Source of the DNA: Sphingobium sp. MI1205
Lineage (GTDB): Bacteria; Pseudomonadota; Alphaproteobacteria; Sphingomonadales; Sphingomonadaceae
Reading direction: 5' to 3'
DNA length: 64,000 nucleotides
Assembly: GCF_001563285.1 (NCBI RefSeq)
Contig: NZ_CP005188.1
Location: 1,121,501 to 1,185,500, forward strand
Under the pieces are notes generated by a model that searched no databases, was not told the origin of the DNA, and was given only the letters and a program-made list of their open reading frames with translations. Position numbers and translations under genes: made by a program. Numbering within the stretch: the first letter of the stretch is position 1; each line of letters begins with the position of its first letter. Positions 1 to 64,000 of this stretch are shown one piece after another.

Positions 1-160
1 AAAGCGAAATTCTCGCCCATGCTGGCTGACTTTCATCTGCTGTTGCGAGTGGAGCAGGCGCGGGCCGGCCGTCGAGAGCGCGGTATAAGTCCTGCGTTAA
101 CAAATACTTCCAGAATCGACCAGATGTTGATCCGTTATGGATCAAAGGCGGGCGTAGAGA
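1..160. other. Unassigned left edge of the window
   Basis: No gene can be supported here. A minus-strand gene may run off the left edge: reverse-strand ATGs end at positions 36 and 20 in different frames, each followed only by a few codons and neither preceded by a clear Shine-Dalgarno sequence. The stretch at about 95-120 is AT-rich compared with its surroundings, which would fit a promoter region for such a gene. The forward frame is open from the edge to 213 but overlaps gph and has no recognisable protein features. Confidence 0.3.
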
Positions 161-829
161 TCAACGGGACCAGTTTTGCAGGAGCGGCGCCAACTCGTCG
201 AAATGATGGATGACTGCGTCTGCCTGCAGTTCTTCGACGGGCCCATCAAGGAATCCGAAGCTGACGGCTATGCTGGGGATACGGGCGTTGCGTGCGCCCG
301 CGATATCGTTGATCGTATCGCCCAGGAAAATGGCGCGGCCACCACCAGCGCGCGCGATCATCTCATGAATAGGGGCAGGGTCAGGTTTCGACACGCCCAA
401 TGTATCGCCGCCTATGACACTTGCGAAGCGGTTGGACAGACCGATCTGATGAAGCAGCGGGATCGTGAAGCGTTCCGCCTTGTTCGTGCAGATGGCGAGC
501 TTTGCCCCCGCCCGTTCCAGCGCGTCCATCGCGGCCACCAGGCCTGGATAGGGGACCGAGTAGATCGCCAGATTTTGCTCGTAATAATCCAACAGTATCG
601 GCAGCAACTTTGTCAGCAAGGCGTCGTCATAGCCACCCGACGCTGCTAGCGCGCGTTCCAGCATGGCTTTCGCGCCCTTGCCGACAAAGGGTCGGATCGC
701 ATCCACCCCAAAGGGGGAGCGTCCATCAATGGCGATCGCGTAATTCACCGCAGCCGTCAGGTCGCCGCTGGTATCGAGCAAGGTGCCGTCAAGGTCGAAC
801 CCGACAATATCAAATGGGATGCTGGTCAT
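161..829 (-). CDS. gph: Phosphoglycolate phosphatase, HAD superfamily
   Basis: A 222-residue cytosolic phosphatase expected to remove phosphate from 2-phosphoglycolate. HAD motif I is FDLDGT (nucleophile Asp12, acid/base Asp14), motif II contains Thr115 in ICTNK, motif III is Lys148 in SKPDP, and motif IV is GDTIND with Asp171 and Asp175. The helical cap between motifs I and II is of the Gph/PGP type, and the length fits the family. The ORF is open much further upstream, but the start at 829 puts the DxDGT motif 12 residues in, as is normal, and avoids overlap with glmU. It is transcribed divergently from glmU across about 100 bp. Related HAD phosphatases act on other small phosphate esters, so the substrate is inferred. 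Confidence 0.88.
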   Translation of the reverse strand: MTSIPFDIVGFDLDGTLLDTSGDLTAAVNYAIAIDGRSPFGVDAIRPFVGKGAKAMLERALAASGGYDDALLTKLLPILLDYYEQNLAIYSVPYPGLVAAMDALERAGAKLAICTNKAERFTIPLLHQIGLSNRFASVIGGDTLGVSKPDPAPIHEMIARAGGGRAIFLGDTINDIAGARNARIPSIAVSFGFLDGPVEELQADAVIHHFDELAPLLQNWSR

Positions 830-931
830 TGGCGGCTCATGCCGTCTGGGCGGTGGCAAAAGCAAGCCAAACGTGGCAGATAGCGGCGAGATTTGTCGAT
901 CTTTCACAGGAAGAAGAGGACGCGATCCGCC

Positions 932-2281
932 GTGACCGCCACCCGCCCACTCGCCGTTATCATCCTTGCCGCAGGCCAAGGCACCCGCATGAAGTCTACC
1001 AAGCACAAGGTGCTGCATCCGGTGGCTGGCCGGCCAATGTTGTTGCACCTGCTGAGCAGCATCGCTGAACTCAAGCCGGAGCGACAGGTCGTGGTGGTCG
1101 GCGCTGGCCGGGAGCAGGTGGAGGCGGAGGTGTCTGGCACTGGAGCGGTGATCGCGGTGCAGGACCAGCAACTGGGGACGGGCCATGCCGTGGCGCAGGC
1201 GCATGATGCGCTCGCCGGTTTTGCTGGTGACATATTGATCCTCTATGGTGACGTGCCTCTGGTGCGGCCTGAGACCATGCGAGCGATGCTGGACCGACTT
1301 AATCAGGGGGATGACCTGCGTGCTGTAGTCCTGGGGTTCCGTCCTGAGGATGCTGCCGCCTATGGACGGATCATCACCTCAGGCCAGGGCATCATCGAGA
1401 AGATGGTCGAGTATAAGGATGCCAATGCGGACGAGCGCGCCGTTACCTTGTGCAATTCGGGCCTGATGGCTGTGCGATCGACCGACCTGTTCGTGCTGCT
1501 CGACCAGATTGGCAACGATAACGCGGCTGGCGAATATTATCTGCCCGACGTCGTCATGCTGCCCGGTGCCCAGAGTGCGGTCATAGAGGCTGAGGCATGG
1601 GAAGTCGCGGGGGTTAACAGCCGCATGGAACAGGCAGTCGTTGAGGCCGCCTGGCAGGACCGGCGCCGCAGCGAAGCGATGCGCGACGGAGCTACGCTCG
1701 TCGCGCCGGAAACGGTGTTTTTCGCCTATGATACGGTGCTGGGTCGCGATGTTCTGATCGAACCCAACGTTGTGTTCGGGCCGGGGGTCACAGTTGCTGA
1801 CAATGTGGTCATCCACGCCTTTTCTCACCTTGAAGGGACGACCATTGATGCGGGGGCGGAGATCGGTCCCTATGCGCGGCTACGTCCCGGAGCAAAGATT
1901 GGGATCAATGCGAAGGTTGGCAATTTCGTCGAAGTGAAAAAGGCGGAATTGGGTGAAGGCGCGAAGGTCAATCACCTGTCTTATATAGGCGACGCCAGCA
2001 TCGGCCCGCGCGCGAACATCGGCGCGGGCACGATCACATGCAACTATGACGGCTTCTTCAAATATCGCACAGAGATCGGCGCCGGGGCCTTCATAGGCTC
2101 CAACAGCGCGTTGGTTGCGCCTGTCAGGATCGGTGAAGGCGCCATTGTTGGTGCGGGCAGCGTCGTGACGAAGGCGGTGGAGGCCGACGCCCTTTGCCTC
2201 GTGCGCCCCGCGCAGGAGGCAAAGCCGGGTTGGGCGGCGCGCTTCCGCGTCCACATGCAGGCGCGAAAAGCGGCCAAGTGA
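932..2281 (+). CDS. glmU: Bifunctional GlmU: GlcNAc-1-P uridyltransferase / GlcN-1-P acetyltransferase
   Basis: Makes UDP-GlcNAc from glucosamine-1-phosphate, for peptidoglycan and surface glycans. The N-terminal pyrophosphorylase domain opens with LAAGQGTRM (residues 12-20) and Lys26. The C-terminal half is a left-handed beta helix of hexapeptide repeats with the acetyltransferase stretch around ITCNYDG. The length of 449 residues is usual. I chose GTG 932, which has a purine-rich AAGAAGAGG upstream and gives the normal short N-terminus; an in-frame TTG at 893 would add 13 basic residues with no family counterpart. The stop overlaps the GTG of the next gene. Together with glmS at 3216 it supplies both ends of the UDP-GlcNAc route. 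Confidence 0.96.
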   Translation: MTATRPLAVIILAAGQGTRMKSTKHKVLHPVAGRPMLLHLLSSIAELKPERQVVVVGAGREQVEAEVSGTGAVIAVQDQQLGTGHAVAQAHDALAGFAGDILILYGDVPLVRPETMRAMLDRLNQGDDLRAVVLGFRPEDAAAYGRIITSGQGIIEKMVEYKDANADERAVTLCNSGLMAVRSTDLFVLLDQIGNDNAAGEYYLPDVVMLPGAQSAVIEAEAWEVAGVNSRMEQAVVEAAWQDRRRSEAMRDGATLVAPETVFFAYDTVLGRDVLIEPNVVFGPGVTVADNVVIHAFSHLEGTTIDAGAEIGPYARLRPGAKIGINAKVGNFVEVKKAELGEGAKVNHLSYIGDASIGPRANIGAGTITCNYDGFFKYRTEIGAGAFIGSNSALVAPVRIGEGAIVGAGSVVTKAVEADALCLVRPAQEAKPGWAARFRVHMQARKAAK

Positions 2282-3135
2282 CCCATCTGCTCCGCCGCCC
2301 AGGCTGCGTCTGGGCGTTACTCATTCCCGTGTTGTTGTCGCTCGGCTTCGTCCTGTGGCTCTTTAGTAATGCGCGCGCGATGCCAGTCGTGCGGCGCGCG
2401 GAAATAATGCTTCCTTACCCCGCCGATGCGGAGCAGCGGCCGGTGACAGTGGTGTTGATAACCGACAGCCATCTGTCAGGGCCGGACAACAGCCCGGAAA
2501 GAATGGCGCGTATTGTGCAGCAGGTGAACGGCCTAAAGCCCGATCTCGTCCTGCTCGGCGGTGATTATATCGGTGATCGCAAGGGCGGCGCGACCTATGG
2601 CCCGGCCGCGAGCATAGCGCCCTTTGCGGCTTTGCAGGCGCCGATGGGGGTGTTGGCGGTTCTGGGCAACCATGATGCTCGGCGTCACGCTCGGATCGGT
2701 CGTAATCAATGGCGTCAGCTGTTCGATCGCATCGGTATTCAGTTGTTGATGGACCAGGCTGTCCGCCGAGGGCCGCTGGTGATCGGCGGGTTGCGCGACA
2801 TCTACACCGGACGCCCGGATATTCCCGGTACCTTGCAGGCTATGGAGGCGTTGGGCGGGGCGCCGATTGTCCTGTCTCACGGGCCTGACGTTTTTCCGGC
2901 TCTGCCCGACAGGCGGCTGCTGGCGCTGGTGGGGCATACCCATTGCGGTCAGGTTGCGTTTCCTTTTGCAGGCATCATTTATGTGCCGTCCCGCTTCGGT
3001 ACGCGATATGCCTGCGGCACGTTTCGCGAGCGTGCGAAATCAATGATTGTATCCGCGGGAATCGGCACCAGCGGGTTGCCGATCCGTATGCTTTCACCGC
3101 CGGATGTATTGCTCGTGACAATTCGTCCAGAATGA
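2278..3135 (+). CDS. Membrane-anchored metallophosphoesterase (YkuE-like)
   Basis: A 285-residue calcineurin-like phosphoesterase with one N-terminal membrane segment (about residues 10-30). The metal-binding motifs are complete: DSH (Asp63, His65), GGDYIGD (Asp96), GNHD (131-132 Asn-His), His201 in LSHGPD, and GHTHCGQ (His220, His222). This arrangement matches the YkuE/UDP-2,3-diacylglucosamine-hydrolase-like branch, but the substrate cannot be read from sequence. The GTG start shares GTGA with the glmU stop, so the two are probably translationally coupled. Since this organism probably lacks lipid A, an LpxH-type role is unlikely. Confidence 0.85.
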   Translation: MTHLLRRPGCVWALLIPVLLSLGFVLWLFSNARAMPVVRRAEIMLPYPADAEQRPVTVVLITDSHLSGPDNSPERMARIVQQVNGLKPDLVLLGGDYIGDRKGGATYGPAASIAPFAALQAPMGVLAVLGNHDARRHARIGRNQWRQLFDRIGIQLLMDQAVRRGPLVIGGLRDIYTGRPDIPGTLQAMEALGGAPIVLSHGPDVFPALPDRRLLALVGHTHCGQVAFPFAGIIYVPSRFGTRYACGTFRERAKSMIVSAGIGTSGLPIRMLSPPDVLLVTIRPE

Positions 3136-3215
3136 TACTGGCCCCTGTCGCTGGATTGTCGATCGTGCCATAGGCAGGCGAGGATCATCTCTCACGGCTC
3201 TGGGGCTCAGGATTC

Positions 3216-5025
<1,810 letters not shown>

Positions 5026-5039
<14 letters not shown>

Positions 5040-5220
5040 ACCGAAAACGGTCGCGGATGTATCGGTTGAAGTAGGCGCCCTTGGAAGGAGCAGCACGCAT
5101 TCCTTCGGCTAACTGTTCAGGCACATCATGATAGCTGTAGCGCCTGCCGCTGACGAATTGCACGTCTAGCCGGTGTTGGACGGCATCATAGTCGAACTGG
5201 GCAATGGCGGTTGAGGGCAT
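5026..5220 (-). CDS. KTSC domain-containing small protein
   Basis: A 64-residue protein that is almost entirely a KTSC domain: an N-terminal ST-containing strand (MPSTAIAQFDYD), the central YSYHDVP, and the C-terminal GAYFNRYIRDRF. KTSC domains are small and widespread; the name comes from occurrences linked to lysyl-tRNA synthetase, and their role is poorly known. The gene ends inside the last codons of glmS on the other strand. It is downstream of the GNAT-nitrilase gene on the same strand with about 125 bp between, so it could be co-transcribed with it or have its own promoter. Confidence 0.75.
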
Positions 5221-5345
5221 GTTGGTAATAATGACCAGCGGCTGGCGATGTTTCCTGCCTGCTAGTCGCTCGCTGGCTTCTGCAGCATTGAGGCGACGGG
5301 GCGCTCATGAGTTTCGGTAATTGCGCCGTTTGCGATCAGCCCTAC

Positions 5346-6959
5346 TCACCCCCCGCCCGGAGCATTATGCCCGCCCGCTGGCACAGGGCCGCCGCTTGGC
5401 GCATGCGCATGGTCGGGGCTGCTGTCCCAGTCGATATGATAGAGGTCGAAGCGCCGGTCGCGCAGGTTGCGCACCGTGCCTTCCGCGCGAGCCCAGCTAA
5501 GGTCGGCGAGGTTGACGTCCGCCATGGTCAGCGTTTCGACATTCTCGGTCGATTCCGCGGCGATGCCGTCGCGGGCGAAGGGCAGGTCGCAAGGCGTCAG
5601 AATCGCGCTCTGGGCATATTGGATGTCCATATTATCGACATTGGGCAGGTTGCCAACATTGCCGGACATGACGACATAGCACTGGTTTTCGATCGCTCGT
5701 GCCTGCGCGCAATAGCGCACGCGCATATAGCCCAGACGCGAATCGGTGCAGAATGGCACGAAGATGATGCGCGCACCCTGATCGACCAGGCGGCGCGCCA
5801 GTTCCGGAAATTCGCTGTCGTAGCAGATCAGGACGCCGATTGGGCCGCAGTCTGTCTGGATCACGTCGAGGGCGTCGCCGCCCTTTATGTTCCACCAAAA
5901 GGCCTCATTGGGCGTCGGGTGGATTTTTTCCTGGGTATGCACCGACCCGTCGCGCAGCGCGACATAGGCGATGTTCTGGATGTCGCCATCATCGGCGCGT
6001 GTCGGATGCGAACCGCCAATGACATTGATATTATATTCCAGCGCCATCCGCGTGAGTTCCTTCGTCAAGCGCGGGGTGTAGCCTGTCAGTTTGTCGATTG
6101 CTTCGATCGGAGAGAGCTTCTTCGTTTCGAAGGATAGCAAGGGAAGGGTGAACAATTCCGGGAAGACGATGAAGTCGGAACGGTAGTCCGCCGCGACATC
6201 GACGAAATATTCGATGTTGCGGATGAACGCGTCGAAATCCTCGACGGCGCGGGCTTGTAGCTGGCAGGTCGCCAATCGCACGCTTTCCACACCGCGCGGC
6301 ACGCGCATCTCGGGGGCTTCGTCAGGATCGACATAGGGATTGCGCCAAACCAGATGGGCAGCGTGGCCGTCAGATTGCTTGTCCTCTGGCAGGTAATTTT
6401 CGAGCACCCCAAGCGGCTCGAACTGGTTCTTGAGTTGGAAACTGATGACCTGGTCACGCAGCCTGCCTTGAACGACCTTGTCCAGATAGTCGGCGGGTCC
6501 TTCAACCCTGCGTCGGGCACGGGCGTAGCCGGGCATGCGGCCGGCGATGACGATGCCATGAAGGTCGAGTTGTTCGGCCAGCTCCTTGCGTTCGTCATAG
6601 AGGCGCTGGCCGATACGCAGGCCGCGCAGCTTGGGATCGACGGCCATTTCATAGCCATAGAGCCACTCACCGGCTGCGCTATGCCGGGTGCCAAAACCGT
6701 TGGCGGTGATTTCTTCCCAGTCATGGAAGGAAAAGGCCATCGTCTTGCTGACGCGCATGGTGGCGCAATAGCCGACGACCTTGTTATCGTAGAGCGCGAC
6801 GAAGCAGCCATCGGGGAAATTGTTGATCTGGCCCCGCAGCGTTGCAAGCGAATAATTGGCCATGCCGGGGTAGACGCGCGCGATAAGCCGTTGAATGCCA
6901 CGGACATCGGCCGGAACCGCTGTGCGGACCTCCAGGCGTTTCCGAGTTGTCGTGGTCAT
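5346..6959 (-). CDS. GNAT acetyltransferase fused to a carbon-nitrogen hydrolase (nitrilase superfamily)
   Basis: A 537-residue two-domain protein. Residues about 10-175 form a RimI/GNAT acetyltransferase domain with the acetyl-CoA loop near LRGLRIGQRLYDER. From about residue 226 a nitrilase-type amidase follows, with the complete catalytic triad: Glu268 in FPELF, Lys345 in EKIHPTP and Cys379 in ICYDSEFPE. This fusion is a recognised branch of the nitrilase superfamily whose substrate is not known. The start has a GGGAGA Shine-Dalgarno just upstream. It sits between icd and the KTSC gene, all on the minus strand, but a terminator after icd separates it from icd. Confidence 0.88.
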   Translation of the reverse strand: MTTTTRKRLEVRTAVPADVRGIQRLIARVYPGMANYSLATLRGQINNFPDGCFVALYDNKVVGYCATMRVSKTMAFSFHDWEEITANGFGTRHSAAGEWLYGYEMAVDPKLRGLRIGQRLYDERKELAEQLDLHGIVIAGRMPGYARARRRVEGPADYLDKVVQGRLRDQVISFQLKNQFEPLGVLENYLPEDKQSDGHAAHLVWRNPYVDPDEAPEMRVPRGVESVRLATCQLQARAVEDFDAFIRNIEYFVDVAADYRSDFIVFPELFTLPLLSFETKKLSPIEAIDKLTGYTPRLTKELTRMALEYNINVIGGSHPTRADDGDIQNIAYVALRDGSVHTQEKIHPTPNEAFWWNIKGGDALDVIQTDCGPIGVLICYDSEFPELARRLVDQGARIIFVPFCTDSRLGYMRVRYCAQARAIENQCYVVMSGNVGNLPNVDNMDIQYAQSAILTPCDLPFARDGIAAESTENVETLTMADVNLADLSWARAEGTVRNLRDRRFDLYHIDWDSSPDHAHAPSGGPVPAGGHNAPGGG

Positions 6960-6980
6960 CGCTGATCTCCCGCCATGGAA

Positions 6981-7009
6981 AAGGCGGCGCCTTTGCGTGG
7001 CGCCGCCTT
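6981..7009 (-). terminator. Intrinsic terminator of icd
   Basis: A perfect 11-bp GC-rich stem (6981-6991 with 6999-7009, arms AAGGCGGCGCC and its complement) with a 7-nt loop. Read on the minus strand it is followed by TTTTCC. It lies 37 nt beyond the icd stop and just upstream of the GNAT-nitrilase start codon, so it separates the two minus-strand genes. Confidence 0.8.
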
Positions 7010-7045
7010 CATTCCGTTACCGTACTGAAAGCCTTGAGAAGCGTA

Positions 7046-8266
7046 TCAGTTCCATTTGGCCATTTCAGCTTCCAGATTGACGCGGATCTGTTCGAAGAAC
7101 TGTTCCGTCGTCATCCACGCCTGATCCGGGCCGATCAGGAGCGCCAGATCCTTGGTCATCGCGCCGCTTTCCACGGTATCGATACAAACCTTCTCAAGCG
7201 TTTCGGCGAACTTGGTCACTTCCGGCGTGCCGTCGAACTTGCCGCGGAAGGCAAGGCCCTGCGTCCAGGCGAAGATCGACGCAATAGGGTTGGTGGAGGT
7301 CGCCTTGCCCTGCTGATGCTGGCGATAGTGGCGGGTGACGGTGCCGTGCGCGGCTTCCGCTTCGACAGTCTTGCCGTCGGGCGAGAGCAGGACTGAGGTC
7401 ATGAGGCCCAGTGAGCCGAAGCCCTGCGCCACGGTGTCGGACTGGACGTCGCCGTCATAATTTTTGCATGCCCAGACGAACTTGCCGCTCCACTTGAGCG
7501 CGGACGCGACCATGTCGTCGATCAGGCGGTGTTCATAGATGATGTTCTTCGCCTTGAACTGGTCGGCGAATTCGGCGTCGAACACTTCCTGGAACAGATC
7601 TTTGAAGCGGCCGTCATAGGCCTTGAGGATGGTGTTCTTGGTCGAAAGGTACAGCGGCCAACCGCGGTCGAGGGCATAGTTCATGCTGGCGCGGGCGAAG
7701 TCGCGGATTGAATCGTCCAGATTGTACATGCCCATGGCCACACCGGCACTCGGGAAGGTGAAGACGTCTTTTTCGATCTTCTCACCGTTGTCGCCGTCCC
7801 ACACCATGCGCAGCTTGCCGGGGCCGGGGACGAGGAAATCGGTGGCGCGATACTGGTCGCCAAACGCATGACGGCCGATCACGATGGGGTCGGTCCAACC
7901 CGGAACCAGGCGGGGGACGTTCTTGATCACGATGGGTTCGCGGAAGACAACACCGCCCAGAATGTTGCGGATGGTGCCGTTGGGCGACTTCCACATCTGC
8001 TTGAGGTTGAATTCCTCGACGCGCTGTTCGTCGGGCGTGATGGTGGCGCACTTCACGCCGACGCCATATTCCTTGATCGCGTTGGCGCAATCGACGGTGA
8101 TCTGATCGTCGGTCTCGTCCCGCTTTTCGACGCTCAGATCGTAATATTTCAGATCAATGTCGAGATAGGGGAGGATGAGGCGTTCACGAATCCATTGCCA
8201 GATGATCCGCGTCATCTCGTCGCCGTCGATCTCCACGACAGGATTTTTGACCTTGATCTTCGCCAT
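7046..8266 (-). CDS. icd: NADP-dependent isocitrate dehydrogenase (eukaryotic-like dimeric type)
   Basis: Oxidises isocitrate to 2-oxoglutarate in the TCA cycle, making NADPH. The protein begins [20 protein letters not shown], a hallmark of the roughly 406-residue homodimeric IDH class of alphaproteobacteria and mitochondria rather than the E. coli type. The substrate-binding SPNGTIRN and the NADP-site HGTVTRH are both present. The ORF extends 21 codons upstream, but the ATG at 8266 gives the conserved N-terminus. It is divergent from psd across 165 bp, where the promoters of both should lie. A strong terminator follows. Confidence 0.96.
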
Positions 8267-8431
8267 GCGCCTCTTCGCCTTTTTCGTTCGGTTGGAATTT
8301 GGGAAACGCCGTAGGGAAAGCGGCGGCAATGTTCAACTGCGCAGTGCTTTTGCAAAGCGTGCGCGGCTCGCGGCACCATCGTCGGTATCGGTCGTTGTCA
8401 CCGCATGGGACTGTGCCTAAAGACGGATGCC

Positions 8432-9166
8432 ATGGAAAATGACGAACTGACCGTCGCTCTGGGCGGCAATGTGAAGTGGCGCTTCCCCTCGGTGCATGCC
8501 GAAGGGATAAAATTTGGCCTGATTTCAGCTGCGATTACGGCCGTGCTATTCTTGGTCGGCTGGGAAATTCCCGGCTGGTTGATGGTCATGGTGACGATTT
8601 GGGTTTTCGCCTTCTTCCGCGATCCAGTACGCGCCGTGCCGCAAGATGAGCGCGCGATAGTGGCGCCCGCCGATGGTCTCGTTACGCTGATCCAGCGAGT
8701 GCCGCCGCCGCGGGAAATGGCGGGAGTGGATGGGCTGGGCGATCAACCCATGATCCGCGTGTCCATTTTCATGAGCGTGTTCGATGTTCATATCAACCGC
8801 ACGCCAATTGGCGGGACGGTAAAATCCGTCGTCTATATTTCCGGCAAGTTCCTGAACGCTGACCTGGATAAGGCGAGCGAGGATAATGAGCGGCAGCATA
8901 TTCTGGTTGAGCGGCATGATGGCCTTCGGATCGGCTTTACCCAGATCGCCGGCTTGGTCGCGCGGCGGATCGTGCCCTTTGTGAAACCGGGCGACATGAT
9001 CGCGGCAGGGCAACGCATCGGCCTGATCCGCTTCGGTAGCCGCGTGGACGTCTATCTGCCAGCCGGGACTGCGCCGCGCGTGGTGCTGGGCCAACGGACC
9101 GTCGCGGGAGAAACCATTCTGGGCCAGATCGGCGACATGCGGGTCATTTCAGGTATCCAGCAATGA
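8432..9166 (+). CDS. psd: Phosphatidylserine decarboxylase proenzyme
   Basis: Makes phosphatidylethanolamine from phosphatidylserine at the inner membrane. The protein is of the short (about 220-245 aa) family with a hydrophobic segment near residues 28-58, the NRTPIGG motif, and a C-terminal IRFGSRVDV. The Gly-Ser pair in that last motif is the self-cleavage site that makes the pyruvoyl group from Ser (LGST in other families). I chose ATG 8432; an in-frame ATG at 8405 would add nine residues. The stop overlaps the pssA ATG by 4 nt (ATGA), so the pair is translationally coupled. Confidence 0.92.
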
Positions 9167-9939
9167 GGCAGCGACGCACCATCCCGCGAGGGCTTCGCCG
9201 GGGCATTACGTTGCGCATGGTCGCCCCCAATGCCGTGACGGCGATGGCGCTCTGCTTTGGTCTGACAGGTGTACGCTACGGCATATCCGGCGAGTGGGAG
9301 CGGGCAGTGTTGTCCATCCTGATCGCGGGTGTGCTGGATGGATTGGATGGTCGAATCGCCCGCTTGTTGCGCGGGGAAAGCCGATTTGGCGCGGAGTTGG
9401 ACTCGCTGTCCGATTCGATCGCATTCGGGGTGGCGCCTGCACTTACCCTTTATCTCTGGTCGCTGCATGCGATGCCGAAGTTCGGCTGGATCTTCGCGCT
9501 CGCTCATGCCCTGTCATGTGCGTTGCGGCTGGCGCGGTTCAATGCCAATATCGATGCGGATGAGCAGCCGCACAAATCGGCCGGTTTTCTGACCGGCGTG
9601 CCCGCTCCGGCAGGGGCAGGGCTGGCCTTTGTGCCGCTTTACCTGTGGCTGGTGACGGGGCAGGAAATATTCCGAGCCTGGTATGTCGTAGCGCCATGGA
9701 CTGCCTTTACGGCGTTCTTGATGATATCCAATATTGCGACTTATAGCTGGTCGGCGCTTCGGCTACGCAAGCGGATCCGGCTGGAAGCAATCGCCGTGGC
9801 GGGCCTGCTGGGCGCTCTGCTCATTACAGATCCCTGGCTCACGCTGCTGTGCATCTGCGTCATCTATCTAGTGACTATTCCGTTCGGTATGATGTCCTAC
9901 GCGAAAGTGCGCCGTCAGCAGGCGGCGGATAGCGCATAA
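9163..9939 (+). CDS. pssA: CDP-diacylglycerol-serine O-phosphatidyltransferase
   Basis: Joins serine to CDP-diacylglycerol to give phosphatidylserine, the substrate of the psd product just upstream. It is a 258-residue multispanning membrane protein with the CDP-alcohol phosphotransferase signature complete: DGRIAR, eight residues, then GAELDSLSD, which positions the metal-binding Asp residues. The 4-nt overlap with psd shows one operon for the phosphatidylethanolamine branch. It converges on a small membrane-protein gene with only 7 nt between the stops, without an obvious terminator hairpin. Confidence 0.94.
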
Positions 9940-9946
9940 TCAGTGC

Positions 9947-10186
9947 TCAAGCGACGAGAATGCCGCTAGCTATCGGCCGGGCTACAGCGCCGCGACTCGG
10001 TTCCGCCCGGCGGCGGCTGATCCGCAGGCGATATATCGGCGGCTCGTGCGGTATCGGTTCAAATGCCAGCGCGGCAATCATCTTGTCGCGATAGAGCGCG
10101 AGCATGCTCAGGATCGTGCTAGCGGCAAGCAAAAACGACACGAGGAAAACAGTAGCTGCAACAAGGGTGAACATGAGGTCGCTCAC
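9947..10186 (-). CDS. Small single-pass membrane protein with a LexA-type promoter; function unknown
   Basis: A 79-residue protein that I do not recognise by family. It has one long hydrophobic segment at about residues 5-31 and then a basic, proline-containing tail (YRDKM, IPHEPPIY, LRISRRR). The start is a GTG at 10186; an in-frame ATG at 10174 would give 75 residues. Upstream on the same strand is a sigma70-like promoter whose -10 is covered by a GTTC-N7-GTTC site, the alphaproteobacterial LexA box. That architecture is what one expects for an SOS-induced small membrane protein such as the Caulobacter division inhibitors SidA and DidA. Function is inference only; homology to those proteins is not visible. 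Confidence 0.62.
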   Translation of the reverse strand: MSDLMFTLVAATVFLVSFLLAASTILSMLALYRDKMIAALAFEPIPHEPPIYRLRISRRRAEPSRGAVARPIASGILVA

Positions 10187-10256
10187 TTTCTGTGCTAGGG
10201 AACCGATGTCCCATCCTTGGGCAGCAAACCGGCTGAACTGCCTGTTTGTTCCCCAT

Positions 10257-10271
10257 GTTCTCTATATGTTC
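10257..10271 (-). promoter_or_regulatory. Candidate LexA (SOS) box
   Basis: GTTC-TCTATAT-GTTC exactly fits the alphaproteobacterial LexA consensus GTTC-N7-GTTC, with the AT-rich spacer typical of real sites. A third GTTC half-site lies at 10248-10251. Eight fixed bases would occur about twice by chance in a window of this size, but this one overlaps the -10 of a predicted promoter 71 bp upstream of the small membrane-protein gene. Confidence 0.55.
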
Positions 10272-10291
10272 TAATGCCTAGCCTAAGTCAA
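10263..10291 (-). promoter_or_regulatory. Predicted sigma70 promoter of the small membrane-protein gene
   Basis: On the minus strand TTGACT (10291-10286, one mismatch to TTGACA) is followed by 17 nt and then CATATA (10268-10263), or TATAGA with a 19-nt spacer. The LexA-type box lies across this -10, as expected for an operator that blocks RNA polymerase. The predicted transcript would have a leader of about 70 nt. Confidence 0.45.
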
Positions 10292-10295
10292 CCCC

Positions 10296-10324
10296 TTGCA
10301 TCCTTGCCCGGGTCGGGCTAAGGG
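10296..10324 (+). promoter_or_regulatory. Possible promoter of rpsB-tsf
   Basis: TTGCAT at 10296-10301, a 17-nt spacer, then TAAGGG at 10319-10324. The -10 is poor, so this is only a candidate. It lies about 95 nt before the rpsB start in the 234-bp divergent region, leaving a leader long enough for S2 autoregulation, but I could not make out a defined leader structure. Confidence 0.25.
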
Positions 10325-10420
10325 CCGCGCCATTCCACATGGGAATCGCACATATCCGGTGCTGTTGCGCTCGCGCTTAGTTCCTGATTCCCAGAGGCAT
10401 TAACCGGAAGGAGAAAGACC

Positions 10421-11179
10421 ATGGCGGCTCCTGTCGTCACCATGCACCAATTGATCGAGGCTGGCGCCCACTTCGGCCACCAGACCCACCGCTGGAACCC
10501 GCGCATGAAGCCGTACATCTTCGGCGATCGCAACGGCATCCACATCCTTGACCTGTCCCAGACCGTGCCGCTGTTTGGCCGTGCGCTCGACTTCGTGTCG
10601 GCGACCGTCGCCGCCGGCGGCAAGGTGCTGTTCGTCGGCACCAAGCGCCAGGCGCAGGATCCGATCGCTGAAGCTGCTCGCAAGTCGGGCCAGCACTTCG
10701 TCAACCATCGCTGGCTGGGCGGCATGCTCACCAACTGGAAGACCATCTCGGGCTCGATCAAGCGCCTGAAGACGCTTGAGGAAAAGCTGTCGGGTGACAC
10801 CCACGGCTTCACCAAGAAGGAAGTTCTTCAGATGACCCGCGAGCGCGAAAAACTTGAGCTTTCGCTGGGCGGCATCCGCGACATGAACGGCATCCCCGAT
10901 GTCATGTTCGTGATCGATGCCAACAAGGAAGAATTGGCGATCAAGGAAGCCAACACACTGGGTATTCCGGTTGTTGCGATTCTCGATTCGAACGTCTCGC
11001 CTGACGGCATCGCTTTCCCGGTCCCGGCGAATGACGACGCCAGCCGCGCGATCCGCCTCTATTGCGACGCCGTCGCCGCAGCCGCCACGAAGGGCAACCG
11101 TGGTGCGCAGCAGGCTTCTGGCGTTGACCTTGGCGCTCTGGACGAGCCCGAGGTTGAAGAGGTCGTCGCGCAGGCCTGA
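10421..11179 (+). CDS. rpsB: 30S ribosomal protein S2
   Basis: A 252-residue S2 protein. It begins [20 protein letters not shown] and contains the signature [11 protein letters not shown] and the [13 protein letters not shown] segment. An AGGAG Shine-Dalgarno (GGAAGGAGAAAGACC) precedes the ATG. The C-terminal tail is acidic ([11 protein letters not shown]) as in other alphaproteobacteria. It heads the rpsB-tsf pair; a 10-bp hairpin sits between the two genes. Confidence 0.98.
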
Positions 11180-11211
11180 TCCCGCGGTCTTCGAACTGCA
11201 AGATTAACAGG

Positions 11212-11242
11212 CTAGGGCGCGCTCCACCGGACCGCGCCCTAG
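11212..11242 (+). terminator. Hairpin between rpsB and tsf
   Basis: Arms CTAGGGCGCG (11212-11221) and CGCGCCCTAG (11233-11242) pair perfectly over 10 bp around an 11-nt loop. Only a weak TCTATATTT follows, so this is more likely a partial attenuator or a processing/stability element than a full terminator. It would allow more S2 than EF-Ts message, or the reverse after processing. Confidence 0.5.
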
Positions 11243-11281
11243 TCTATATTTGAACCCCATCGAACATTTAGGAGCCGAAAC

Positions 11282-12214
11282 ATGGCCGAGATTACCGCTG
11301 CCGCCGTCAAGGAACTGCGCGACCGTTCGGGCGCCGGCATGATGGATTGCAAGAAGGCGCTCTCCGAAGCCAATGGTGACATGGAAGCCGCTGTCGATTG
11401 GCTGCGCGCCAAGGGTCTTGCTGCTGCGCAGAAGAAGTCCAGCCGCACTGCTGCTGAAGGTCTGGTCGGCGTTGCCGTCGCTGGTACAAAGGGTGTTGCC
11501 GTCGAAGTGAACAGCGAGACCGACTTCGTTGCGAAAAACGACCAGTTCCAGGATTTCGTCCGTACCGTCGCGCAGATCGCGCTTGAGCAGGGCACGAGCG
11601 ATGCGGAAACTCTGGCGAACGCGGCATACCCCGCTGGTGGCACGGTTGCCGAGAAGCTGGTCGCCAACATCGCGACCATCGGCGAGAACCAGAATTTGCG
11701 TCGGGTTGGTCAGGTCGAAGTGAGCCAGGGTGCGGTTGTGGCTTATGTCCATAACGCCGCTGCGCCGGGCTTGGGCAAGATTGGTGTGCTCGTCGCCCTC
11801 GAAGGTGATGCGCCTGCCGATGTGCTGGAGCCGCTGGGCAAGCAGATCGCGATGCATATCGCTGCCGCCTTCCCGCTGGCGCTGTCGGCGGACGACATCG
11901 ATCCTGCGATCATCGAGCGTGAAGCGGCCATTGCGCGCGAGAAGAACGCCGACAAAATCGCTGGTAAGTCCGAAGAAATCGCCGCCAAGATCATCAATGG
12001 TCCGGTTGAAAAGTTCCGCAAGGACAATGCTCTTCTGACGCAGGCTTTTGTGATGGACGGCAAGACCCCGGTGCAGGACGTTGTCGCTGCGGCGGCCAAG
12101 GAATCCGGCAAGTCGATCACCCTCAAATCCTATGTCCGTTTCCAGCTGGGCGAAGGCATTGAGAAGGAAGTCAGTGATTTTGCTGCTGAAGTGGCTGCGG
12201 CTGCAGGCGTCTGA
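11282..12214 (+). CDS. tsf: Translation elongation factor Ts
   Basis: The guanine nucleotide exchange factor for EF-Tu. The N-terminal helical domain contains the signature [16 protein letters not shown], and the second signature [12 protein letters not shown] is at about residues 77-88. Length (310) is typical of alphaproteobacteria. An AGGAG lies upstream of the ATG (TTTAGGAGCCGAAAC). It follows rpsB and precedes pyrH and frr in the standard order. Confidence 0.98.
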
Positions 12215-12309
12215 TCGCGGTCTTACCTGACAAAGCGTTCGGTTCAGGCGGCGTGCGGGAGGCAAGGCTTCTCGACAAGTTGGCCAGGGACGCTAAGGAC
12301 TTCACAGAG

Positions 12310-12337
12310 TGGCGCGCGCTGCCTAAGGTGCGCGCCA
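12310..12337 (+). terminator. Probable terminator after tsf
   Basis: An 8-bp perfect stem (TGGCGCGC, 12310-12317, with 12330-12337) and a 12-nt loop, followed by TTTCCTTGT. It lies in the 160-bp gap between tsf and pyrH, so pyrH-frr-uppS probably has its own promoter or depends on read-through. Confidence 0.55.
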
Positions 12338-12374
12338 TTTCCTTGTCTGCTTCATTAATGGAATCTGGCCCCGC

Positions 12375-13100
12375 ATGACTCGTCCGCCGTTCAAGCGCAT
12401 ATTGCTGAAACTCTCGGGCGAAGTGCTGATGGGGCAGGGGCAGTTCGGCATCGAACCGGAAACGGTGAATCGCGTCGCGAGCGAGATCGCGGCGGCGAAG
12501 GATGCCGGTTTTGAGCTGTGCGTCGTTGTCGGCGGCGGTAATATCTTCCGGGGCCTCGCGGGTGCTGCCAAGGGCTTTGATCGCGCGAGTGCTGATTATA
12601 TGGGTATGCTCGCGACCGTTATGAACGCGCTTGCGGTGCAGAATGCGCTGGAACAGCTAGGATACGATACAAGGGTTCAGTCCGCGATTCCGATGGCGAC
12701 GGTTTGTGAGCCGTACATCCGGCGCAAGGCGGTGCGCCACATGGAAAAGGGCCGCATTGTAATCTTTGCGGCTGGTACGGGCAGTCCTTTCTTCACCACC
12801 GATACCACGGCGGCTCTGCGTGCGGCGGAAATGAATTGCGATGCACTGTTCAAGGGGACCAGTGTTGATGGTATCTACAACGCCGATCCAAAGAAGGCGC
12901 CGGACGCCGTTCGCTATGATGAAATCAGCTTTGACCGCGTGTTGACGGATAATCTTAAGGTCATGGACGCGAGCGCCATTGCACTCTGCCGCGAAAACAA
13001 TATTCCCATCGTCGTATTCAACATCCGCGAAACGGGCAATCTGGCCAAGGTGCTGGCCGGTGACGGTGTCGCGACGATCGTGCAAAATCAGGAGCGCTGA
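12375..13100 (+). CDS. pyrH: Uridylate kinase (UMP kinase)
   Basis: Phosphorylates UMP to UDP, feeding pyrimidine and UDP-sugar pools. It is an amino-acid-kinase-fold protein of 241 residues with the N-terminal KLSGEVLMG, the glycine-rich [10 protein letters not shown], and the [11 protein letters not shown] region of bacterial UMP kinases. It is followed 6 nt later by frr. The gene order tsf-pyrH-frr is conserved in bacteria. Confidence 0.97.
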
Positions 13101-13106
13101 AAGACC

Positions 13107-13664
13107 ATGGCTCAATATGACAAAGCCGACCTCGAACGCCGCATGCACGGCGCCATCGAATCGCTGAAGGGCGATCTGGCGGGGCTGCGCACCGGCCGCG
13201 CCAATATCCAGCTGCTCGATCCGGTTACGGTCGAAGTTTATGGCGCACATATGCCGCTCAATCAGGTGGCGACTGTCTCCGCGCCCGAGCCGCGCATGCT
13301 GTCCGTGCAGGTGTGGGATAAGAGCAATGTGGGGCCGGCGGATAAGGCTATTCGATCGGCGGGCCTGGGCCTCAACCCGATCGTGGATGGCCAGACGCTG
13401 CGACTGCCGATCCCCGACCTGACTGAGGAGCGGCGCAAGGAGCTGGCGAAGCTCGCTAGCAAATATGCCGAGGGCGCGCGCATCGCCGTTCGTAACGTGC
13501 GCCGTGACGGCATGGACAGCCTCAAGGCTGATGAGAAAAAGGGCGAGATCAGCGAGGATGAGCGCAAGCGGCTGGAAACAGAGGTGCAGAAGCTGACCGA
13601 CAGCACCATCGCGGACATCGATGCTACCGCAGCCGCCAAGGAGAAGGAAATTCTCGGCCACTGA
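13107..13664 (+). CDS. frr: Ribosome recycling factor
   Basis: Splits post-termination ribosomes together with EF-G. The 185-residue protein has the RRF signature (residues [12 protein letters not shown] near the N-terminus, [14 protein letters not shown] in the middle, and the alpha-helical bundle with basic RNVRRDGMD). The start follows pyrH by 6 nt. Downstream, a run of nine Cs (13676-13684) separates it from uppS. Confidence 0.98.
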
Positions 13665-13710
13665 GCCGGGACGCTCCCCCCCCCGTGCCCACCGCTCGTG
13701 CAACATACTG

Positions 13711-14454
13711 ATGGCCAGCCAAGTCCAGTCCGACCTCGCTCGCGGTGGTGCTTCCGGTCATGGTGCGCGTCACGTCGCCATCATCATGGATGGCAATGGT
13801 CGTTGGGCTAAGAAGCGCTTTCTTCCTCGGATTGCCGGGCACCGTGCTGGCGTGGAAGCAGTGCGCCGGGTCGCGCGGGCAGCGCGCGAGTTGGGGCTGG
13901 AGTGTCTAACGCTCTACGCATTCTCCTCCGAAAACTGGAAGCGGCCTGCCAGGGAAGTGGCCGATCTCATGCGGCTGCTGCGGCATTTCATCGAATCGGA
14001 TCTGGACGAATTTCATGAAAATGGCGTCCGATTACGCGTCATCGGCCATTACCGGGCGCTTGATCCTGCGCTGGTCGATCTCATAGAACAGGCTGTGGAG
14101 CGGACATCCTTCAATACCGGCCCGATCATCGCCATCGCGCTCAACTACGGCGCGCAGGACGAACTGGTGCGCGCGGCGCAAAGCATTGGGCGACGGGTCC
14201 AGTCCGGTCAGCTCGACCCGGAGGCTATCGGAATTAGCGATGTAGAGGCGGGCCTCGATACCGCCGATTTGCCGCCGCTCGACCTGCTGATCCGGACATC
14301 GGGCGAGCAGAGGCTCAGCAATTTCATGCTGTGGCAGGCGGCCTATGCCGAACTTTATTTCACCGACACGCTGTGGCCCGATTTCGACGGGTCTGCGCTT
14401 GTAGAGGCGATAGATGCCTTTCGTCTGAGGGATCGCCGTTTCGGCGGCCTATAA
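13711..14454 (+). CDS. uppS: Undecaprenyl diphosphate synthase (cis-prenyltransferase)
   Basis: Makes the C55 lipid carrier for peptidoglycan and polysaccharides by adding isopentenyl units to farnesyl diphosphate. The family motifs are all present: HVAIIMDGNGRWAK near the N-terminus with the catalytic Asp, FSSENWKRP, and the C-terminal RTSGEQRLSNFMLWQ. I chose ATG 13711 (247 residues); the ORF is open to 13621 but this extra part overlaps frr. It is followed after 3 nt by cdsA, and then dxr, so precursor supply and lipid synthesis share an operon. Confidence 0.96.
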   Translation: MASQVQSDLARGGASGHGARHVAIIMDGNGRWAKKRFLPRIAGHRAGVEAVRRVARAARELGLECLTLYAFSSENWKRPAREVADLMRLLRHFIESDLDEFHENGVRLRVIGHYRALDPALVDLIEQAVERTSFNTGPIIAIALNYGAQDELVRAAQSIGRRVQSGQLDPEAIGISDVEAGLDTADLPPLDLLIRTSGEQRLSNFMLWQAAYAELYFTDTLWPDFDGSALVEAIDAFRLRDRRFGGL

Positions 14455-14457
14455 TCC

Positions 14458-15234
14458 ATGTCAAGCGAACTTCGCATCCGTACGATCGTTGGCCTCTTTC
14501 TTGTGCTTCTGGCTTTGGCGGCGCTCTATTTTGGCGGATTTGCCTTCTGGCTTCTGCTTGTAGTCGCTGGCGTACTGATGCAGGGGGAATGGGCCGATCT
14601 GACAAGTACCGGGTCTGAGCATCGGCGGATGTCGATGTTTGCGGTGTCGGTTCCGCTGGCGCTCCTTTGCCCCCTTGCGGCCGGCGTTTCATGGACGGCT
14701 TTCACACTGATCGTGGCTGCTTTTTTCTTTGTGATGCTGACTACTCGCTCTGTTCGCTTGGCGTTGGGCATAGTCTACGTCTGCGTTCCGGTGATGGCCC
14801 TTATTTTTCTGCGGCAACAGCAGCCGGGAGGCTTAGGCGTTCTGTTGGCCTTCTGGGCGCTGGCGCTCGTCTGGGCGACGGATATCGGCGCCTATTTTGC
14901 GGGGCGCGCCATCGGCGGCCCCAAGCTCGCGCGCAGAATCAGTCCGTCCAAGACCTGGGCGGGGCTGGGCGGCGGCGTGGTTGCGGCGCTGATGCTAGGG
15001 TTCGTGCTGCATCGATTTGCCGACCTGCCAAGCCAGCTTGCGGCCGCCAGCGGTTTGCTGGCGGTGGCCGCGCAACTGGGCGACCTGCTCGAAAGCGCGA
15101 TGAAGCGGCACGCAGGCGTCAAAGACAGTGGTAATCTGCTTCCTGGCCATGGGGGTGTGATGGACAGGCTCGATGGCGTTGCCACTGCGGCTCCGCTGGC
15201 CGCGCTGATTTACCTCTTTCTGGTATCTGCCTGA
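14458..15234 (+). CDS. cdsA: Phosphatidate cytidylyltransferase (CDP-diglyceride synthase)
   Basis: Makes CDP-diacylglycerol from phosphatidate and CTP, the precursor of all phospholipids including the phosphatidylserine made by PssA at 9.2 kb. It is a 258-residue polytopic membrane protein with the C-terminal signature KRHAGVKDSGNLLPGHGGV followed by DRLDG, which carries the conserved Lys and Asp residues. Its TGA shares one base with the dxr ATG (TGATG). Confidence 0.95.
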   Translation: MSSELRIRTIVGLFLVLLALAALYFGGFAFWLLLVVAGVLMQGEWADLTSTGSEHRRMSMFAVSVPLALLCPLAAGVSWTAFTLIVAAFFFVMLTTRSVRLALGIVYVCVPVMALIFLRQQQPGGLGVLLAFWALALVWATDIGAYFAGRAIGGPKLARRISPSKTWAGLGGGVVAALMLGFVLHRFADLPSQLAAASGLLAVAAQLGDLLESAMKRHAGVKDSGNLLPGHGGVMDRLDGVATAAPLAALIYLFLVSA

Positions 15235-16394
15235 TGCGTAAAAAAATCTCCATTTTTGGTGCGACAGGCTCGGTCGGCATGTCGACGCTCGACCTCATAG
15301 AGCGCGATCCAGATGTCTTTGAAATCGTGGCCCTGACGGCGCACAGTGATGTCGATGGTCTTGCAGCGCTGGCGCGCCGATCCAACGCCCGGATGGCTGT
15401 AATCGGAGACCCTGCACGCTATAATGCACTGAGGACGGCGCTGCAGGGATCAGGAGTTGAGGCTGCCGCAGGCGAAGCAGCCCTGGTTGAAGCAGCCGAG
15501 GCGGGGGCTGACTGGAGCATGGCGGCGATTGTGGGCTGCGCTGGCCTGCGCCCCGCTATGGCGGCGTTGAAGGCAGGTGGAACGGTTGCGCTGGCCAACA
15601 AGGAGTCGTTGGTATCGGCAGGCGCCCTGATGATGGACGCGGTGGAACATTCGGGCGCGACGCTGCTGCCGGTGGACAGTGAGCATAATGCGATATTTCA
15701 GTGCCTTGCCGGGAGCAGCTTGAGTGATGTCGCAAGAATCATACTGACGGCGAGCGGCGGCCCGTTCCGCATGCGCAGCCGGGATGAGATGCGCTCCATC
15801 ACCCCGTCGCAGGCGGTGGCGCATCCCAACTGGTCGATGGGGGCGAAGATCAGCGTCGATAGCGCGACGATGATGAATAAGGGGCTGGAACTGATTGAGG
15901 CGGTCCACCTCTTTCCTGTCGGCCTCGACCGGATCGAGATACTGGTCCATCCCCAATCAATCATCCATAGCATGGTCGAATATCGGGACCGCTCCACGCT
16001 GGCGCAGCTTGGATCGCCGGATATGCGCATTCCGATCGCAAGCGCGCTTGCCTGGCCTGCCCGGATGGAAACGCCATGCCAGCCCCTGGATCTCGCAACT
16101 GTAGGGCGGCTCGATTTCGAGGCTCCTGATGAGGAGCGCTTTCCTGCGCTCCGCCTGGCTCGGCAAGTAGCGCAGGAAGGCGGGGCGGCGCCCGCCATTT
16201 TGAACGCGGCCAATGAGGTGGCCGTGGCGGCCTTCCTTAAAGGCGCCATTGGCTTCCTTGATATCGCCATGATTGTGGAGGATGTTCTGAACCGCTATAG
16301 CGCGCCTGTGCCAAGCTGTATCGACGATGTGCTGGAAGCGGATGCGCAGGCGCGAACCCAAGCTCGACATGTGATGGAAAGATTGACTGCTTGA
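15234..16394 (+). CDS. dxr: 1-deoxy-D-xylulose 5-phosphate reductoisomerase
   Basis: The first committed step of the MEP isoprenoid pathway, giving 2-C-methyl-D-erythritol 4-phosphate. Visible motifs: NADPH-binding GATGSVGMSTLDL at the N-terminus, ANKESLVSAG, LPVDSEHNA with the metal-binding Asp and Glu, SGGPFR, and HPNWSMGAKISVDSAT. Length (386) is normal. It overlaps cdsA by 1 nt and rseP by 4 nt, so the cdsA-dxr-rseP block is tightly coupled. Confidence 0.97.
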   Translation: MRKKISIFGATGSVGMSTLDLIERDPDVFEIVALTAHSDVDGLAALARRSNARMAVIGDPARYNALRTALQGSGVEAAAGEAALVEAAEAGADWSMAAIVGCAGLRPAMAALKAGGTVALANKESLVSAGALMMDAVEHSGATLLPVDSEHNAIFQCLAGSSLSDVARIILTASGGPFRMRSRDEMRSITPSQAVAHPNWSMGAKISVDSATMMNKGLELIEAVHLFPVGLDRIEILVHPQSIIHSMVEYRDRSTLAQLGSPDMRIPIASALAWPARMETPCQPLDLATVGRLDFEAPDEERFPALRLARQVAQEGGAAPAILNAANEVAVAAFLKGAIGFLDIAMIVEDVLNRYSAPVPSCIDDVLEADAQARTQARHVMERLTA

Positions 16395-17524
16395 TCCAGA
16401 ATCCCGGTTTTCTGCTGACCGTCCTTGCATTTGTAGCGGTCATCGGACCGCTCGTTTTCGTGCATGAACTGGGTCATTATCTGGTCGGCCGCTGGTGCGG
16501 GGTTAAGGCCGAGGCGTTCTCGATCGGCTTCGGCCCGGAAATCGCCGCCTGGGTGGACCGGCGCGGCACCCGCTGGCGGATCGGTGCGCTGCCGCTGGGC
16601 GGTTATGTCCGCTTCAAGGGTGACATGAACGCCGCCAGCCAGACCGATCCGGCCTGGCTGCAGCTTCCCTCTGCTGAACGCGCGGAAAGCTTCCCGGCGA
16701 AACCGCTTTGGCAAAGAGCTGCGATCGTGGCGGCCGGACCGCTGATCAACTTCCTTTTCGCTATCCTTGTCCTTGCGACCTTTGCCGTCGTTCATGGTGA
16801 GAGCCGGACGCCTGCCGTTGCCGGTCAGGTCCAACCGGGTAGCGCAGCTGCTGCGGCCGGCATCCAGCCGGGGGACCGTATCGTCTCGCTCAACGGGCGG
16901 GAAATGGCGACCTTCGACGATATTCGCCTCTACGCGCAGATCCGTCCCGATGAACCGGTGACCATCCTGATCGAGCGGGCGGGCCAGAACATCGAACGGC
17001 AAGGCCGGGTTGGCGCAGTGCAGGAACGTGATGGCTTTGGCAACAGCTTCCGGATCGGGCGGCTGGGCATCGCGCCGGGCGATCCAGTGATCGAACCCGT
17101 CGCGCTTTGGCGTGCGCCGATTGTCGCTATCAAGCAGACGGGCCAGATCGTCCGCACGATGGTGGAAACACTGGGCCAGATATTGGGCGGCGGCCGGTCC
17201 GTGAAGGAGTTGGGTGGCCCTCTCAAGATTGCGGAAGTTTCGGGTCAGGCGGCTACGTTGGGCCTGGAAAGCTTCGTCTTCTTCATGGCGCTGATCTCGA
17301 TTAACTTGGGGTTCATCAACTTGTTGCCAATTCCCATGCTGGATGGCGGGCATCTGCTGTTTTACGGGGTGGAGGCGATACAGCGCAGGCCGGTCAGTCC
17401 GCGCGTTCAGGAATGGGCTTACCGGTCGGGTCTGGCGATGCTCCTGGCGATGATGATGCTGGTGACTTTCAACGATTTATCTTCTTTCGGGCTCTGGGAA
17501 CGCCTGTCCGGCTTGATCGGATAA
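16391..17524 (+). CDS. rseP: Site-2 intramembrane zinc protease RseP
   Basis: Cleaves transmembrane substrates such as anti-sigma factors in the envelope-stress response. The zinc motif HELGH is at residues 25-29 in the first membrane helix, a PDZ domain spans about residues 125-200 (GQVQPGSAAAAAGIQPGDRI), and the third zinc ligand is in NLLPIPMLDGGHLLF near the C-terminus. Only one PDZ domain is apparent, as in many alphaproteobacteria. The TTG start overlaps the dxr TGA (TTGA). It is followed by bamA in the conserved order. Confidence 0.95.
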   Translation: MIQNPGFLLTVLAFVAVIGPLVFVHELGHYLVGRWCGVKAEAFSIGFGPEIAAWVDRRGTRWRIGALPLGGYVRFKGDMNAASQTDPAWLQLPSAERAESFPAKPLWQRAAIVAAGPLINFLFAILVLATFAVVHGESRTPAVAGQVQPGSAAAAAGIQPGDRIVSLNGREMATFDDIRLYAQIRPDEPVTILIERAGQNIERQGRVGAVQERDGFGNSFRIGRLGIAPGDPVIEPVALWRAPIVAIKQTGQIVRTMVETLGQILGGGRSVKELGGPLKIAEVSGQAATLGLESFVFFMALISINLGFINLLPIPMLDGGHLLFYGVEAIQRRPVSPRVQEWAYRSGLAMLLAMMMLVTFNDLSSFGLWERLSGLIG

Positions 17525-17620
17525 GCTGTATCGGGCAGGGAGACGCGATTTAGCGCCATCTTTCCCGGCGTGAACGAACATTGCTTTTTTTGTAAAAGGG
17601 TAGAGCGGGTGACAGCGAAG

Positions 17621-20263
17621 ATGAGCAGCAAGAGACAGCGCCCGGTTGTCGCGGCCCTTCTGGCAACGACGATGTTCGGCGGCCTGTCTGCCGTTCCCGC
17701 CCTGGCGCAGGAAGCTGCCGCGCCGACTGCGGTCGCGCCAGCCGCTGCGCCGGTCATGGGCACTGTCCGCAGCATCAATGTCGTTGGCCAGCAGCGCCTG
17801 GAACCAGACACGGTTTTGTCATACACCAAACTGCGCATTGGTCAGGCCTTCACCCGGGAATCGCTCGATCAGGCACTGCGCGACCTTTACGAAACCGAAC
17901 TGTTCGCTGACGTTCAGATCCGCAACGACAGTGGCGCGCTGACGGTTGAGATAAAGGAAAATCCGGTCATCAACCGCATCGTGTTGGAAGGCAACAAGCG
18001 GCTGAAGGAAGACAAGATCCGGCCGGAAATCAAGCTCGCGCCGCGTCAAATCTATACCCGGTCTAAGGTGCGCGCAGACGTTGCCCGCATCATAGAGCTG
18101 TATCGGCGCCAAGGCCGTTTCGCCGCGACGGTTGAACCCAAGATGGTGCAGCTCGACCAGAACCGAGTCGATATCGTTTTCGAAATTTCGGAAGGGCCCA
18201 AATCCAAGGTTCGCCAGATCAACGTGATCGGTAATGACAAATTCAGCGATGGCGAACTGCGCAGCCAGATGGTGACGAAGCAGTCGCGCTGGTTCCGCAT
18301 ATTCTCATCGGGCACCAGCTATGATCCCGATCGTCTGGCTTATGACCAGCAGAAGCTGCGCCAATTCTATCTGACCGAAGGCTATGCCGATTTCCGTGTG
18401 ATTTCCGCGGTTGCCGAACTGACGCCTGACAAGCAGGACTTCATCATCACCTATGTGGTCGAGGAGGGGCAGCGCTACAAGTTTGGCGATGTGAAGGTCG
18501 AATCCGACATTCGCGATTTGTCCGGCACGTCGCTCACCAAGACGTTGCCGATGAAGAAGGGCGACTGGTACAACGCCAAGCAGGTCGAGGACACGGTCGA
18601 TACGCTGAGTGAAACTGCCGGTTTGTTTGGCTATGCCTTCGCCGAGGTTCAGCCGGACTTCAATCGCGACAAGGATAGCCTTACGATGGGGATCAATTTC
18701 CGCATCGCCAATGCGCCGCGTGTCTATGTCGAACGGGTTGACATCAATGGCAATACGCTAACGCAGGACAAGGTCGTACGCCGCGAATTTCGCCTGGCGG
18801 AGGGTGATGCGTTTAATAGCTTCCTCGTCAAGCGCTCCAAGGACCGGATCAACTCGCTGGGCTTTTTTCAGGAAAGGCTGGATATCGAGCAGAAGCCCGG
18901 ATCTGCGCCGGACCGGATCATTCTGGAAACCAATGTACAGGAAAAATCGACCGGTGAACTGTCGCTGTCGGCAGGCTTCTCGTCGCTTGAGCGTTTCATC
19001 GTCGCTGCCTCGATCACCCAGCGCAATTTCCGGGGCAAGGGGCAAGAACTGCGGACGAGCGTCAATTACTCCAGCTATTCCAAATCGGTCGAAGTCGGTT
19101 TTACCGAACCCTATTTCATGGACAAGAATATCGCGCTTGGCGGCGATATCTACCGGCGTGACCTCAACAGCTTCCGCTTTACGAACAACAATGATCGCGA
19201 CACGACGTACGAGCAGACCACGACCGGTTTTCAGATCCGGGCGGGCGTGCCGATCACGGAATATATGTCGCTTGCCCTGCGCTACAGCCTCAACCTGGAC
19301 GATGTGAGCCTGGATGAGGACACCTATTATTCCGACACTGACGGTGATGGTGTAAGGGAATGTGACCCGATTCTGGCCGGGCGCTATCTGTGCGATGCGA
19401 TCGGTAAGCGGACAACCTCTTCGCTCGGCTACTCGCTGATCTATGACAATCGCGATAACCGTATTCGGCCGACGCGTGGGCATAATGTCGTCGTCAGCCA
19501 GGACTTCGCCGGGCTAGGTGGCAGCGTCAAATATGTGCGCACGCGGCTCAACGGCTCGAAATACTGGCCGCTGGGTAGCGGTTTCATTTTCTCGCTTTCG
19601 GGAGAAGGCGGTTATATTCATAGCCTTGAGGGTGACCGTCGGGATGCATCGGGCGCCTTGGTTGATCCCATTCGTCTCACCGACCGCTTTTTCCTGGGTA
19701 ATCCGCAAATTCGCGGTTTCGACATTCGCGGTATTGGTCCGCGCGTCGTAAGGCGGTACTACTCGACCACGACCGATACGACCGGTGCGATTACCGGGGC
19801 TTTGTCCACCGATAACAACAATCGTCGGGACGATGCGCTTGGCGGCAAGATTTATTATTTGGCTCGTGCTGAAATCGAAATTCCGTTGGGTTCCGGCGCA
19901 CGTGAAATGGGATTGCGGCCTTCAGTTTTTGTCGATGCTGGTGCCGTTGCCGGCTTGCGTGATCCTTTAACGACGCCTTTTGCTGGTTATTGTTCTGTTG
20001 GCAGCGGTACAACCGCGACGACAGTCCGCGCGGGTGGATCGCCACAGGCTCCGACCTGCCCCACCGGTGGAACGCATCTGAGCGGCACCGGCTTCGAAGA
20101 GCAATATCTTGGCGATACGCTCAAGCCGCGCGTCGCGGTGGGCTTCGGTATCAATTGGAACTCGCCCTTCGGGCCGTTCCGCATCGACATCGCCAAGGCC
20201 CTGCTCAAGGAACCAGGGGACGACACTCAGCTCATCAGCTTCAACGTAGGGACTCAATTCTAA
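17621..20263 (+). CDS. bamA: Outer membrane protein assembly factor BamA
   Basis: Central component of the BAM complex that folds beta-barrels into the outer membrane. A signal peptide (about residues 1-30, ending near PALAQE) is followed by POTRA repeats and a C-terminal 16-strand barrel ending in Phe (NVGTQF), the typical barrel signature. Length about 880, slightly longer than E. coli BamA. I chose ATG 17621; GTG 17609 would add four residues and the ORF extends to 17570. The ompH start follows the stop directly, with no intervening base. Confidence 0.95.
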   Translation: MSSKRQRPVVAALLATTMFGGLSAVPALAQEAAAPTAVAPAAAPVMGTVRSINVVGQQRLEPDTVLSYTKLRIGQAFTRESLDQALRDLYETELFADVQIRNDSGALTVEIKENPVINRIVLEGNKRLKEDKIRPEIKLAPRQIYTRSKVRADVARIIELYRRQGRFAATVEPKMVQLDQNRVDIVFEISEGPKSKVRQINVIGNDKFSDGELRSQMVTKQSRWFRIFSSGTSYDPDRLAYDQQKLRQFYLTEGYADFRVISAVAELTPDKQDFIITYVVEEGQRYKFGDVKVESDIRDLSGTSLTKTLPMKKGDWYNAKQVEDTVDTLSETAGLFGYAFAEVQPDFNRDKDSLTMGINFRIANAPRVYVERVDINGNTLTQDKVVRREFRLAEGDAFNSFLVKRSKDRINSLGFFQERLDIEQKPGSAPDRIILETNVQEKSTGELSLSAGFSSLERFIVAASITQRNFRGKGQELRTSVNYSSYSKSVEVGFTEPYFMDKNIALGGDIYRRDLNSFRFTNNNDRDTTYEQTTTGFQIRAGVPITEYMSLALRYSLNLDDVSLDEDTYYSDTDGDGVRECDPILAGRYLCDAIGKRTTSSLGYSLIYDNRDNRIRPTRGHNVVVSQDFAGLGGSVKYVRTRLNGSKYWPLGSGFIFSLSGEGGYIHSLEGDRRDASGALVDPIRLTDRFFLGNPQIRGFDIRGIGPRVVRRYYSTTTDTTGAITGALSTDNNNRRDDALGGKIYYLARAEIEIPLGSGAREMGLRPSVFVDAGAVAGLRDPLTTPFAGYCSVGSGTTATTVRAGGSPQAPTCPTGGTHLSGTGFEEQYLGDTLKPRVAVGFGINWNSPFGPFRIDIAKALLKEPGDDTQLISFNVGTQF

Positions 20264-20926
20264 ATGAAGACGATCATCAAAGCTGCGGCGCTCGCGCTTG
20301 CACCCATGACTGCCATCGTGCTGACCAGTGCGCCGGCTGCCGCTCAATCAAAGACGGGCATCGCCGTTGCCGACCTGCAGCGGGCCGTTGCGACCAGCTC
20401 CGCCTACACGACCGCGCGTACCCAGATCCAGACCACGTACAAGGCGCAGATCGACAGCTTCACCGCGCGCAAGAATGCGATCGACGCTGACCTCAAGGCA
20501 AAGGGCACTGCTCTGGAAGCCGCGATGAAGGCGGCAGGCAATAAGCCGACCCCGGCGATCCAGACCCAGTATGAAGCCTATCAGAAGGCCGGTCAGAACG
20601 GTCAAGCCGAGTTGCAGCGGCTGGGCCAGCCGATCGCGCTGGCGAACGCCTATGTCGAAGAACAGATTTCGGCCAAGCTGTCCGATGCGCTCAAGTCCGC
20701 GATGACCAAGGCGAAGGTTGACCTGATCCTCGCCCCCGATGCAACTGTCTCGTATCAGCCGACGGTTGATATCACGCAGCAGGTTGTGACCGAACTGAAC
20801 GCACTGGTGCCCAGCGTGGGCATTACACCGCCCGCAGGCTGGCAGCCGGGCGGCGCACGTGGCCAGGCACAGGCGCCTGCCGCAGCGGCCCCCGCCAACC
20901 CGTCGCAGCAGCCCAGTTCGCGCTGA
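20264..20926 (+). CDS. OmpH/Skp-family periplasmic chaperone
   Basis: A 220-residue secreted protein with a signal peptide ending near APAAAQ. It then has the OmpH family opening (KTGIAVADLQRAVATSSAY), a long polar helical region and an unusual Ala/Pro/Gln-rich C-terminal tail (about the last 30 residues). Skp holds unfolded outer-membrane proteins in the periplasm for delivery to BamA, whose gene ends immediately before this start codon. In E. coli lpxD would come next; here it is fabZ. Confidence 0.9.
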   Translation: MKTIIKAAALALAPMTAIVLTSAPAAAQSKTGIAVADLQRAVATSSAYTTARTQIQTTYKAQIDSFTARKNAIDADLKAKGTALEAAMKAAGNKPTPAIQTQYEAYQKAGQNGQAELQRLGQPIALANAYVEEQISAKLSDALKSAMTKAKVDLILAPDATVSYQPTVDITQQVVTELNALVPSVGITPPAGWQPGGARGQAQAPAAAAPANPSQQPSSR

Positions 20927-20935
20927 TCCTGGTCG

Positions 20936-21418
20936 ATGACGGGGGAAGTTGACGCGGCCTCCGCCGCCATTGGTTCCATCGATATTCGTGGGATCATGGC
21001 GGCGCTGCCGCACCGCTATCCGATGCTGCTCGTCGATCGCGTGGCTGCTCTCGTACCTAATGAGAGAATCCATGCGGTTAAGGCCGTGTCGATCAACGAG
21101 TCTTTTTTCCAGGGGCATTTCCCTGGTCGGCCCATCATGCCCGGCGTATTGATTGTCGAGGCAATGGCGCAGGCTGCGGGTGTGCTGACGGTAGAAACGC
21201 TCGAGCTTCGCGGTTCGGGCAAGCTCGTCTATTTCATGAGCATCGATGGAGCGAAGTTCCGCAATCCTGTGGAGCCCGGCTGCCTGCTCGACATGCATGT
21301 CGAACTGCTTCAGATTCGGGGCCGCGTTTGCAAATTTGTCGGCAAGGCGTCGGTGGACGGCAAACTATGCGCCGAGGCGAATTTCGTCGCGATGATCGCC
21401 GATCCACCAGAGGATTAG
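20936..21418 (+). CDS. fabZ: 3-hydroxyacyl-ACP dehydratase FabZ
   Basis: Dehydrates beta-hydroxyacyl-ACP in fatty-acid elongation. The hot-dog fold signatures are [11 protein letters not shown] and [20 protein letters not shown], which contain the catalytic His and Glu. It is 160 residues with a slightly extended N-terminus. The gene follows bamA-ompH at 9 nt, the place it holds in the skp-lpxD-fabZ-lpxA-lpxB cluster of LPS producers, but no lpx gene is present on either side. A 7-bp hairpin (21417-21445) at its end is a weak terminator candidate. Confidence 0.95.
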
Positions 21419-21587
21419 GTCCCATCCCGGCGCAAGTCGGGACCTGATGTCGGTATCGGCCTACCGCGTTCGCGGTTTCTGCCGCCGCGCTGGTATCGTC
21501 AAACTAGGGCTTGTGCGGCTTACGAGAAGGGTTGCGTTCAGCGGCAATCCCATGTAACCGCGCGCCTTCGCTAATTTACGCATCCAT

Positions 21588-21606
21588 GGCCGGTCGGAAA
21601 CCGGCC
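21588..21606 (+). promoter_or_regulatory. Hairpin in the rpmE leader
   Basis: GGCCGGT (21588-21594) and ACCGGCC (21600-21606) form a perfect 7-bp stem with a 5-nt loop, directly before the GGAG ribosome-binding site of rpmE. Ribosomal-protein leaders often carry such structures for feedback control. This is only a structural observation. Confidence 0.35.
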
Positions 21607-21624
21607 CATCGACGGAGCAAACCC

Positions 21625-21849
21625 ATGAAGGCCGATACGCACCCCGATTACCACTTCATCACCGTCCAGATGACCGACGGCACCACCTTCCGCACTCGTT
21701 CGACCTGGGGCAAGGAAGGCGATACGCTGGCGCTCGACATTGATCCCAAGTCGCACCCGGCATGGACCGGCGGCCAACGCCAGCTAGAGCAGGGCGGCCA
21801 GGTGGCGCGCTTCAACAAGCGTTTCGGCGGTCTGACGCTGAAGAAGTAA
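21625..21849 (+). CDS. rpmE: 50S ribosomal protein L31 (zinc-free form)
   Basis: A 74-residue L31 that opens [20 protein letters not shown] and contains [10 protein letters not shown] and DSK-type SHPAWTGG. The CxxC zinc ligands of the C+ form are absent, as usual for alphaproteobacterial L31. The ORF is open 38 codons upstream, but the ATG at 21625 has GGAG about 8 nt before it and gives the conserved start. It is monocistronic, ending in a strong terminator. Confidence 0.96.
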
Positions 21850-21875
21850 TCGCTTCGCTTTACAGGCGAAATGAG

Positions 21876-21901
21876 AAGGGCGCCCGTCAGGCGCCCTTTT
21901 T
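21876..21901 (+). terminator. Intrinsic terminator of rpmE
   Basis: A 9-bp perfect stem (AAGGGCGCC, 21876-21884, with 21890-21898) and a 5-nt loop, followed by a T tract to 21901. It is 27 nt past the rpmE stop. On the other strand the following sequence is less U-rich, but it may also end the aroK-aroB transcript. Confidence 0.88.
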
Positions 21902-21995
21902 GTTGCTGGGATTTGGCTGGCCGGTAGCTTGTGCAAAGTCGAAGCCTATGTGAGCGCCTTCCGCTTCCCGAATTTGCTCCAGGCGCTCAGCTTGG

Positions 21996-23102
21996 TCAGC
22001 CGGTCCGGTTCTCATCAAGAAACGCGGATACATCCTCCAGCGAGACGTCTTTCGACAAGAACGTCTGCCCGATACCACGGGCCAGCAAGAAGGGCAGGGT
22101 GCCTGCGGCCATCTTCTTGTCGTGCAACATGTGCGCGACCAGCGATGCGCCATCGCCTGTGACATGAGCGCTGGAGAGATTGTGGGGCAGCCCAACAGCT
22201 TTTAAATGCGTAATCACGCGCGTCGCATCACCGGGCGGGCATAGCCCAAGCCGTGCGGAATAGCAGAAGGCGAGCGCTATCCCCGCAGCAACGCCTTCTC
22301 CATGCAGCAGCTTGTCGGAAAAGCCCGTGTCCGCCTCCAGCGCATGGCCGAAGGTGTGGCCAAGGTTGAGCAGCGCGCGCCGCCCCGAGGTTTCGCGCTC
22401 GTCATCCGCGACAATTGACGCTTTTGCCTTAACGCTCCGCTCGATCGCGAATTCGCGGGCCTTGGCATCGCCTTCCAGCAAGCGATGCCCGTCGGCCTCG
22501 CACCATGCGAAGAAGTCTGGATCGTCAATCAGCCCATATTTGACGACTTCTGCATAGCCCGCCCGCGTTTCGCGCAGCGGCAGACTGTCGAGCGTGGAAG
22601 GGTCGATCAGCACCAAGCTGGGCTGATAGAAGCTGCCGATCAGATTCTTGCCCGCGCGGGTATTGATTGCCGTCTTGCCGCCCACAGAGCTGTCCACCTG
22701 CGCAAGCAATGTGGTCGGCACCTGTATGAAGTGGCAGCCGCGCTTCAGCACCGAGGCGGCAAACCCCACTAGGTCTCCGATTACGCCGCCGCCCAGCGCG
22801 ACTACATGATCGCCACGCTCCACTTCCAGCGTCAGCAGCTGGTCGAGCAGTTCTTCCAGATGTCGCCAGCTCTTTGTCTGCTCGCCTGCGGGAAGGACGA
22901 TCGGTTCGACCGCGATTCCGGCGGCGTTCAGGGCGGTTTCGAGCCGCTGTAACTGCGCTTGGGCTACATTGGCGTCGGTCACGACCACGAGCCGCCCGTT
23001 GCGAGCATATCCGGCGAGATGTTCGCCTGCCCGATCCAAGGCGCCCTGTTCAATCACGATATCGTAGCTGCGCGCGCCCAGCGCGACACGGACTAATGCC
23101 AT
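21996..23102 (-). CDS. aroB: 3-dehydroquinate synthase
   Basis: Second step of the shikimate pathway: converts DAHP to 3-dehydroquinate. The 368-residue protein has the NAD-binding GGGVIGDLVGFAAS, the Lys-rich substrate stretch around GGKTAINTRAGKN, and the zinc-ligand region LNLGHTFGHALE. It overlaps the end of aroK by 10 nt, a common arrangement that couples the two shikimate enzymes. Confidence 0.97.
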   Translation of the reverse strand: MALVRVALGARSYDIVIEQGALDRAGEHLAGYARNGRLVVVTDANVAQAQLQRLETALNAAGIAVEPIVLPAGEQTKSWRHLEELLDQLLTLEVERGDHVVALGGGVIGDLVGFAASVLKRGCHFIQVPTTLLAQVDSSVGGKTAINTRAGKNLIGSFYQPSLVLIDPSTLDSLPLRETRAGYAEVVKYGLIDDPDFFAWCEADGHRLLEGDAKAREFAIERSVKAKASIVADDERETSGRRALLNLGHTFGHALEADTGFSDKLLHGEGVAAGIALAFCYSARLGLCPPGDATRVITHLKAVGLPHNLSSAHVTGDGASLVAHMLHDKKMAAGTLPFLLARGIGQTFLSKDVSLEDVSAFLDENRTG

Positions 23103-23686
23103 GCGGTCAATTTCTCCAGGATGCGTTCGACCGCCACTTCATGGGGCGCCGCGATGCTCTTCACATGAATGGGTGCGAGCGCGTAGGTGGGATTGCGCAC
23201 CGCAGCAAGTTCGGTCAGCACCACGCGCGGATCCTTCCCTGCTAGCAGGGGGCGTCCCTCGCGGCGGGAGACGCGATCAACCAATGTGTCGATATCGGCG
23301 TCGAGCCACACCGCTGTTGCCTGATTGAGAATCAGCGCGCGCGTCTCGTCCTGCATGAAGGCGCCGCCGCCGGTCGCGATAACCTTGGGCTCGTCATCCA
23401 GCAACCGGGCGATCACCCGCCGCTCGCCATCGCGAAAATAGGACTCGCCATAGCGCGCGAACATCTCGCTGATCGTCATGCCGGCAGCCTTTTCGATTTC
23501 CTCATCGGCGTCCACGAATGCCAGGCCGAGGCGCGCGGCGAGCCTGCGCCCTACCGTCGATTTTCCAACGCCCATCATACCTATGAGGACGATAGAACCG
23601 CGCTTCGACTGCGGGGACACGGATTTGCTGTTTCGCTGCATGGCCGAGGGGGCTATACATCCCCCCGTCGCAGAGGCAAATCGCAT
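23093..23686 (-). CDS. aroK: Shikimate kinase
   Basis: Phosphorylates shikimate with ATP. The Walker A loop is GMMGVGKST, followed by the shikimate-binding DADEEIE and the glycine-rich ATGGGAF. At 197 residues it is a little longer than usual. I kept the start at 23686 because GAGGAAAG lies at good spacing before it; an in-frame ATG at 23641 gives a more typical 182 residues but has no good ribosome-binding site. It is upstream of and overlapping aroB, and divergent from a small membrane-protein gene only 37 nt away. Confidence 0.94.
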   Translation of the reverse strand: MRFASATGGCIAPSAMQRNSKSVSPQSKRGSIVLIGMMGVGKSTVGRRLAARLGLAFVDADEEIEKAAGMTISEMFARYGESYFRDGERRVIARLLDDEPKVIATGGGAFMQDETRALILNQATAVWLDADIDTLVDRVSRREGRPLLAGKDPRVVLTELAAVRNPTYALAPIHVKSIAAPHEVAVERILEKLTAWH

Positions 23687-23723
23687 CTTTCCTCAACTTT
23701 ACGGCTAGGCCGCACAAGGATCC

Positions 23724-23912
23724 ATGAGAAGCAACCGTTCCTTCAGCACCTTCGAAAGCAGCTCACGCCGTCGGGGGACACGCCTGCCCATCATTCCCAT
23801 AGTCCTGGTCATCCTGCTGGCCGGCTTGGTCGCGCTGTTTTGGTCGCGCGGTGGGGAGCAGCCGCAGCAGCGCGTGGAAAAGGCTATTCCCGCGGAAAAG
23901 CTGGGCAAATAA
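23724..23912 (+). CDS. Small single-pass membrane protein, unknown function
   Basis: A 62-residue protein with a basic, Ser/Arg-rich N-terminus (about residues 1-22), one hydrophobic helix at about 23-41 (PIIPIVLVILLAGLVALFW), and a polar tail with VEKAIPAEKL. The layout predicts cytosolic N-terminus and periplasmic C-terminus. It ends 3 nt before the 600-aa gene, so both are probably made together. I do not recognise the family. The tight spacing and clean membrane helix argue that it is real. Confidence 0.6.
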   Translation: MRSNRSFSTFESSSRRRGTRLPIIPIVLVILLAGLVALFWSRGGEQPQQRVEKAIPAEKLGK

Positions 23913-23915
23913 ATC

Positions 23916-25718
23916 ATGCGCCATAGCCGGGTGAATGCGAAATGGGCGCTGGGGACGCTTGTGCTCGCTCTCGCGCTGCCGGTGATCGCGCAGGACGCTC
24001 CTGAATCGCTCCTGCCGCCCGGCTTTGGCGAAGCGCCCACCGCTCCGTCAGGGCCCCAGCCTGCCCGTCCCGCAACGCCGGCTGTCCCGACACCGATGGT
24101 TCAGCCCTTGCCGCCTGCTGTTGTTGTGCCCATCGATAACGCCGTGGGCAACGCTTCCGAGGATGTGTTGTCCGAGGAAGAGCTGGCGGCGCAGAAGCAG
24201 AAATATGATTTGCCCGAAAGCGCGCGTCGATCACTGGATCGCGTCGGGCCGCTGACTTCGGCCCGGCTTGGGCTTGCGCCGGATGCTTTTGGCCGACGCT
24301 CTGGCCTTTTTCTTGCAACATTGATGAAGGAGACGCGGGCGCCAATCACCTCGCGCTGGGCCTCCATCCTGCTGCGTCGCGTCCTGTTATCAGCGACCGA
24401 TACGCCGCGCGATATCAATGGCGCGGATTGGGTGGCCGAGCGTGCCTGGCTTTTGTTGCGGATGGGAGAGGCGGACAGTGCGCGGCTGTTAGTACAAAGC
24501 GTCGATTCGGATCAGTTCACGCCACGGCTTTATGCGGTGGCGATGCAGACCTATCTGGCGACAGCCGATCCCGCCGGATTTTGCCCGCTTTCGGCTGGCG
24601 CTCTCCGCTTCAGCAAGGAGCCGGGATGGGATATGACCCGTCCGATCTGCGCGGCTTTGTCCGGTGATCAGGGAACGGCCAGCGCCACGCTCAATCAGGC
24701 GCAGCGGCGTGGAGTGGTGCGCGGGATCGACTATCGCCTCGCGGAAAAGGTTGTGGGCACCGGCTTCAATGCCCGGCGCTCGGTCAAGATCGAATGGGAC
24801 GATGTCGATCGGCTGACGGCTTGGCGGTTTGGACTGGCGACGGCCCTTAATGTCGAAATTCCCGATAAGCTGTACGCTACCGCAGGACAGCATGTCCGGG
24901 CGTGGGAGGCGCGTGCGCCCGCACTGAGCGCTGCCCGCCGCCTGCCGGGTGCCGAAGTCGCAGCTCGGTTGGGTGTGTTTTCAAACAAGGCGCTGGTGGG
25001 CTTCTACAGCCAAGTGGGTGCTGATGGCGACGCCGCGCCCGAGGTCGCCGACCGCATTGACGCCCTGCGGACCGCCTATCGCGGCGCGTCGGTCGATGAA
25101 CGACTTCAGGCAATGCGGACATTATGGCGCGACGATGCCCAGCCCGATTATGTTGGGTTGATCGCTACCGCTCGCGCGGCCGCGGCCTTGCCGATCGGTT
25201 CGGTCGAACCGCAGGACGTGACCAATCTGGTCGCTGCTATGCTGACCGCCGGTTACGACCGTAACGCCGCCCGCTGGAGCGGGGTGGTGCGGCAGTCCGA
25301 GGGGGAGGGCGCTGGGGATCTTTGGGCCCTGTTGGCCGTGGGCGCGCCGAGTAGCGTCGTCGATATCAGTGAAGGACGCATATCCTCCTTCGTGGAGGGA
25401 TCTGGTGGCCGCAAGGGTCAGATGCTGATCGCGGGCCTTGCAGGTCTTGCCCGCCTCAATTCGCAGGCAAGCGCATCCTTGGCTCAGGATAACGGGCTGA
25501 ACCTGAAGGCGAACAGTCGCTGGGCACGGGCAATCGGTCAGGCAGCGGCGCGGGGCGAGAAAGCAACCGTCGCGTTGCTCGCGGCTGCGGGTATGCAGAC
25601 TGGCGATTGGAAACGCCTGCCGCCGGCTCATTTATATCACATCGTCGCGGCTCTGCATCGGGTTGGGCTCGATCCCGAAGCTCGCATGATCGCGGCGGAG
25701 GCGATCAGCCGGTCCTGA
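23916..25718 (+). CDS. Secreted alpha-helical repeat-like protein, unknown function
   Basis: A 600-residue protein of unknown function. It has a signal peptide (about residues 1-26, cleaved near VIAQDA), a Pro/Ala-rich linker to about residue 75, and then a long, nearly all-helical region rich in Ala, Leu and Arg without cysteine clusters or obvious catalytic motifs. The pattern of short amphipathic helices (AERAWLLLRMGEADSARLLV and similar) suggests an alpha-solenoid, TPR-like scaffold in the periplasm. It follows the 62-aa membrane protein by 3 nt and precedes xerD by 4 nt, so an operon is likely. Confidence 0.78.
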   Translation: MRHSRVNAKWALGTLVLALALPVIAQDAPESLLPPGFGEAPTAPSGPQPARPATPAVPTPMVQPLPPAVVVPIDNAVGNASEDVLSEEELAAQKQKYDLPESARRSLDRVGPLTSARLGLAPDAFGRRSGLFLATLMKETRAPITSRWASILLRRVLLSATDTPRDINGADWVAERAWLLLRMGEADSARLLVQSVDSDQFTPRLYAVAMQTYLATADPAGFCPLSAGALRFSKEPGWDMTRPICAALSGDQGTASATLNQAQRRGVVRGIDYRLAEKVVGTGFNARRSVKIEWDDVDRLTAWRFGLATALNVEIPDKLYATAGQHVRAWEARAPALSAARRLPGAEVAARLGVFSNKALVGFYSQVGADGDAAPEVADRIDALRTAYRGASVDERLQAMRTLWRDDAQPDYVGLIATARAAAALPIGSVEPQDVTNLVAAMLTAGYDRNAARWSGVVRQSEGEGAGDLWALLAVGAPSSVVDISEGRISSFVEGSGGRKGQMLIAGLAGLARLNSQASASLAQDNGLNLKANSRWARAIGQAAARGEKATVALLAAAGMQTGDWKRLPPAHLYHIVAALHRVGLDPEARMIAAEAISRS

Positions 25719-25722
25719 CGCC

Positions 25723-26640
25723 GTGGGAGAGGACAGCGCCCTTATCGACCGCTTTCTGGAGATGATGGCGGCTGAGCGTGGCGCTTCGCGCAACACCTTG
25801 CTTGCGTATCGGGCCGACCTTGAGGGGGCCGCGATCCTGCTGAACGGCCTTTCTAGCGCTGCCAAGGGGGGCATTGCTGGATTAGCCAGTTCATGGGCAA
25901 GCCTCGCAGCTTCCTCCGTCGCGCGAAAGGCTTCGGCGCTTCGTGCCTACTATGCATTTCTTGAAGAGGAGGGGCTGCGTGCCGACAATCCATCCTCTGC
26001 ATTGCCGCGTCCCGTCACGCGACGACCTTTGCCCAAGATATTGTCCGGGCAAGAGGTCGAATCTCTTTTTACCGTGATCGCGCAGAAGCTGGCTGTCGAG
26101 CATCCCGCGCCTCTGGACCTGCGCCTTTCTGCCCTTATCGAACTGCTTTATGGTTCGGGTCTGCGGGCAACGGAGCTGGTGTCCCTGCCGCGTCGGGCGC
26201 TTGCCGCTGACCGGCCCTTCCTGATCCTGAAGGGCAAAGGCGGGCGAGAGAGGTTGGTGCCGATTTCCGATCGGGCTCGCGGCGCCGTCGCCGCCTGGCT
26301 TGCCCATGTGCCTGCCGACAGCCCCTGGCTCTTTCCATCAGGCCAAAGCCATGTCAGCCGTATCCGCCTTTATCAGTTGGTGAAGGAACTCGCCGCTGCT
26401 GCGGGCATCGCGCCGGAGCGAGCGAGTCCCCATGTCTTACGTCATGCCTTCGCCACGCACTTGTTGGAGGGCGGTGCGGATCTGCGTGCGCTTCAGTCTA
26501 TGCTGGGCCATGCGGACATTGGAACGACGCAAATCTACACACATGTCGATAGCCGCCGTCTCGTCGAACTGGTCAACAGTCGCCATCCACTGGCGACGAT
26601 GCGCGATCGTTCCGTTGACGACGGAGCATCTGCGCCCTAA
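25723..26640 (+). CDS. xerD: Tyrosine recombinase XerD
   Basis: With XerC, resolves chromosome dimers at dif. The 305-residue protein has an N-terminal SAM-like core-binding domain and a catalytic domain holding all conserved residues: Arg in [10 protein letters not shown], Lys in [11 protein letters not shown], His and Arg in [12 protein letters not shown], His in [11 protein letters not shown] and Tyr in IYTHV. The GTG start at 25723 comes 4 nt after the 600-aa gene. It is a housekeeping recombinase, not a sign of a mobile element: no att-like repeats or phage genes are nearby. Confidence 0.93.
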
Positions 26641-26651
26641 CGCCGTCGGCC

Positions 26652-27596
26652 ATGGTTAGTTTTCTGGAATTTGAAAAGCCTATCGCCGAGCTTGAGGCAC
26701 GTGTCATTGAACTGCGTGCGACCGCCAGCGCAGGGGATATCGACATCAGCGGCGAGATCGATAAACTCGAGCAGCGCGCGGCGAAGTTGTTGGTCGATAC
26801 CTATGCCAAGCTGACGCCGTGGCAAAAGACGCAAGTCGCGCGCCATCCCGATCGCCCGCATTTCAAGGATTATGTCGCGGGCATGTTCGATAATTTCATG
26901 CCGCTGGCTGGTGACCGAGCTTTCTCCGATGATCAGGCGATCATTGGTGGCCTGGCGATGCTGGGTGAACGGCGCGTCATGGTGATCGGTCACGAAAAGG
27001 GTGACGATACGGCCAGCCGCGTTCGTCACAATTTTGGCATGGCGAAGCCCGAAGGCTATCGCAAAGCGATCCGCCTGATGCAACTGGCTGACCGTTTCGG
27101 ACTGCCTGTGGTTACGCTGGTCGATACGTCAGGCGCTTTCCCCGGCGTTCAGGCGGAAGAGCGTGGACAAGCCGAAGCAATCGCCCGTTCGACCGAGCAG
27201 TGCCTGGCGCTCGGCGTGCCGATGATCGCCGCCGTGGTGGGTGAAGGTGGCTCGGGTGGAGCAGTGGCGCTCGCGGCTGCCAACCGTGTGTTGATGTTCG
27301 AACATGCGGTCTATTCGGTCATTTCTCCAGAGGGATGTGCGTCGATCCTCTGGCGAACCGCCAACAGGGCGAGCGATGCCGCTACGGCGATGCAGGTGAC
27401 GGCGCAGCATCTTAAGGAACTGGGCGTCATCGACCGCATCGTCTTCGAACCAGCCGGCGGCGCACACAGGGAACCTGTGCAGGCGATCGCGAGCTTGGGC
27501 GCGGCGATTGGCGAAGAACTGGATTTGCTCGCGGGCCTCGGTCCGCAGGATTTGCGAACCGATCGCGCCGACAAATTCCTGGCGATCGGAGCCTGA
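26652..27596 (+). CDS. accA: Acetyl-CoA carboxylase carboxyltransferase subunit alpha
   Basis: One half of the carboxyltransferase that makes malonyl-CoA for fatty-acid synthesis. The 314-residue protein begins [15 protein letters not shown] and has the N-terminal coiled region, [16 protein letters not shown] and the glycine-rich [12 protein letters not shown] followed by [13 protein letters not shown]. accB, accC and accD are not in the window. It lies 11 nt after xerD on the same strand. Confidence 0.97.
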
Positions 27597-27671
27597 TCTT
27601 CGCGTTTTCGGGAACATGCTGTCGCCAATCTCGTTACGTAGCGGTAACAGGATGAGCATGTGGGAGGAGCC

Positions 27672-29147
27672 GTGAAAAGGGGAATAGCGTGTATATGCGG
27701 TGCGACCGGACTGGTTGCCGCTTTCGCCACGCCATCGGTGCTCGGCCAGCAACGCGCGATCCAGACCGTTTCGTCAATCAGCGCACAAGACAAGGCGAGC
27801 GGGGCGAAACAGCATCCGCAACTGCTCAATGAATTGGGCGGCGCCTATGCCGGACCTCAGGCGAAATATGTGGAAACCGTCGGCCGCCGCATAGCGGTAC
27901 AGTCCGGCCTGTCGAATGCGCAAAGCGACTTTACAGTTACGCTGGTAAACTCGCCCGTAAACAATGCCTTCGCGATCCCGGGCGGTTATGTCTACGTCAC
28001 TCGCCAACTCGTCGCATTGATGAATGACGAAGCTGAACTGGCGGCGGTTCTGGGCCATGAAGTAGGCCATGTCGCGGCCCGTCATGGTCAGCGGCGGCAC
28101 CAGGCGGCGCAGCGGAATGCTATCGGCGGCACGCTCCTGCAGGTGCTTACCGGAGCCTTGCTTGGCGATTCAGGTTTTGCGGGCTTGCTGCAAAAAGGAA
28201 TCGGCAAGGGCAGCCAGTTGCTGACCCTCAAATTTTCCCGTTCGCAAGAATATGAGGCGGATGATCTGGGCATCCGTTACCTTGCGGCGGGCGGTTACGA
28301 TGCGCGCGCGCTGTCGTCCATGCTGGCGTCTCTCGCCGCTCAGAGCAATCTGGATACGCGCATGTCTGGTAACGCCCGGTCCTTACCAGAATGGGCCAGT
28401 ACTCACCCCGATCCAGCTTCGCGCGTAGGGCGTGCAGCCCGGAACGCATCTGGACAGAAGGTCCGCCCCGACGCACGTAACAAGGATGCGTTCATTAATA
28501 TGGTGGACGGCCTCCTTTACGGCGACGATCCGCGGCAAGGCGTTATTGATGGACGCATCTTTCGTCACCCTGACCTGCGCCTCGCATTCACTGCCCCTTC
28601 CGGCTTCGGTATGGAAAATGCTGCCGACGCTGTGTCGGTGACGGGCTCTGGTGGCCAGGCCCAATTCTCGGGAGGGGCTTATTCCGGGAACCTTCCGGCC
28701 TATATCGACTCGGTCTTCGCGCAAGTAGCCGGAAGCAACGCCCAGGTTCCTGCAGGAGAGGTGCATCGGACGACTGTGAACGGCATACCTACTGCTTGGC
28801 GAACCATTCGTGCGAACACCCAGTCCAGCCAGGTTGACGCGACCGTTTTCGCTTATGATTTTGGTGGCGGGAAAGCCTATCATTTCCTCCTGCTGACAGC
28901 GGCGGGGCAAGGCATAGGCCCCTTCACATCGATGGTGCAGTCGGTGCAGCGCCTCACGACCCAGGAAACTGCGGTGATCAAGCCGCGCCGTGTCAGCGTC
29001 GTGACCGTTAAGGCAGGCGAAACGGTTCAGTCGATCAGCCAACGCATGGCTTATGCTGATCATCAGCTGGAACGCTTCCTGACGCTCAATGCCCTTAACT
29101 CGCAAAGCGTTCTGCGGCCGGGACAGCGCGTGAAGATCGTCGTTTGA
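27672..29147 (+). CDS. Periplasmic M48-family metalloprotease with C-terminal LysM domain
   Basis: A 491-residue secreted protease. A signal peptide (to about residue 26) leads into an M48 domain with zinc motif HEVGH (His129, Glu130, His133) and a third ligand Glu in SRSQEYEADDLG. A C-terminal LysM domain (VKAGETVQSISQRM to RPGQRVKIVV) should bind peptidoglycan. The family includes BepA-like proteases that survey outer-membrane assembly. I chose GTG 27672, just after GGGAGGAG; GTG 27660 would add four residues. A strong terminator follows. Confidence 0.88.
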   Translation: MKRGIACICGATGLVAAFATPSVLGQQRAIQTVSSISAQDKASGAKQHPQLLNELGGAYAGPQAKYVETVGRRIAVQSGLSNAQSDFTVTLVNSPVNNAFAIPGGYVYVTRQLVALMNDEAELAAVLGHEVGHVAARHGQRRHQAAQRNAIGGTLLQVLTGALLGDSGFAGLLQKGIGKGSQLLTLKFSRSQEYEADDLGIRYLAAGGYDARALSSMLASLAAQSNLDTRMSGNARSLPEWASTHPDPASRVGRAARNASGQKVRPDARNKDAFINMVDGLLYGDDPRQGVIDGRIFRHPDLRLAFTAPSGFGMENAADAVSVTGSGGQAQFSGGAYSGNLPAYIDSVFAQVAGSNAQVPAGEVHRTTVNGIPTAWRTIRANTQSSQVDATVFAYDFGGGKAYHFLLLTAAGQGIGPFTSMVQSVQRLTTQETAVIKPRRVSVVTVKAGETVQSISQRMAYADHQLERFLTLNALNSQSVLRPGQRVKIVV

Positions 29148-29175
29148 CCATCAAGGGTGCCCGTCGCCCAAACAG

Positions 29176-29207
29176 AAAGGGCGACGGGATTGCTCCCGTC
29201 GCCCTTT
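29176..29207. terminator. Bidirectional terminator between M48 protease and Flp pilin
   Basis: A perfect 14-bp stem (29176-29189 with 29194-29207) and a TTGC tetraloop, beginning AAAGGGCGACGG and ending in TTT, so it has A/T runs on both sides. It lies between two convergent genes and should stop transcripts from both. Confidence 0.88.
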
Positions 29208-29227
29208 AATTCACAACAGATTCGAGC

Positions 29228-29389
29228 TTAGTTCAGATTGCCCGAAACATTGTTGAAGGTGTTGCCCAGCTTGCCGCCCAGGCTGGTCATCGCGCCGATG
29301 GCGGCGACGGCGATCAGAGCCGCGATGAGGCCGTATTCGATGGCCGTTGCACCCTTTTCGTTCTTCAGCATCTTACGCACGAACTGCAT
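29228..29389 (-). CDS. Flp-family type IVb pilin
   Basis: A 53-residue pilin subunit for a Tad/Cpa-type pilus. After a short basic leader (MQFVRKMLKNEKG) comes the prepilin peptidase site G|ATAIEY with Glu at +5 and Tyr at +6, and then a hydrophobic helix (GLIAALIAVAAIGAM). It ends in a short polar tail. An AAGGAG lies upstream of the ATG. It was too short to be picked as a long ORF but is unmistakable. No tadA, cpaA or secretin gene is in the window, so this pilin pair is away from its machinery here. Confidence 0.93.
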   Translation of the reverse strand: MQFVRKMLKNEKGATAIEYGLIAALIAVAAIGAMTSLGGKLGNTFNNVSGNLN

Positions 29390-29522
29390 TTGAAGTCTCC
29401 TTGACTTGAATTCCCAATTACTACCCGGCCGCCCCGCTTGGAATTAGGTCAGCAATGGACGGTTTATGCACGTTAGGTTGACAAAGATTTAATGGATCGA
29501 AGGATGTGTTAGATATAGATGG

Positions 29523-29708
29523 TTAATGTGCGAGAACTTCTGTCGCGACATTGTTCCACATGCCGATCGTCTTGTCGGCCACATTGGACAGGGCGCTAAT
29601 CATGGCTAGGCAGACCAGCGCCAGGATAAGGCCGTATTCAACCGCGGTGGCGCCCCGCTGACACTGCCATAGTCCCGATCGGGATATGCTTTCGATTAAA
29701 CCGCGCAT
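29523..29708 (-). CDS. Second Flp-family type IVb pilin (divergent paralogue)
   Basis: A 61-residue pilin-like protein with a longer leader (MRGLIESISRSGLWQCQRG), the processing site G|ATAVEY with Glu+5 and Tyr+6, and a hydrophobic helix LILALVCLAMISAL. It differs from the first pilin in leader length, a Cys in the leader and one in the helix, and a more acidic C-terminus (NVATEVLAH). It is 133 bp upstream of the first pilin on the same strand. The ORF is open further upstream, but the ATG at 29708 fits the family. It could be a minor pilin. Confidence 0.82.
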   Translation of the reverse strand: MRGLIESISRSGLWQCQRGATAVEYGLILALVCLAMISALSNVADKTIGMWNNVATEVLAH

Positions 29709-29787
29709 TTCACCACCGTTTCTTGCAGACAGCCACGCTTGGCCTTGTAAAAGAGCCGGGGTTAACAAACTCCTTTGCTGGGCGAAT

Positions 29788-30195
29788 ATGACGACGATTT
29801 CTCCACTATTCGTGGTTGCTGCCGCGCTGGTCGATGCCGATGGCCGGGTGCTGCTCCAGCAACGCCCTCCCGGAAAAGCGATGGCGGGCCTTTGGGAATT
29901 TCCTGGTGGGAAGGTCGAAAGCGGGGAAACGCCAGAAGCCGCGCTGATCCGTGAACTGGAAGAAGAACTGGGCATCCGAACCCACGCCAGTTGCCTCGCG
30001 CCCGCAACTTTTGCGAGCGAAGCGCTCGGCGAGCGCCACCTGTTGCTGTTGCTCTATGTGTGCCGGAAATGGGAGGGCTTGCCAGAAGCGCGACACGCCA
30101 CCGAACTGAAATGGGCCAAGCCCAGCCAGATGTTCGCGCTGGAAATGCCGCCGGCTGATCTGCCGCTGATCGGCCTGCTTGATTCGCTGATTTGA
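29788..30195 (+). CDS. mutT: MutT-type Nudix hydrolase (8-oxo-dGTP diphosphatase)
   Basis: Removes oxidised nucleotides such as 8-oxo-dGTP from the pool. The Nudix box is complete (GGKVESGETPEAALIRELEE followed by ELGI). With the ATG at 29788 the protein is 135 residues, like E. coli MutT; the ORF continues upstream into the pilin leader region. It is divergent from the pilins and convergent with bfr, with a hairpin between. Confidence 0.9.
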   Translation: MTTISPLFVVAAALVDADGRVLLQQRPPGKAMAGLWEFPGGKVESGETPEAALIRELEEELGIRTHASCLAPATFASEALGERHLLLLLYVCRKWEGLPEARHATELKWAKPSQMFALEMPPADLPLIGLLDSLI

Positions 30196-30204
30196 AATGC
30201 TGAG

Positions 30205-30222
30205 GGGCGGGATTGCCCGCCC
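30205..30222. terminator. Hairpin between mutT and bfr
   Basis: GGGCGGG (30205-30211) and CCCGCCC (30216-30222) pair over 7 bp with an ATTG loop in the 33-bp gap between the convergent mutT and bfr genes. No long T run follows on either strand, so terminator strength is uncertain. Confidence 0.5.
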
Positions 30223-30228
30223 GCCAGT

Positions 30229-30708
30229 TCAGTCCTCAGCCGCCTTGCTCTGCAGTTGTACATAGTTCTGGATTCCCATGCGTTCGATCATTTCGAACTG
30301 GGTTTCCAGGCTATCAACGTGCTCTTCCTCGCTTTCGAGGATCGACTGGAACAGGTCGCGACTCACATAGTCGCGGACTGTTTCGCAATAAGCGATCGCG
30401 TCTTTGAGGACGGGAAGCGCTTCATATTCCAGCTCAAGATCGGCTTTTAGCACCTCTTCTACCGTTTCGCCGATCTTCAACCGGCCGAGCAGTTGGAAAT
30501 TAGGTAGGCCGTCCAGGAAGAGGATTCGCTCAGCCACCTTGTCGGCGTGCTTCATTTCGTCGATGGATTCTTCATATTCGAACTTCGCGAGCTTTTCGAC
30601 GCCCCAATGGTCCAACATGCGGTAGTGCAGGAAATATTGGTTGATCGCGGTCAGCTCATTCTTGAGAACCTCGTTCAGATAATCGATGACTTTGGGGTCG
30701 CCCTTCAT
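30229..30708 (-). CDS. bfr: Bacterioferritin
   Basis: A 159-residue iron-storage cage subunit. The ferroxidase ligands Glu18, Glu51 and His54 are at their standard positions, and Met52 is the haem ligand. GGAG precedes the ATG (GGAGCAAGCGCC). The bfd gene lies upstream on the same strand with 159 bp between, so storage and release of iron are neighbours. I could not identify a definite Fur or RirA operator. Confidence 0.96.
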
Positions 30709-30867
30709 GGCGCTTGCTCCGGCTTATTGGAATGAAGCCGTAACTATAGGCATATTTCAGCCTCATGTTAACCGGAAAGCCTTGGAAATCCGATGCTTTT
30801 AGAGCGCGCTATTGCGTCGGCTTCGCGATTGGTGGGGCCATCAAATTGAGGCTGATCCTCAATAGTG

Positions 30868-31038
30868 TCAGGCAGTCGCGCGCTCAGCGGCGATGAGCGT
30901 GCGTGCAAAGGAGACGCATTGGCCACATTTGGGACGACGGCCTAATCGGGCATATGCGCTGCAGGGAGTATCTGCGCCGCCACGCACGGCTTCCTTCAGA
31001 TCTTTTTCCCGAATGGCATTGCAAACACACACGACCAT
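30868..31038 (-). CDS. bfd: Bacterioferritin-associated (2Fe-2S) ferredoxin
   Basis: A 56-residue BFD-type protein that donates electrons to bacterioferritin to release iron. It starts MVVCVCNAIREKDLKEAV and carries the four cluster ligands as C4-x-C6 and C38-x2-C41 (KCGQC). A GGGAGAG Shine-Dalgarno lies before the ATG. The surrounding ORF on this strand is open much further upstream, but that part overlaps the DUF418 gene and is not real. It is too short for long-ORF lists. Confidence 0.93.
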   Translation of the reverse strand: MVVCVCNAIREKDLKEAVRGGADTPCSAYARLGRRPKCGQCVSFARTLIAAERATA

Positions 31039-31058
31039 GACGCTCTCCCTAGAATCGA

Positions 31059-31087
31059 GAGATAGCGTAAGTGATAATGGGTCGCAA
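31059..31087 (-). promoter_or_regulatory. Predicted promoter of bfd
   Basis: On the minus strand TTGCGA (31087-31082), a 17-nt spacer and TATCTC (31064-31059) give a plausible sigma70 promoter, with a start point close to the bfd ribosome-binding site. The spacer contains an AT-rich CATTATCA, which might be part of an iron-regulator site, but it does not match a consensus well enough to name one. Confidence 0.4.
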
Positions 31088-31094
31088 TAGTATT

Positions 31095-32339
31095 CTAGCT
31101 GCTGTTGCGAATCCTTTGCGGTTGCCCTCGTGCCAAACTGCGCCAAAGCCACTCCATCGGACCGATCGCGAATCGCGATAGCCACGCAGTCGACCAGATC
31201 AGCATCGCTAACCAGGCGCAAAATACCAGCACTGGCAGCGCTGCGGGGCGGATCTGGGCGAAACGGCCAAAGCCCCATCCATAGAAGATGGCGCACATGA
31301 TGAGACTGGTGCCGAGATAGTTGCTCAGCGCCAGCCTGCCCGTCCGCGCGATAGCTGTCATCAGCCGGAGATTCTCGTATCGCGAGAATAGCCAGAGAAG
31401 CAATGCTGCCCAGCCGACTGCCAGGGGGATTCGAAACGGAAAGGACCAGGCAAGCGCGATCCCCAGCGTCGGTAGCGCTGGAAAGTCGCGCAAAGCGAGC
31501 CAAGCGGCCAAAGCAGCCATGGGTGGCAAGCCGATAAGGAAACAATGGCGCGCGGTGCGCCAATATTGACCCCCTTGCCAGCGGCCGGTGAGAAACCGGC
31601 CCTTCAGCATTGCCATGCCCATCAACATGAAACCCAGGGTATCGAACGCGGTGAACAGAAATGTCCACCACCAGTTTCTGGCATAAACGTCGACGTGATG
31701 GGCGAGGATCGTTCCGAAGCCGCTGCGATAGGTGGCGATCTCCTGACGGATGGCGGGATCATTAGGATTGATGAAAGAACCGGTAAATTGAGCAAAACCC
31801 TCCCGGATGTGGATGGGGGCGTCTGGAGCCATTGCAGCATAAGCCCAGCCGTAGAGGTTGAGGACGAAGGCTGCGCAGATCAGAAAATGCGCGAAGAAGC
31901 AGAGAAACGCCCATTTCAGAAGAGACAGCGGCTCTTTGCGGATAAACAGCAGCGCTGCCAGTCCGACCAGCGCATAGTTCATCAGGATGTCGCCCGACCA
32001 GAGCAGCATATAATGGGCGAGACCGAATATGAATAGCCAGCCCGTTCGGATAAGCTGAGCGCGGAGGCCATTGCGTCCTGCCATCTCTTCTCTGTCGATC
32101 AAAAGCAGCATGGAGGCGCCGAACAGCATGGAAAAAAGTGCGCGCATCTTGCCATCGAAGAAAAGGAAGCTCACCAGCCAAAAAAGCCGGTCTCCCCATG
32201 ACAGCGGCCCCACCGCCATGGGATTGATATAGGCGGACTCGGGCAGCGCGAAGGCGCTAATGTTCATCCACAATATGCCCATCACGGCGAATCCCCGCAA
32301 CACATCCATGGCGGCGATGCGGGATGGACAGGCGGTCAT
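31095..32339 (-). CDS. DUF418 domain-containing membrane protein
   Basis: A 414-residue polytopic membrane protein with about ten hydrophobic segments. It opens with the family hallmark RIAAMDVLRGFAVMGILWMN and has the C-terminal DUF418 region (PLAVGWAALLLWL, GRLALSNYLGTSLI, IWSTAWLSRFAIGPMEWLWR). This family resembles acyltransferase-3-like membrane proteins, but its biochemical role is unknown. It is divergent from the BioC-like methyltransferase across about 60 bp and upstream of bfd on the same strand. Confidence 0.88.
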   Translation of the reverse strand: MTACPSRIAAMDVLRGFAVMGILWMNISAFALPESAYINPMAVGPLSWGDRLFWLVSFLFFDGKMRALFSMLFGASMLLLIDREEMAGRNGLRAQLIRTGWLFIFGLAHYMLLWSGDILMNYALVGLAALLFIRKEPLSLLKWAFLCFFAHFLICAAFVLNLYGWAYAAMAPDAPIHIREGFAQFTGSFINPNDPAIRQEIATYRSGFGTILAHHVDVYARNWWWTFLFTAFDTLGFMLMGMAMLKGRFLTGRWQGGQYWRTARHCFLIGLPPMAALAAWLALRDFPALPTLGIALAWSFPFRIPLAVGWAALLLWLFSRYENLRLMTAIARTGRLALSNYLGTSLIMCAIFYGWGFGRFAQIRPAALPVLVFCAWLAMLIWSTAWLSRFAIGPMEWLWRSLARGQPQRIRNSS

Positions 32340-32400
32340 GCGGTGGTTGTTCCCTCAAAGGCACTGGCAAAGCGGGCTTCGCTCTGCCATGCGACTAGCC

Positions 32401-33171
32401 ATGAACAGCGACCGCAAGCAACGGATAAGCGATGCCTTCGGCGCGGCGGCGAATCATTATGATGATCATGCCGGACCTCAGCGGGCGGCGGCGGCATTGG
32501 TCGGGGAACTTGCGCAGCGGCAGAAGCCCAGCGGAGTGCACCGCATTCTGGAAATAGGCTGCGGCACGGGATTTCTGACCCGGGACATTCAGGTCCGCTG
32601 GCCTGGCGCGGAATTGATTGTCACCGATCTGTCGCCCGAGATGCTGGCCAGGACGGCCAAGGGCGCCCTCGTCGCGGGCACCTTCCTCGCGATGGATGGA
32701 GAGGCTCCGCCATTCGAGGGAGAATGGTTCGACCTCATTCTTTCCAACCTGGCCTTTCAATGGTTCGATGACTTGCCGGAGGCGCTGGCGCGGCAAGCCA
32801 ACCTGTTGCGGCCGGGCGGCAGTCTCATCTTTTCCACCATGGGCGAGGGGAGCTTCAACAACTGGCGAAAGGCGCATGTGGATTGTGGACTGGTTGCTGG
32901 CGTACCTGCCTATCCAAGTCTGGCCGACCTGCGCTCCGTTCTGAACGGTTATGAGGATGCCTTCGCTTTCGATGAACTCTATCCGTTGCGATGCGATGGC
33001 GCTCGCGGGCTGATCGCGCATCTCAAGGGGATTGGCGCCGTGGTCCCCCATAACGGCAAAAAGCCGCTCTCACCCAAGGAATTGCGTCGGGTGATGACAG
33101 CATTTGATGAGGCTGGCGGCGATGACAGCTACCAGGTGCTGTTCGGCCGGATTACCCGCCCCTCGCTCTAA
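32401..33171 (+). CDS. BioC-like SAM-dependent methyltransferase
   Basis: A 256-residue class I methyltransferase. The SAM-binding motif I is ILEIGCGTGFLTRDI, followed by TDLSPEML (acidic loop) and LILSNLAFQWFDDLPE, the last being typical of malonyl-ACP O-methyltransferase BioC. BioC starts biotin synthesis by methylating malonyl-ACP. No other biotin gene is nearby, so a related role cannot be excluded. The ORF is open to 32260; ATG 32401 gives the expected N-terminus (KQRISDAFGAAANHYDDHA), with ATG 32389 as the alternative. Confidence 0.78.
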   Translation: MNSDRKQRISDAFGAAANHYDDHAGPQRAAAALVGELAQRQKPSGVHRILEIGCGTGFLTRDIQVRWPGAELIVTDLSPEMLARTAKGALVAGTFLAMDGEAPPFEGEWFDLILSNLAFQWFDDLPEALARQANLLRPGGSLIFSTMGEGSFNNWRKAHVDCGLVAGVPAYPSLADLRSVLNGYEDAFAFDELYPLRCDGARGLIAHLKGIGAVVPHNGKKPLSPKELRRVMTAFDEAGGDDSYQVLFGRITRPSL

Positions 33172-33174
33172 AAC

Positions 33175-33212
33175 CTGCTCTCATGCCGACCATGTTCAGC
33201 ATGAGGAAGCAG
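33175..33212. terminator. Hairpin between methyltransferase and purL
   Basis: CTGCT-CTCATGC pairs with GCATGAG-ga-AGCAG: a 7-bp inner stem (33180-33186 with 33199-33205) plus 5 bp outside a 2-nt bulge. It occupies the 47-bp gap between two convergent stops. It lacks a T tract. Confidence 0.4.
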
Positions 33213-33218
33213 TGTTAA

Positions 33219-35396
33219 TCAGAGCTCGGAATCCATCAGGTTCGGGAAGAAGCCTTCATGGGAGGTGCGAAGGGTGTCGAGCGTGACACCGGCCACCTTG
33301 TCGCCGCCGGTCATCCCGATCCGCACTGCGCCGGAAACTTCAGCGTCGGAAGCCGTGGTCACCAGATAGCGGCCTTGATCCTCGCCGAACGCCCTAGCGG
33401 TGGTGAGCGTAATGTCCAGTTCAGCCCCGATTCCGCCAGCCAGGGCCATTTCCGCCACCGCAACTAGCAAACCACCGTCCGAAATATCATGGACCGCGCT
33501 TACCTTGCCCGATGCGATCAGTGTGCGGACGGATTCGGCGTTGGTGCGTTCAGCGGTCAGATCGACCTTGGGCGCATCGCCTGCTTCTCGCCCGGCGATC
33601 TCACGCAACCAGATCGACTGGCCCAGATGGGTGCCTTCTCCGCCGATCAGCCAGATGGCCTCGCCTTCACTCTTGAAGGCGACTGTCGCCATGACGTCGA
33701 TATCCTTGAGGAGGCCTATGCCGCCGATCGCCGGGGTAGGGAGGATGGCCGAGCCACCGCCGGTCGCCTTCGACTCATTGTAGAGCGAGACGTTGCCCGA
33801 CACGATCGGGAAATCGAGCGCGCGGCAGGCGTCGCCCATGCCATCAAGGCAGCCGGTAAATTGGGCCATGATTTCGGGCCGCTGCGGATTTGCGAAATTC
33901 AGGCAGTTGGTAACTGCCAGCGGCAGTGCGCCCACCGCGCTGATGTTGCGATAACATTCCGCAATGGCTTGCTTCCCGCCCTCATAAGGGTCGGCATAGC
34001 AGTAGCGCGGAGTGCAATCGGTGCTGATCGCGATGCCCTTCTGAGAACCGTGGACGCGCACGACGGCTGCGTCGCCGCCAGGGCGCTGCACCGTATCGGC
34101 GCCAACCATATGGTCATATTGCTCCCAGATCCAACGACGCGAAGCGACGTCCGGGGATCCCATGAGCTTGACGAGGTCAGCTCCAATGTCCTTGCTTTCG
34201 GCGATTTCACCCAATGGCTTCACACCTGCCCAGACTTTATACTCGTCCTTTGGCATGGCTGGGCGGTCGTAGAGCGGCGCATCATCAGCCAATGGCGCCA
34301 GCGGGATGTTGCAAACGGTTTCGCCATGATGGACAAGCACCATGCGGCCCGTGTCGGTCACATGGCCGATCACCGCGAAATCCAGTTCCCATTTGCGGAA
34401 GATCGCTTCGGCGAAGGCTTCCTTGCCGGGCTTAAGCACCATGAGCATGCGCTCCTGGCTTTCCGACAGCATCATCTCATAGGCCGTCATGCCAGTTTCA
34501 CGCTGCGGCACATCGTCCATGTTGAGCTGGATGCCAACGCCGCCCTTCGACGCCATTTCCACGGAGGAGGAAGTAAGACCCGCTGCGCCCATGTCCTGAA
34601 TGGCGACAATAGCGTCGGACTCCATCAACTCCAGGCAGGCTTCTATCAGCAGCTTTTCGGTGAAGGGGTCGCCCACCTGAACCGTCGGACGCTTGGCGTC
34701 GGCGTCGTCGCCGAAATCGGCCGATGCCATGGTTGCGCCATGGATGCCGTCACGCCCAGTCTTCGATCCGACATAGACAATCGGATTGCCGATGCCAGAT
34801 GCCGCCGAATAGAAGATTTTGTTCGTGTCCGCCACGCCCACGGTCATCGCGTTGACCAGGATATTGCCGTCATAGGCGGGATGAAAATTCACCTCGCCGC
34901 CAACGGTCGGCACGCCCACGCAATTGCCGTAGCCGCCGATGCCATGCACCACACCGCTGATAAGATGCTTCATCTTCGGATGGTCGGGGCGGCCAAAGCG
35001 CAACGCGTTCATGTTCGCCACTGGCCGTGCGCCCATGGTGAAGACGTCGCGCAGGATGCCGCCCACGCCCGTCGCCGCGCCCTGATAGGGTTCGATGTAG
35101 CTTGGGTGGTTGTGGCTCTCCATCTTGAAAATCGCCGCTTGCCCGTCGCCGATATCGACGACGCCCGCATTTTCGCCCGGTCCGCAAATGACCTGGGGCC
35201 CTTCCGTGGGCAACTTCTTAAGATGGATGCGGCTGGATTTATAACTGCAATGTTCGGACCACATGACCGAGAAGATGCCGAGTTCGGTCAGATTCGGCTC
35301 GCGACCGAGGGCGTTCAGAACGCGATCATATTCTTCCGGCGACAGGCCATGTTCGGCGATGATTTCCGGGGTGATCTGAGGAGCTGCGGTTGACAT
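33219..35396 (-). CDS. purL: Phosphoribosylformylglycinamidine synthase subunit II
   Basis: Converts FGAR to FGAM in purine synthesis, using ammonia delivered by PurQ with PurS. It is the small, three-part type (725 residues). Visible motifs: [10 protein letters not shown] near the N-terminus, the ATP-binding [16 protein letters not shown], the FHPAYDGN region and the C-terminal [10 protein letters not shown]. The start at 35396 ([11 protein letters not shown]) is the conserved one; the ORF continues 12 codons upstream. purS and purQ are not in the window. Confidence 0.97.
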
Positions 35397-35502
35397 GAGC
35401 GGGCCTTTAGCCGGGGCGCGTCTGATAGACAATCCTTGGCCAGCGCAAGTCGGAAAAACATGCTATCTTCATGCGCTGGATAACTGAGGGGATGTGCGGA
35501 AG

Positions 35503-35937
35503 ATGGGATGGATGTTGTTGCCCCTGCGGCGCTACGCTCGCTTTTCCGGGCGATCGAGGCCGAGGGAATATTGGATGTTCATCCTGTTCCTGCTGCTTTG
35601 CTTTATCGCGATCGGCATGGTCGAGGGTGTGCTGGGCCTTAGCACCACCGAACATTGGGCGCAGCGTGGGCAATGGTGGTTCGACACCGGTTACAGAACG
35701 CGCGGCGGGCCACTGACCGGCCTTTTCGGGCTGGCGATGCTCATTCCATGGCTTGCCGTCGCCGTGCGTAGGCTGCACGATACGGGGCGCAGCGGCTTTT
35801 GGCTGCTGATAATGTTCGTCCCGCTTATCGGCAGCCTAGTCCTGCTGGTCTTTTTCATAATGAGCGGGACGCGAGGCCCCAACCGTTTTGGTCCAGACCC
35901 TGTTGAGGCGGGCGAGCCCGAATTCGCCCGCTCCTGA
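35503..35937 (+). CDS. DUF805 domain-containing membrane protein
   Basis: A 144-residue inner-membrane protein. The DUF805 pattern is clear: FSGRSRPREYWMFILF at the start, a second helix pair, then VAVRRLHDTGRSGFW and a final helix followed by GTRGPNRFGPDP. Function of this family is unknown. I chose ATG 35503 with GAGGGG about 11 nt upstream; GTG 35494 would add three residues. It is divergent from purL and convergent with a lipoprotein gene. Confidence 0.87.
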   Translation: MGWMLLPLRRYARFSGRSRPREYWMFILFLLLCFIAIGMVEGVLGLSTTEHWAQRGQWWFDTGYRTRGGPLTGLFGLAMLIPWLAVAVRRLHDTGRSGFWLLIMFVPLIGSLVLLVFFIMSGTRGPNRFGPDPVEAGEPEFARS

Positions 35938-35950
35938 AGCGCATGAAAAA

Positions 35951-35975
35951 GGCCGGGCTCCAAAGGGGCCCGGCC
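35951..35975 (-). terminator. Terminator of the MliC-like lipoprotein gene
   Basis: An 11-bp stem (35951-35961 with 35965-35975, one G-T pair) closing a 3-nt AAA loop. On the minus strand it is followed by TTTTT (35946-35950). It lies about 23 nt after the lipoprotein stop, and on the other side may also serve the DUF805 gene. Confidence 0.82.
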
Positions 35976-35997
35976 GGAAGCGAATGAAGTAAGAGGC

Positions 35998-36381
35998 TTA
36001 GGCCTTGCAGCTAAGCGCGCTCTTGCCTGGCAGTGTCGCGGTGATCTGTTTGCCAGCGCCTTCGATGGAATAGCCGCCTTCAGCGGTAAAGGGCTCGCCC
36101 GGCGCGGCGGCGACCAGCTTGGTGGGTGAACCGTCCTTTTCCGTGCGCAGGTTAACCGTTTTGTCGTCACTCATGAAATCGACAAAGATCAGGCTGTTGT
36201 CCTTGCAGCGATATTGATGGCTTTCCTTCACTGAAGGCGGCAGTTCCACGGGTGCGGCGTTTGCAAGCCGTTCGGCCATCGGATCGGCGGGGCCGCCGAC
36301 GACTTCTGGTTCGTCATTGTTGTTGCAGGCGGACAGCAGGCTGAGGGCCATGGCGGAAATCAGGGGGATATAATATTTCAT
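35998..36381 (-). CDS. Lipoprotein with MliC-like (lysozyme-inhibitor type) domain
   Basis: A 127-residue lipoprotein: the signal sequence ends in the lipobox LLSAC with Cys19. After a flexible acidic region (NNNDEPEVVGG) comes a compact domain bounded by two cysteines (YRCKDNSLIFVDF to ALSCKA), with strands like KTVNLRTEKDG and FTAEGGYSIEG. This resembles the MliC/PliC lysozyme-inhibitor fold, where a disulfide joins the ends. The match is by pattern only. ATG 36381 is chosen; the ORF goes 13 codons upstream. Confidence 0.68.
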   Translation of the reverse strand: MKYYIPLISAMALSLLSACNNNDEPEVVGGPADPMAERLANAAPVELPPSVKESHQYRCKDNSLIFVDFMSDDKTVNLRTEKDGSPTKLVAAAPGEPFTAEGGYSIEGAGKQITATLPGKSALSCKA

Positions 36382-36551
36382 AGCGATCCTTCTATGTGCA
36401 CTTGGCGACGTAAGCGTCAACGCAAAAGTGCCTAAATTCCGCCAGCCTCTTGTCGTCTTTCATGACGCTTTCGTGACGAAAGGGAATGGAATCGCTACCC
36501 TTGCACGGTGCGGACTTGACCAGGCTGGCAGGCACCGCCAATGCAGACATC

Positions 36552-36812
36552 ATGGCCGAGGACAGCAAGACTGAACAGGACGATTTGTCCCAATTGTCGT
36601 TTGAGGATGCGCTGCGTGCGCTTGAGACGATCGTACGCCGTTTGGAAAGCGGCGATGTTCCGCTAGATGAATCGATCTCTCTCTACGCGCAGGGCGAGGA
36701 ACTGCGCAAACGCTGCCTGGAAAGGCTGCAGGCGGCGGAGGCGCGCATCCAGAAGCTGACGATTGATACGACCGGCGCCGTCACGGGCGCTCAGCCGTTC
36801 GGCGCCGATTGA
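36552..36812 (+). CDS. xseB: Exodeoxyribonuclease VII small subunit
   Basis: An 86-residue XseB, which binds the large subunit XseA to form the single-strand exonuclease. The helical signature SFEDALRALETIVRRLESGD is followed by PLDESISLYAQGEEL. The ATG at 36552 gives a normal length. Its stop overlaps the TTG that opens the ispA frame, and the next strong ATG of ispA is 11 nt on. xseA is not in the window. Confidence 0.93.
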   Translation: MAEDSKTEQDDLSQLSFEDALRALETIVRRLESGDVPLDESISLYAQGEELRKRCLERLQAAEARIQKLTIDTTGAVTGAQPFGAD

Positions 36813-36823
36813 GCGCGGTGGTC

Positions 36824-37732
36824 ATGGAGGGGGTCGCCTCTGGCAAGACGCTGATCGCCACCCGCGCCGCTGCGGTCGCTGCCGAAGTGGATCACGCTTT
36901 CGATCTGCTGCTATCCGTTCCGGGCGATCCGCGCGCCCGCCTGTATAAGGCGATGCGCTATGCCGCGATCGGCGGCGGCAAAAGATTGCGACCACTGCTG
37001 GTGCAGGCGGCGGGTGATCTTTTCAATATATCCCGCGAATCGGCGCTGCGCGTCGGGCTCGCCGTCGAATGTATCCATGTCTATTCGCTTGTGCATGACG
37101 ACCTGCCTGCGATGGATGATGACGATATACGCCGGGGCAGGCCGACGATACACAAGGCGTTTGACGAAGCGACCGCTATACTTGCGGGCGATTGTCTGCA
37201 TGACTTGGCCTTTGAAGTGCTTGCCGACGAGCAAACCCACGCTGATCCCTTCGTCCGTGTCGAGCTGGTGAAGGCGCTTGCCCTGTCCAGCGGTCCCGCC
37301 GGAATGGCGGGCGGGCAGATGATGGACCTGCAAGCGGAAGGAGCGAGCTTCGACCTTGCCACCGTCACCCGGCTTCAACAGCTCAAGACAGGCGCGCTTA
37401 TAGGGTTTTGCGTGGATGCTGCCGCCATCATGGCGCGCATCCCCCCAGATGCTCGCGTCAGTCTGCATGGCTATGCGCGCGACATAGGCCTCGCTTTCCA
37501 GATTGCCGACGATCTACTGGATGTGGAGGGCGACGCCGCGCTCGCTGGCAAGGCATTGGGGAAGGACGCAGCGGCGGGGAAGGAAACCTTCGTTTCGCTA
37601 CTGGGGGTAGAGCGCGCGCGCGCTCAGGCGTGCTTGCTGGTCGAGCAGGCCAAGGCGCATCTCCATGCGTTCGGCGAGGAAGCTGACCTGCTGCGGGCGA
37701 TCGCTGACTATATCGTGGAAAGGGACCGGTAG
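36824..37732 (+). CDS. ispA: Polyprenyl (farnesyl) diphosphate synthase
   Basis: Builds farnesyl diphosphate from isopentenyl and dimethylallyl diphosphates, the substrate of UppS at 13.7 kb. The first Asp-rich motif DDLPAMDD is at about residues 92-99, followed by RRGRPT; the second is DDLLD. GGGKRLRPLL holds the diphosphate-binding Lys and Arg. About 302 residues from ATG 36824; TTG 36809 (overlapping the xseB stop) would add five. In E. coli the gene is followed by dxs; here coaD follows, so dxs is elsewhere. Confidence 0.92.
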   Translation: MEGVASGKTLIATRAAAVAAEVDHAFDLLLSVPGDPRARLYKAMRYAAIGGGKRLRPLLVQAAGDLFNISRESALRVGLAVECIHVYSLVHDDLPAMDDDDIRRGRPTIHKAFDEATAILAGDCLHDLAFEVLADEQTHADPFVRVELVKALALSSGPAGMAGGQMMDLQAEGASFDLATVTRLQQLKTGALIGFCVDAAAIMARIPPDARVSLHGYARDIGLAFQIADDLLDVEGDAALAGKALGKDAAAGKETFVSLLGVERARAQACLLVEQAKAHLHAFGEEADLLRAIADYIVERDR

Positions 37733-37735
37733 GGC

Positions 37736-38248
37736 ATGAGCAAGGAGAGGGTGGGGGTCTATCCCGGCACGTTTGACCCGATCACTTTGGGACATATGGA
37801 CATTATCCGCCGGGGCGCGAAGCTGGTGGACAAGCTGGTGATCGGGGTCACCACCAACATCGCCAAGTCGCCCATGTTCTCGGATGACGAGCGGCTGGAG
37901 ATGGTGCGCCGCGAATGCGCCGGAATCGACACCGAAATTGTCGTCACCGGTTTCAATTCGCTGTTGATGGATTTTGCCGAATCGCAGGGCGCCAGCGTCA
38001 TCATCCGGGGCCTGCGCGCTGTCGCGGACTTCGAATATGAATATCAGATGGCGGGGATGAACCAGCAGATCAATCCACGCGTAGAAACCGTATTCCTTAT
38101 GGCGGACGTGTCGCTTCAGCCGATCGCGTCCCGCCTGGTTAAGGAAATCGCGCTGTATGGCGGCCCGATCCACAAGTTCGTTAGCTCCACGATATGCCAG
38201 GAAGTCGTTAAGCGCGTTCAGGAAGTGGGACAGAAGGGCGGAGAATAA
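37736..38248 (+). CDS. coaD: Phosphopantetheine adenylyltransferase
   Basis: Transfers AMP to 4-phosphopantetheine in coenzyme A synthesis. The 170-residue protein begins with the nucleotidyltransferase motif YPGTFDPITLGHMD (T/HxGH), has RGLRAVADFEYEYQMA and the C-terminal SSTICQEV, all characteristic of CoaD. It starts 3 nt after ispA. Confidence 0.97.
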   Translation: MSKERVGVYPGTFDPITLGHMDIIRRGAKLVDKLVIGVTTNIAKSPMFSDDERLEMVRRECAGIDTEIVVTGFNSLLMDFAESQGASVIIRGLRAVADFEYEYQMAGMNQQINPRVETVFLMADVSLQPIASRLVKEIALYGGPIHKFVSSTICQEVVKRVQEVGQKGGE

Positions 38249-38341
38249 AAGCGCTCAGCCTTCGTTCAGTTGCCAATCGCCAAGAGCGCGCTATCAGGGC
38301 AGCTTCGCCACCAGGCTTAAGATATCAGGGAAAGCTCATCC

Positions 38342-39091
38342 ATGCGGTTCAGTTCGGCGTTCAAAACCGTGGCGATAACTGTCGCTCTCTACGCGACCGG
38401 TGGCGTGGCGCTGGCCCAGGGCGGCGGCGCCAAGGGCGAAGAGATGAAGAAGGCGGAGGCCGCAGCGCGCGCCGAACAAAATGCCAAGTCGCTGGGGCAG
38501 GACCCGGCGGCTCAGTTGCCTCCTGCAACCGTGCCGGTCGATCCGCAGAATGTCTGGGATCTCGATCTGTCGACCGGTGGACGGGTGCGCATCCAGTTGC
38601 GGCCCGACATCGCGCCGCAGCATGTTGAGCGCGTCAAGCAACTGACGCGTCAGGGCTTTTATGATGGCCTGAAATTCCACCGGGTTATCCCCGGCTTCAT
38701 GGCGCAGGGCGGTGATCCGAAAGGCGACGGCACCGGTGGGTCTTCGCTGCCGGACCTTCAGGCCGAGTTCAATCCCATGCCCCACCTGCGAGGCACGGTG
38801 TCCATGGCCCGCGCACAGGATGACAATAGCGCCAACAGCCAATTCTTCATCCTCTTCCTGCCGCGCATGCAACTGGACAAGAAATATACGGTTTTCGGCC
38901 GCGTGATCGAAGGTATGCAACATGTCGATACGATTGCGCCCGGAGAGCCGCCAGCCAATCCGACGACGATTCTTCAGGCTTCGATCGAAAGCGACGGCAA
39001 GGCGCCGGTGACGGCGCTGCCCGGGCCTGCTGCACCATCGATCGTGGCCCCTGCCACCGCAAATAAGTCGGTCGCGCCGAAGAAGAGATAG
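38342..39091 (+). CDS. Periplasmic cyclophilin-type peptidyl-prolyl isomerase
   Basis: A 249-residue PPIase. It has a signal peptide (to about residue 25, GVALAQG), an Ala/Glu/Lys-rich linker, a cyclophilin domain and an Ala/Pro tail ending in basic residues. The active-site stretch FHRVIPGFMAQGGDP holds the catalytic Arg, Phe, Met and Gln, and SMARAQDDNSANSQFFI follows. It should help proline isomerisation during folding of secreted proteins. It is separated from coaD by 93 nt and from queA by 93 nt, all in one direction. Confidence 0.9.
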   Translation: MRFSSAFKTVAITVALYATGGVALAQGGGAKGEEMKKAEAAARAEQNAKSLGQDPAAQLPPATVPVDPQNVWDLDLSTGGRVRIQLRPDIAPQHVERVKQLTRQGFYDGLKFHRVIPGFMAQGGDPKGDGTGGSSLPDLQAEFNPMPHLRGTVSMARAQDDNSANSQFFILFLPRMQLDKKYTVFGRVIEGMQHVDTIAPGEPPANPTTILQASIESDGKAPVTALPGPAAPSIVAPATANKSVAPKKR

Positions 39092-39184
39092 GCCGGTTTC
39101 TATTTATTGCTTGCAACCTGTTTCTGCGTCCTGCGGGATAGACCGCCAACGACATGACGCTCGGCTTTCGTGGACGGCGCCCGC

Positions 39185-40213
39185 ATGCGCGTAGATCTTT
39201 TCGATTTTGATCTGCCCTCCGAGAATATCGCGCTGAGGCCGGCGTCGCCGCGCGATTCTGCGCGGCTTCTGCTGGTTTCGGGCGATGCGCCATTACGCGA
39301 TCATTGCGTTCGCGATCTCCCTTCGCTGCTTCGCGCCGGGGATGTTCTGGTATTCAATGACACCAGAGTCATTCCTGCCCAGCTTGAGGGCATTCGGGGC
39401 CATGCGAAGGTAGGCGCGACTCTGCACAAGCGGCTCGGCTTGCGGCAATGGCAGGCTTTTTTGCGCAACGCCAAACGGGTGCGCCACGGTGATCGGATCG
39501 ATTTCGGCGAGGGTGTCACGGCGCTCGCCGGCTTGCGGGACGAGGAAGGCGGCGTCACGCTGACCTTCGAAGGGGAAGAACCTGTCGAGCTGCTGCTGGA
39601 GCGGGCGGGCCGTATGCCCTTGCCACCCTATATTGCCAGCAAACGGCCTACCGATGCCCGTGACCGCAGCGACTATCAGACCATGTTCGCCCGGGAAGAT
39701 GGAGCGGTCGCGGCCCCGACTGCGGCGCTGCACTTTACGCCCGAACTCATGGCGGCATTGGCCGATGCGGGTGTCGCCTCAGAAACACTGACCCTTCATG
39801 TCGGGGCGGGAACATTCCTGCCGGTGAAGGCGGATGACACGGACGACCATCGCATGCATGCGGAGTGGGGCCGGATCGATCAGGTGACCGCCGACCGACT
39901 GAACGCTGCCCGGCAAAAGGGAGGTCGCCTGATAGCTGTCGGCACAACCAGCCTGCGTCTGCTGGAAAGCGCAAGTGACGCGGACGGCTTGGTCCGGCCG
40001 TTCGCTGACGAGACGCGTATCTTCATCACGCCAGGCTATCGCTTCCGCGCGATCGACGGATTGATGACCAACTTCCATCTGCCGCGCTCGACCCTGTTCA
40101 TGCTGGTAAGTGCCTTGATGGGCCGCGATCGTATGCAGGCGGCCTACGCTCATGCCATCGCGACAGGCTACCGCTTCTATTCCTACGGCGACTCCTCGCT
40201 CCTCTTGCCCTGA
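39185..40213 (+). CDS. queA: S-adenosylmethionine:tRNA ribosyltransferase-isomerase
   Basis: Makes epoxyqueuosine in the wobble base of tRNAs for Asp, Asn, His and Tyr, using the ribosyl part of SAM. The 342-residue protein has [10 protein letters not shown] near residue 55, [12 protein letters not shown] and the C-terminal [20 protein letters not shown] 39185 gives [11 protein letters not shown], the normal start; GTG 39170 would add five residues. The last 31 nt overlap the end of the convergent LysR gene. tgt is not in the window. Confidence 0.96.
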
Positions 40214-41088
40214 TCTTTGGAGGCGGCATCGCGCAAAGCTTGTTCGATCGCCGTTATGATCTTTGCGGCCCATTCCCCTTTTTCTTCAACGCCCGATCCC
40301 CGGAGAAAGCCGATCTTCCGTCGCTGACCAAAATCCTTCAGCTTTGCTCGCGCCATGCCGGGCCAGCGATAGGACATGGGCATCACAGTGAGTCCCAGTC
40401 CCGCCGCGACCATCTGCATAACCCGCTCGTCGTTGGTGGACCGGAAAGTAAAATGCGGGCGTATGCCGCGCGCCACGAAATGGCGGCTTGTCGCAGAAAG
40501 TGCCTCGCAGTGCCTGCGGACAATCATTGCATCGAATGCCACTTCTTTCGCCGCGATTTCTTCGCGGTCCGCTAGCGGATGGGCGGCTGATAGAGCAATG
40601 CCATAGCCTTCGTCGATGATCACCCGCTCGTGTTTGTCGGTCCCTTCCCGCAACAGGGTCAGCGCCAAATCGACCCTGCCATTGTCCAGCCGCCCCAGTA
40701 ATTCCCGCTCGTTGCCGGGCAGGAACTCGATCACGCCATCCGTGCTCATTCCAGCCTTTGCGATTGCGCGCGCCAGAATGTCCCCGGCGATGCTGTTGAG
40801 GATGCCGATGCGCAGCGGCGCGCCGCTTGTCTGTGCGGCCGCCATTTGCTCGGCCAGATTGAATTCACGTTCGATCCGCCGCGCGTGGTTCATCAGCCGC
40901 GTGCCTGCCGCCGTCAGTTCAACCCGTTGATTGTTGCGGATGAGGAGACGCGCGGCCGCGATCCGCTCCAGCTTCGCAATTCCGATAGACAAGGTGGGCT
41001 GCGACACATGGCAATGGGCAGCGGCGCGGGAAAAATTCCCCTGATCCACCACCGCCAGGAAATAGCGCAGAAGATAACGTTCGATCAT
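40183..41088 (-). CDS. LysR-family transcriptional regulator, divergent from ivd
   Basis: A 301-residue LysR regulator. The N-terminal winged helix-turn-helix is visible ([20 protein letters not shown]), followed by a ligand-binding domain (residues about 90-295). It is divergent from the isovaleryl-CoA dehydrogenase gene with an 80-bp intergenic region, the usual arrangement for a LysR activator and its target, so it probably controls the ivd-mccB-mccA genes. Its effector is unknown. The stop lies inside the 3-prime end of queA. Confidence 0.9.
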
Positions 41089-41090
41089 AG

Positions 41091-41101
41091 ATAGAAACTA
41101 T
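41091..41101. promoter_or_regulatory. Possible LysR operator between LysR gene and ivd
   Basis: The dyad ATAG-AAA-CTAT lies in the 80-bp divergent region just beyond the LysR start. LysR proteins often bind T-N11-A dyads close to their own start. This is a short palindrome in an AT-rich stretch, so the support is weak. Confidence 0.3.
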
Positions 41102-41168
41102 ACATTTGATCTAGCCAATTCAATTTTTCCTTGGCTGCCATGGGAGATAGAATGGTGGGCAAGAGAGG

Positions 41169-42320
41169 ATGGCGATGACTGATTTTGATTTCGCACTGGG
41201 TGACGATGCGGAGATGATCCGCGCCGCCACCGGCCGCTTCGCCACCGAACGAATTGCGCCATTGGCGGGTAATATTGATGCTAAAGATTGGTTTCCCCGC
41301 GAACTCTGGCCGGAAATGGGTGCTCTGGGACTGCATGGCATCACTGTCGAGCAGGCAGATGGCGGGCTGGGCCTAGGCTATCTGGAACATGTGGTGGCGC
41401 AGGAGGAGGTGGCGCGAGCATCAGCCTCCATAGGCCTGAGTTATGGTGCGCACTCCAATCTATGCATCAACCAGATCCGGCGGTGGGCCTCGCCTGAGCA
41501 AAAAGCGCGCTATCTCCCCCAGCTGATTTCGGGAGAACATGTCGGAGCCCTTGCCATGTCGGAGGCTGGGGCGGGATCGGATGTCCTGTCCATGAAGCTG
41601 CGTGCCAAGCGCAAGGGTGACTCCTATGTCTTGAACGGGACCAAATATTGGATCACCAACGCTTCGGAGGCTGATACGCTGGTCGTTTATGCGCGCACTG
41701 ACGACAGTGCCCGCGGCGTCACGGCGTTCCTTATCGAGAAAGGCTTCCAGGGCTTCTCGATAGGACAGAAGATAGAGAAGGTTGGGATGCGCGGCTCGCC
41801 CACTGCGGAACTGGTCTTCGACGACTGCGAAGTACCCGCTGAAAACATCATGGGCCCGCTGAATGGCGGAGTCGCCATCCTGATGTCAGGCCTTGATTAT
41901 GAGCGGACGGTGCTGGCGGGTATTCAGCTTGGGATCATGCAGGCATGCCTCGACGTCGTGCTTCCTTATGTGCGCGAACGTCAGCAGTTCGGCAAGCCGA
42001 TCGGGGCCTTTCAGCTGATGCAGGCCAAGGTGGCGGATATGTATGTCGCTCTGAATTCTGCACGCGCCTATGTCTATGCCGTTGCGCGCGCCTGTGATCG
42101 GGGCAGGACAACCCGTTTCGACGCGGCGGGCGCGATCTTGCTGGCGAGCGAGAATGCAGTGAAGGTTGCCCTGGAAGCGGTACAGGCGCTGGGCGGCGCA
42201 GGCTACACTAGAGATTGGCCGGTCGAACGTTTCATGCGCGACGCCAAGCTGCTCGACATCGGGGCTGGAACCAATGAAATTCGCCGCATGTTGATCGGCC
42301 GTGAGTTGATCGGCGGGTGA
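41169..42320 (+). CDS. ivd: Isovaleryl-CoA dehydrogenase
   Basis: Oxidises isovaleryl-CoA to 3-methylcrotonyl-CoA in leucine breakdown, passing electrons to ETF. It is a 383-residue acyl-CoA dehydrogenase with AMSEAGAGSDV, YWITNASEAD and, decisive for IVD, the catalytic Glu in GLDYERTVLAG; the C-terminal region has QALGGAGYTRDWPVERFMRDAK. The product is the substrate of the MccA-MccB carboxylase encoded downstream. The stop lies 1 nt from the stop of the convergent DUF486 gene. An in-frame ATG at 41175 is an alternative start. Confidence 0.93.
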   Translation: MAMTDFDFALGDDAEMIRAATGRFATERIAPLAGNIDAKDWFPRELWPEMGALGLHGITVEQADGGLGLGYLEHVVAQEEVARASASIGLSYGAHSNLCINQIRRWASPEQKARYLPQLISGEHVGALAMSEAGAGSDVLSMKLRAKRKGDSYVLNGTKYWITNASEADTLVVYARTDDSARGVTAFLIEKGFQGFSIGQKIEKVGMRGSPTAELVFDDCEVPAENIMGPLNGGVAILMSGLDYERTVLAGIQLGIMQACLDVVLPYVRERQQFGKPIGAFQLMQAKVADMYVALNSARAYVYAVARACDRGRTTRFDAAGAILLASENAVKVALEAVQALGGAGYTRDWPVERFMRDAKLLDIGAGTNEIRRMLIGRELIGG

Positions 42321-42321
42321 A

Positions 42322-42660
42322 TCAGGTGCGGCCCACAAACAGAAAGCCGACAGCCGCCATGATGCAGAGGAATGCGGCGAGATGGCGCCAGTGCAGCGGT
42401 TCGCCCAGCACAGTGATCATGAAACCGCCGAAGATGATCAGGGCGATGGCCTCCTGCGTGATTTTGAGCTGTCCCGCGCTCCAGCCGCTTGCAAAACCGA
42501 AACGGTTGGCGGGAACCGCAAAGCAATATTCGACGAGCGCGATGCCCCAACTGATGAGGATCACCAGCAGGAGCGGCTTTTCCATCCCGCCTTTGAGGTG
42601 CCAGTACCAGGCCACTGTCATGAACAGGTTTGAGACGATGAGGAGCAGGACGGTGGGCAT
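42322..42660 (-). CDS. DMT-family small membrane protein (DUF486)
   Basis: A 112-residue protein with four hydrophobic segments, matching the DUF486 / DMT-family pattern: VSNLFMTVAWYWHLK, the SWGIALVEYCFAVPANR, KITQEAIALIIF and a final FLFVGRT. It resembles a half-size drug/metabolite transporter, but the function is unknown. It sits on the opposite strand between ivd and mccB, 1 nt from the ivd stop and 63 nt from the divergent mccB start. ATG 42660 is chosen; the ORF continues 21 codons upstream over mccB. Confidence 0.85.
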   Translation of the reverse strand: MPTVLLLIVSNLFMTVAWYWHLKGGMEKPLLLVILISWGIALVEYCFAVPANRFGFASGWSAGQLKITQEAIALIIFGGFMITVLGEPLHWRHLAAFLCIMAAVGFLFVGRT

Positions 42661-42723
42661 GAAAGGCCTCAAATATGGCGACGGCGAGCGCTCTCGCATT
42701 AGCGGGCCATGGAGCGCAAGCAT

Positions 42724-44325
42724 ATGAGTGCCGCCATAGTCGATAGCCAGCTGTCAGTGGACAGCGAAACCTTTCGTACCAATGACGCTCATAATCGTGC
42801 GCTGGCGCAAGAGCTGCGCGAGCGGGTGGCCCAGGCCGCGCGTGGTGGCGTCAAAGTTGCGCGCGACAGGCATGTTGCACGCGGTAAGTTGTTGCCGCGC
42901 GATCGGGTGGAAAGGCTGCTCGATCCGGGAAGTCCCTTTCTTGAGATCGGACAACTCGTGGCCAATGGCCTCTACAATGATGAGGTGCCCGGTGCGGGAT
43001 TGATCACCGGCATCGGCCGGGTGTCCGGCAGGCAGGCTATGATCGTCTGCAACGACGCAACGGTGAAGGGCGGGACCTATTATCCGCTCACGGTGAAGAA
43101 GCATTTGCGGGCGCAGGAAATCGCGATCGAGAACCGCTTGCCCTGCATCTATCTCGTCGATAGTGGCGGCGCGCATCTGCCCAATCAGGCGGATGTCTTT
43201 CCCGATCGCGAGCATTTCGGCCGCATTTTCTACAATCAGGCACAAATGTCGTCGCGCGGCATCGCCCAGGTCGCGTGCGTCATGGGCAGTTGCACCGCAG
43301 GGGGCGCCTATGTTCCCGCGATGTCCGATGAAACAGTGATCGTGCGGGGGCAGGGAACAATCTTCCTTGCCGGGCCGCCGCTAGTGGAGGCGGCCACGGG
43401 CGAGGTCATCAGCGCCGAAGATCTTGGGGGCGCGGAGGTTCATGGCCGCCGCTCTGGCGTCGTGGATCACGTTGCGGAAAATGACGATCATGCCCTGACG
43501 ATCGTGCGCGACATCCTGTCGACCCTCGCGCCTGTCGAGGAAGGCAAGGCAAACCTGCGCGAACCCAAGTCGCCCAGATATGGTCCGGAGGAACTGTACG
43601 GCATCATACCGCAGGACGTCCGAACGCCCTATGATGTGCGGGAAGTCATAGCTCGCATCGTCGATGGCAGCGAGTTTCACGAATTCAAGGCGCTGTACGG
43701 CGCCACATTGGTATGCGGCTTTGCCCATATATGGGGCATGCCTGTGGCGATCCTTGCCAATAATGGAGTGTTGTTCAGCGAGAGTGCGATGAAAGGCGCA
43801 CATTTCATCCAGCTGGCCTGTCAGCGCCGCATTCCGTTGCTGTTCCTGCAGAATATTTCAGGCTTCATGGTGGGCGGCAAATATGAGGCCGAAGGCATAG
43901 CGAAACATGGAGCGAAGCTGGTTACCGCCGTTGCAACCGCCAGCGTTCCCAAGATCACATTGTTGATCGGCGGCAGTTTCGGGGCTGGCAATTATGGCAT
44001 GTGCGGGCGCGCCTATGGTCCGCGCTTTCTGTTCAGCTGGCCTAATAGCCGCATTTCGGTGATGGGCGGTGAACAGGCCGCCAGCGTGCTGGCGACCGTG
44101 CACCGCGATGCCGCCAAATGGACGGAGGCCGAAGCGGAAGCCTTCAAAGCGCCTATTCGCCGGAAATATGAGGAGGAGGGCAATCCCTACTATGCCACCG
44201 CGCGGCTATGGGACGATGGCGTCATCGACCCGGCCCAGACGCGCGATGTGCTGGGACTGGCTTTTGCGGCGGCGCTCAACGCCCCGGTGGAGGAGGCGGC
44301 CCGCTTCGGGCTGTTCCGCATGTGA
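42724..44325 (+). CDS. mccB: Methylcrotonoyl-CoA carboxylase, carboxyltransferase (beta) subunit
   Basis: Transfers carboxyl from biotin to 3-methylcrotonyl-CoA, giving 3-methylglutaconyl-CoA. The 533-residue carboxyltransferase has [21 protein letters not shown], the [15 protein letters not shown] stretch typical of MCC rather than propionyl-CoA carboxylase, and [19 protein letters not shown] 42724 has GGAG eight nt before; ATG 42709 would add five residues. Its ATGTGA end overlaps the GTG start of mccA. Confidence 0.94.
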
Positions 44326-46199
44326 TCGGGTCGCTGCTGATCGCTAATCGCGGCGAAGTTGCCTGCCGTATCATCCGCACCGCAAGGCGGCTCGGGATCA
44401 GGACCGTGGCGGTTTATTCCGACGCCGATGCAGGGGCGCTTCATGTCAGGGAAGCGGACGAAGCCATCCATATTGGACCCTCGGCTCCAAAGGAATCCTA
44501 TCTTGCTGGCGACCGGATCATCGAGGCTGCACGATCAGCAACCGCAGAGGCCATCCACCCCGGCTATGGCTTCCTTTCCGAAAATGCGATCTTCGCGCAG
44601 TCGGTGATCGACGCTGGCCTGATCTGGGTGGGACCAAGCCCGGCGAGTATCGCGGCGATGGGGATGAAGGATGCGGCCAAGCGGCTGATGGCTGACGCCG
44701 GTGTGCCGGTAACACCCGGCTATTTGGGAGAGGACCAATCTCCCGCCAGGCTGAAAGCCGAAGCCGACGCCATTGGATATCCCGTACTGATCAAGGCGGT
44801 GGCAGGCGGCGGTGGCAAGGGCATGCGCCGGGTGGAAAAGGGGAGGGACTTTGCCGAGGCGCTGATGTCTGGCCGTCGAGAGGCTCAATCATCCTTCGGC
44901 GACGACCGCGTACTGATCGAAAAATATATCCTGTCGCCTCGCCACATTGAGGTGCAGCTGTTCGGGGACAGTCATGGAAATATCGTGCATTTGTTCGAGC
45001 GCGATTGTTCGCTTCAGCGTCGTCATCAGAAGGTGATAGAGGAAGCGCCCGCACCCGGCATGGACGACGCCACGCGCGAAGCGATATGCGGCACAGCCGT
45101 TCGGGCCGCGCGGGCCGTTGATTATGTTGGGGCGGGCACTGTGGAGTTCATCGCTGATGCCAGCGAGGGGCTTCGCGCGGATCGCATCTGGTTCATGGAA
45201 ATGAACACCCGGCTTCAGGTCGAGCATCCGGTAACGGAAGAAATCACCGGCATCGACCTAGTCGAATGGCAATTGCGGGTCGCCAGTGGCGAACGGCTGC
45301 CCCGAAAGCAGGAGGAGCTTTCGATCAATGGGCATGCGATAGAGGCACGGCTTTATGCCGAAGACCCCGCCCGTGATTTCCTTCCCAGCACTGGGAGGCT
45401 CGAGATATTCTCCATACGTGCTGACGAGAGTGATCGGATCGAACAAGCGGTAGTGCAGGGCGATGTGGTCAGCCCTTTCTATGATCCGATGATCGCGAAG
45501 CTGATCTGCCATGCAGCTGATCGGGACGAGGCTATCGACCGATTGCGGTCGTTTTGCGCGTCGGTGGAGATATGGCCGGTTAAGACAAATGCTGGTTTTC
45601 TCGCGCGCCTGCTGAATGAGGATTTCCGTAAAGGCTGGACCGACACCGGCTATATTGCCCAGCATCTCGACCAACTGGCGATAAAGCCGCCTTTGCAAGG
45701 CCTGAATGGCGCGGCGTCCCTGCTGGTTTCCCCTTGGGTGGATCGAGTGCCGCCCGGCCTGCGTGGCGTCAGGCTGAACGCCGACCGTCAAATACAAGTG
45801 CGGATGACGGTCGATGGACAGCCTGAAAGTGTTGAGTTCGATTTGGACGGTGATACCGGGGATCGCGTCAATAGCCGAAGCTTGGGAGACGGCCGAATTG
45901 TCCTTCATCAGAATGGTGAAAGCTACTTGGTGGCTTTAGCTGAAGTCCGCGCAGCTGCGAATGGGCCTGCATCCGACGGTATCATCCGTTCGCCCATGCC
46001 GGGCCGGGTGTCCGCAGTAGATGTGGAGCAGGGGACTCTAGTGATAAAGGGGCAGCGGCTGATCGCTGTCGAGGCCATGAAGATGGAGCACGGTCTATCA
46101 GCGTCTTTCGATGGGGTCGTGACCGAACTCGCTGTAACGGAAGGCGCGCAGGTGTCGGAGGGCGCTATACTGCTGCGGATTGAGCCAAAGGATGGATAG
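44322..46199 (+). CDS. mccA: Methylcrotonoyl-CoA carboxylase, biotin-carboxylase/carrier (alpha) subunit
   Basis: A 625-residue biotin-dependent subunit. The biotin-carboxylase ATP-grasp part runs from [14 protein letters not shown] through [10 protein letters not shown] and [15 protein letters not shown], and the C-terminal biotinyl domain carries the modified Lys in EAMKMEH. The GTG at 44322 overlaps the mccB stop (GTGA), so the two subunits are made in step. The biotin it needs could in part come from the BioC-like enzyme at 32.4 kb. A 12-bp hairpin ends the transcript. Confidence 0.94.
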
Positions 46200-46202
46200 G
46201 AT

Positions 46203-46229
46203 GGCGGGGGCTTGTGCCAAGCCCCCGCC
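46203..46229. terminator. Terminator hairpin between mccA and the DUF2171 gene
   Basis: A perfect 12-bp stem (46203-46214 with 46218-46229, GGCGGGGGCTTG and its complement) with a TGC loop. It lies 3 nt past the mccA stop, between two convergent genes. There is no T tract, so it may act as a strong pause or a 3-prime stabiliser. Confidence 0.6.
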
Positions 46230-46243
46230 GATCGCGTCATGTA

Positions 46244-47182
46244 TCAACGATAACGATTATTTCCAGAAGCGGGGTTAGTCAGGCTTCCGCTTCCGCTCCC
46301 GCCAGTACCGCTTCCAATTTCGCGCCGTTCGCCGAACAGGGCATTCTGCTCGCTTTCAGTTCGCCACGCCGCATGGGCCTGGTCAGCCGTCTTTTCCAGC
46401 GTCACCCGTTGCGCATCGACCGATTTGATCCATGACGATGGCACCGAGTGATGAACGCCGCCCGCATCCTGATCGGTCTTCGTCAGGATGATGCGGTCGC
46501 CCTTCAGATGATCCACTGTGCCGACATGCTCACCATCGCTGCCGACAACTTCCATATGCTCCCGCACCTGCTGGACTGCCTGGCGCTGCTCTGTGCGACG
46601 GCTGCGCCAGCTACCAAACTCATTGTTGAACCGGTCGCGATTCTCCCGCTGATATTCGGCATAGTCGCGATCCAGCTCTTCGATCCGTTGCTGACGCCAG
46701 GCGTAGTAATTTGCGTCATGGTGTTCGCTATAATCATGGACAGGCCCAAAGGAGCGGATACGGTTCCCATGGTCCTCGCTGCCATAGCCGCTGCGTTCGC
46801 CAGTGAATGGCGCGTACCCCCGATTGGGCAGATATTGGTTGGTACGGGATGCGGACGCAAATCCAATGCGGCTGCTTTCATCCCGTGGGTCGCCATAGGG
46901 GCGATTATAATAGTCGTCATATTCGCGCCTGCGTTCAGCCTCTTCGTCTCCGAACCAGCTGCGAATTTCATCCCCCGCCCGGTCGAAGAAGCCGCGCTCC
47001 TCGGGATCGTAATCCTCCGTCGCGCGCCGAGCTTCCGGTCCACCGAACTGGCCACGGGTTCCATAGCGATAACTGCGGTCGTCCCGCCAGTCACGCTGGC
47101 CGCGATAGCGATCCGATCCACGATCCCAATCGCCACGATTCCTGTCATAGCCACCGTAGTGACGTCCGCCTTGATAGCCCAT
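46244..47182 (-). CDS. DUF2171-domain protein with disordered Arg/Gly/Tyr-rich N-terminus
   Basis: A 312-residue protein. Residues about 1-50 are made of R, G, Y, D and W ([20 protein letters not shown] and similar), an RGG/YG-like disordered sequence. An acidic stretch with [18 protein letters not shown] follows at about 70-90, then more low-complexity sequence, and a DUF2171 domain ([19 protein letters not shown] to AHAAW) at about 205-275, which resembles a PRC-barrel. The C-terminus is Gly/Ser-rich. The function is not known; family members are often linked to stress. Its 5-prime region (47183-47394) faces the tRNA gene. Confidence 0.82.
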
Positions 47183-47353
47183 CGTCCTTCTCCTTGATCA
47201 ACGGTTGTTCGGCGTTGAGGCCGTTGCATCTCCAATGAGCGTGGGGCCGCATCGTTCCGGCTGTTACGCGAGGGAAACGTCCCTGCTTCGAGCCGGTCTG
47301 CCGACTGCGGCAAGCAACTGCCGCGAGGGGCCAGATCAGCGCAAAAAAGACCG

Positions 47354-47382
47354 TTGCAAGGGGATCGGGGCTCGCTTATAGG
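47354..47382 (+). promoter_or_regulatory. Predicted promoter of tRNA-Ala
   Basis: TTGCAA (47354-47359), a 17-nt spacer, TATAGG (47377-47382), with the tRNA starting 13 nt later. The spacing is right for a tRNA promoter with a very short 5-prime leader. Confidence 0.5.
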
Positions 47383-47394
47383 CAGCGCTCCTTC

Positions 47395-47470
<76 letters not shown>

Positions 47471-47538
47471 CCCCCTTCAAACATGGGGTGATCCGTAAGG
47501 ACTTTACCGCTGCCGCCATCCCTGCTTATGGCGATGGA

Positions 47539-48309
47539 ATGGCACCCCCTACCACTGAAGGCCGTTCCGCTGCGACAGCGGTAGTTGTTCGCGATATGTC
47601 GGATGGCCCGCCCCATATCCTGATGATGGAGCGTTCCGGAAGAATGGATTTCGCCGCGGGAGCGCTCGTCTTTCCAGGCGGCGCAGTCGATCAGGCGGAT
47701 CGCGATCTGGCGAGGGCGATCGACAGGTCGGAATCGCTTGAAGAAACTGCTGCGCGTATCGCTGCCATCCGCGAAACGCTGGAGGAAAGCGGCCTTGCTA
47801 TAGGCTTCGCATCGTCACCGAATCTGGCGCAGACGAATGAACTGCGCGATGCGCTGATGCAGGGCGATCCCCTCTCAACCGTCATCCAGTCGCACGAGTT
47901 GGAACTCGCATTGGATCAATTGGTGCCGTTCAGCCGCTGGCACCCGTCTGGCGCGGAACGGGCCATCCGCGTCTACGACACGCGCTTCTATGTCGTGCGC
48001 GCTCCAGAAGGTCAGGTGGCGAGCGTCGATTCCACTGAAAATGTTCGCCTTTTCTGGAAAGGCGCCCAGGCTACGATCGACCTGTGCGAGGCGGGGCATG
48101 GCCGGATCATCTACCCCACGCGTCGCAATCTTGAACGGCTTGCGCTGTTCGACAGCTATGAGGCGATCGTGGCGCACGCCGCCTCTTTCCCCGTCGAAAA
48201 GGTTTCCCCGTGGGTGGAAGAGCGGGACGGAGAGCGGCACCTCTGTATTCCAGATCACCTTGGTTATCCCATAACTTCGGAACCGATGGGCAGCGTGCGG
48301 CGTGGTTAG
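47539..48309 (+). CDS. Nudix hydrolase (NUDT7/19-like)
   Basis: A 256-residue Nudix protein. The Nudix box is split by an insertion: [10 protein letters not shown] first, then [15 protein letters not shown], a layout seen in NUDT7/NUDT19-like CoA and ADP-sugar hydrolases. A second domain-like part (about 110-256) contains [21 protein letters not shown]. Substrate unknown. ATG 47539 is the best start; the ORF begins at 47488, 18 nt past the tRNA. It is followed by the extensin-like gene after 3 nt, so both may be co-transcribed. Confidence 0.85.
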
Positions 48310-48312
48310 GCC

Positions 48313-49038
48313 ATGCGCCGAGTCCATGTCATCTTGCGCAGGCTGGTCCTGCTCGCCGCCTTCCTCGCCTGTGCATTGATGGCCTATGCTTTTGTTCGGC
48401 AACGACCTCAGGACCTACCCTGGACCGAACTCGACCTTTCGCAGCCAGTGGGCATGTTCACCGGTCGCAAGCTAGCCGCCCTCACCGATGAGCCGGACCG
48501 TTGCCGTGCATTGCTGGACAGGGCGGGGGTGCGGTATGCGCCGATGCCGCCCGGAGGTAGCGGCCAATGCCGTTATAGTGATGCGGTACGGCTGAAAAAT
48601 CAGGAGGGAAGCGTTCTTTTGTCTCCCGCCTCAGTTGCGCCTTCCTGCCCGGTTGCTGCAGCGCTCAAGCTTTGGGAATGGCATGTCGTGCAGCCTTCGG
48701 CGCAAAAGACATTTGGACAGGCGGTCAAGTCCATCAACCATTTGGGCTCATACAGTTGCAGGCGGCTATACGGGCGCGCACAAGGCGATTTCAGCGAACA
48801 TGCGACGGCTGACGCGATCGACATCAGCGGCTTCACCTTGCAGGACGGGCGAAGGATCAGCGTCGCGGGCGACTGGAATGGTGGCGGAAAAGACGCGGAT
48901 TTCCTGCGCCTCGTTCGCAAAGGTGCCTGCCAATTCTTCGCGACCGTCCTGTCGCCGGACTATAACGCGGCGCATCATGACCATTTTCATCTGGATCAGG
49001 CGGAACGTGGAGCTTTTGGCTGGCGGGGATGCCGTTAG
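48313..49038 (+). CDS. Extensin-like C-terminal domain protein
   Basis: A 241-residue envelope protein with an N-terminal membrane anchor or uncleaved signal (about residues 8-28). The extensin-like domain is recognised by the motifs CSVAAALxxW-like CPVAAALKLWEW, NHLGSYSCRR, FSEHATADAIDISGF and HHDHFHLD. The paired His/Asp residues resemble metal sites of D-Ala-D-Ala metallopeptidases (VanX/LAS-like), so cell-wall cleavage is possible but unproven. It follows the Nudix gene by 3 nt and converges on trpE. Confidence 0.85.
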   Translation: MRRVHVILRRLVLLAAFLACALMAYAFVRQRPQDLPWTELDLSQPVGMFTGRKLAALTDEPDRCRALLDRAGVRYAPMPPGGSGQCRYSDAVRLKNQEGSVLLSPASVAPSCPVAAALKLWEWHVVQPSAQKTFGQAVKSINHLGSYSCRRLYGRAQGDFSEHATADAIDISGFTLQDGRRISVAGDWNGGGKDADFLRLVRKGACQFFATVLSPDYNAAHHDHFHLDQAERGAFGWRGCR

Positions 49039-49047
49039 CGGTCCCTA

Positions 49048-50577
49048 CTACTGTCCGAACCGGGCTTGGCGGGCAAGTTCGACTGCTTCGCGCGCCGCTG
49101 CGAGAAGCGCGCCGCTTTTTGCTTCGCATTCGCGCTGTTCATATTCAGGCGTGGAGTCAGCGACGATGCCAGCGCCGGCCTGAACATGCATTACGCCGTC
49201 CTTGAGCACGGCCGTGCGCAGGACGATGCAACTGTCCATATTGCCGTCCGGTCCGAAATAGCCGACGCCGCCTGCATAGGCGCCGCGAGTTTCCGGTTCC
49301 AGTTCGGCGATAATCTCGCAAGCACGCACCTTGGGCGCACCCGAGACAGTGCCTGCGGGGAAACCGGCGAAGAGGGCGTCGAGCGCATCCTTGTCCGGAG
49401 CCAGCCGACCGACCACATTCGATACAATGTGCATCACATGGCTGTAGAATTCGACCGTGTAGCTGTCAGTGACGGTCACGGATCCCGCGCTGGCGACGCG
49501 GCCTACATCATTGCGGCCAAGGTCCAGCAGCATCAGATGTTCGGCGCGCTCTTTCGGGTCGGCCAGCAGGCTTTCGCGATTGGCCGCATCCTCGACGGCG
49601 GTCTTGCCCCGGGGTCGGGTGCCCGCGATTGGCCGGATCGTCACCTCACCGTCACGCGCGCGCACCAATATTTCCGGGCTTGATCCGATCAGCGCGAAGC
49701 CTGGCAGGTCCAGATAATAGAGGAAGGGCGAGGGATTGATGCGACGGAGCGCGCGATACAGCGCGATCGGAGGCAGGGTGAAGGGACTGGTGAAACGCTG
49801 CGCGAGAACCACCTGAAATATGTCACCGGCGACAATATAGTCCTTCGCCTTCTCGACCATCTTCTTATAGCGGCCCGGCTCCAGCATGGGCGTGATCTCT
49901 ATATCCGCGATTTCCGCAGGCGGCGGTAGGGAGGGCAGGGGCGCTGCCAGACGGGCTGCCGTCGCGTCGATGCGATCAAGGGCTTGTGTGATCGCCGTAT
50001 CAGTATCGCTGAAACTGCCCTTCCACACCGGCGCGACCAGATAGAGCGCGTCGGCCAGACGATCGAAAACAAGGATGACCGTCGGCCGCACGAACAGCAT
50101 GTCCGGCAGTTGGAGCGGATTGGCGGCGGGGCGGGGCAGCTTTTCCACCAAACCGACGGTTTCGTATCCGAAATACCCCACGAGGCATGCAAGCGCGGGA
50201 GGCAGCGCGGGGTCAAGCTCTGTCCGGCATTCAGTGACCAGCGTCCGCAACGCTTCCAGTGCGCCGGCCGCTTCTGGAACGAAGGCATCCCGATCGTTCG
50301 CCCAGTTGCGGTTGACCTCGGCCGATTGCCCCTGCGCCCGAAAAACCAGATCGGGCGCCAAGCCGATCAGGCTGTAGCGGCCGCGAACGGCGCCGCCTTC
50401 CACCGACTCCAGCAGGAAATCGCCACGGTCGGGTTCGAACAGCTTGAGCGCGGCCGAGATCGGTGTGTCGGTGTCCGCGATCTGGCGGCGCCAGACCAGC
50501 GCCGACTTGCCAGCGTTGAGGGCGTCGCGAGCAGCCCCGATTCCATCATTGCCCCCACGGGCGTCGCCGGCTCCCAT
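49048..50577 (-). CDS. trpE: Anthranilate synthase component I
   Basis: Makes anthranilate from chorismate, the first tryptophan step. The 509-residue protein has the N-terminal LLES motif for tryptophan feedback (DFLLESVEGG), and the C-terminal chorismate-binding domain with FLYYLDLPGFALIGSSPE, GTRPRGKT and YFGPDGNMDSCIVLRT. The start at 50577 leaves 1 nt after the ppiD stop; the ORF goes further upstream but overlaps ppiD. trpG, trpD and trpC do not follow; the next gene is the convergent extensin gene. Chorismate comes from the pathway that includes AroB and AroK at 22-23.7 kb. Confidence 0.95.
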   Translation of the reverse strand: MGAGDARGGNDGIGAARDALNAGKSALVWRRQIADTDTPISAALKLFEPDRGDFLLESVEGGAVRGRYSLIGLAPDLVFRAQGQSAEVNRNWANDRDAFVPEAAGALEALRTLVTECRTELDPALPPALACLVGYFGYETVGLVEKLPRPAANPLQLPDMLFVRPTVILVFDRLADALYLVAPVWKGSFSDTDTAITQALDRIDATAARLAAPLPSLPPPAEIADIEITPMLEPGRYKKMVEKAKDYIVAGDIFQVVLAQRFTSPFTLPPIALYRALRRINPSPFLYYLDLPGFALIGSSPEILVRARDGEVTIRPIAGTRPRGKTAVEDAANRESLLADPKERAEHLMLLDLGRNDVGRVASAGSVTVTDSYTVEFYSHVMHIVSNVVGRLAPDKDALDALFAGFPAGTVSGAPKVRACEIIAELEPETRGAYAGGVGYFGPDGNMDSCIVLRTAVLKDGVMHVQAGAGIVADSTPEYEQRECEAKSGALLAAAREAVELARQARFGQ

Positions 50578-50578
50578 A

Positions 50579-52531
50579 TTATTGAGCGCCGCTATTGGTG
50601 CTGGTGAGCGCGCGTTCGACGTTCGCCACTGCCGAGGGGGTGCGCTTGACGCCAAGCTGCTTTTCCACGGCGCGTTCGAACTGCTGTCCATATTCCTGAC
50701 CGACGACGTCGCTCAACTGGCCGCGAACCTGATCGAGCAAGGCGGTCTGGCCGCCTGCGTCGCCGCGTTTGATGCCGTTCAGTTGCACAACGAAATAGCC
50801 GCGGTCCTGCCCGACAGGCAGCGTCTTCACGCTGTTGGCGGCCATTGAGAAGAGGATGGCGACTTCGGCGGGCGGACGCTGACCTTCGCGCATGATGTCG
50901 GCCCGGCGGCCGCCAACCGTTTGCGGCGCGGGCAGGGGAATGCCCGCCTGCGCGACGGCATCGGCCAGCTTCATGCCCTTGGCGACTTTCGTGCGAATCT
51001 GTTCGGCCAGGGCCTTCGCCTTCGCATTGCCCTGCGTCAGCTTATACTGGGCCACGACAACCGGCTTTACCTTCGCCAGCGGCGGCGGCGCAGCCGCGCG
51101 TATTTCGGCGGGCGCGGCCAGAGCATAGCGCTGGTCCTCCTTGATGGGGATAAGCTGCGCGTCGTCGTCCTGGCTCATCTGGAAGACTGGCGCCAGCAAA
51201 GGCTGGACATCGACGGGAGCCTGGTAGGCCTGGTCTTCGGCCTGTTGGCCGGTGGAAAGCAGGAATGGAGTGGTTTCCAGCTTCAGCCCATTGTCCTTGA
51301 CCACTTCCTCGAAGCTGCCGCCATCCGCGATCTGATCCTCGATCTTGCCGGTGAATTCATTGAGCAGCCGCTTCTGCTTCTGAGTGCGAAGCGTCGCGGT
51401 GATCTCATCCCGAACGGCCGGGAGGGCACGCGCCGGTATCGTCTTGATGGAGGACACACGCAAGATTACCCATCCGAGCGATCCGCGCACCGGCCCAACG
51501 AGTTCGCCCTGCCTGGCGGCGAAACCGGCATTTGCAACCGCGGCTGAGGAAGAAGTCGTCAGGCTCTCTCGGCTCTGATCCGCCAGGGTCGAAACGGCAA
51601 GGCCTGCGTCCTGCGCGGCGGCGGCGAGAGACGCCCCGCCCTTCACCTTTTCGGCGATCGCCTTCGCGGCAGCCTCTGTCGGCAGGATGAGTTGCTCGAA
51701 GCTGCGGTTTTCCTTTGCGGCATAGCTGGCCTTGTTCTGATTGTAGGCCGCCAGGATTTCGGCATCGGTCGGCTGGGCGGCCTGTGCGAAGCGCTCGCTG
51801 TCGATCACCGCATAGCGGATGCGGCGCTGTTCCGGGATGGTGAAGCGTGCCGCATTGCTCCGGTAATACTCACTCAACTGGGCGTCGGAGGGGCCCTTGA
51901 TATCCGTAAACGCGGTGGCGGGGATGGCCGCGATCGTACCTTGGCGCGCTTCCAGCAGGAGCGAGGCATAAGGGAGGATGATGCTGTCAGGCAGCTTTAC
52001 CCCGAGGCCCAGCGGCGCGAGCATGTGCCGTTCCAATATCTCGCGGGTGATATCCTCGCGCAGCGCCTGTTCGGTGATGCGTTCGCGCAGCAGGAGTTGG
52101 CGGAAATTTTCCTGGCTGAACGCACCCGCTGCATCCTGGAACGCCGGGATTCGGGCGATCTGGGCATCGACAAGGCGTTTCGAGATGTGAATGTCCTGGT
52201 CTTCGGCATATTCCTTCAACGTCATCGCGGCGACCAGCTGGTCGTAAATCTGGCCAGCGGCGCCCTGCGCCAGGAATTCGCTGATCTGCAATCCGGGATT
52301 GGCGCGACGGGCGTTTTCAAAGACGCGTTGCACCCGTTCCTGGAGCTGCGTCTGCGTCAGGCGCGTGCCGCCTGCCTTCGCTACAGTTTCGCCGCCGCCG
52401 CCGAGCGAGGATCCAAACTGCCCGCTGCTAAGGTCGCCCAGGATGAACGCCGCCGCTATGACGCCTAGGAAAAGGAGCGCGAACAGCGCGCCGAATTTCG
52501 AATGGATGAAGCGGCGGAAGTTGGAAAGCAT
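50579..52531 (-). CDS. Periplasmic peptidyl-prolyl isomerase PpiD/SurA type
   Basis: A 650-residue membrane-anchored folding factor. One N-terminal helix (about residues 14-32, ALFALLFLGVIAAAFILG) anchors it to the inner membrane. A SurA_N-like helical region follows (TQTQLQERVQRVFENARR to LLLRERITEQALRED), then the parvulin-type PpiC domain (about 265-360). The C-terminal part is a second helical region. It helps fold exported and outer-membrane proteins. ATG 52531 is the right start; the ORF is open for 308 codons more, over tpiA. It precedes trpE by 1 nt. Confidence 0.92.
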   Translation of the reverse strand: MLSNFRRFIHSKFGALFALLFLGVIAAAFILGDLSSGQFGSSLGGGGETVAKAGGTRLTQTQLQERVQRVFENARRANPGLQISEFLAQGAAGQIYDQLVAAMTLKEYAEDQDIHISKRLVDAQIARIPAFQDAAGAFSQENFRQLLLRERITEQALREDITREILERHMLAPLGLGVKLPDSIILPYASLLLEARQGTIAAIPATAFTDIKGPSDAQLSEYYRSNAARFTIPEQRRIRYAVIDSERFAQAAQPTDAEILAAYNQNKASYAAKENRSFEQLILPTEAAAKAIAEKVKGGASLAAAAQDAGLAVSTLADQSRESLTTSSSAAVANAGFAARQGELVGPVRGSLGWVILRVSSIKTIPARALPAVRDEITATLRTQKQKRLLNEFTGKIEDQIADGGSFEEVVKDNGLKLETTPFLLSTGQQAEDQAYQAPVDVQPLLAPVFQMSQDDDAQLIPIKEDQRYALAAPAEIRAAAPPPLAKVKPVVVAQYKLTQGNAKAKALAEQIRTKVAKGMKLADAVAQAGIPLPAPQTVGGRRADIMREGQRPPAEVAILFSMAANSVKTLPVGQDRGYFVVQLNGIKRGDAGGQTALLDQVRGQLSDVVGQEYGQQFERAVEKQLGVKRTPSAVANVERALTSTNSGAQ

Positions 52532-52702
52532 GAATGAAGTCCAGAATTGAAAGACTTTTACGGTGGCCCGCTTTAGGGGCGGATCGTCGCGGCGGCAAGT
52601 GTGGCATGGCTGGACAAATGGCCGGCTCTTGTCCATCCGCCTTGGCGAGGCTGGCCCGCGCGGCTGGCGGCATGGATTGATAACTGAAGAGGTATGGGAT
52701 CG

Positions 52703-53446
52703 ATGGGCAGGCGCAAGCTGGTGGTCGGCAACTGGAAGATGAACGGCCTTCGTGCCCAGCTGGGTGAGGTCGAGGCGATCGGCGCGGTTGCGGCGGAACA
52801 TCCTTCTGCCGAGGTAGGCCTTTGCCTGCCCGCCACCCTGATCGCATCGGCGCAGACGGTGAGCGGCGCGGCGTTCGTCGGCGCGCAGGACTGCCATATG
52901 AAGGACAGCGGCGCTCACACCGGCTGCCTGTCGGCGGCGATGCTGGCCGAAGCGGGCGCAAGCTGGACCATCGTGGGCCATAGCGAACGGCGGCAGGACC
53001 AGGGCGAGAGCGACGCCGATGTGGCGGCAAAGGCGCTGGCGGCGAAAGCCGCGGGCCTGAAGGTGATCCTGTGCGTCGGCGAGAGCCTGGACGTGCGCGA
53101 CGCCGGTGACGCGGAAGCGGTCGTATCGGCGCAACTGCTGGCTTCGCTGCCGGAGGGCGCGGCGGCGGACTGGCTGGCGATCGCCTATGAACCGATCTGG
53201 GCGATCGGCACTGGCCGCATTCCGACGATGGAAGCGGTCGAGGCGATGCACCGGGCGCTGCGGACGGCGCTTGGCGAGCGGATCGGCGCAGGTGAGGCAG
53301 GGGGCATGCGAATCCTCTATGGCGGGTCGATGAACGGCGACAATGCCGCCGAATTGATGGCGATCGAGGATGTGGACGGCGGACTGGTGGGCGGCGCGAG
53401 CCTGACTGCGGCGAAGTTCGCGCCCGTCATCGCGGCTGCGGGTTAG
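52703..53446 (+). CDS. tpiA: Triose-phosphate isomerase
   Basis: Interconverts glyceraldehyde-3-phosphate and dihydroxyacetone phosphate. The 247-residue TIM-barrel enzyme has VGNWKMN with the catalytic Lys, HSERR with the electrophilic His, and AYEPIWAIGTG with the catalytic Glu and loop 6. ATG 52703 has a GAGG at 10-nt spacing; ATG 52694 would add three residues. It is divergent from ppiD and leads the tpiA-secG-pyrG order. Confidence 0.96.
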   Translation: MGRRKLVVGNWKMNGLRAQLGEVEAIGAVAAEHPSAEVGLCLPATLIASAQTVSGAAFVGAQDCHMKDSGAHTGCLSAAMLAEAGASWTIVGHSERRQDQGESDADVAAKALAAKAAGLKVILCVGESLDVRDAGDAEAVVSAQLLASLPEGAAADWLAIAYEPIWAIGTGRIPTMEAVEAMHRALRTALGERIGAGEAGGMRILYGGSMNGDNAAELMAIEDVDGGLVGGASLTAAKFAPVIAAAG

Positions 53447-53500
53447 TCTTTTCAATCGTTGGGGCTGCGCTGGGGCTTGTTTCTTCTGAAAGGGAGAGGG

Positions 53501-53593
53501 GGCTTCGACAGGCTCAGCCCGAACGGACTTTGGGCTGAGCGTCCGCGGACTACAGGCTCAGCCCCGAACGGACCACAGGCTCGCCGAACGGAC
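53501..53593. repeat. Intergenic repeat cluster (three diverged CAGGCTC...GAACGGAC copies)
   Basis: The 234-bp tpiA-secG gap holds three related units: 53508-53528 (ACAGGCTCAGCCC-GAACGGAC), 53552-53573 (one extra C) and 53575-53593 (shortened). Between units one and two, GCTCAGCCC (53512-53520) and GGGCTGAGC (53532-53540) form a perfect 9-bp stem. The TTCGACAGGCTCAGCC core is a familiar dispersed intergenic repeat in sphingomonad genomes from general knowledge. Confidence 0.75.
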
Positions 53594-53680
53594 CCGGCCA
53601 CTCGACTGCTCGCCGGTTGCCCCCGTCGCCCATCGCCGCTATGGGCTGCCCAACGATCCCAATTCGGACAGATTCCTCGC

Positions 53681-54061
53681 ATGTTCACTTTCATCCTCGT
53701 CGTGCAAGCCATTGTCGCGGCCCTGCTTGTCACCGTCATCCTGATGCAGAAGTCGGAAGGCGGCGGCCTGGGCGTGGGTGGCAGCCCGGCGGGGCTGATG
53801 TCGGCGCGTGGCGCGGCGGATTTCCTGACCCGGTCGACGAGCGTTCTGGCGGTCATATTCGTGTCGCTGTCGATCGTGCTGGCTGTGATCGCGTCGGTCC
53901 AGCATGCGCCGAGCGATATCGACACGTCTCTGGTCAATCAGGCGCCTGCCGCCCCCGCTGCCCCGGCTCCGGCCGCTGGCAGTGCCGATCCGCTGGCCGG
54001 TGCGGCTGGCGCGGCGAGCAATGGACAGGCAGCGAACGGTGCGGTCCCGCTCGCGAACTGA
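53681..54061 (+). CDS. secG: Preprotein translocase subunit SecG
   Basis: A 126-residue membrane protein with two hydrophobic helices (FTFILVVQAIVAALLVTVIL and a second near 50-70) and the SecG signature LMQKSEGGGLGVGG. The C-terminal tail (about residues 85-126) is Ala/Pro/Gly-rich low-complexity sequence, typical of alphaproteobacterial SecG. ATG 53681 is the proper start; the ORF runs upstream through the intergenic repeats. SecG supports SecYEG-dependent export. Confidence 0.92.
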   Translation: MFTFILVVQAIVAALLVTVILMQKSEGGGLGVGGSPAGLMSARGAADFLTRSTSVLAVIFVSLSIVLAVIASVQHAPSDIDTSLVNQAPAAPAAPAPAAGSADPLAGAAGAASNGQAANGAVPLAN

Positions 54062-54153
54062 TCCTTCTTTCTAAAATTTCCGAATCTTTTTTGCTCGCGC
54101 GTGGATTCGCGCGCTTGCCCAACTCGTTTGTAAAAGGCTAAGCCTCTCCTCCC

Positions 54154-55788
54154 ATGGCGCGGTATATTTTCATCACCGGCGGCGTGGTCTCCTCGCTTGG
54201 CAAGGGCCTGATGGCCGCTTCGCTTGCAGCTTTGTTGCAGGCGCGAGGTTTCCGTGTGCGTATCCGGAAGTTCGATCCCTATCTCAACGTCGATCCGGGC
54301 ACGATGAGCCCGTATCAGCATGGCGAAGTCTATGTGACCGACGACGGGGCGGAAACCGACCTCGACCTTGGCCATTATGAGCGGTTTACCGGCGTTTCGG
54401 CGCGTCAGTCGGACAATGTGACGCAGGGCCGCGTCTACCAGACGATCATCCAGCGCGAGCGGCGCGGCGATTATCTGGGCGCGACGGTGCAGGTGATCCC
54501 GCACGTCACCGATGAGATCAAGGCGTTCGCCATGGCCGAATCGGATGATCTGGATTTCGTGCTGTGCGAAATTGGCGGGACCGTCGGCGACATCGAATCG
54601 CTGCCCTTCATGGAGGCGATCCGGCAGCTGCATAATGATCTGGGCCGCGGCCAGTCGATCTTCGTGCATGTGACGCTGGTCCCCTACATTGCTGCGGCGG
54701 GCGAGCTTAAGACCAAGCCGACCCAGCATAGCGTGCGGGAATTGACGTCGCTGGGCATTCAGCCGGACATATTGCTGTGCCGATGCGAAAAGCCGCTGCC
54801 CGACAGCGAGCGGGCAAAGATCGCCCTGTTCTGCAACGTGCGCAAGGAAGCGGTGATCCCGGCTCTGGACGCCAGCAGCATCTACGCCGTGCCCGCGCAA
54901 TATCATGCCGAAGGGCTGGACGACGAGGTGCTGCGCGCCTTTGGCATCCATGACGCGCCGACGCCCTCGCTCGACCGCTGGATCGACATCATGGATCGCC
55001 AGCAGAACCCGGAAGGCGAAGTGACGATCGGCGTCGTGGGCAAATATGTCGGCCTGCCCGATGCCTACAAATCGCTGTACGAGGCGCTGGCCCATGGCGG
55101 TTTCGCCAATCGGGTGAAGGTGAACGTCAAGTGGATCGACGCCGAGCTGTTTGAAAAAGGTGATGATGACGTCGCCGCTAGCCTGGAGCCGATGCACGGC
55201 ATTCTGGTTCCGGGCGGGTTCGGCGTGCGCGGATCGGAAGGCAAGATCGCCAGCGTCAAATTCGCGCGCGAACGCAACGTCCCTTTCTTTGGCATCTGCC
55301 TTGGCATGCAGATGGCCTGCATCGAGGGCGCACGGAACACGGCGGGCATTGCCGAGGCATCCACCACCGAATTTGGCGAGACATCCGAACCGGTCGTCGG
55401 CCTGATTACCGAATGGATGAGCAAGGAAGGCTTGCAGAAGCGCACGAGCGAAACGGACCTGGGCGGCACGATGCGGCTGGGCGCCTATCCGGCCAAGCTG
55501 ACCGGCAACAGCGTCGTCGCGGGCATATATGGCACGGGCGAGATCAGCGAGCGGCACCGGCATCGCTATGAAGTCAATGCGGGCTATCGCGAGCCGTTGG
55601 AAAAAGGCGGACTGATCTTTTCGGGCATGTCGCCGGACGGCACGCTGCCGGAGATTGTCGAGCGGCCGGACCATCCCTGGTTCGTGGGCGTGCAGTTCCA
55701 CCCGGAATTGAAGTCCAAGCCCTTTGATCCGCATCCGTTGTTTGCGAGCTTTATTGAGGCGGCGGTGAAGCAGAGCCGGTTGGTTTGA
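54154..55788 (+). CDS. pyrG: CTP synthase
   Basis: Aminates UTP to CTP with glutamine, for nucleic acids and the CDP-lipids made by CdsA. The N-terminal synthase domain has [17 protein letters not shown] (P-loop) and the C-terminal GATase domain has the nucleophile Cys in [15 protein letters not shown] with His and Glu in FHPEL. Length (544) is standard. It is 92 nt past secG. Confidence 0.97.
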
Positions 55789-55826
55789 TTTAGGGGGCGA
55801 TCCTGGCCGGCGTAGAAATCGTCGTC

Positions 55827-55920
55827 ATGCCAGCGAAGGCTGGCATCCCAGAGAGCAGCCGCGACAGTGGCCCGCCACACCTCATCCCCTGACCGCCTGA
55901 GCCCCCAGCCTTCGCTGGGG
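55827..55920. repeat. REP-like pair of palindromes in inverted orientation
   Basis: Two related hairpins face each other: 55827-55846, ATGCCAGC-GAAG-GCTGGCAT (8-bp stem), and 55903-55920, CCCCAGC-CTTC-GCTGGGG (7-bp stem). The loops GAAG and CTTC are complementary, and both are flanked by GTCAT or TGACG, so the second is an inverted copy of the first. Similar pairs are at 63211-63282. Confidence 0.75.
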
Positions 55921-56000
55921 TGACGTTAAGAGGAATAGGCCGCTCGCGGGCGCTATATTGTCATGTTTTTGCGGAAGACTCGGTTGAAACCCTCACCCAA

Positions 56001-56024
56001 CCCTCTCCCGCAAGCGGGAGAGGG
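56001..56024. terminator. Strong palindrome between pyrG and the sugar dehydrogenase
   Basis: CCCTCTCCCG (56001-56010) and CGGGAGAGGG (56015-56024) form a perfect 10-bp stem with a CAAG loop, in a stretch beginning AAACCCTCACCCAACCC. This form of repeat is common in proteobacterial intergenic regions. It lies between convergent genes and may end both transcripts, though no T tract follows. Confidence 0.55.
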
Positions 56025-56064
56025 CTAACTTGGCGACCTATTCTCGACGTCCGATCCGACGTTC

Positions 56065-57201
56065 TTAACCCGCAGGCGTCAATTTCAACAGCCGCCCCTG
56101 CGACCCTTGCCCACCATCCTCCAGCAGCCAGAGCGCGCCGTCCGGGCCTTGCTCGACCTCGCGGATGCGGGCTTCCATGTCCCACTGGTCGGCCTTGGCT
56201 GCTGTATCGCCATTGAGTTTCACGCGGACGAGCGACTGACCCGACAGCCCGCCGAGGAACAGCGAATCCTTCCATTGCGGGAACATGTCGCCCGAATAAT
56301 AGAGCAGGCCTGCCGGAGAGATGGCCGGGTCCCACCAGACTTTGGGGGCTTCGAACCCGTCATGGCCGTTGTGATCGGGGATCGGCTTGCCGTCATAATG
56401 GTCGCCGTTCGAGGCCTTGGGATAGCCATAGTTGAGGCCGGGCTTGATGAGGTTGATCTCGTCCCCGCCCTTTGGCCCCATTTCCTGTTCCCAAAGGCGG
56501 CCATCCTTGTCGAAGGCGATGCCCAGCAGATTGCGGTGGCCATAGGACCAGACGGCGGGGTGGAAGCCCTTTGCCGCGAGCGGGTTGCCTGCGGCGGGGG
56601 TGCCGTCGAGGTTGAGGCGGAGCACCTTGCCCAGCGTCACCTTTGGATCTTGCGCGGGGTCGAATTTCTGCCGTTCGCCATTGGTGAAGAAGAGATATTT
56701 GCCGTCGGGCGAGAAGGCGATGCGGCCGGAATAATGGCCGTTGCCATCGACATAGGGGGTGGCGCGGAAGATGGTTGTCACGCCGTCCAGCTGCGTTTCG
56801 CCATTGCTGGCCTGGTTAAAGACGCCTTTGGCGAGGGCGACGCCCTTGCCGCCGGAGCCTGCTTCGGAAAAGCTGAAATAAACGGTGCGGTTCTGGGCGA
56901 AGTTCGGGTCGAGAACTACATCCATGAGCGCGCCCTGACCCGCGCTATCCACTTTCGGCATGTTGCCGACCGGGATTTTCGTCCCGTTCTTTGGGTCGAA
57001 GAGGATCATCTCGCCCGCTTTTTCCGTGATGAGCGCGCGGCCGTCTGGCAGGAAAGTCATGGCCCAGGGCGAATCGAAATCCGCGATGACGGAGGTTTTG
57101 AAGGGCCGGTCGCCGGCGACGGCGGCGTTCTGGCTTTCCGCATCGTCCGCGGAGCAGGCGGCCAGAGCGAGGCCGAAGACGGTGGCGACCATAGCGCGCA
57201 T
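56065..57201 (-). CDS. PQQ-dependent sugar dehydrogenase-type lipoprotein
   Basis: A 378-residue beta-propeller protein of the soluble aldose/glucose-sorbosone dehydrogenase family. The signal sequence ends in a lipobox (ALAAC), so it is probably attached to a membrane. Family motifs include LDSPWAM-like FDSPWAMTFLPDGRALI, a propeller stretch GRIAFSPDGKYLF, SYGHRNLLGIAFD with the PQQ-site His-Arg, and EQEMGPKGGDEINLI. ATG 57201 has GGAG upstream (GGAGAAAAGA); ATG 57213 is alternative. PQQ synthesis genes are not in the window. Confidence 0.88.
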   Translation of the reverse strand: MRAMVATVFGLALAACSADDAESQNAAVAGDRPFKTSVIADFDSPWAMTFLPDGRALITEKAGEMILFDPKNGTKIPVGNMPKVDSAGQGALMDVVLDPNFAQNRTVYFSFSEAGSGGKGVALAKGVFNQASNGETQLDGVTTIFRATPYVDGNGHYSGRIAFSPDGKYLFFTNGERQKFDPAQDPKVTLGKVLRLNLDGTPAAGNPLAAKGFHPAVWSYGHRNLLGIAFDKDGRLWEQEMGPKGGDEINLIKPGLNYGYPKASNGDHYDGKPIPDHNGHDGFEAPKVWWDPAISPAGLLYYSGDMFPQWKDSLFLGGLSGQSLVRVKLNGDTAAKADQWDMEARIREVEQGPDGALWLLEDGGQGSQGRLLKLTPAG

Positions 57202-57397
57202 TCTTTTCTCCATCCGGGCCGGATATGGCGGGCCCCATCCTGTTGAGTCTGTCCTACAAACCTTACTGACGAATAATGTTGCAGCTTTGCTCCATCGCGC
57301 ATATATCGCGCTTGCTTCCTTACATCGTCAAACATGTCGGGGTCGCGGGCGGGAACGCCTGCGGCGCGGAAGCTGCTTATCGAATGCTGGAGATTGC

Positions 57398-57922
57398 ATG
57401 GCGGACATCGCCGAACTGACTGCGCTGATCGAACCGGAGGTGAAGGCTCTCGGCTTCGACCTCGTGCGCGTGAAGCTGTTCGGGTCGGGTGACGAATATA
57501 CGCTTCAGATCATGGCGGAAAATCCGGCGACAAAGCAGCTGGTCATCGAGGATTGCGCCGCGATCTCGCGCCGGCTGTCCGATGTGCTGGATGAAGCTGA
57601 TCCGATCGAGGAAGCCTATCGCCTGGAAGTCAGCTCGCCGGGAATCGACAGGCCGCTGACCCGTGTCCACGACTTCATGGAGTGGGCCGGGCACGAAGCA
57701 AAGATCGCCACGACCGAGATCGTGGCGGGACGCAAGAGTTTTCGCGGAACGCTGAAGGGCGTTGAAGGCGACGATATCCAGTTCAAGGACAATAAGGCCG
57801 GGGAGGTCGTTATCCCCTTTTCGGCCGTGGGCGAGGCCAAGCTGGTGCTGACCGACGCTCTCATTTCTGCTACCATGCCGCTCTCTTCCGAGGGTGCGGA
57901 CGAGTTTGACACCGAAGAATAA
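57398..57922 (+). CDS. rimP: Ribosome maturation factor RimP
   Basis: Needed for 30S subunit maturation. The 174-residue protein has the N-terminal alpha-beta domain (EVKALGFDLVRVKLFG), the signature YRLEVSSPGIDRPL, and the C-terminal SH3-like barrel. The ATG follows GGAG (CTGGAGATTGC). It leads the rimP-nusA-infB operon; nusA starts 13 nt downstream of its stop. Confidence 0.95.
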   Translation: MADIAELTALIEPEVKALGFDLVRVKLFGSGDEYTLQIMAENPATKQLVIEDCAAISRRLSDVLDEADPIEEAYRLEVSSPGIDRPLTRVHDFMEWAGHEAKIATTEIVAGRKSFRGTLKGVEGDDIQFKDNKAGEVVIPFSAVGEAKLVLTDALISATMPLSSEGADEFDTEE

Positions 57923-57935
57923 GGGTTCGACTGCC

Positions 57936-59507
57936 ATGGCCAACGCCATTTCCGCCAACAAGGCCGAGCTGCTCGCGATTGCGAACAGCGTCGCCAGCGA
58001 AAAGATGATCGACAAGGCGATCGTCATCGAGGCGATGGAAGATGCGATCCAGCGCGCCGCCCGTGCACGCTACGGCGCTGAAAACGACATCCGCGCAAAG
58101 CTGGACCCCGACAGCGGCGACCTGCGCCTGTGGCGCGTTGTCGAAGTCGTCGAGGCGGTTGACGACTATTTCAAGCAGGTGGACCTCAAGCAGGCGCAGA
58201 AGCTGAAGAAGGACGCCGTTGTCGGCGACTTCATCGTCGATCCGCTGCCCCCGATCGACCTGGGTCGCATCGATGCGCAGTCGGCCAAGCAGGTGATCTT
58301 CCAGAAGGTCCGCGATGCCGAGCGCGAGCGCCAGCATGAGGAATTCAAGGACCGCGTGGGTGAAATCATCACCGGCGTCGTGAAGTCCGTCGAGTTCGGC
58401 CATGTCGTCGTAAACCTGGGCCGCGCCGAGGGCGTCATCCGCCGCGACCAGCAGATCCCGCGTGAAGTCGTCCGCGTCGGCGACCGCATCCGTTCGGTCA
58501 TCCTGAACGTCCGCCGCGAAAATCGCGGCCCGCAGATTTTCCTGAGCCGCGCGCATCCCGAATTCATGAAGAAGCTGTTCGCGCAGGAAGTGCCCGAAAT
58601 CTACGACGGCGTGATCGAGATCAAGGCCGCCGCCCGTGATCCGGGCAGCCGCGCCAAGATCGGCGTCATCAGCCGGGACAGCAGCATCGACCCCGTCGGC
58701 GCCTGCGTCGGCATGAAGGGCAGCCGCGTGCAGGCCGTCGTGCAGGAAATGCAGGGCGAGAAGATCGACATCATTCCCTGGAGCGAGGATACCGCGACCT
58801 TCGTCGTCAACGCGCTCCAGCCCGCGCAGGTCGCCCGCGTCGTCATCGACGAGGAAGAAGAGCGCATCGAAGTCGTCGTTCCCGACGATCAGCTGTCGCT
58901 CGCCATCGGTCGTCGCGGCCAGAATGTCCGTCTCGCCAGCCAACTGACGGGCAAGGCGATCGACATCATGACCGAGGCCGACGCATCCGAGAAGCGGCAG
59001 AAGGAATTTGTCACCCGCTCCGAACTGTTCCAGAACGAGCTGGACGTCGATGAGACGCTGTCGCAGCTGCTGGTGGCCGAAGGCTTTGGCGAGCTGGAAG
59101 AAGTCGCCTATGTCGGCGTCGAGGAACTGGCCGCGATCGAAGGGTTCGACGAGGATCTGGCCGCCGAGCTGCAAAGTCGCGCGCAGGAAGCGCTGGACCG
59201 CCGCGAGGCTGCCGCCCGCGAGGAACGGCGCGCGCTGGGCGTCGAGGATGCGCTGGCCGACATGCCGCACCTGAACGAAGCGATGCTGGTGACGCTGGGC
59301 AAGGCGGGCATCAAGACGCTCGACGACCTGGCCGACCTTGCTACCGACGAACTGGTCGCCAAGAAGCGCGTCGATCAGCGCCGCCGCCGCAGCGAAACCA
59401 CCGAAGACAAGGGTGGCGTGCTGGCCGAATATGGCCTGAGCGAAGAGCAGGGCAATGAGATCATCATGGCCGCGCGCGCCCATTGGTTCGAGGGTGAGGA
59501 AGCCTAA
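57936..59507 (+). CDS. nusA: Transcription termination/antitermination factor NusA
   Basis: Binds RNA polymerase and RNA to modulate pausing, termination and antitermination. The 523-residue protein has an N-terminal RNAP-binding domain, an S1 domain (GEIITGVVKSVEFGHVVV), tandem KH domains (AKIGVISRDSSIDPVGACVG and LSLAIGRRGQNVRLAS) and C-terminal helix-hairpin-helix AR-like repeats. The ATG at 57936 is chosen; the ORF extends 14 codons upstream over rimP. Confidence 0.97.
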   Translation: MANAISANKAELLAIANSVASEKMIDKAIVIEAMEDAIQRAARARYGAENDIRAKLDPDSGDLRLWRVVEVVEAVDDYFKQVDLKQAQKLKKDAVVGDFIVDPLPPIDLGRIDAQSAKQVIFQKVRDAERERQHEEFKDRVGEIITGVVKSVEFGHVVVNLGRAEGVIRRDQQIPREVVRVGDRIRSVILNVRRENRGPQIFLSRAHPEFMKKLFAQEVPEIYDGVIEIKAAARDPGSRAKIGVISRDSSIDPVGACVGMKGSRVQAVVQEMQGEKIDIIPWSEDTATFVVNALQPAQVARVVIDEEEERIEVVVPDDQLSLAIGRRGQNVRLASQLTGKAIDIMTEADASEKRQKEFVTRSELFQNELDVDETLSQLLVAEGFGELEEVAYVGVEELAAIEGFDEDLAAELQSRAQEALDRREAAAREERRALGVEDALADMPHLNEAMLVTLGKAGIKTLDDLADLATDELVAKKRVDQRRRRSETTEDKGGVLAEYGLSEEQGNEIIMAARAHWFEGEEA

Positions 59508-59513
59508 AGCAAC

Positions 59514-59750
59514 ATGCCCTTTGTCGATATCCGTCTGGCCGGAAACGCCACCCGTGAGCAGAAGGCGGCCATCGTCGCCGACGTGACCCAGTCGCTTGTC
59601 GAGCGGCTGGGGAAGTCGCCTGCTGCCGTGCAGGTGGTGATTTCCGAAGTTTCGACGGAAAATTATGGGTCTGGCGGCCTGTTGGTCGCCGATCGCGCGG
59701 CGCCGCCGCAAACCGGGGAGGACGCCAATGTTGCGGTCACTTCCCGATGA
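59514..59750 (+). CDS. 4-oxalocrotonate tautomerase-family enzyme
   Basis: A 78-residue tautomerase-fold protein. Pro follows the initiator Met (MPFVDIRLAG), as needed for the catalytic N-terminal proline, and then TREQKAAIVADVTQSLVERL and VQVVISEVSTENYGSGGLL complete the short 4-OT fold. Members act as tautomerases, dehalogenases or decarboxylases on keto acids; the substrate cannot be read. It lies 6 nt after nusA in the transcription-translation operon, an unusual place for such an enzyme. Confidence 0.85.
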   Translation: MPFVDIRLAGNATREQKAAIVADVTQSLVERLGKSPAAVQVVISEVSTENYGSGGLLVADRAAPPQTGEDANVAVTSR

Positions 59751-59870
59751 GAGGCTGACGCCTACATATAGCGCTGCTCCGTCAACGCCCCTTCCGTTCA
59801 GGACAGGGGCAGGGGACGGGCGCGATTTGGCAGCAATCGCCACCAGCTCTCCTCATGGGGAGAAGCGGCG

Positions 59871-60527
59871 ATGACCGAACGCAAGTGCATTTTGTCGAGC
59901 GAAAGGGATGATCCCGATGCTCTGGTCCGGCTGGCGGTCGGGCCTGAGGGTCAGGTGCTGCCGGACGTCCGGGCCAAGGCTCCGGGCCGGGGCGCGTGGA
60001 TAGGGGTTTCGCGCGCCGAACTGGAGCAGGCCCTTGCCAAGGGCAAGCTGAAGGGCGCGCTGGCACGGGCGTTCAAGACCGGCGAGTTGCAGATCCCGGA
60101 CAACCTGCCCGATCTGATTGAGGAGGGCCTTCGCAGGGCGCTGCTTGACCGGCTGGGGCTGGAATCGCGCGCATCAATGCTGCTGACCGGTTCTGAAAAG
60201 ATCGATGTCGCCTGCCGTAAGGGCGACGTTCGCCTGCTGCTTCATGCCAGCGATGCGGCCGCCGATGGCAACCGCAAGCTGGACCAGGCGCTGCGCGTCG
60301 GGCAAGAGGCGGAAGGCAGTGATTTGGCAGGTATCGTCTTGCCTGTGGACCGACAGGCCCTATCTATGGCAATGGGGCGCGACAACGTCGTCCATATCGC
60401 AGTGACCGACTCGCGTGCGGCGTCGCGTCTGCGTGCGGCCATAGGCCGCTTGGAAAGCTATCTGGGTTGCGCTACCGGGGCGCCAGTGCATGGGGAGCAG
60501 GACTCCGCCGGTGCATTGGGCGCCTGA
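59871..60527 (+). CDS. YlxR (DUF448) RNA-binding protein with C-terminal L7Ae-like domain
   Basis: A 218-residue two-domain protein. Residues about 1-75 are YlxR/DUF448 (TERKCILSSERDD, the hallmark PGRGAWIGV). From about 90 there is an L7Ae/YlxQ-like RNA-binding domain (LGLESRASMLLTGSEKIDVA to VLPVDRQALSMAMGRDNVVHI). In Bacillus these are separate ylxR and ylxQ genes between nusA and infB. The gene occupies the same place here, 120 nt after the tautomerase gene. Confidence 0.85.
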   Translation: MTERKCILSSERDDPDALVRLAVGPEGQVLPDVRAKAPGRGAWIGVSRAELEQALAKGKLKGALARAFKTGELQIPDNLPDLIEEGLRRALLDRLGLESRASMLLTGSEKIDVACRKGDVRLLLHASDAAADGNRKLDQALRVGQEAEGSDLAGIVLPVDRQALSMAMGRDNVVHIAVTDSRAASRLRAAIGRLESYLGCATGAPVHGEQDSAGALGA

Positions 60528-60612
60528 CGTAGCCTGTGGATGGCAGTATATTTGAATAAGGCGCCGACGGGCCTTGCCGGTCGGAACGAAGCGAAGGGTA
60601 CAGTTCAGTCGT

Positions 60613-63195
60613 ATGAGTGACAGCAAGGAAGACAAGCCGGTTCTGGGCCGCAAGCCGCTGGGCATCAAGCGGACCGTGGAATCCGGCCAGGTGCAGCAGC
60701 AGTTCAGCCATGGCCGCAAGAATACGGTCGTGGTTGAGGTGAAGCGGCGCCGCATCCTGGGCAAGCCCGGCGAGGCCGGTGGTGCGCCCGCATCTGCGCC
60801 GCAGGCTGATCCGACCCCGGCGCCTGTCGCCGCCACGCCAGCACCGCCGCCGCCGCGCGCGCCGCAGCCAGCCGCTCCGGCTCGCCCGGCGCCGCAGCAG
60901 AGCCTGATGTCGCGTCAGGAATTGCAGGCCAAGCTGCTGCGTGAGGCCGAGGAAGCCCGCATGACCGCGCTGGAAGATGCGCGCCGCCGTGAGGATGCGC
61001 AGCGTCTGGCCGCTATCGAAGAGGAAAAGCGCCGGGCCGAGGAAAATCGCGCCGCCGCCGAGACCGCCGATGCTGCGGCTACGCATCAGGTAGAGGAAGA
61101 GGCGAAGGCGCCTGCCACGCCGGCCGCCGAGCCCGCGCCTGCCGCGGTAGAGGAGCAGCCCGCGCCGCAAGCGGCCGAGGAACGTCCGGCCGCCGCGCCC
61201 GCCTCGGCTGCGCCGCCGCCGCGCCGCTTTACGCCGGTGACGCCGGTCAAGCGGCCTGAACCCGCCAAGCCCGAACGCGCCAAGCGTGGTGATGACAACC
61301 GCCGCCAGTCCGGCAAGCTGACCGTCACCCGCGCTCTGGCGGATGACGACAGCGCTCGCGCCCGTTCGCTCGCCGCGCTCAAGCGCGCTCGTGAAAAGGA
61401 GCGTCGCGCCCATTATTCGGGCGGCGCGCAGCAGCGTGAAAAGCAGGTCCGTGACGTCGTGGTGCCGGAAAGCATCACCGTGCAGGAACTTGCCAACCGC
61501 ATGGCCGAAAAGGGCGCGGACCTGGTGAAGTCCCTGTTCAAGATGGGCACCGCCGTCACGCTCAATCAGCCGATCGATCAGGATACGGCGGAACTGCTGG
61601 TCGAAGAATTCGGCCATCGCATCCAGCGAGTGTCCGACGCTGACGTTGAAATTGGCATTGAAGGCGATGTTGACGCGCCCGAAACGCTGCAATCGCGTCC
61701 GCCGGTCGTCACGATCATGGGCCATGTCGATCATGGCAAGACGTCGCTGCTCGACGCGTTGCGCGGCACCAGCGTGGTGTCGGGCGAAAGCGGGGGTATC
61801 ACGCAGCATATCGGCGCCTATCAGATCAAGACCAAGGGCGGTGACACGATCACCTTCCTTGATACGCCGGGCCATGAAGCCTTTTCGGAAATGCGCGCCC
61901 GTGGCGCCAACGTCACCGACATCGTCATCCTGGTGGTGGCGGCCGACGACGGTTTGATGCCGCAGACGATCGAGGCGATCAATCATACCAAGGCCGCTGG
62001 CGTGCCGATGATCGTGGCGATCAACAAGATCGACAAGCCCGAAGCCAATCCCCAGCGGGTGCGCGAGCGCCTGTTGGAGCATGAGGTTGTCGTCGAGGAT
62101 ATGGGCGGCGAAACGCAGGATGTCGAAGTGTCGGCGTTGAAGGGCACTGGCCTGGACACGCTGATCGAAAAGATCCTGCTTCAGTCCGAACTGCTCGAAC
62201 TGACCGCCAATCCCGACCGCCCGGCCGAAGGCAATGTGGTTGAGGCGCAGCTGGACAAGGGCCGTGGTGCGGTCGCGACCGTGCTGGTGCGCAAGGGCAC
62301 GCTGAAGGTCGGGGACACGTTCGTCATCGGCGCGGAAAGCGGCAAGGTGCGTGCGCTGATCAACGACAAGGGGCAGAATGTGAAGGTCGCAGGGCCTTCA
62401 ACCCCGGTCGAGGTGCTGGGCCTGTCGGGCGTTCCGCTGGCCGGTGATCAGATGACCGTTGTCGAGAATGAGGCGCGCGCCCGTGAAGTCGCCGCCTATC
62501 GCCAGGAACAGGCGACGAAGAAGCGGACCACTTCGGCCCCGACGAGTTTCGAGCATATGTTCTCGGCGCTCAATACGACCATGATCGAATATCCGGTGGT
62601 GGTGAAGGGCGATGTGCAGGGTTCGGTCGAGGCCATCGTGTCGTCGCTGAACCGTATCTCAACCGACGAGATCAAGGTCCGCATCCTGCATTCGGGCGTT
62701 GGCGCGATTACCGAAAGCGACGTTACGCTGGCCGCTGCCAGCCGCGCGCCGCTGATCGGGTTCAACGTGCGTCCCAATGCCAAGGCGCGTCAGCTGGCGG
62801 AGCGCGAGAAGATTTCGCTGCGCTATTATGACGTGATCTACGACCTTCTGGAGGAAGTACGCGGCGAAATGGCCGGGCAGCTGGCTCCGGAGCGGATCGA
62901 GACGATCGTGGGCCGTGCGGAAGTGTTGCAGGTGTTCCCGGCGGGCAAGAAGGACAAGGCGGCTGGCCTGCTCGTCCTGGACGGCATCATCCGCAAGGGA
63001 TTGTCGGCACGCCTTACCCGCGACGATGTCATCGTATCGCGTACCAACATCGCCTCGCTCCGCCGCTTCAAGGACGATGTGTCCGAAGTGCGCGCGGGTA
63101 TGGAGTGCGGTGCGGTGTTGCAGGACACGAACGACATCAAGCCCGGCGATACGCTCGAACTGTTCGAGGTCGAAGAGCGCGCCCGGACGCTGTAA
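60613..63195 (+). CDS. infB: Translation initiation factor IF-2
   Basis: GTPase that brings fMet-tRNA to the 30S subunit. The 860-residue protein begins [20 protein letters not shown], followed by a long Ala/Pro/Glu/Arg-rich helical N-terminal region (about 55-270), an IF2_N domain, and the G domain: G1 GHVDHGKT, G3 DTPGHEAF, G4 NKIDKPE. C-terminal domains bind initiator tRNA ([19 protein letters not shown]). ATG 60613 is chosen; the ORF opens 13 codons earlier. A REP-like pair separates it from rbfA. Confidence 0.97.
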
Positions 63196-63210
63196 TCAGG
63201 AAGTGCGTCG

Positions 63211-63282
63211 CCCCGGCGAAAGCTGGGGCTGCGCGCCTCCCTGGCGTCCTTTGCCGACCGAGATCCCGGCTCTCGCCGGGAT
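63211..63282. repeat. REP-like pair inside the infB-rbfA junction
   Basis: First hairpin 63211-63228 (CCCCGGC-GAAA-GCTGGGG, one G-T) and second 63263-63282 (ATCCCGGC-TCTC-GCCGGGAT, perfect 8-bp stem, then GACG). The pattern CGTCAT-CCxGCGA-x-GCxGG is shared with the pair at 55827-55920. The pair sits in the 101-bp gap between co-directional operon genes. Confidence 0.75.
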
Positions 63283-63296
63283 GACGAGGATTGATC

Positions 63297-63695
63297 ATGG
63301 CCCAACAACCCGAAGGCCCTTCCGTCCGATTGCTTCGCGTGGGCGAACAGGTGCGTCATGTCCTGTCCGAAATTCTCCAGCGCGGCGATGTGCATGACGA
63401 TGTGCTGACCAAGCATGTCGTCAGCGTGACGGAAGTGCGCATGTCGCCTGACCTGCGCCACGCAACGGTGTTCGTGAAATCGCTGCTGGGGCAGGATGAG
63501 GAAGCGGTGCTGAAGGCGCTGCGCACCAACACCGCTTACCTCCAGCGCGAGGTGGCGACACGTATTCGCCTGAAATATGCGGCGAAGCTGAAATTCCTGA
63601 GCGATGAGAGTTTCGACGAGGGCAGTCATATCGACAAGCTGCTGCGCGATCCCAAGGTGGCGCAGGATCTGGCCGAACCTGACGAAGAGGGCTGA
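63297..63695 (+). CDS. rbfA: Ribosome-binding factor A
   Basis: A 132-residue cold-shock-linked factor for 16S rRNA 5-prime end maturation. Motifs [18 protein letters not shown] and the central [15 protein letters not shown], with [21 protein letters not shown] at the C-terminal end, are typical RbfA. ATG 63297 gives the normal start; TTG 63291 would add two residues. It is 101 nt after infB, with the REP-like pair between, and 31 nt before truB. Confidence 0.94.
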
Positions 63696-63726
63696 CAGCA
63701 AGGCGGCCGCCGGGTAGGGCGCGGCC

Positions 63727-64000
63727 ATGCACGGCTGGATCATCCTCGACAAACCCCATGGCCTTGGCTCGACGCAGGCGGTGAGCGCGGTGAAACGCGC
63801 CTTGCGGCAGAGCGGCGCGGGCAAGTGGAAGGTGGGGCATGGCGGTACGCTGGACCCGCTGGCGACCGGCGTGCTGCCGATCGCGGTCGGGGAGGCGACG
63901 AAGCTGGCGGGGCGGATGCTCGACAGCGACAAAATCTATGATTTCACGATCCGCTTCGGTGCGCAGACGGACACGCTGGACCTGGAAGGGGCGGTGATCG
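63727..64000 (+). CDS. truB: tRNA pseudouridine-55 synthase (cut by window edge)
   Basis: Only the first 91 codons are present; the gene runs past 64000. The N-terminus MHGWIILDKPHGLGSTQAVS and the catalytic Asp in GHGGTLDPLATGVLP identify TruB, which makes pseudouridine 55 in tRNA. It follows rbfA in the usual nusA-infB-rbfA-truB order; rpsO would be expected next. Confidence 0.95.
   Translation, partial: MHGWIILDKPHGLGSTQAVSAVKRALRQSGAGKWKVGHGGTLDPLATGVLPIAVGEATKLAGRMLDSDKIYDFTIRFGAQTDTLDLEGAVI

Follow-up and report, generated by a model that had tools for sequence, protein, structure and literature searches.

A LexA-type operator conserved ahead of a small membrane-protein gene beside rpsB in Sphingomonadaceae marks a candidate SOS division inhibitor

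Does the small gene that lies back to back with rpsB in Sphingobium sp. MI1205 belong to the SOS response, and what might its product do? We addressed this question in a 64-kb stretch of the genome (hereafter, the window), in which a first-pass annotation had noted a LexA-type box over the promoter of a small membrane-protein gene and had suggested an SOS-induced inhibitor of cell division. The motif GTTCN7GTTC is that of Caulobacter LexA, as described in the accessible part of PMC12700426. The features of the locus, in window coordinates, are as follows.

10257–10271, minus strand: LexA-type operator GAACATATAGAGAAC (plus strand GTTCTCTATATGTTC), from motif match and conservation in relatives
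10286–10291, minus strand: −35 element TTGACT of the small gene; TTGAC is invariant in 30/30 aligned loci
10263–10268, minus strand: −10 element CATATA, within the operator, spacer 17 bp, from sequence position
10248–10251, minus strand: third GAAC half-site (plus strand GTTC), 5 bp past the operator; GGAAC in 30 aligned genus loci
9947–10174, minus strand: gene for a small membrane protein with a single pass, 75 aa when read from the ATG at 10174, based on the conserved start and an AlphaFold2 helix at residues 2–37
9947–9964, minus strand: 3′ end of the small gene, ...GILVA and stop, a possible degron; the translation ends in LVA, not AA (family consensus PLRAAA)
9163–9939, plus strand: pssA-type phosphatidylserine synthase gene, convergent neighbour and synteny anchor (TIGR00473, 95.2 bits, below the curated cut-off of 107)
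10421–11179, plus strand: rpsB, 30S ribosomal protein S2, divergent neighbour and synteny anchor (TIGR01011, 317.6 bits, over the cut-off)

Both the box and the TTGACT-17-CATATA promoter that it overlaps were found exactly where the first-pass annotation had put them. The annotation had expected about two chance boxes per 64 kb; the window contains three exact matches to GTTC-N7-GTTC against 1.58 expected from shuffling, and at least three occurred in 17 of 100 shuffles, so that the window taken alone proves nothing. Across the whole genome the excess was modest, with 130 exact boxes against 85 for the reversed pattern. The significance of the operator therefore comes from its conservation across relatives and not from the window count. 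When we aligned the upstream regions of 30 loci from the genus of the window, its own locus included, the exact box was present in all of them; TTGAC, GAACATA and the second GAAC were invariant, and the third half-site followed as GGAAC a few bases further on. On this conservation we rejected a chance match as the origin of the box in the window.

The 79-aa open reading frame that had been annotated on the minus strand at 9947–10186 exists, but its GTG start at 10186 was not borne out. At that position most other loci of the genus lack an in-frame start and some carry a stop, whereas the ATG at 10174 is common to all 30 aligned loci; the gene therefore most likely spans 9947–10174 and encodes 75 aa. 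AlphaFold2 predicted a single helix over residues 2–37 (mean pLDDT of 80–98 over the first four ten-residue blocks) followed by a tail at low confidence, which supports the earlier proposal of a membrane protein with one transmembrane helix. No Pfam, NCBIfam or PHROG family matched the small protein above its cut-off: a PHROGs search with the window protein returned no match, an NCBIfam search with 25 family proteins gave a single weak match (E 0.13), and a Pfam COX8 match to the window protein was rejected, as its score of 15.3 bits fell short of the cut-off (24) and it spanned the helix only. Between the window and genome G003 the small protein is 76% identical, versus 98% for pssA and 99% for rpsB; judged by such comparisons, the core of the small protein is drifting fast.

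We then extended the search to the family, order and class. A tblastn search detected relatives in 33 of the 37 genus genomes, one of them the source genome, and in none of 24 genomes from other families of the order. The box was present in 40 of 40 titled relative loci, a set that overlaps with these genomes. Profile A1 (25 rows) matched 13 of 298 family genomes, including genera g97 and g110 with boxes; profile A2 (15 rows) matched 73 of 397 family genomes in 27 of 96 genera, and every match was read; profile A3 (39 rows) matched 52 of 196 order genomes and 10 of 289 class genomes. Seven of these ten came from other families (L186–L192); on inspection none was a convincing homologue and none had an exact box, so the 289 class genomes yielded no convincing relative outside Sphingomonadaceae. 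Among 15 members that were new with A3 and whose loci were taken up, 14 had an exact box, and 20 further fetched stretches comprised 13 with an exact box, two with a one-mismatch box and five non-members. A plasmid search found no homologues.

In total, we identified 149 members in 47 genera of Sphingomonadaceae, of which 144 carry an exact GAAC/GTTC-N7 box upstream and five a one-mismatch box (G392, G061, G447, G203 and G083), against about 1.3 exact boxes expected by chance in 149 upstream stretches. A script that scanned from 260 bp ahead of the called reading frame to 60 bp into it found 143 of the exact boxes (140 in gene orientation, three opposite); the remaining one, in G088, was taken from the rpsB-anchored reading described below, its reading frame having been called with too early a start. 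The first-pass annotation had proposed to ask whether orthologues keep the box, and they do, including those whose identity to the protein of the window is as low as about 20–30%. This strongly supports its claim of a LexA/SOS operator.

These counts take one member per genome and thus leave out L206, a member-like second copy in G128 with a one-mismatch box. Also left out were the two extra copies in the window's genome (L072 and L073), the weak matches G146:C2, G401, G518:C4:443333 and G255:C2:246737, and, from the box count, the genus matches G018 and G020. As other reading frames or proteins we dropped L131, L141, L142, L146, L149, L150, L151 and L152, together with L193, L195, L203, L210 (the same place as L195), L211, L213, L214 and the class-level loci L186–L192; none of the rows dropped as non-members had an exact box in the 260 bp upstream.

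In 131 members, TTGAC is found no more than 32 bp ahead of the box. From the start of TTGAC to the first half-site the distance is 20 bp in 38 of 39 scored members of the window's genus, and 9–12 bp in 75 of 92 outside it; this difference amounts to a slide of the operator by about one helical turn, and by eye the operator still meets the −10 element in both spacings. The fetched stretches of 126 profile-found members contained both pssA and rpsB in 102 cases, pssA only in 14 and neither in 10. All of the last group belong to genera g90 and g108 and keep the box. In each of the 102 cases pssA and rpsB point in the same direction, and the small gene sits in the gap of over 150 bp between them. 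Two exact tandem boxes, mostly 18–25 bp apart, were observed upstream in genera g96, g98, g63, g36 and g24 (e.g., L100, L101, L135, L201 and L207).

The boxes were visible when membership in the set of 149 was decided by eye, so that a sample anchored on rpsB is the fairer test. We took one genome from each of 30 genera of the family, the source genome among them, located rpsB while ignoring the protein, and read the other 29, judging gene presence by eye. A small hydrophobic reading frame facing away from rpsB was found in 22 genera, 20 with an exact box and two with a one-mismatch box. In six genera both the gene and an exact box were missing at this place, and one was undecidable at a contig edge. 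Next to rpsB in these six we did not find pssA either; the neighbourhood there thus differs, and the small gene may lie elsewhere. In six of 28 decidable genera, then, the gene is not beside rpsB and may have been lost or be located elsewhere. In other families, for which 24 genomes were tried, an exact box was present in none of 22 rpsB loci over the 900 bp upstream (less in two of them). The same anchor recovered such a reading frame beside rpsB in five genomes of the window's genus that earlier searches had missed, three with an exact and two with a one-mismatch box. A hydrophobic reading frame in L273 was judged not to be a member.

SOS genes of the same genome also carry boxes of this type. 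The lexA gene at C1:2205819–2206481 (TIGR00498, 176 bits, over the cut-off of 110.95) has the box GTTCTCCATCCGTTC at 2205783–2205797, just ahead of the matched stretch. Exact boxes lie 24 bp ahead of recA and of a PA0069-type radical SAM gene, and just ahead of the likely ATG of uvrA and rmuC, inside their longest reading frames. A probable imuA (G000:C1:3039729) is preceded at 7 bp by a 15-mer identical to that of the window; it scored 51 bits against a cut-off of 150, and a Pfam scan of this candidate gave no match. We did not count pdeM (TIGR04123) as a target, because the box lies over codons 2–6 of its reading frame. These cases come from 20 inspected stretches, mostly around boxes picked for AT-rich centres, out of the 130 boxes. 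From the comparison alone, SOS control of the small gene by LexA, which we deduce from the operator, is almost certain.

Further boxes were noted during this inspection. The one ahead of the PA0069-family radical SAM gene reads GTTCTCTTTATGTTC (G000:C1:1669806, L042). The box GTTCTCCATATGTTC at G000:C1:304427–304441 (L039) is one base off that of the window and has no obvious SOS gene adjoining. The box GTTCATGAAATGTTC at G000:C1:597972 (L051) lies 24 bp ahead of an opposite reading frame of 123 aa and 274 bp ahead of a reading frame for a LexA-like S24 peptidase, which is perhaps a second regulator linked to SOS.

The family members share a simple design. Their median length is 75 residues, with a median of three residues before the helix; a hydrophobic segment scoring at least 1.6 is present in 146 of 149 members and a second one in none. 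The tail is basic (mean charge +5.9; positive in 146 of 149). One N-terminal helix followed by a basic tail is therefore predicted for nearly all members. On the positive-inside rule, the charge of the tail places it in the cytoplasm, and a single-pass topology with the C-terminus inside is very probable.

Unlike the drifting core, the C-terminus is conserved. Its last residue is Ala in 145 of 149 members and the last two are Ala-Ala in 131, with the consensus P-L-R-A-A-A; the exceptions to a final Ala are G444, G517, G031 (the genus genome found via rpsB) and G068. Across 148 members, Ala occupies position −1 in 98%, versus 15% at positions −24 to −5. As a control, we used 48 non-overlapping reading frames of at least 150 aa in the window, called mechanically so that some may not be genes; seven end in Ala and none in Ala-Ala. 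The window protein, with LVA, stands outside the Ala-Ala majority. The tmRNA (ssrA) tag of the same genome is ANDNEALALAA and ends in LAA. In Caulobacter CtrA, Ala-Ala ends are ClpXP signals. The ssrA tag itself is a C-degron read mainly by ClpXP, according to the excerpted text of PMC8138137. Read against these patterns, the end of the small protein is probably a degron. A periplasmic reader of the Tsp/CtpA type would fit the same C-terminus if the topology were reversed, but the basic tail favours the cytoplasm.

Relatives without this ending occur outside the rpsB locus. The window's genome holds two further copies (C1:3020551 and C1:2417703), with no box within about 400 bp upstream of either. 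The island that holds one of them also encodes a serine recombinase, a C5 methylase and a beta clamp; the other copy, presumably mobile as well, follows a similar gene and has HIRAN and VWA proteins nearby. Relatives were also found on five contigs (L316–L320) whose viral status is taken from the IMG/VR collection; two are near-identical over the stretch read, and two match over about 20 residues only. The helix and the core Y-R-D/H-K-M-x-A-A-L are kept in the island and viral forms, though less well in the second copy from the window's genome. None of these forms has the AA end, which is thus not needed for whatever those copies do; L318 has one final Ala. In several of L316–L320 and of L274 and L275, the last two from the window's genome, a gene of about 150 aa, related between loci, precedes the small gene. 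At three of the IMG/VR loci a GAAC-N7-GAAC box stands 587 bp upstream, before that preceding gene. A search of annotated phage records with one island copy gave only a 32% match (E 0.5), which was set aside.

What might such a protein do? Unrelated small membrane proteins fill the role of division inhibitor in other bacteria; they have little in common beyond size and membrane location, and their parts were found by experiment (PMC6051672, in the text available). One close parallel is SidA of Caulobacter crescentus, an inner-membrane protein of 29 aa likewise from an alphaproteobacterium and controlled by LexA through GTTCN7GTTC, through which lexA mutants filament (PMC4211646 and PMC12700426, as excerpted); the sphingomonad protein differs in its length of about 75 aa, its basic tail and its mostly Ala-Ala C-terminus. 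DidA, also from Caulobacter, is alike in size (71 aa) and in its single predicted helix and binds FtsN, but it is DriD-controlled and SOS-independent, whereas the sphingomonad gene has a LexA-type operator; SidA and DidA are described as acting on FtsW/FtsN (excerpts of PMC4211646). YneA of Bacillus subtilis is likewise LexA-repressed with one N-terminal helix, targets FtsW and is degraded by proteases for recovery, but it carries an extracellular LysM domain with most of the protein outside, unlike the basic, predicted cytoplasmic tail seen here (PMC6051672 and PMC13396833, in their available parts). SosA of Staphylococcus aureus, an SOS-induced division inhibitor, is comparable by its description in the consulted portion of PMC6851548. 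SulA of Escherichia coli is SOS-induced and removed by proteolysis (PMC6051672, same excerpt); it is a cytoplasmic FtsZ inhibitor, whereas the sphingomonad candidate is a predicted membrane protein. SulA (PF03846) had no match in the window's genome, while the E. coli control was positive.

A division role is made plausible by the likeness to SidA, DidA, YneA and SosA, by the ssrA-like C-terminus and by the tagless island and viral copies; that the protein is a division inhibitor we regard, by this analogy, as evenly balanced. We lean slightly towards the whole reading, in which a LexA-repressed SOS gene encodes a short-lived inner-membrane protein that may delay division. Without damage, LexA on the operator, covering or adjoining the −10 element, would block transcription. 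On damage, RecA-triggered cleavage of LexA would free the TTGAC promoter, and the protein of about 75 aa would be made. Its single helix would insert so that the N-terminus faces outwards and the basic, disordered tail stays in the cytoplasm. Its most probable task would be to delay division in the manner of SidA and YneA, with the helix and the juxtamembrane stretch (Y-R/H-D-K-M-x-A-A-L in Sphingobium) attaching to a membrane component of the divisome. The (P-L-R-)A-A-A end would make it a substrate of a protease that reads C-termini (ClpXP/ClpAP if cytoplasmic, the Tsp/CtpA type if periplasmic), and its turnover would let division resume once LexA is back.

Other readings of the locus must be weighed against this one. 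That the box serves rpsB, or is a chance or promoter-like sequence and not a LexA site of the small gene, would suit the near-chance count in the window, but it is scarcely credible given that the exact box is absent in all six genera without the gene beside rpsB, that exact boxes in the 149 upstream stretches so far exceed chance, and that the operator, when its distance from TTGAC shifts by about 10 bp between genera, still meets the −10 element by eye. A mobile-element protein (e.g., one related to superinfection or lysis), domesticated by the host and put under LexA, would account for the relatives on the five viral-collection contigs and the two further genomic copies, one of them in the serine-recombinase island. 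We consider this improbable: the host form occupies 47 genera, mostly at one locus, whereas the viral forms are few and shorter, and origin would not in any case settle present function.

TisB of E. coli is an SOS-induced small membrane protein whose task is other than division inhibition. A TisB-like toxin or dormancy factor, whose helix would lower the membrane potential and slow the cell with no divisome target, would share the small size, the one helix, the LexA control and the operator over the promoter, and a degron would limit its toxicity; since the juxtamembrane stretch and the long basic tail seem more than a pore-forming peptide needs, we hold this to be unlikely. An SOS-induced regulator of another membrane process, such as an adaptor for an envelope enzyme, a protease or phospholipid synthesis, is a fairly unlikely reading. 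It is favoured by pssA, which the fetched stretch included for 116 of 126 profile-found members, and by a basic tail suited to binding acidic lipids or proteins, but the small gene is convergent with pssA and not co-transcribed, and the 10 members of g90 and g108 keep the box with no pssA in the fetched stretch.

The reading that we prefer, a short-lived SOS inhibitor of division, can be taken further, though doubtfully. The sphingomonad checkpoint might be a fast-evolving, family-wide SOS membrane inhibitor with its own cytoplasmic, ssrA-mimicking tag, so that ClpXP would set recovery, unlike the extracellular proteases that act on YneA; tagless and presumably stable phage or island versions could then hold the host cell cycle. 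Among the matches listed in the open literature, mostly abstracts, and in excerpts of PMC1839093, we saw no account of the gene or of a sphingomonad LexA regulon, nor RNA-seq after DNA damage or LexA ChIP data from a sphingomonad. On the strength of sequence we propose this unannotated gene as a candidate that covers much of a bacterial family: its locus is mostly fixed, its operator is stereotyped, and its presumed destruct tag can be put to the test. If the proposal is true, recovery from the SOS checkpoint in alphaproteobacteria would be open to direct test. For fast-evolving genes of this kind, promoter, gene slot and C-terminal end offer a route of search besides the protein core.

On the other side of the intergenic region, the rpsB leader (10320–10420, plus strand) could form an H-type pseudoknot. 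Stem 1, here TGGGAATCG/TGATTCCCA, varies between genera yet remains complementary, and CCGGT could base-pair with an ACCGG next to the ribosome-binding site, in many cases at constant spacing. We scored 50 leaders, and one more lacked the motif; the spacing did not fit in most leaders of other families and in a few of Sphingomonadaceae (e.g., L250, L256, L264 and L270). An Rfam search over 9900–10480 gave no match at E up to 1. The element is perhaps an autoregulatory leader of S2.
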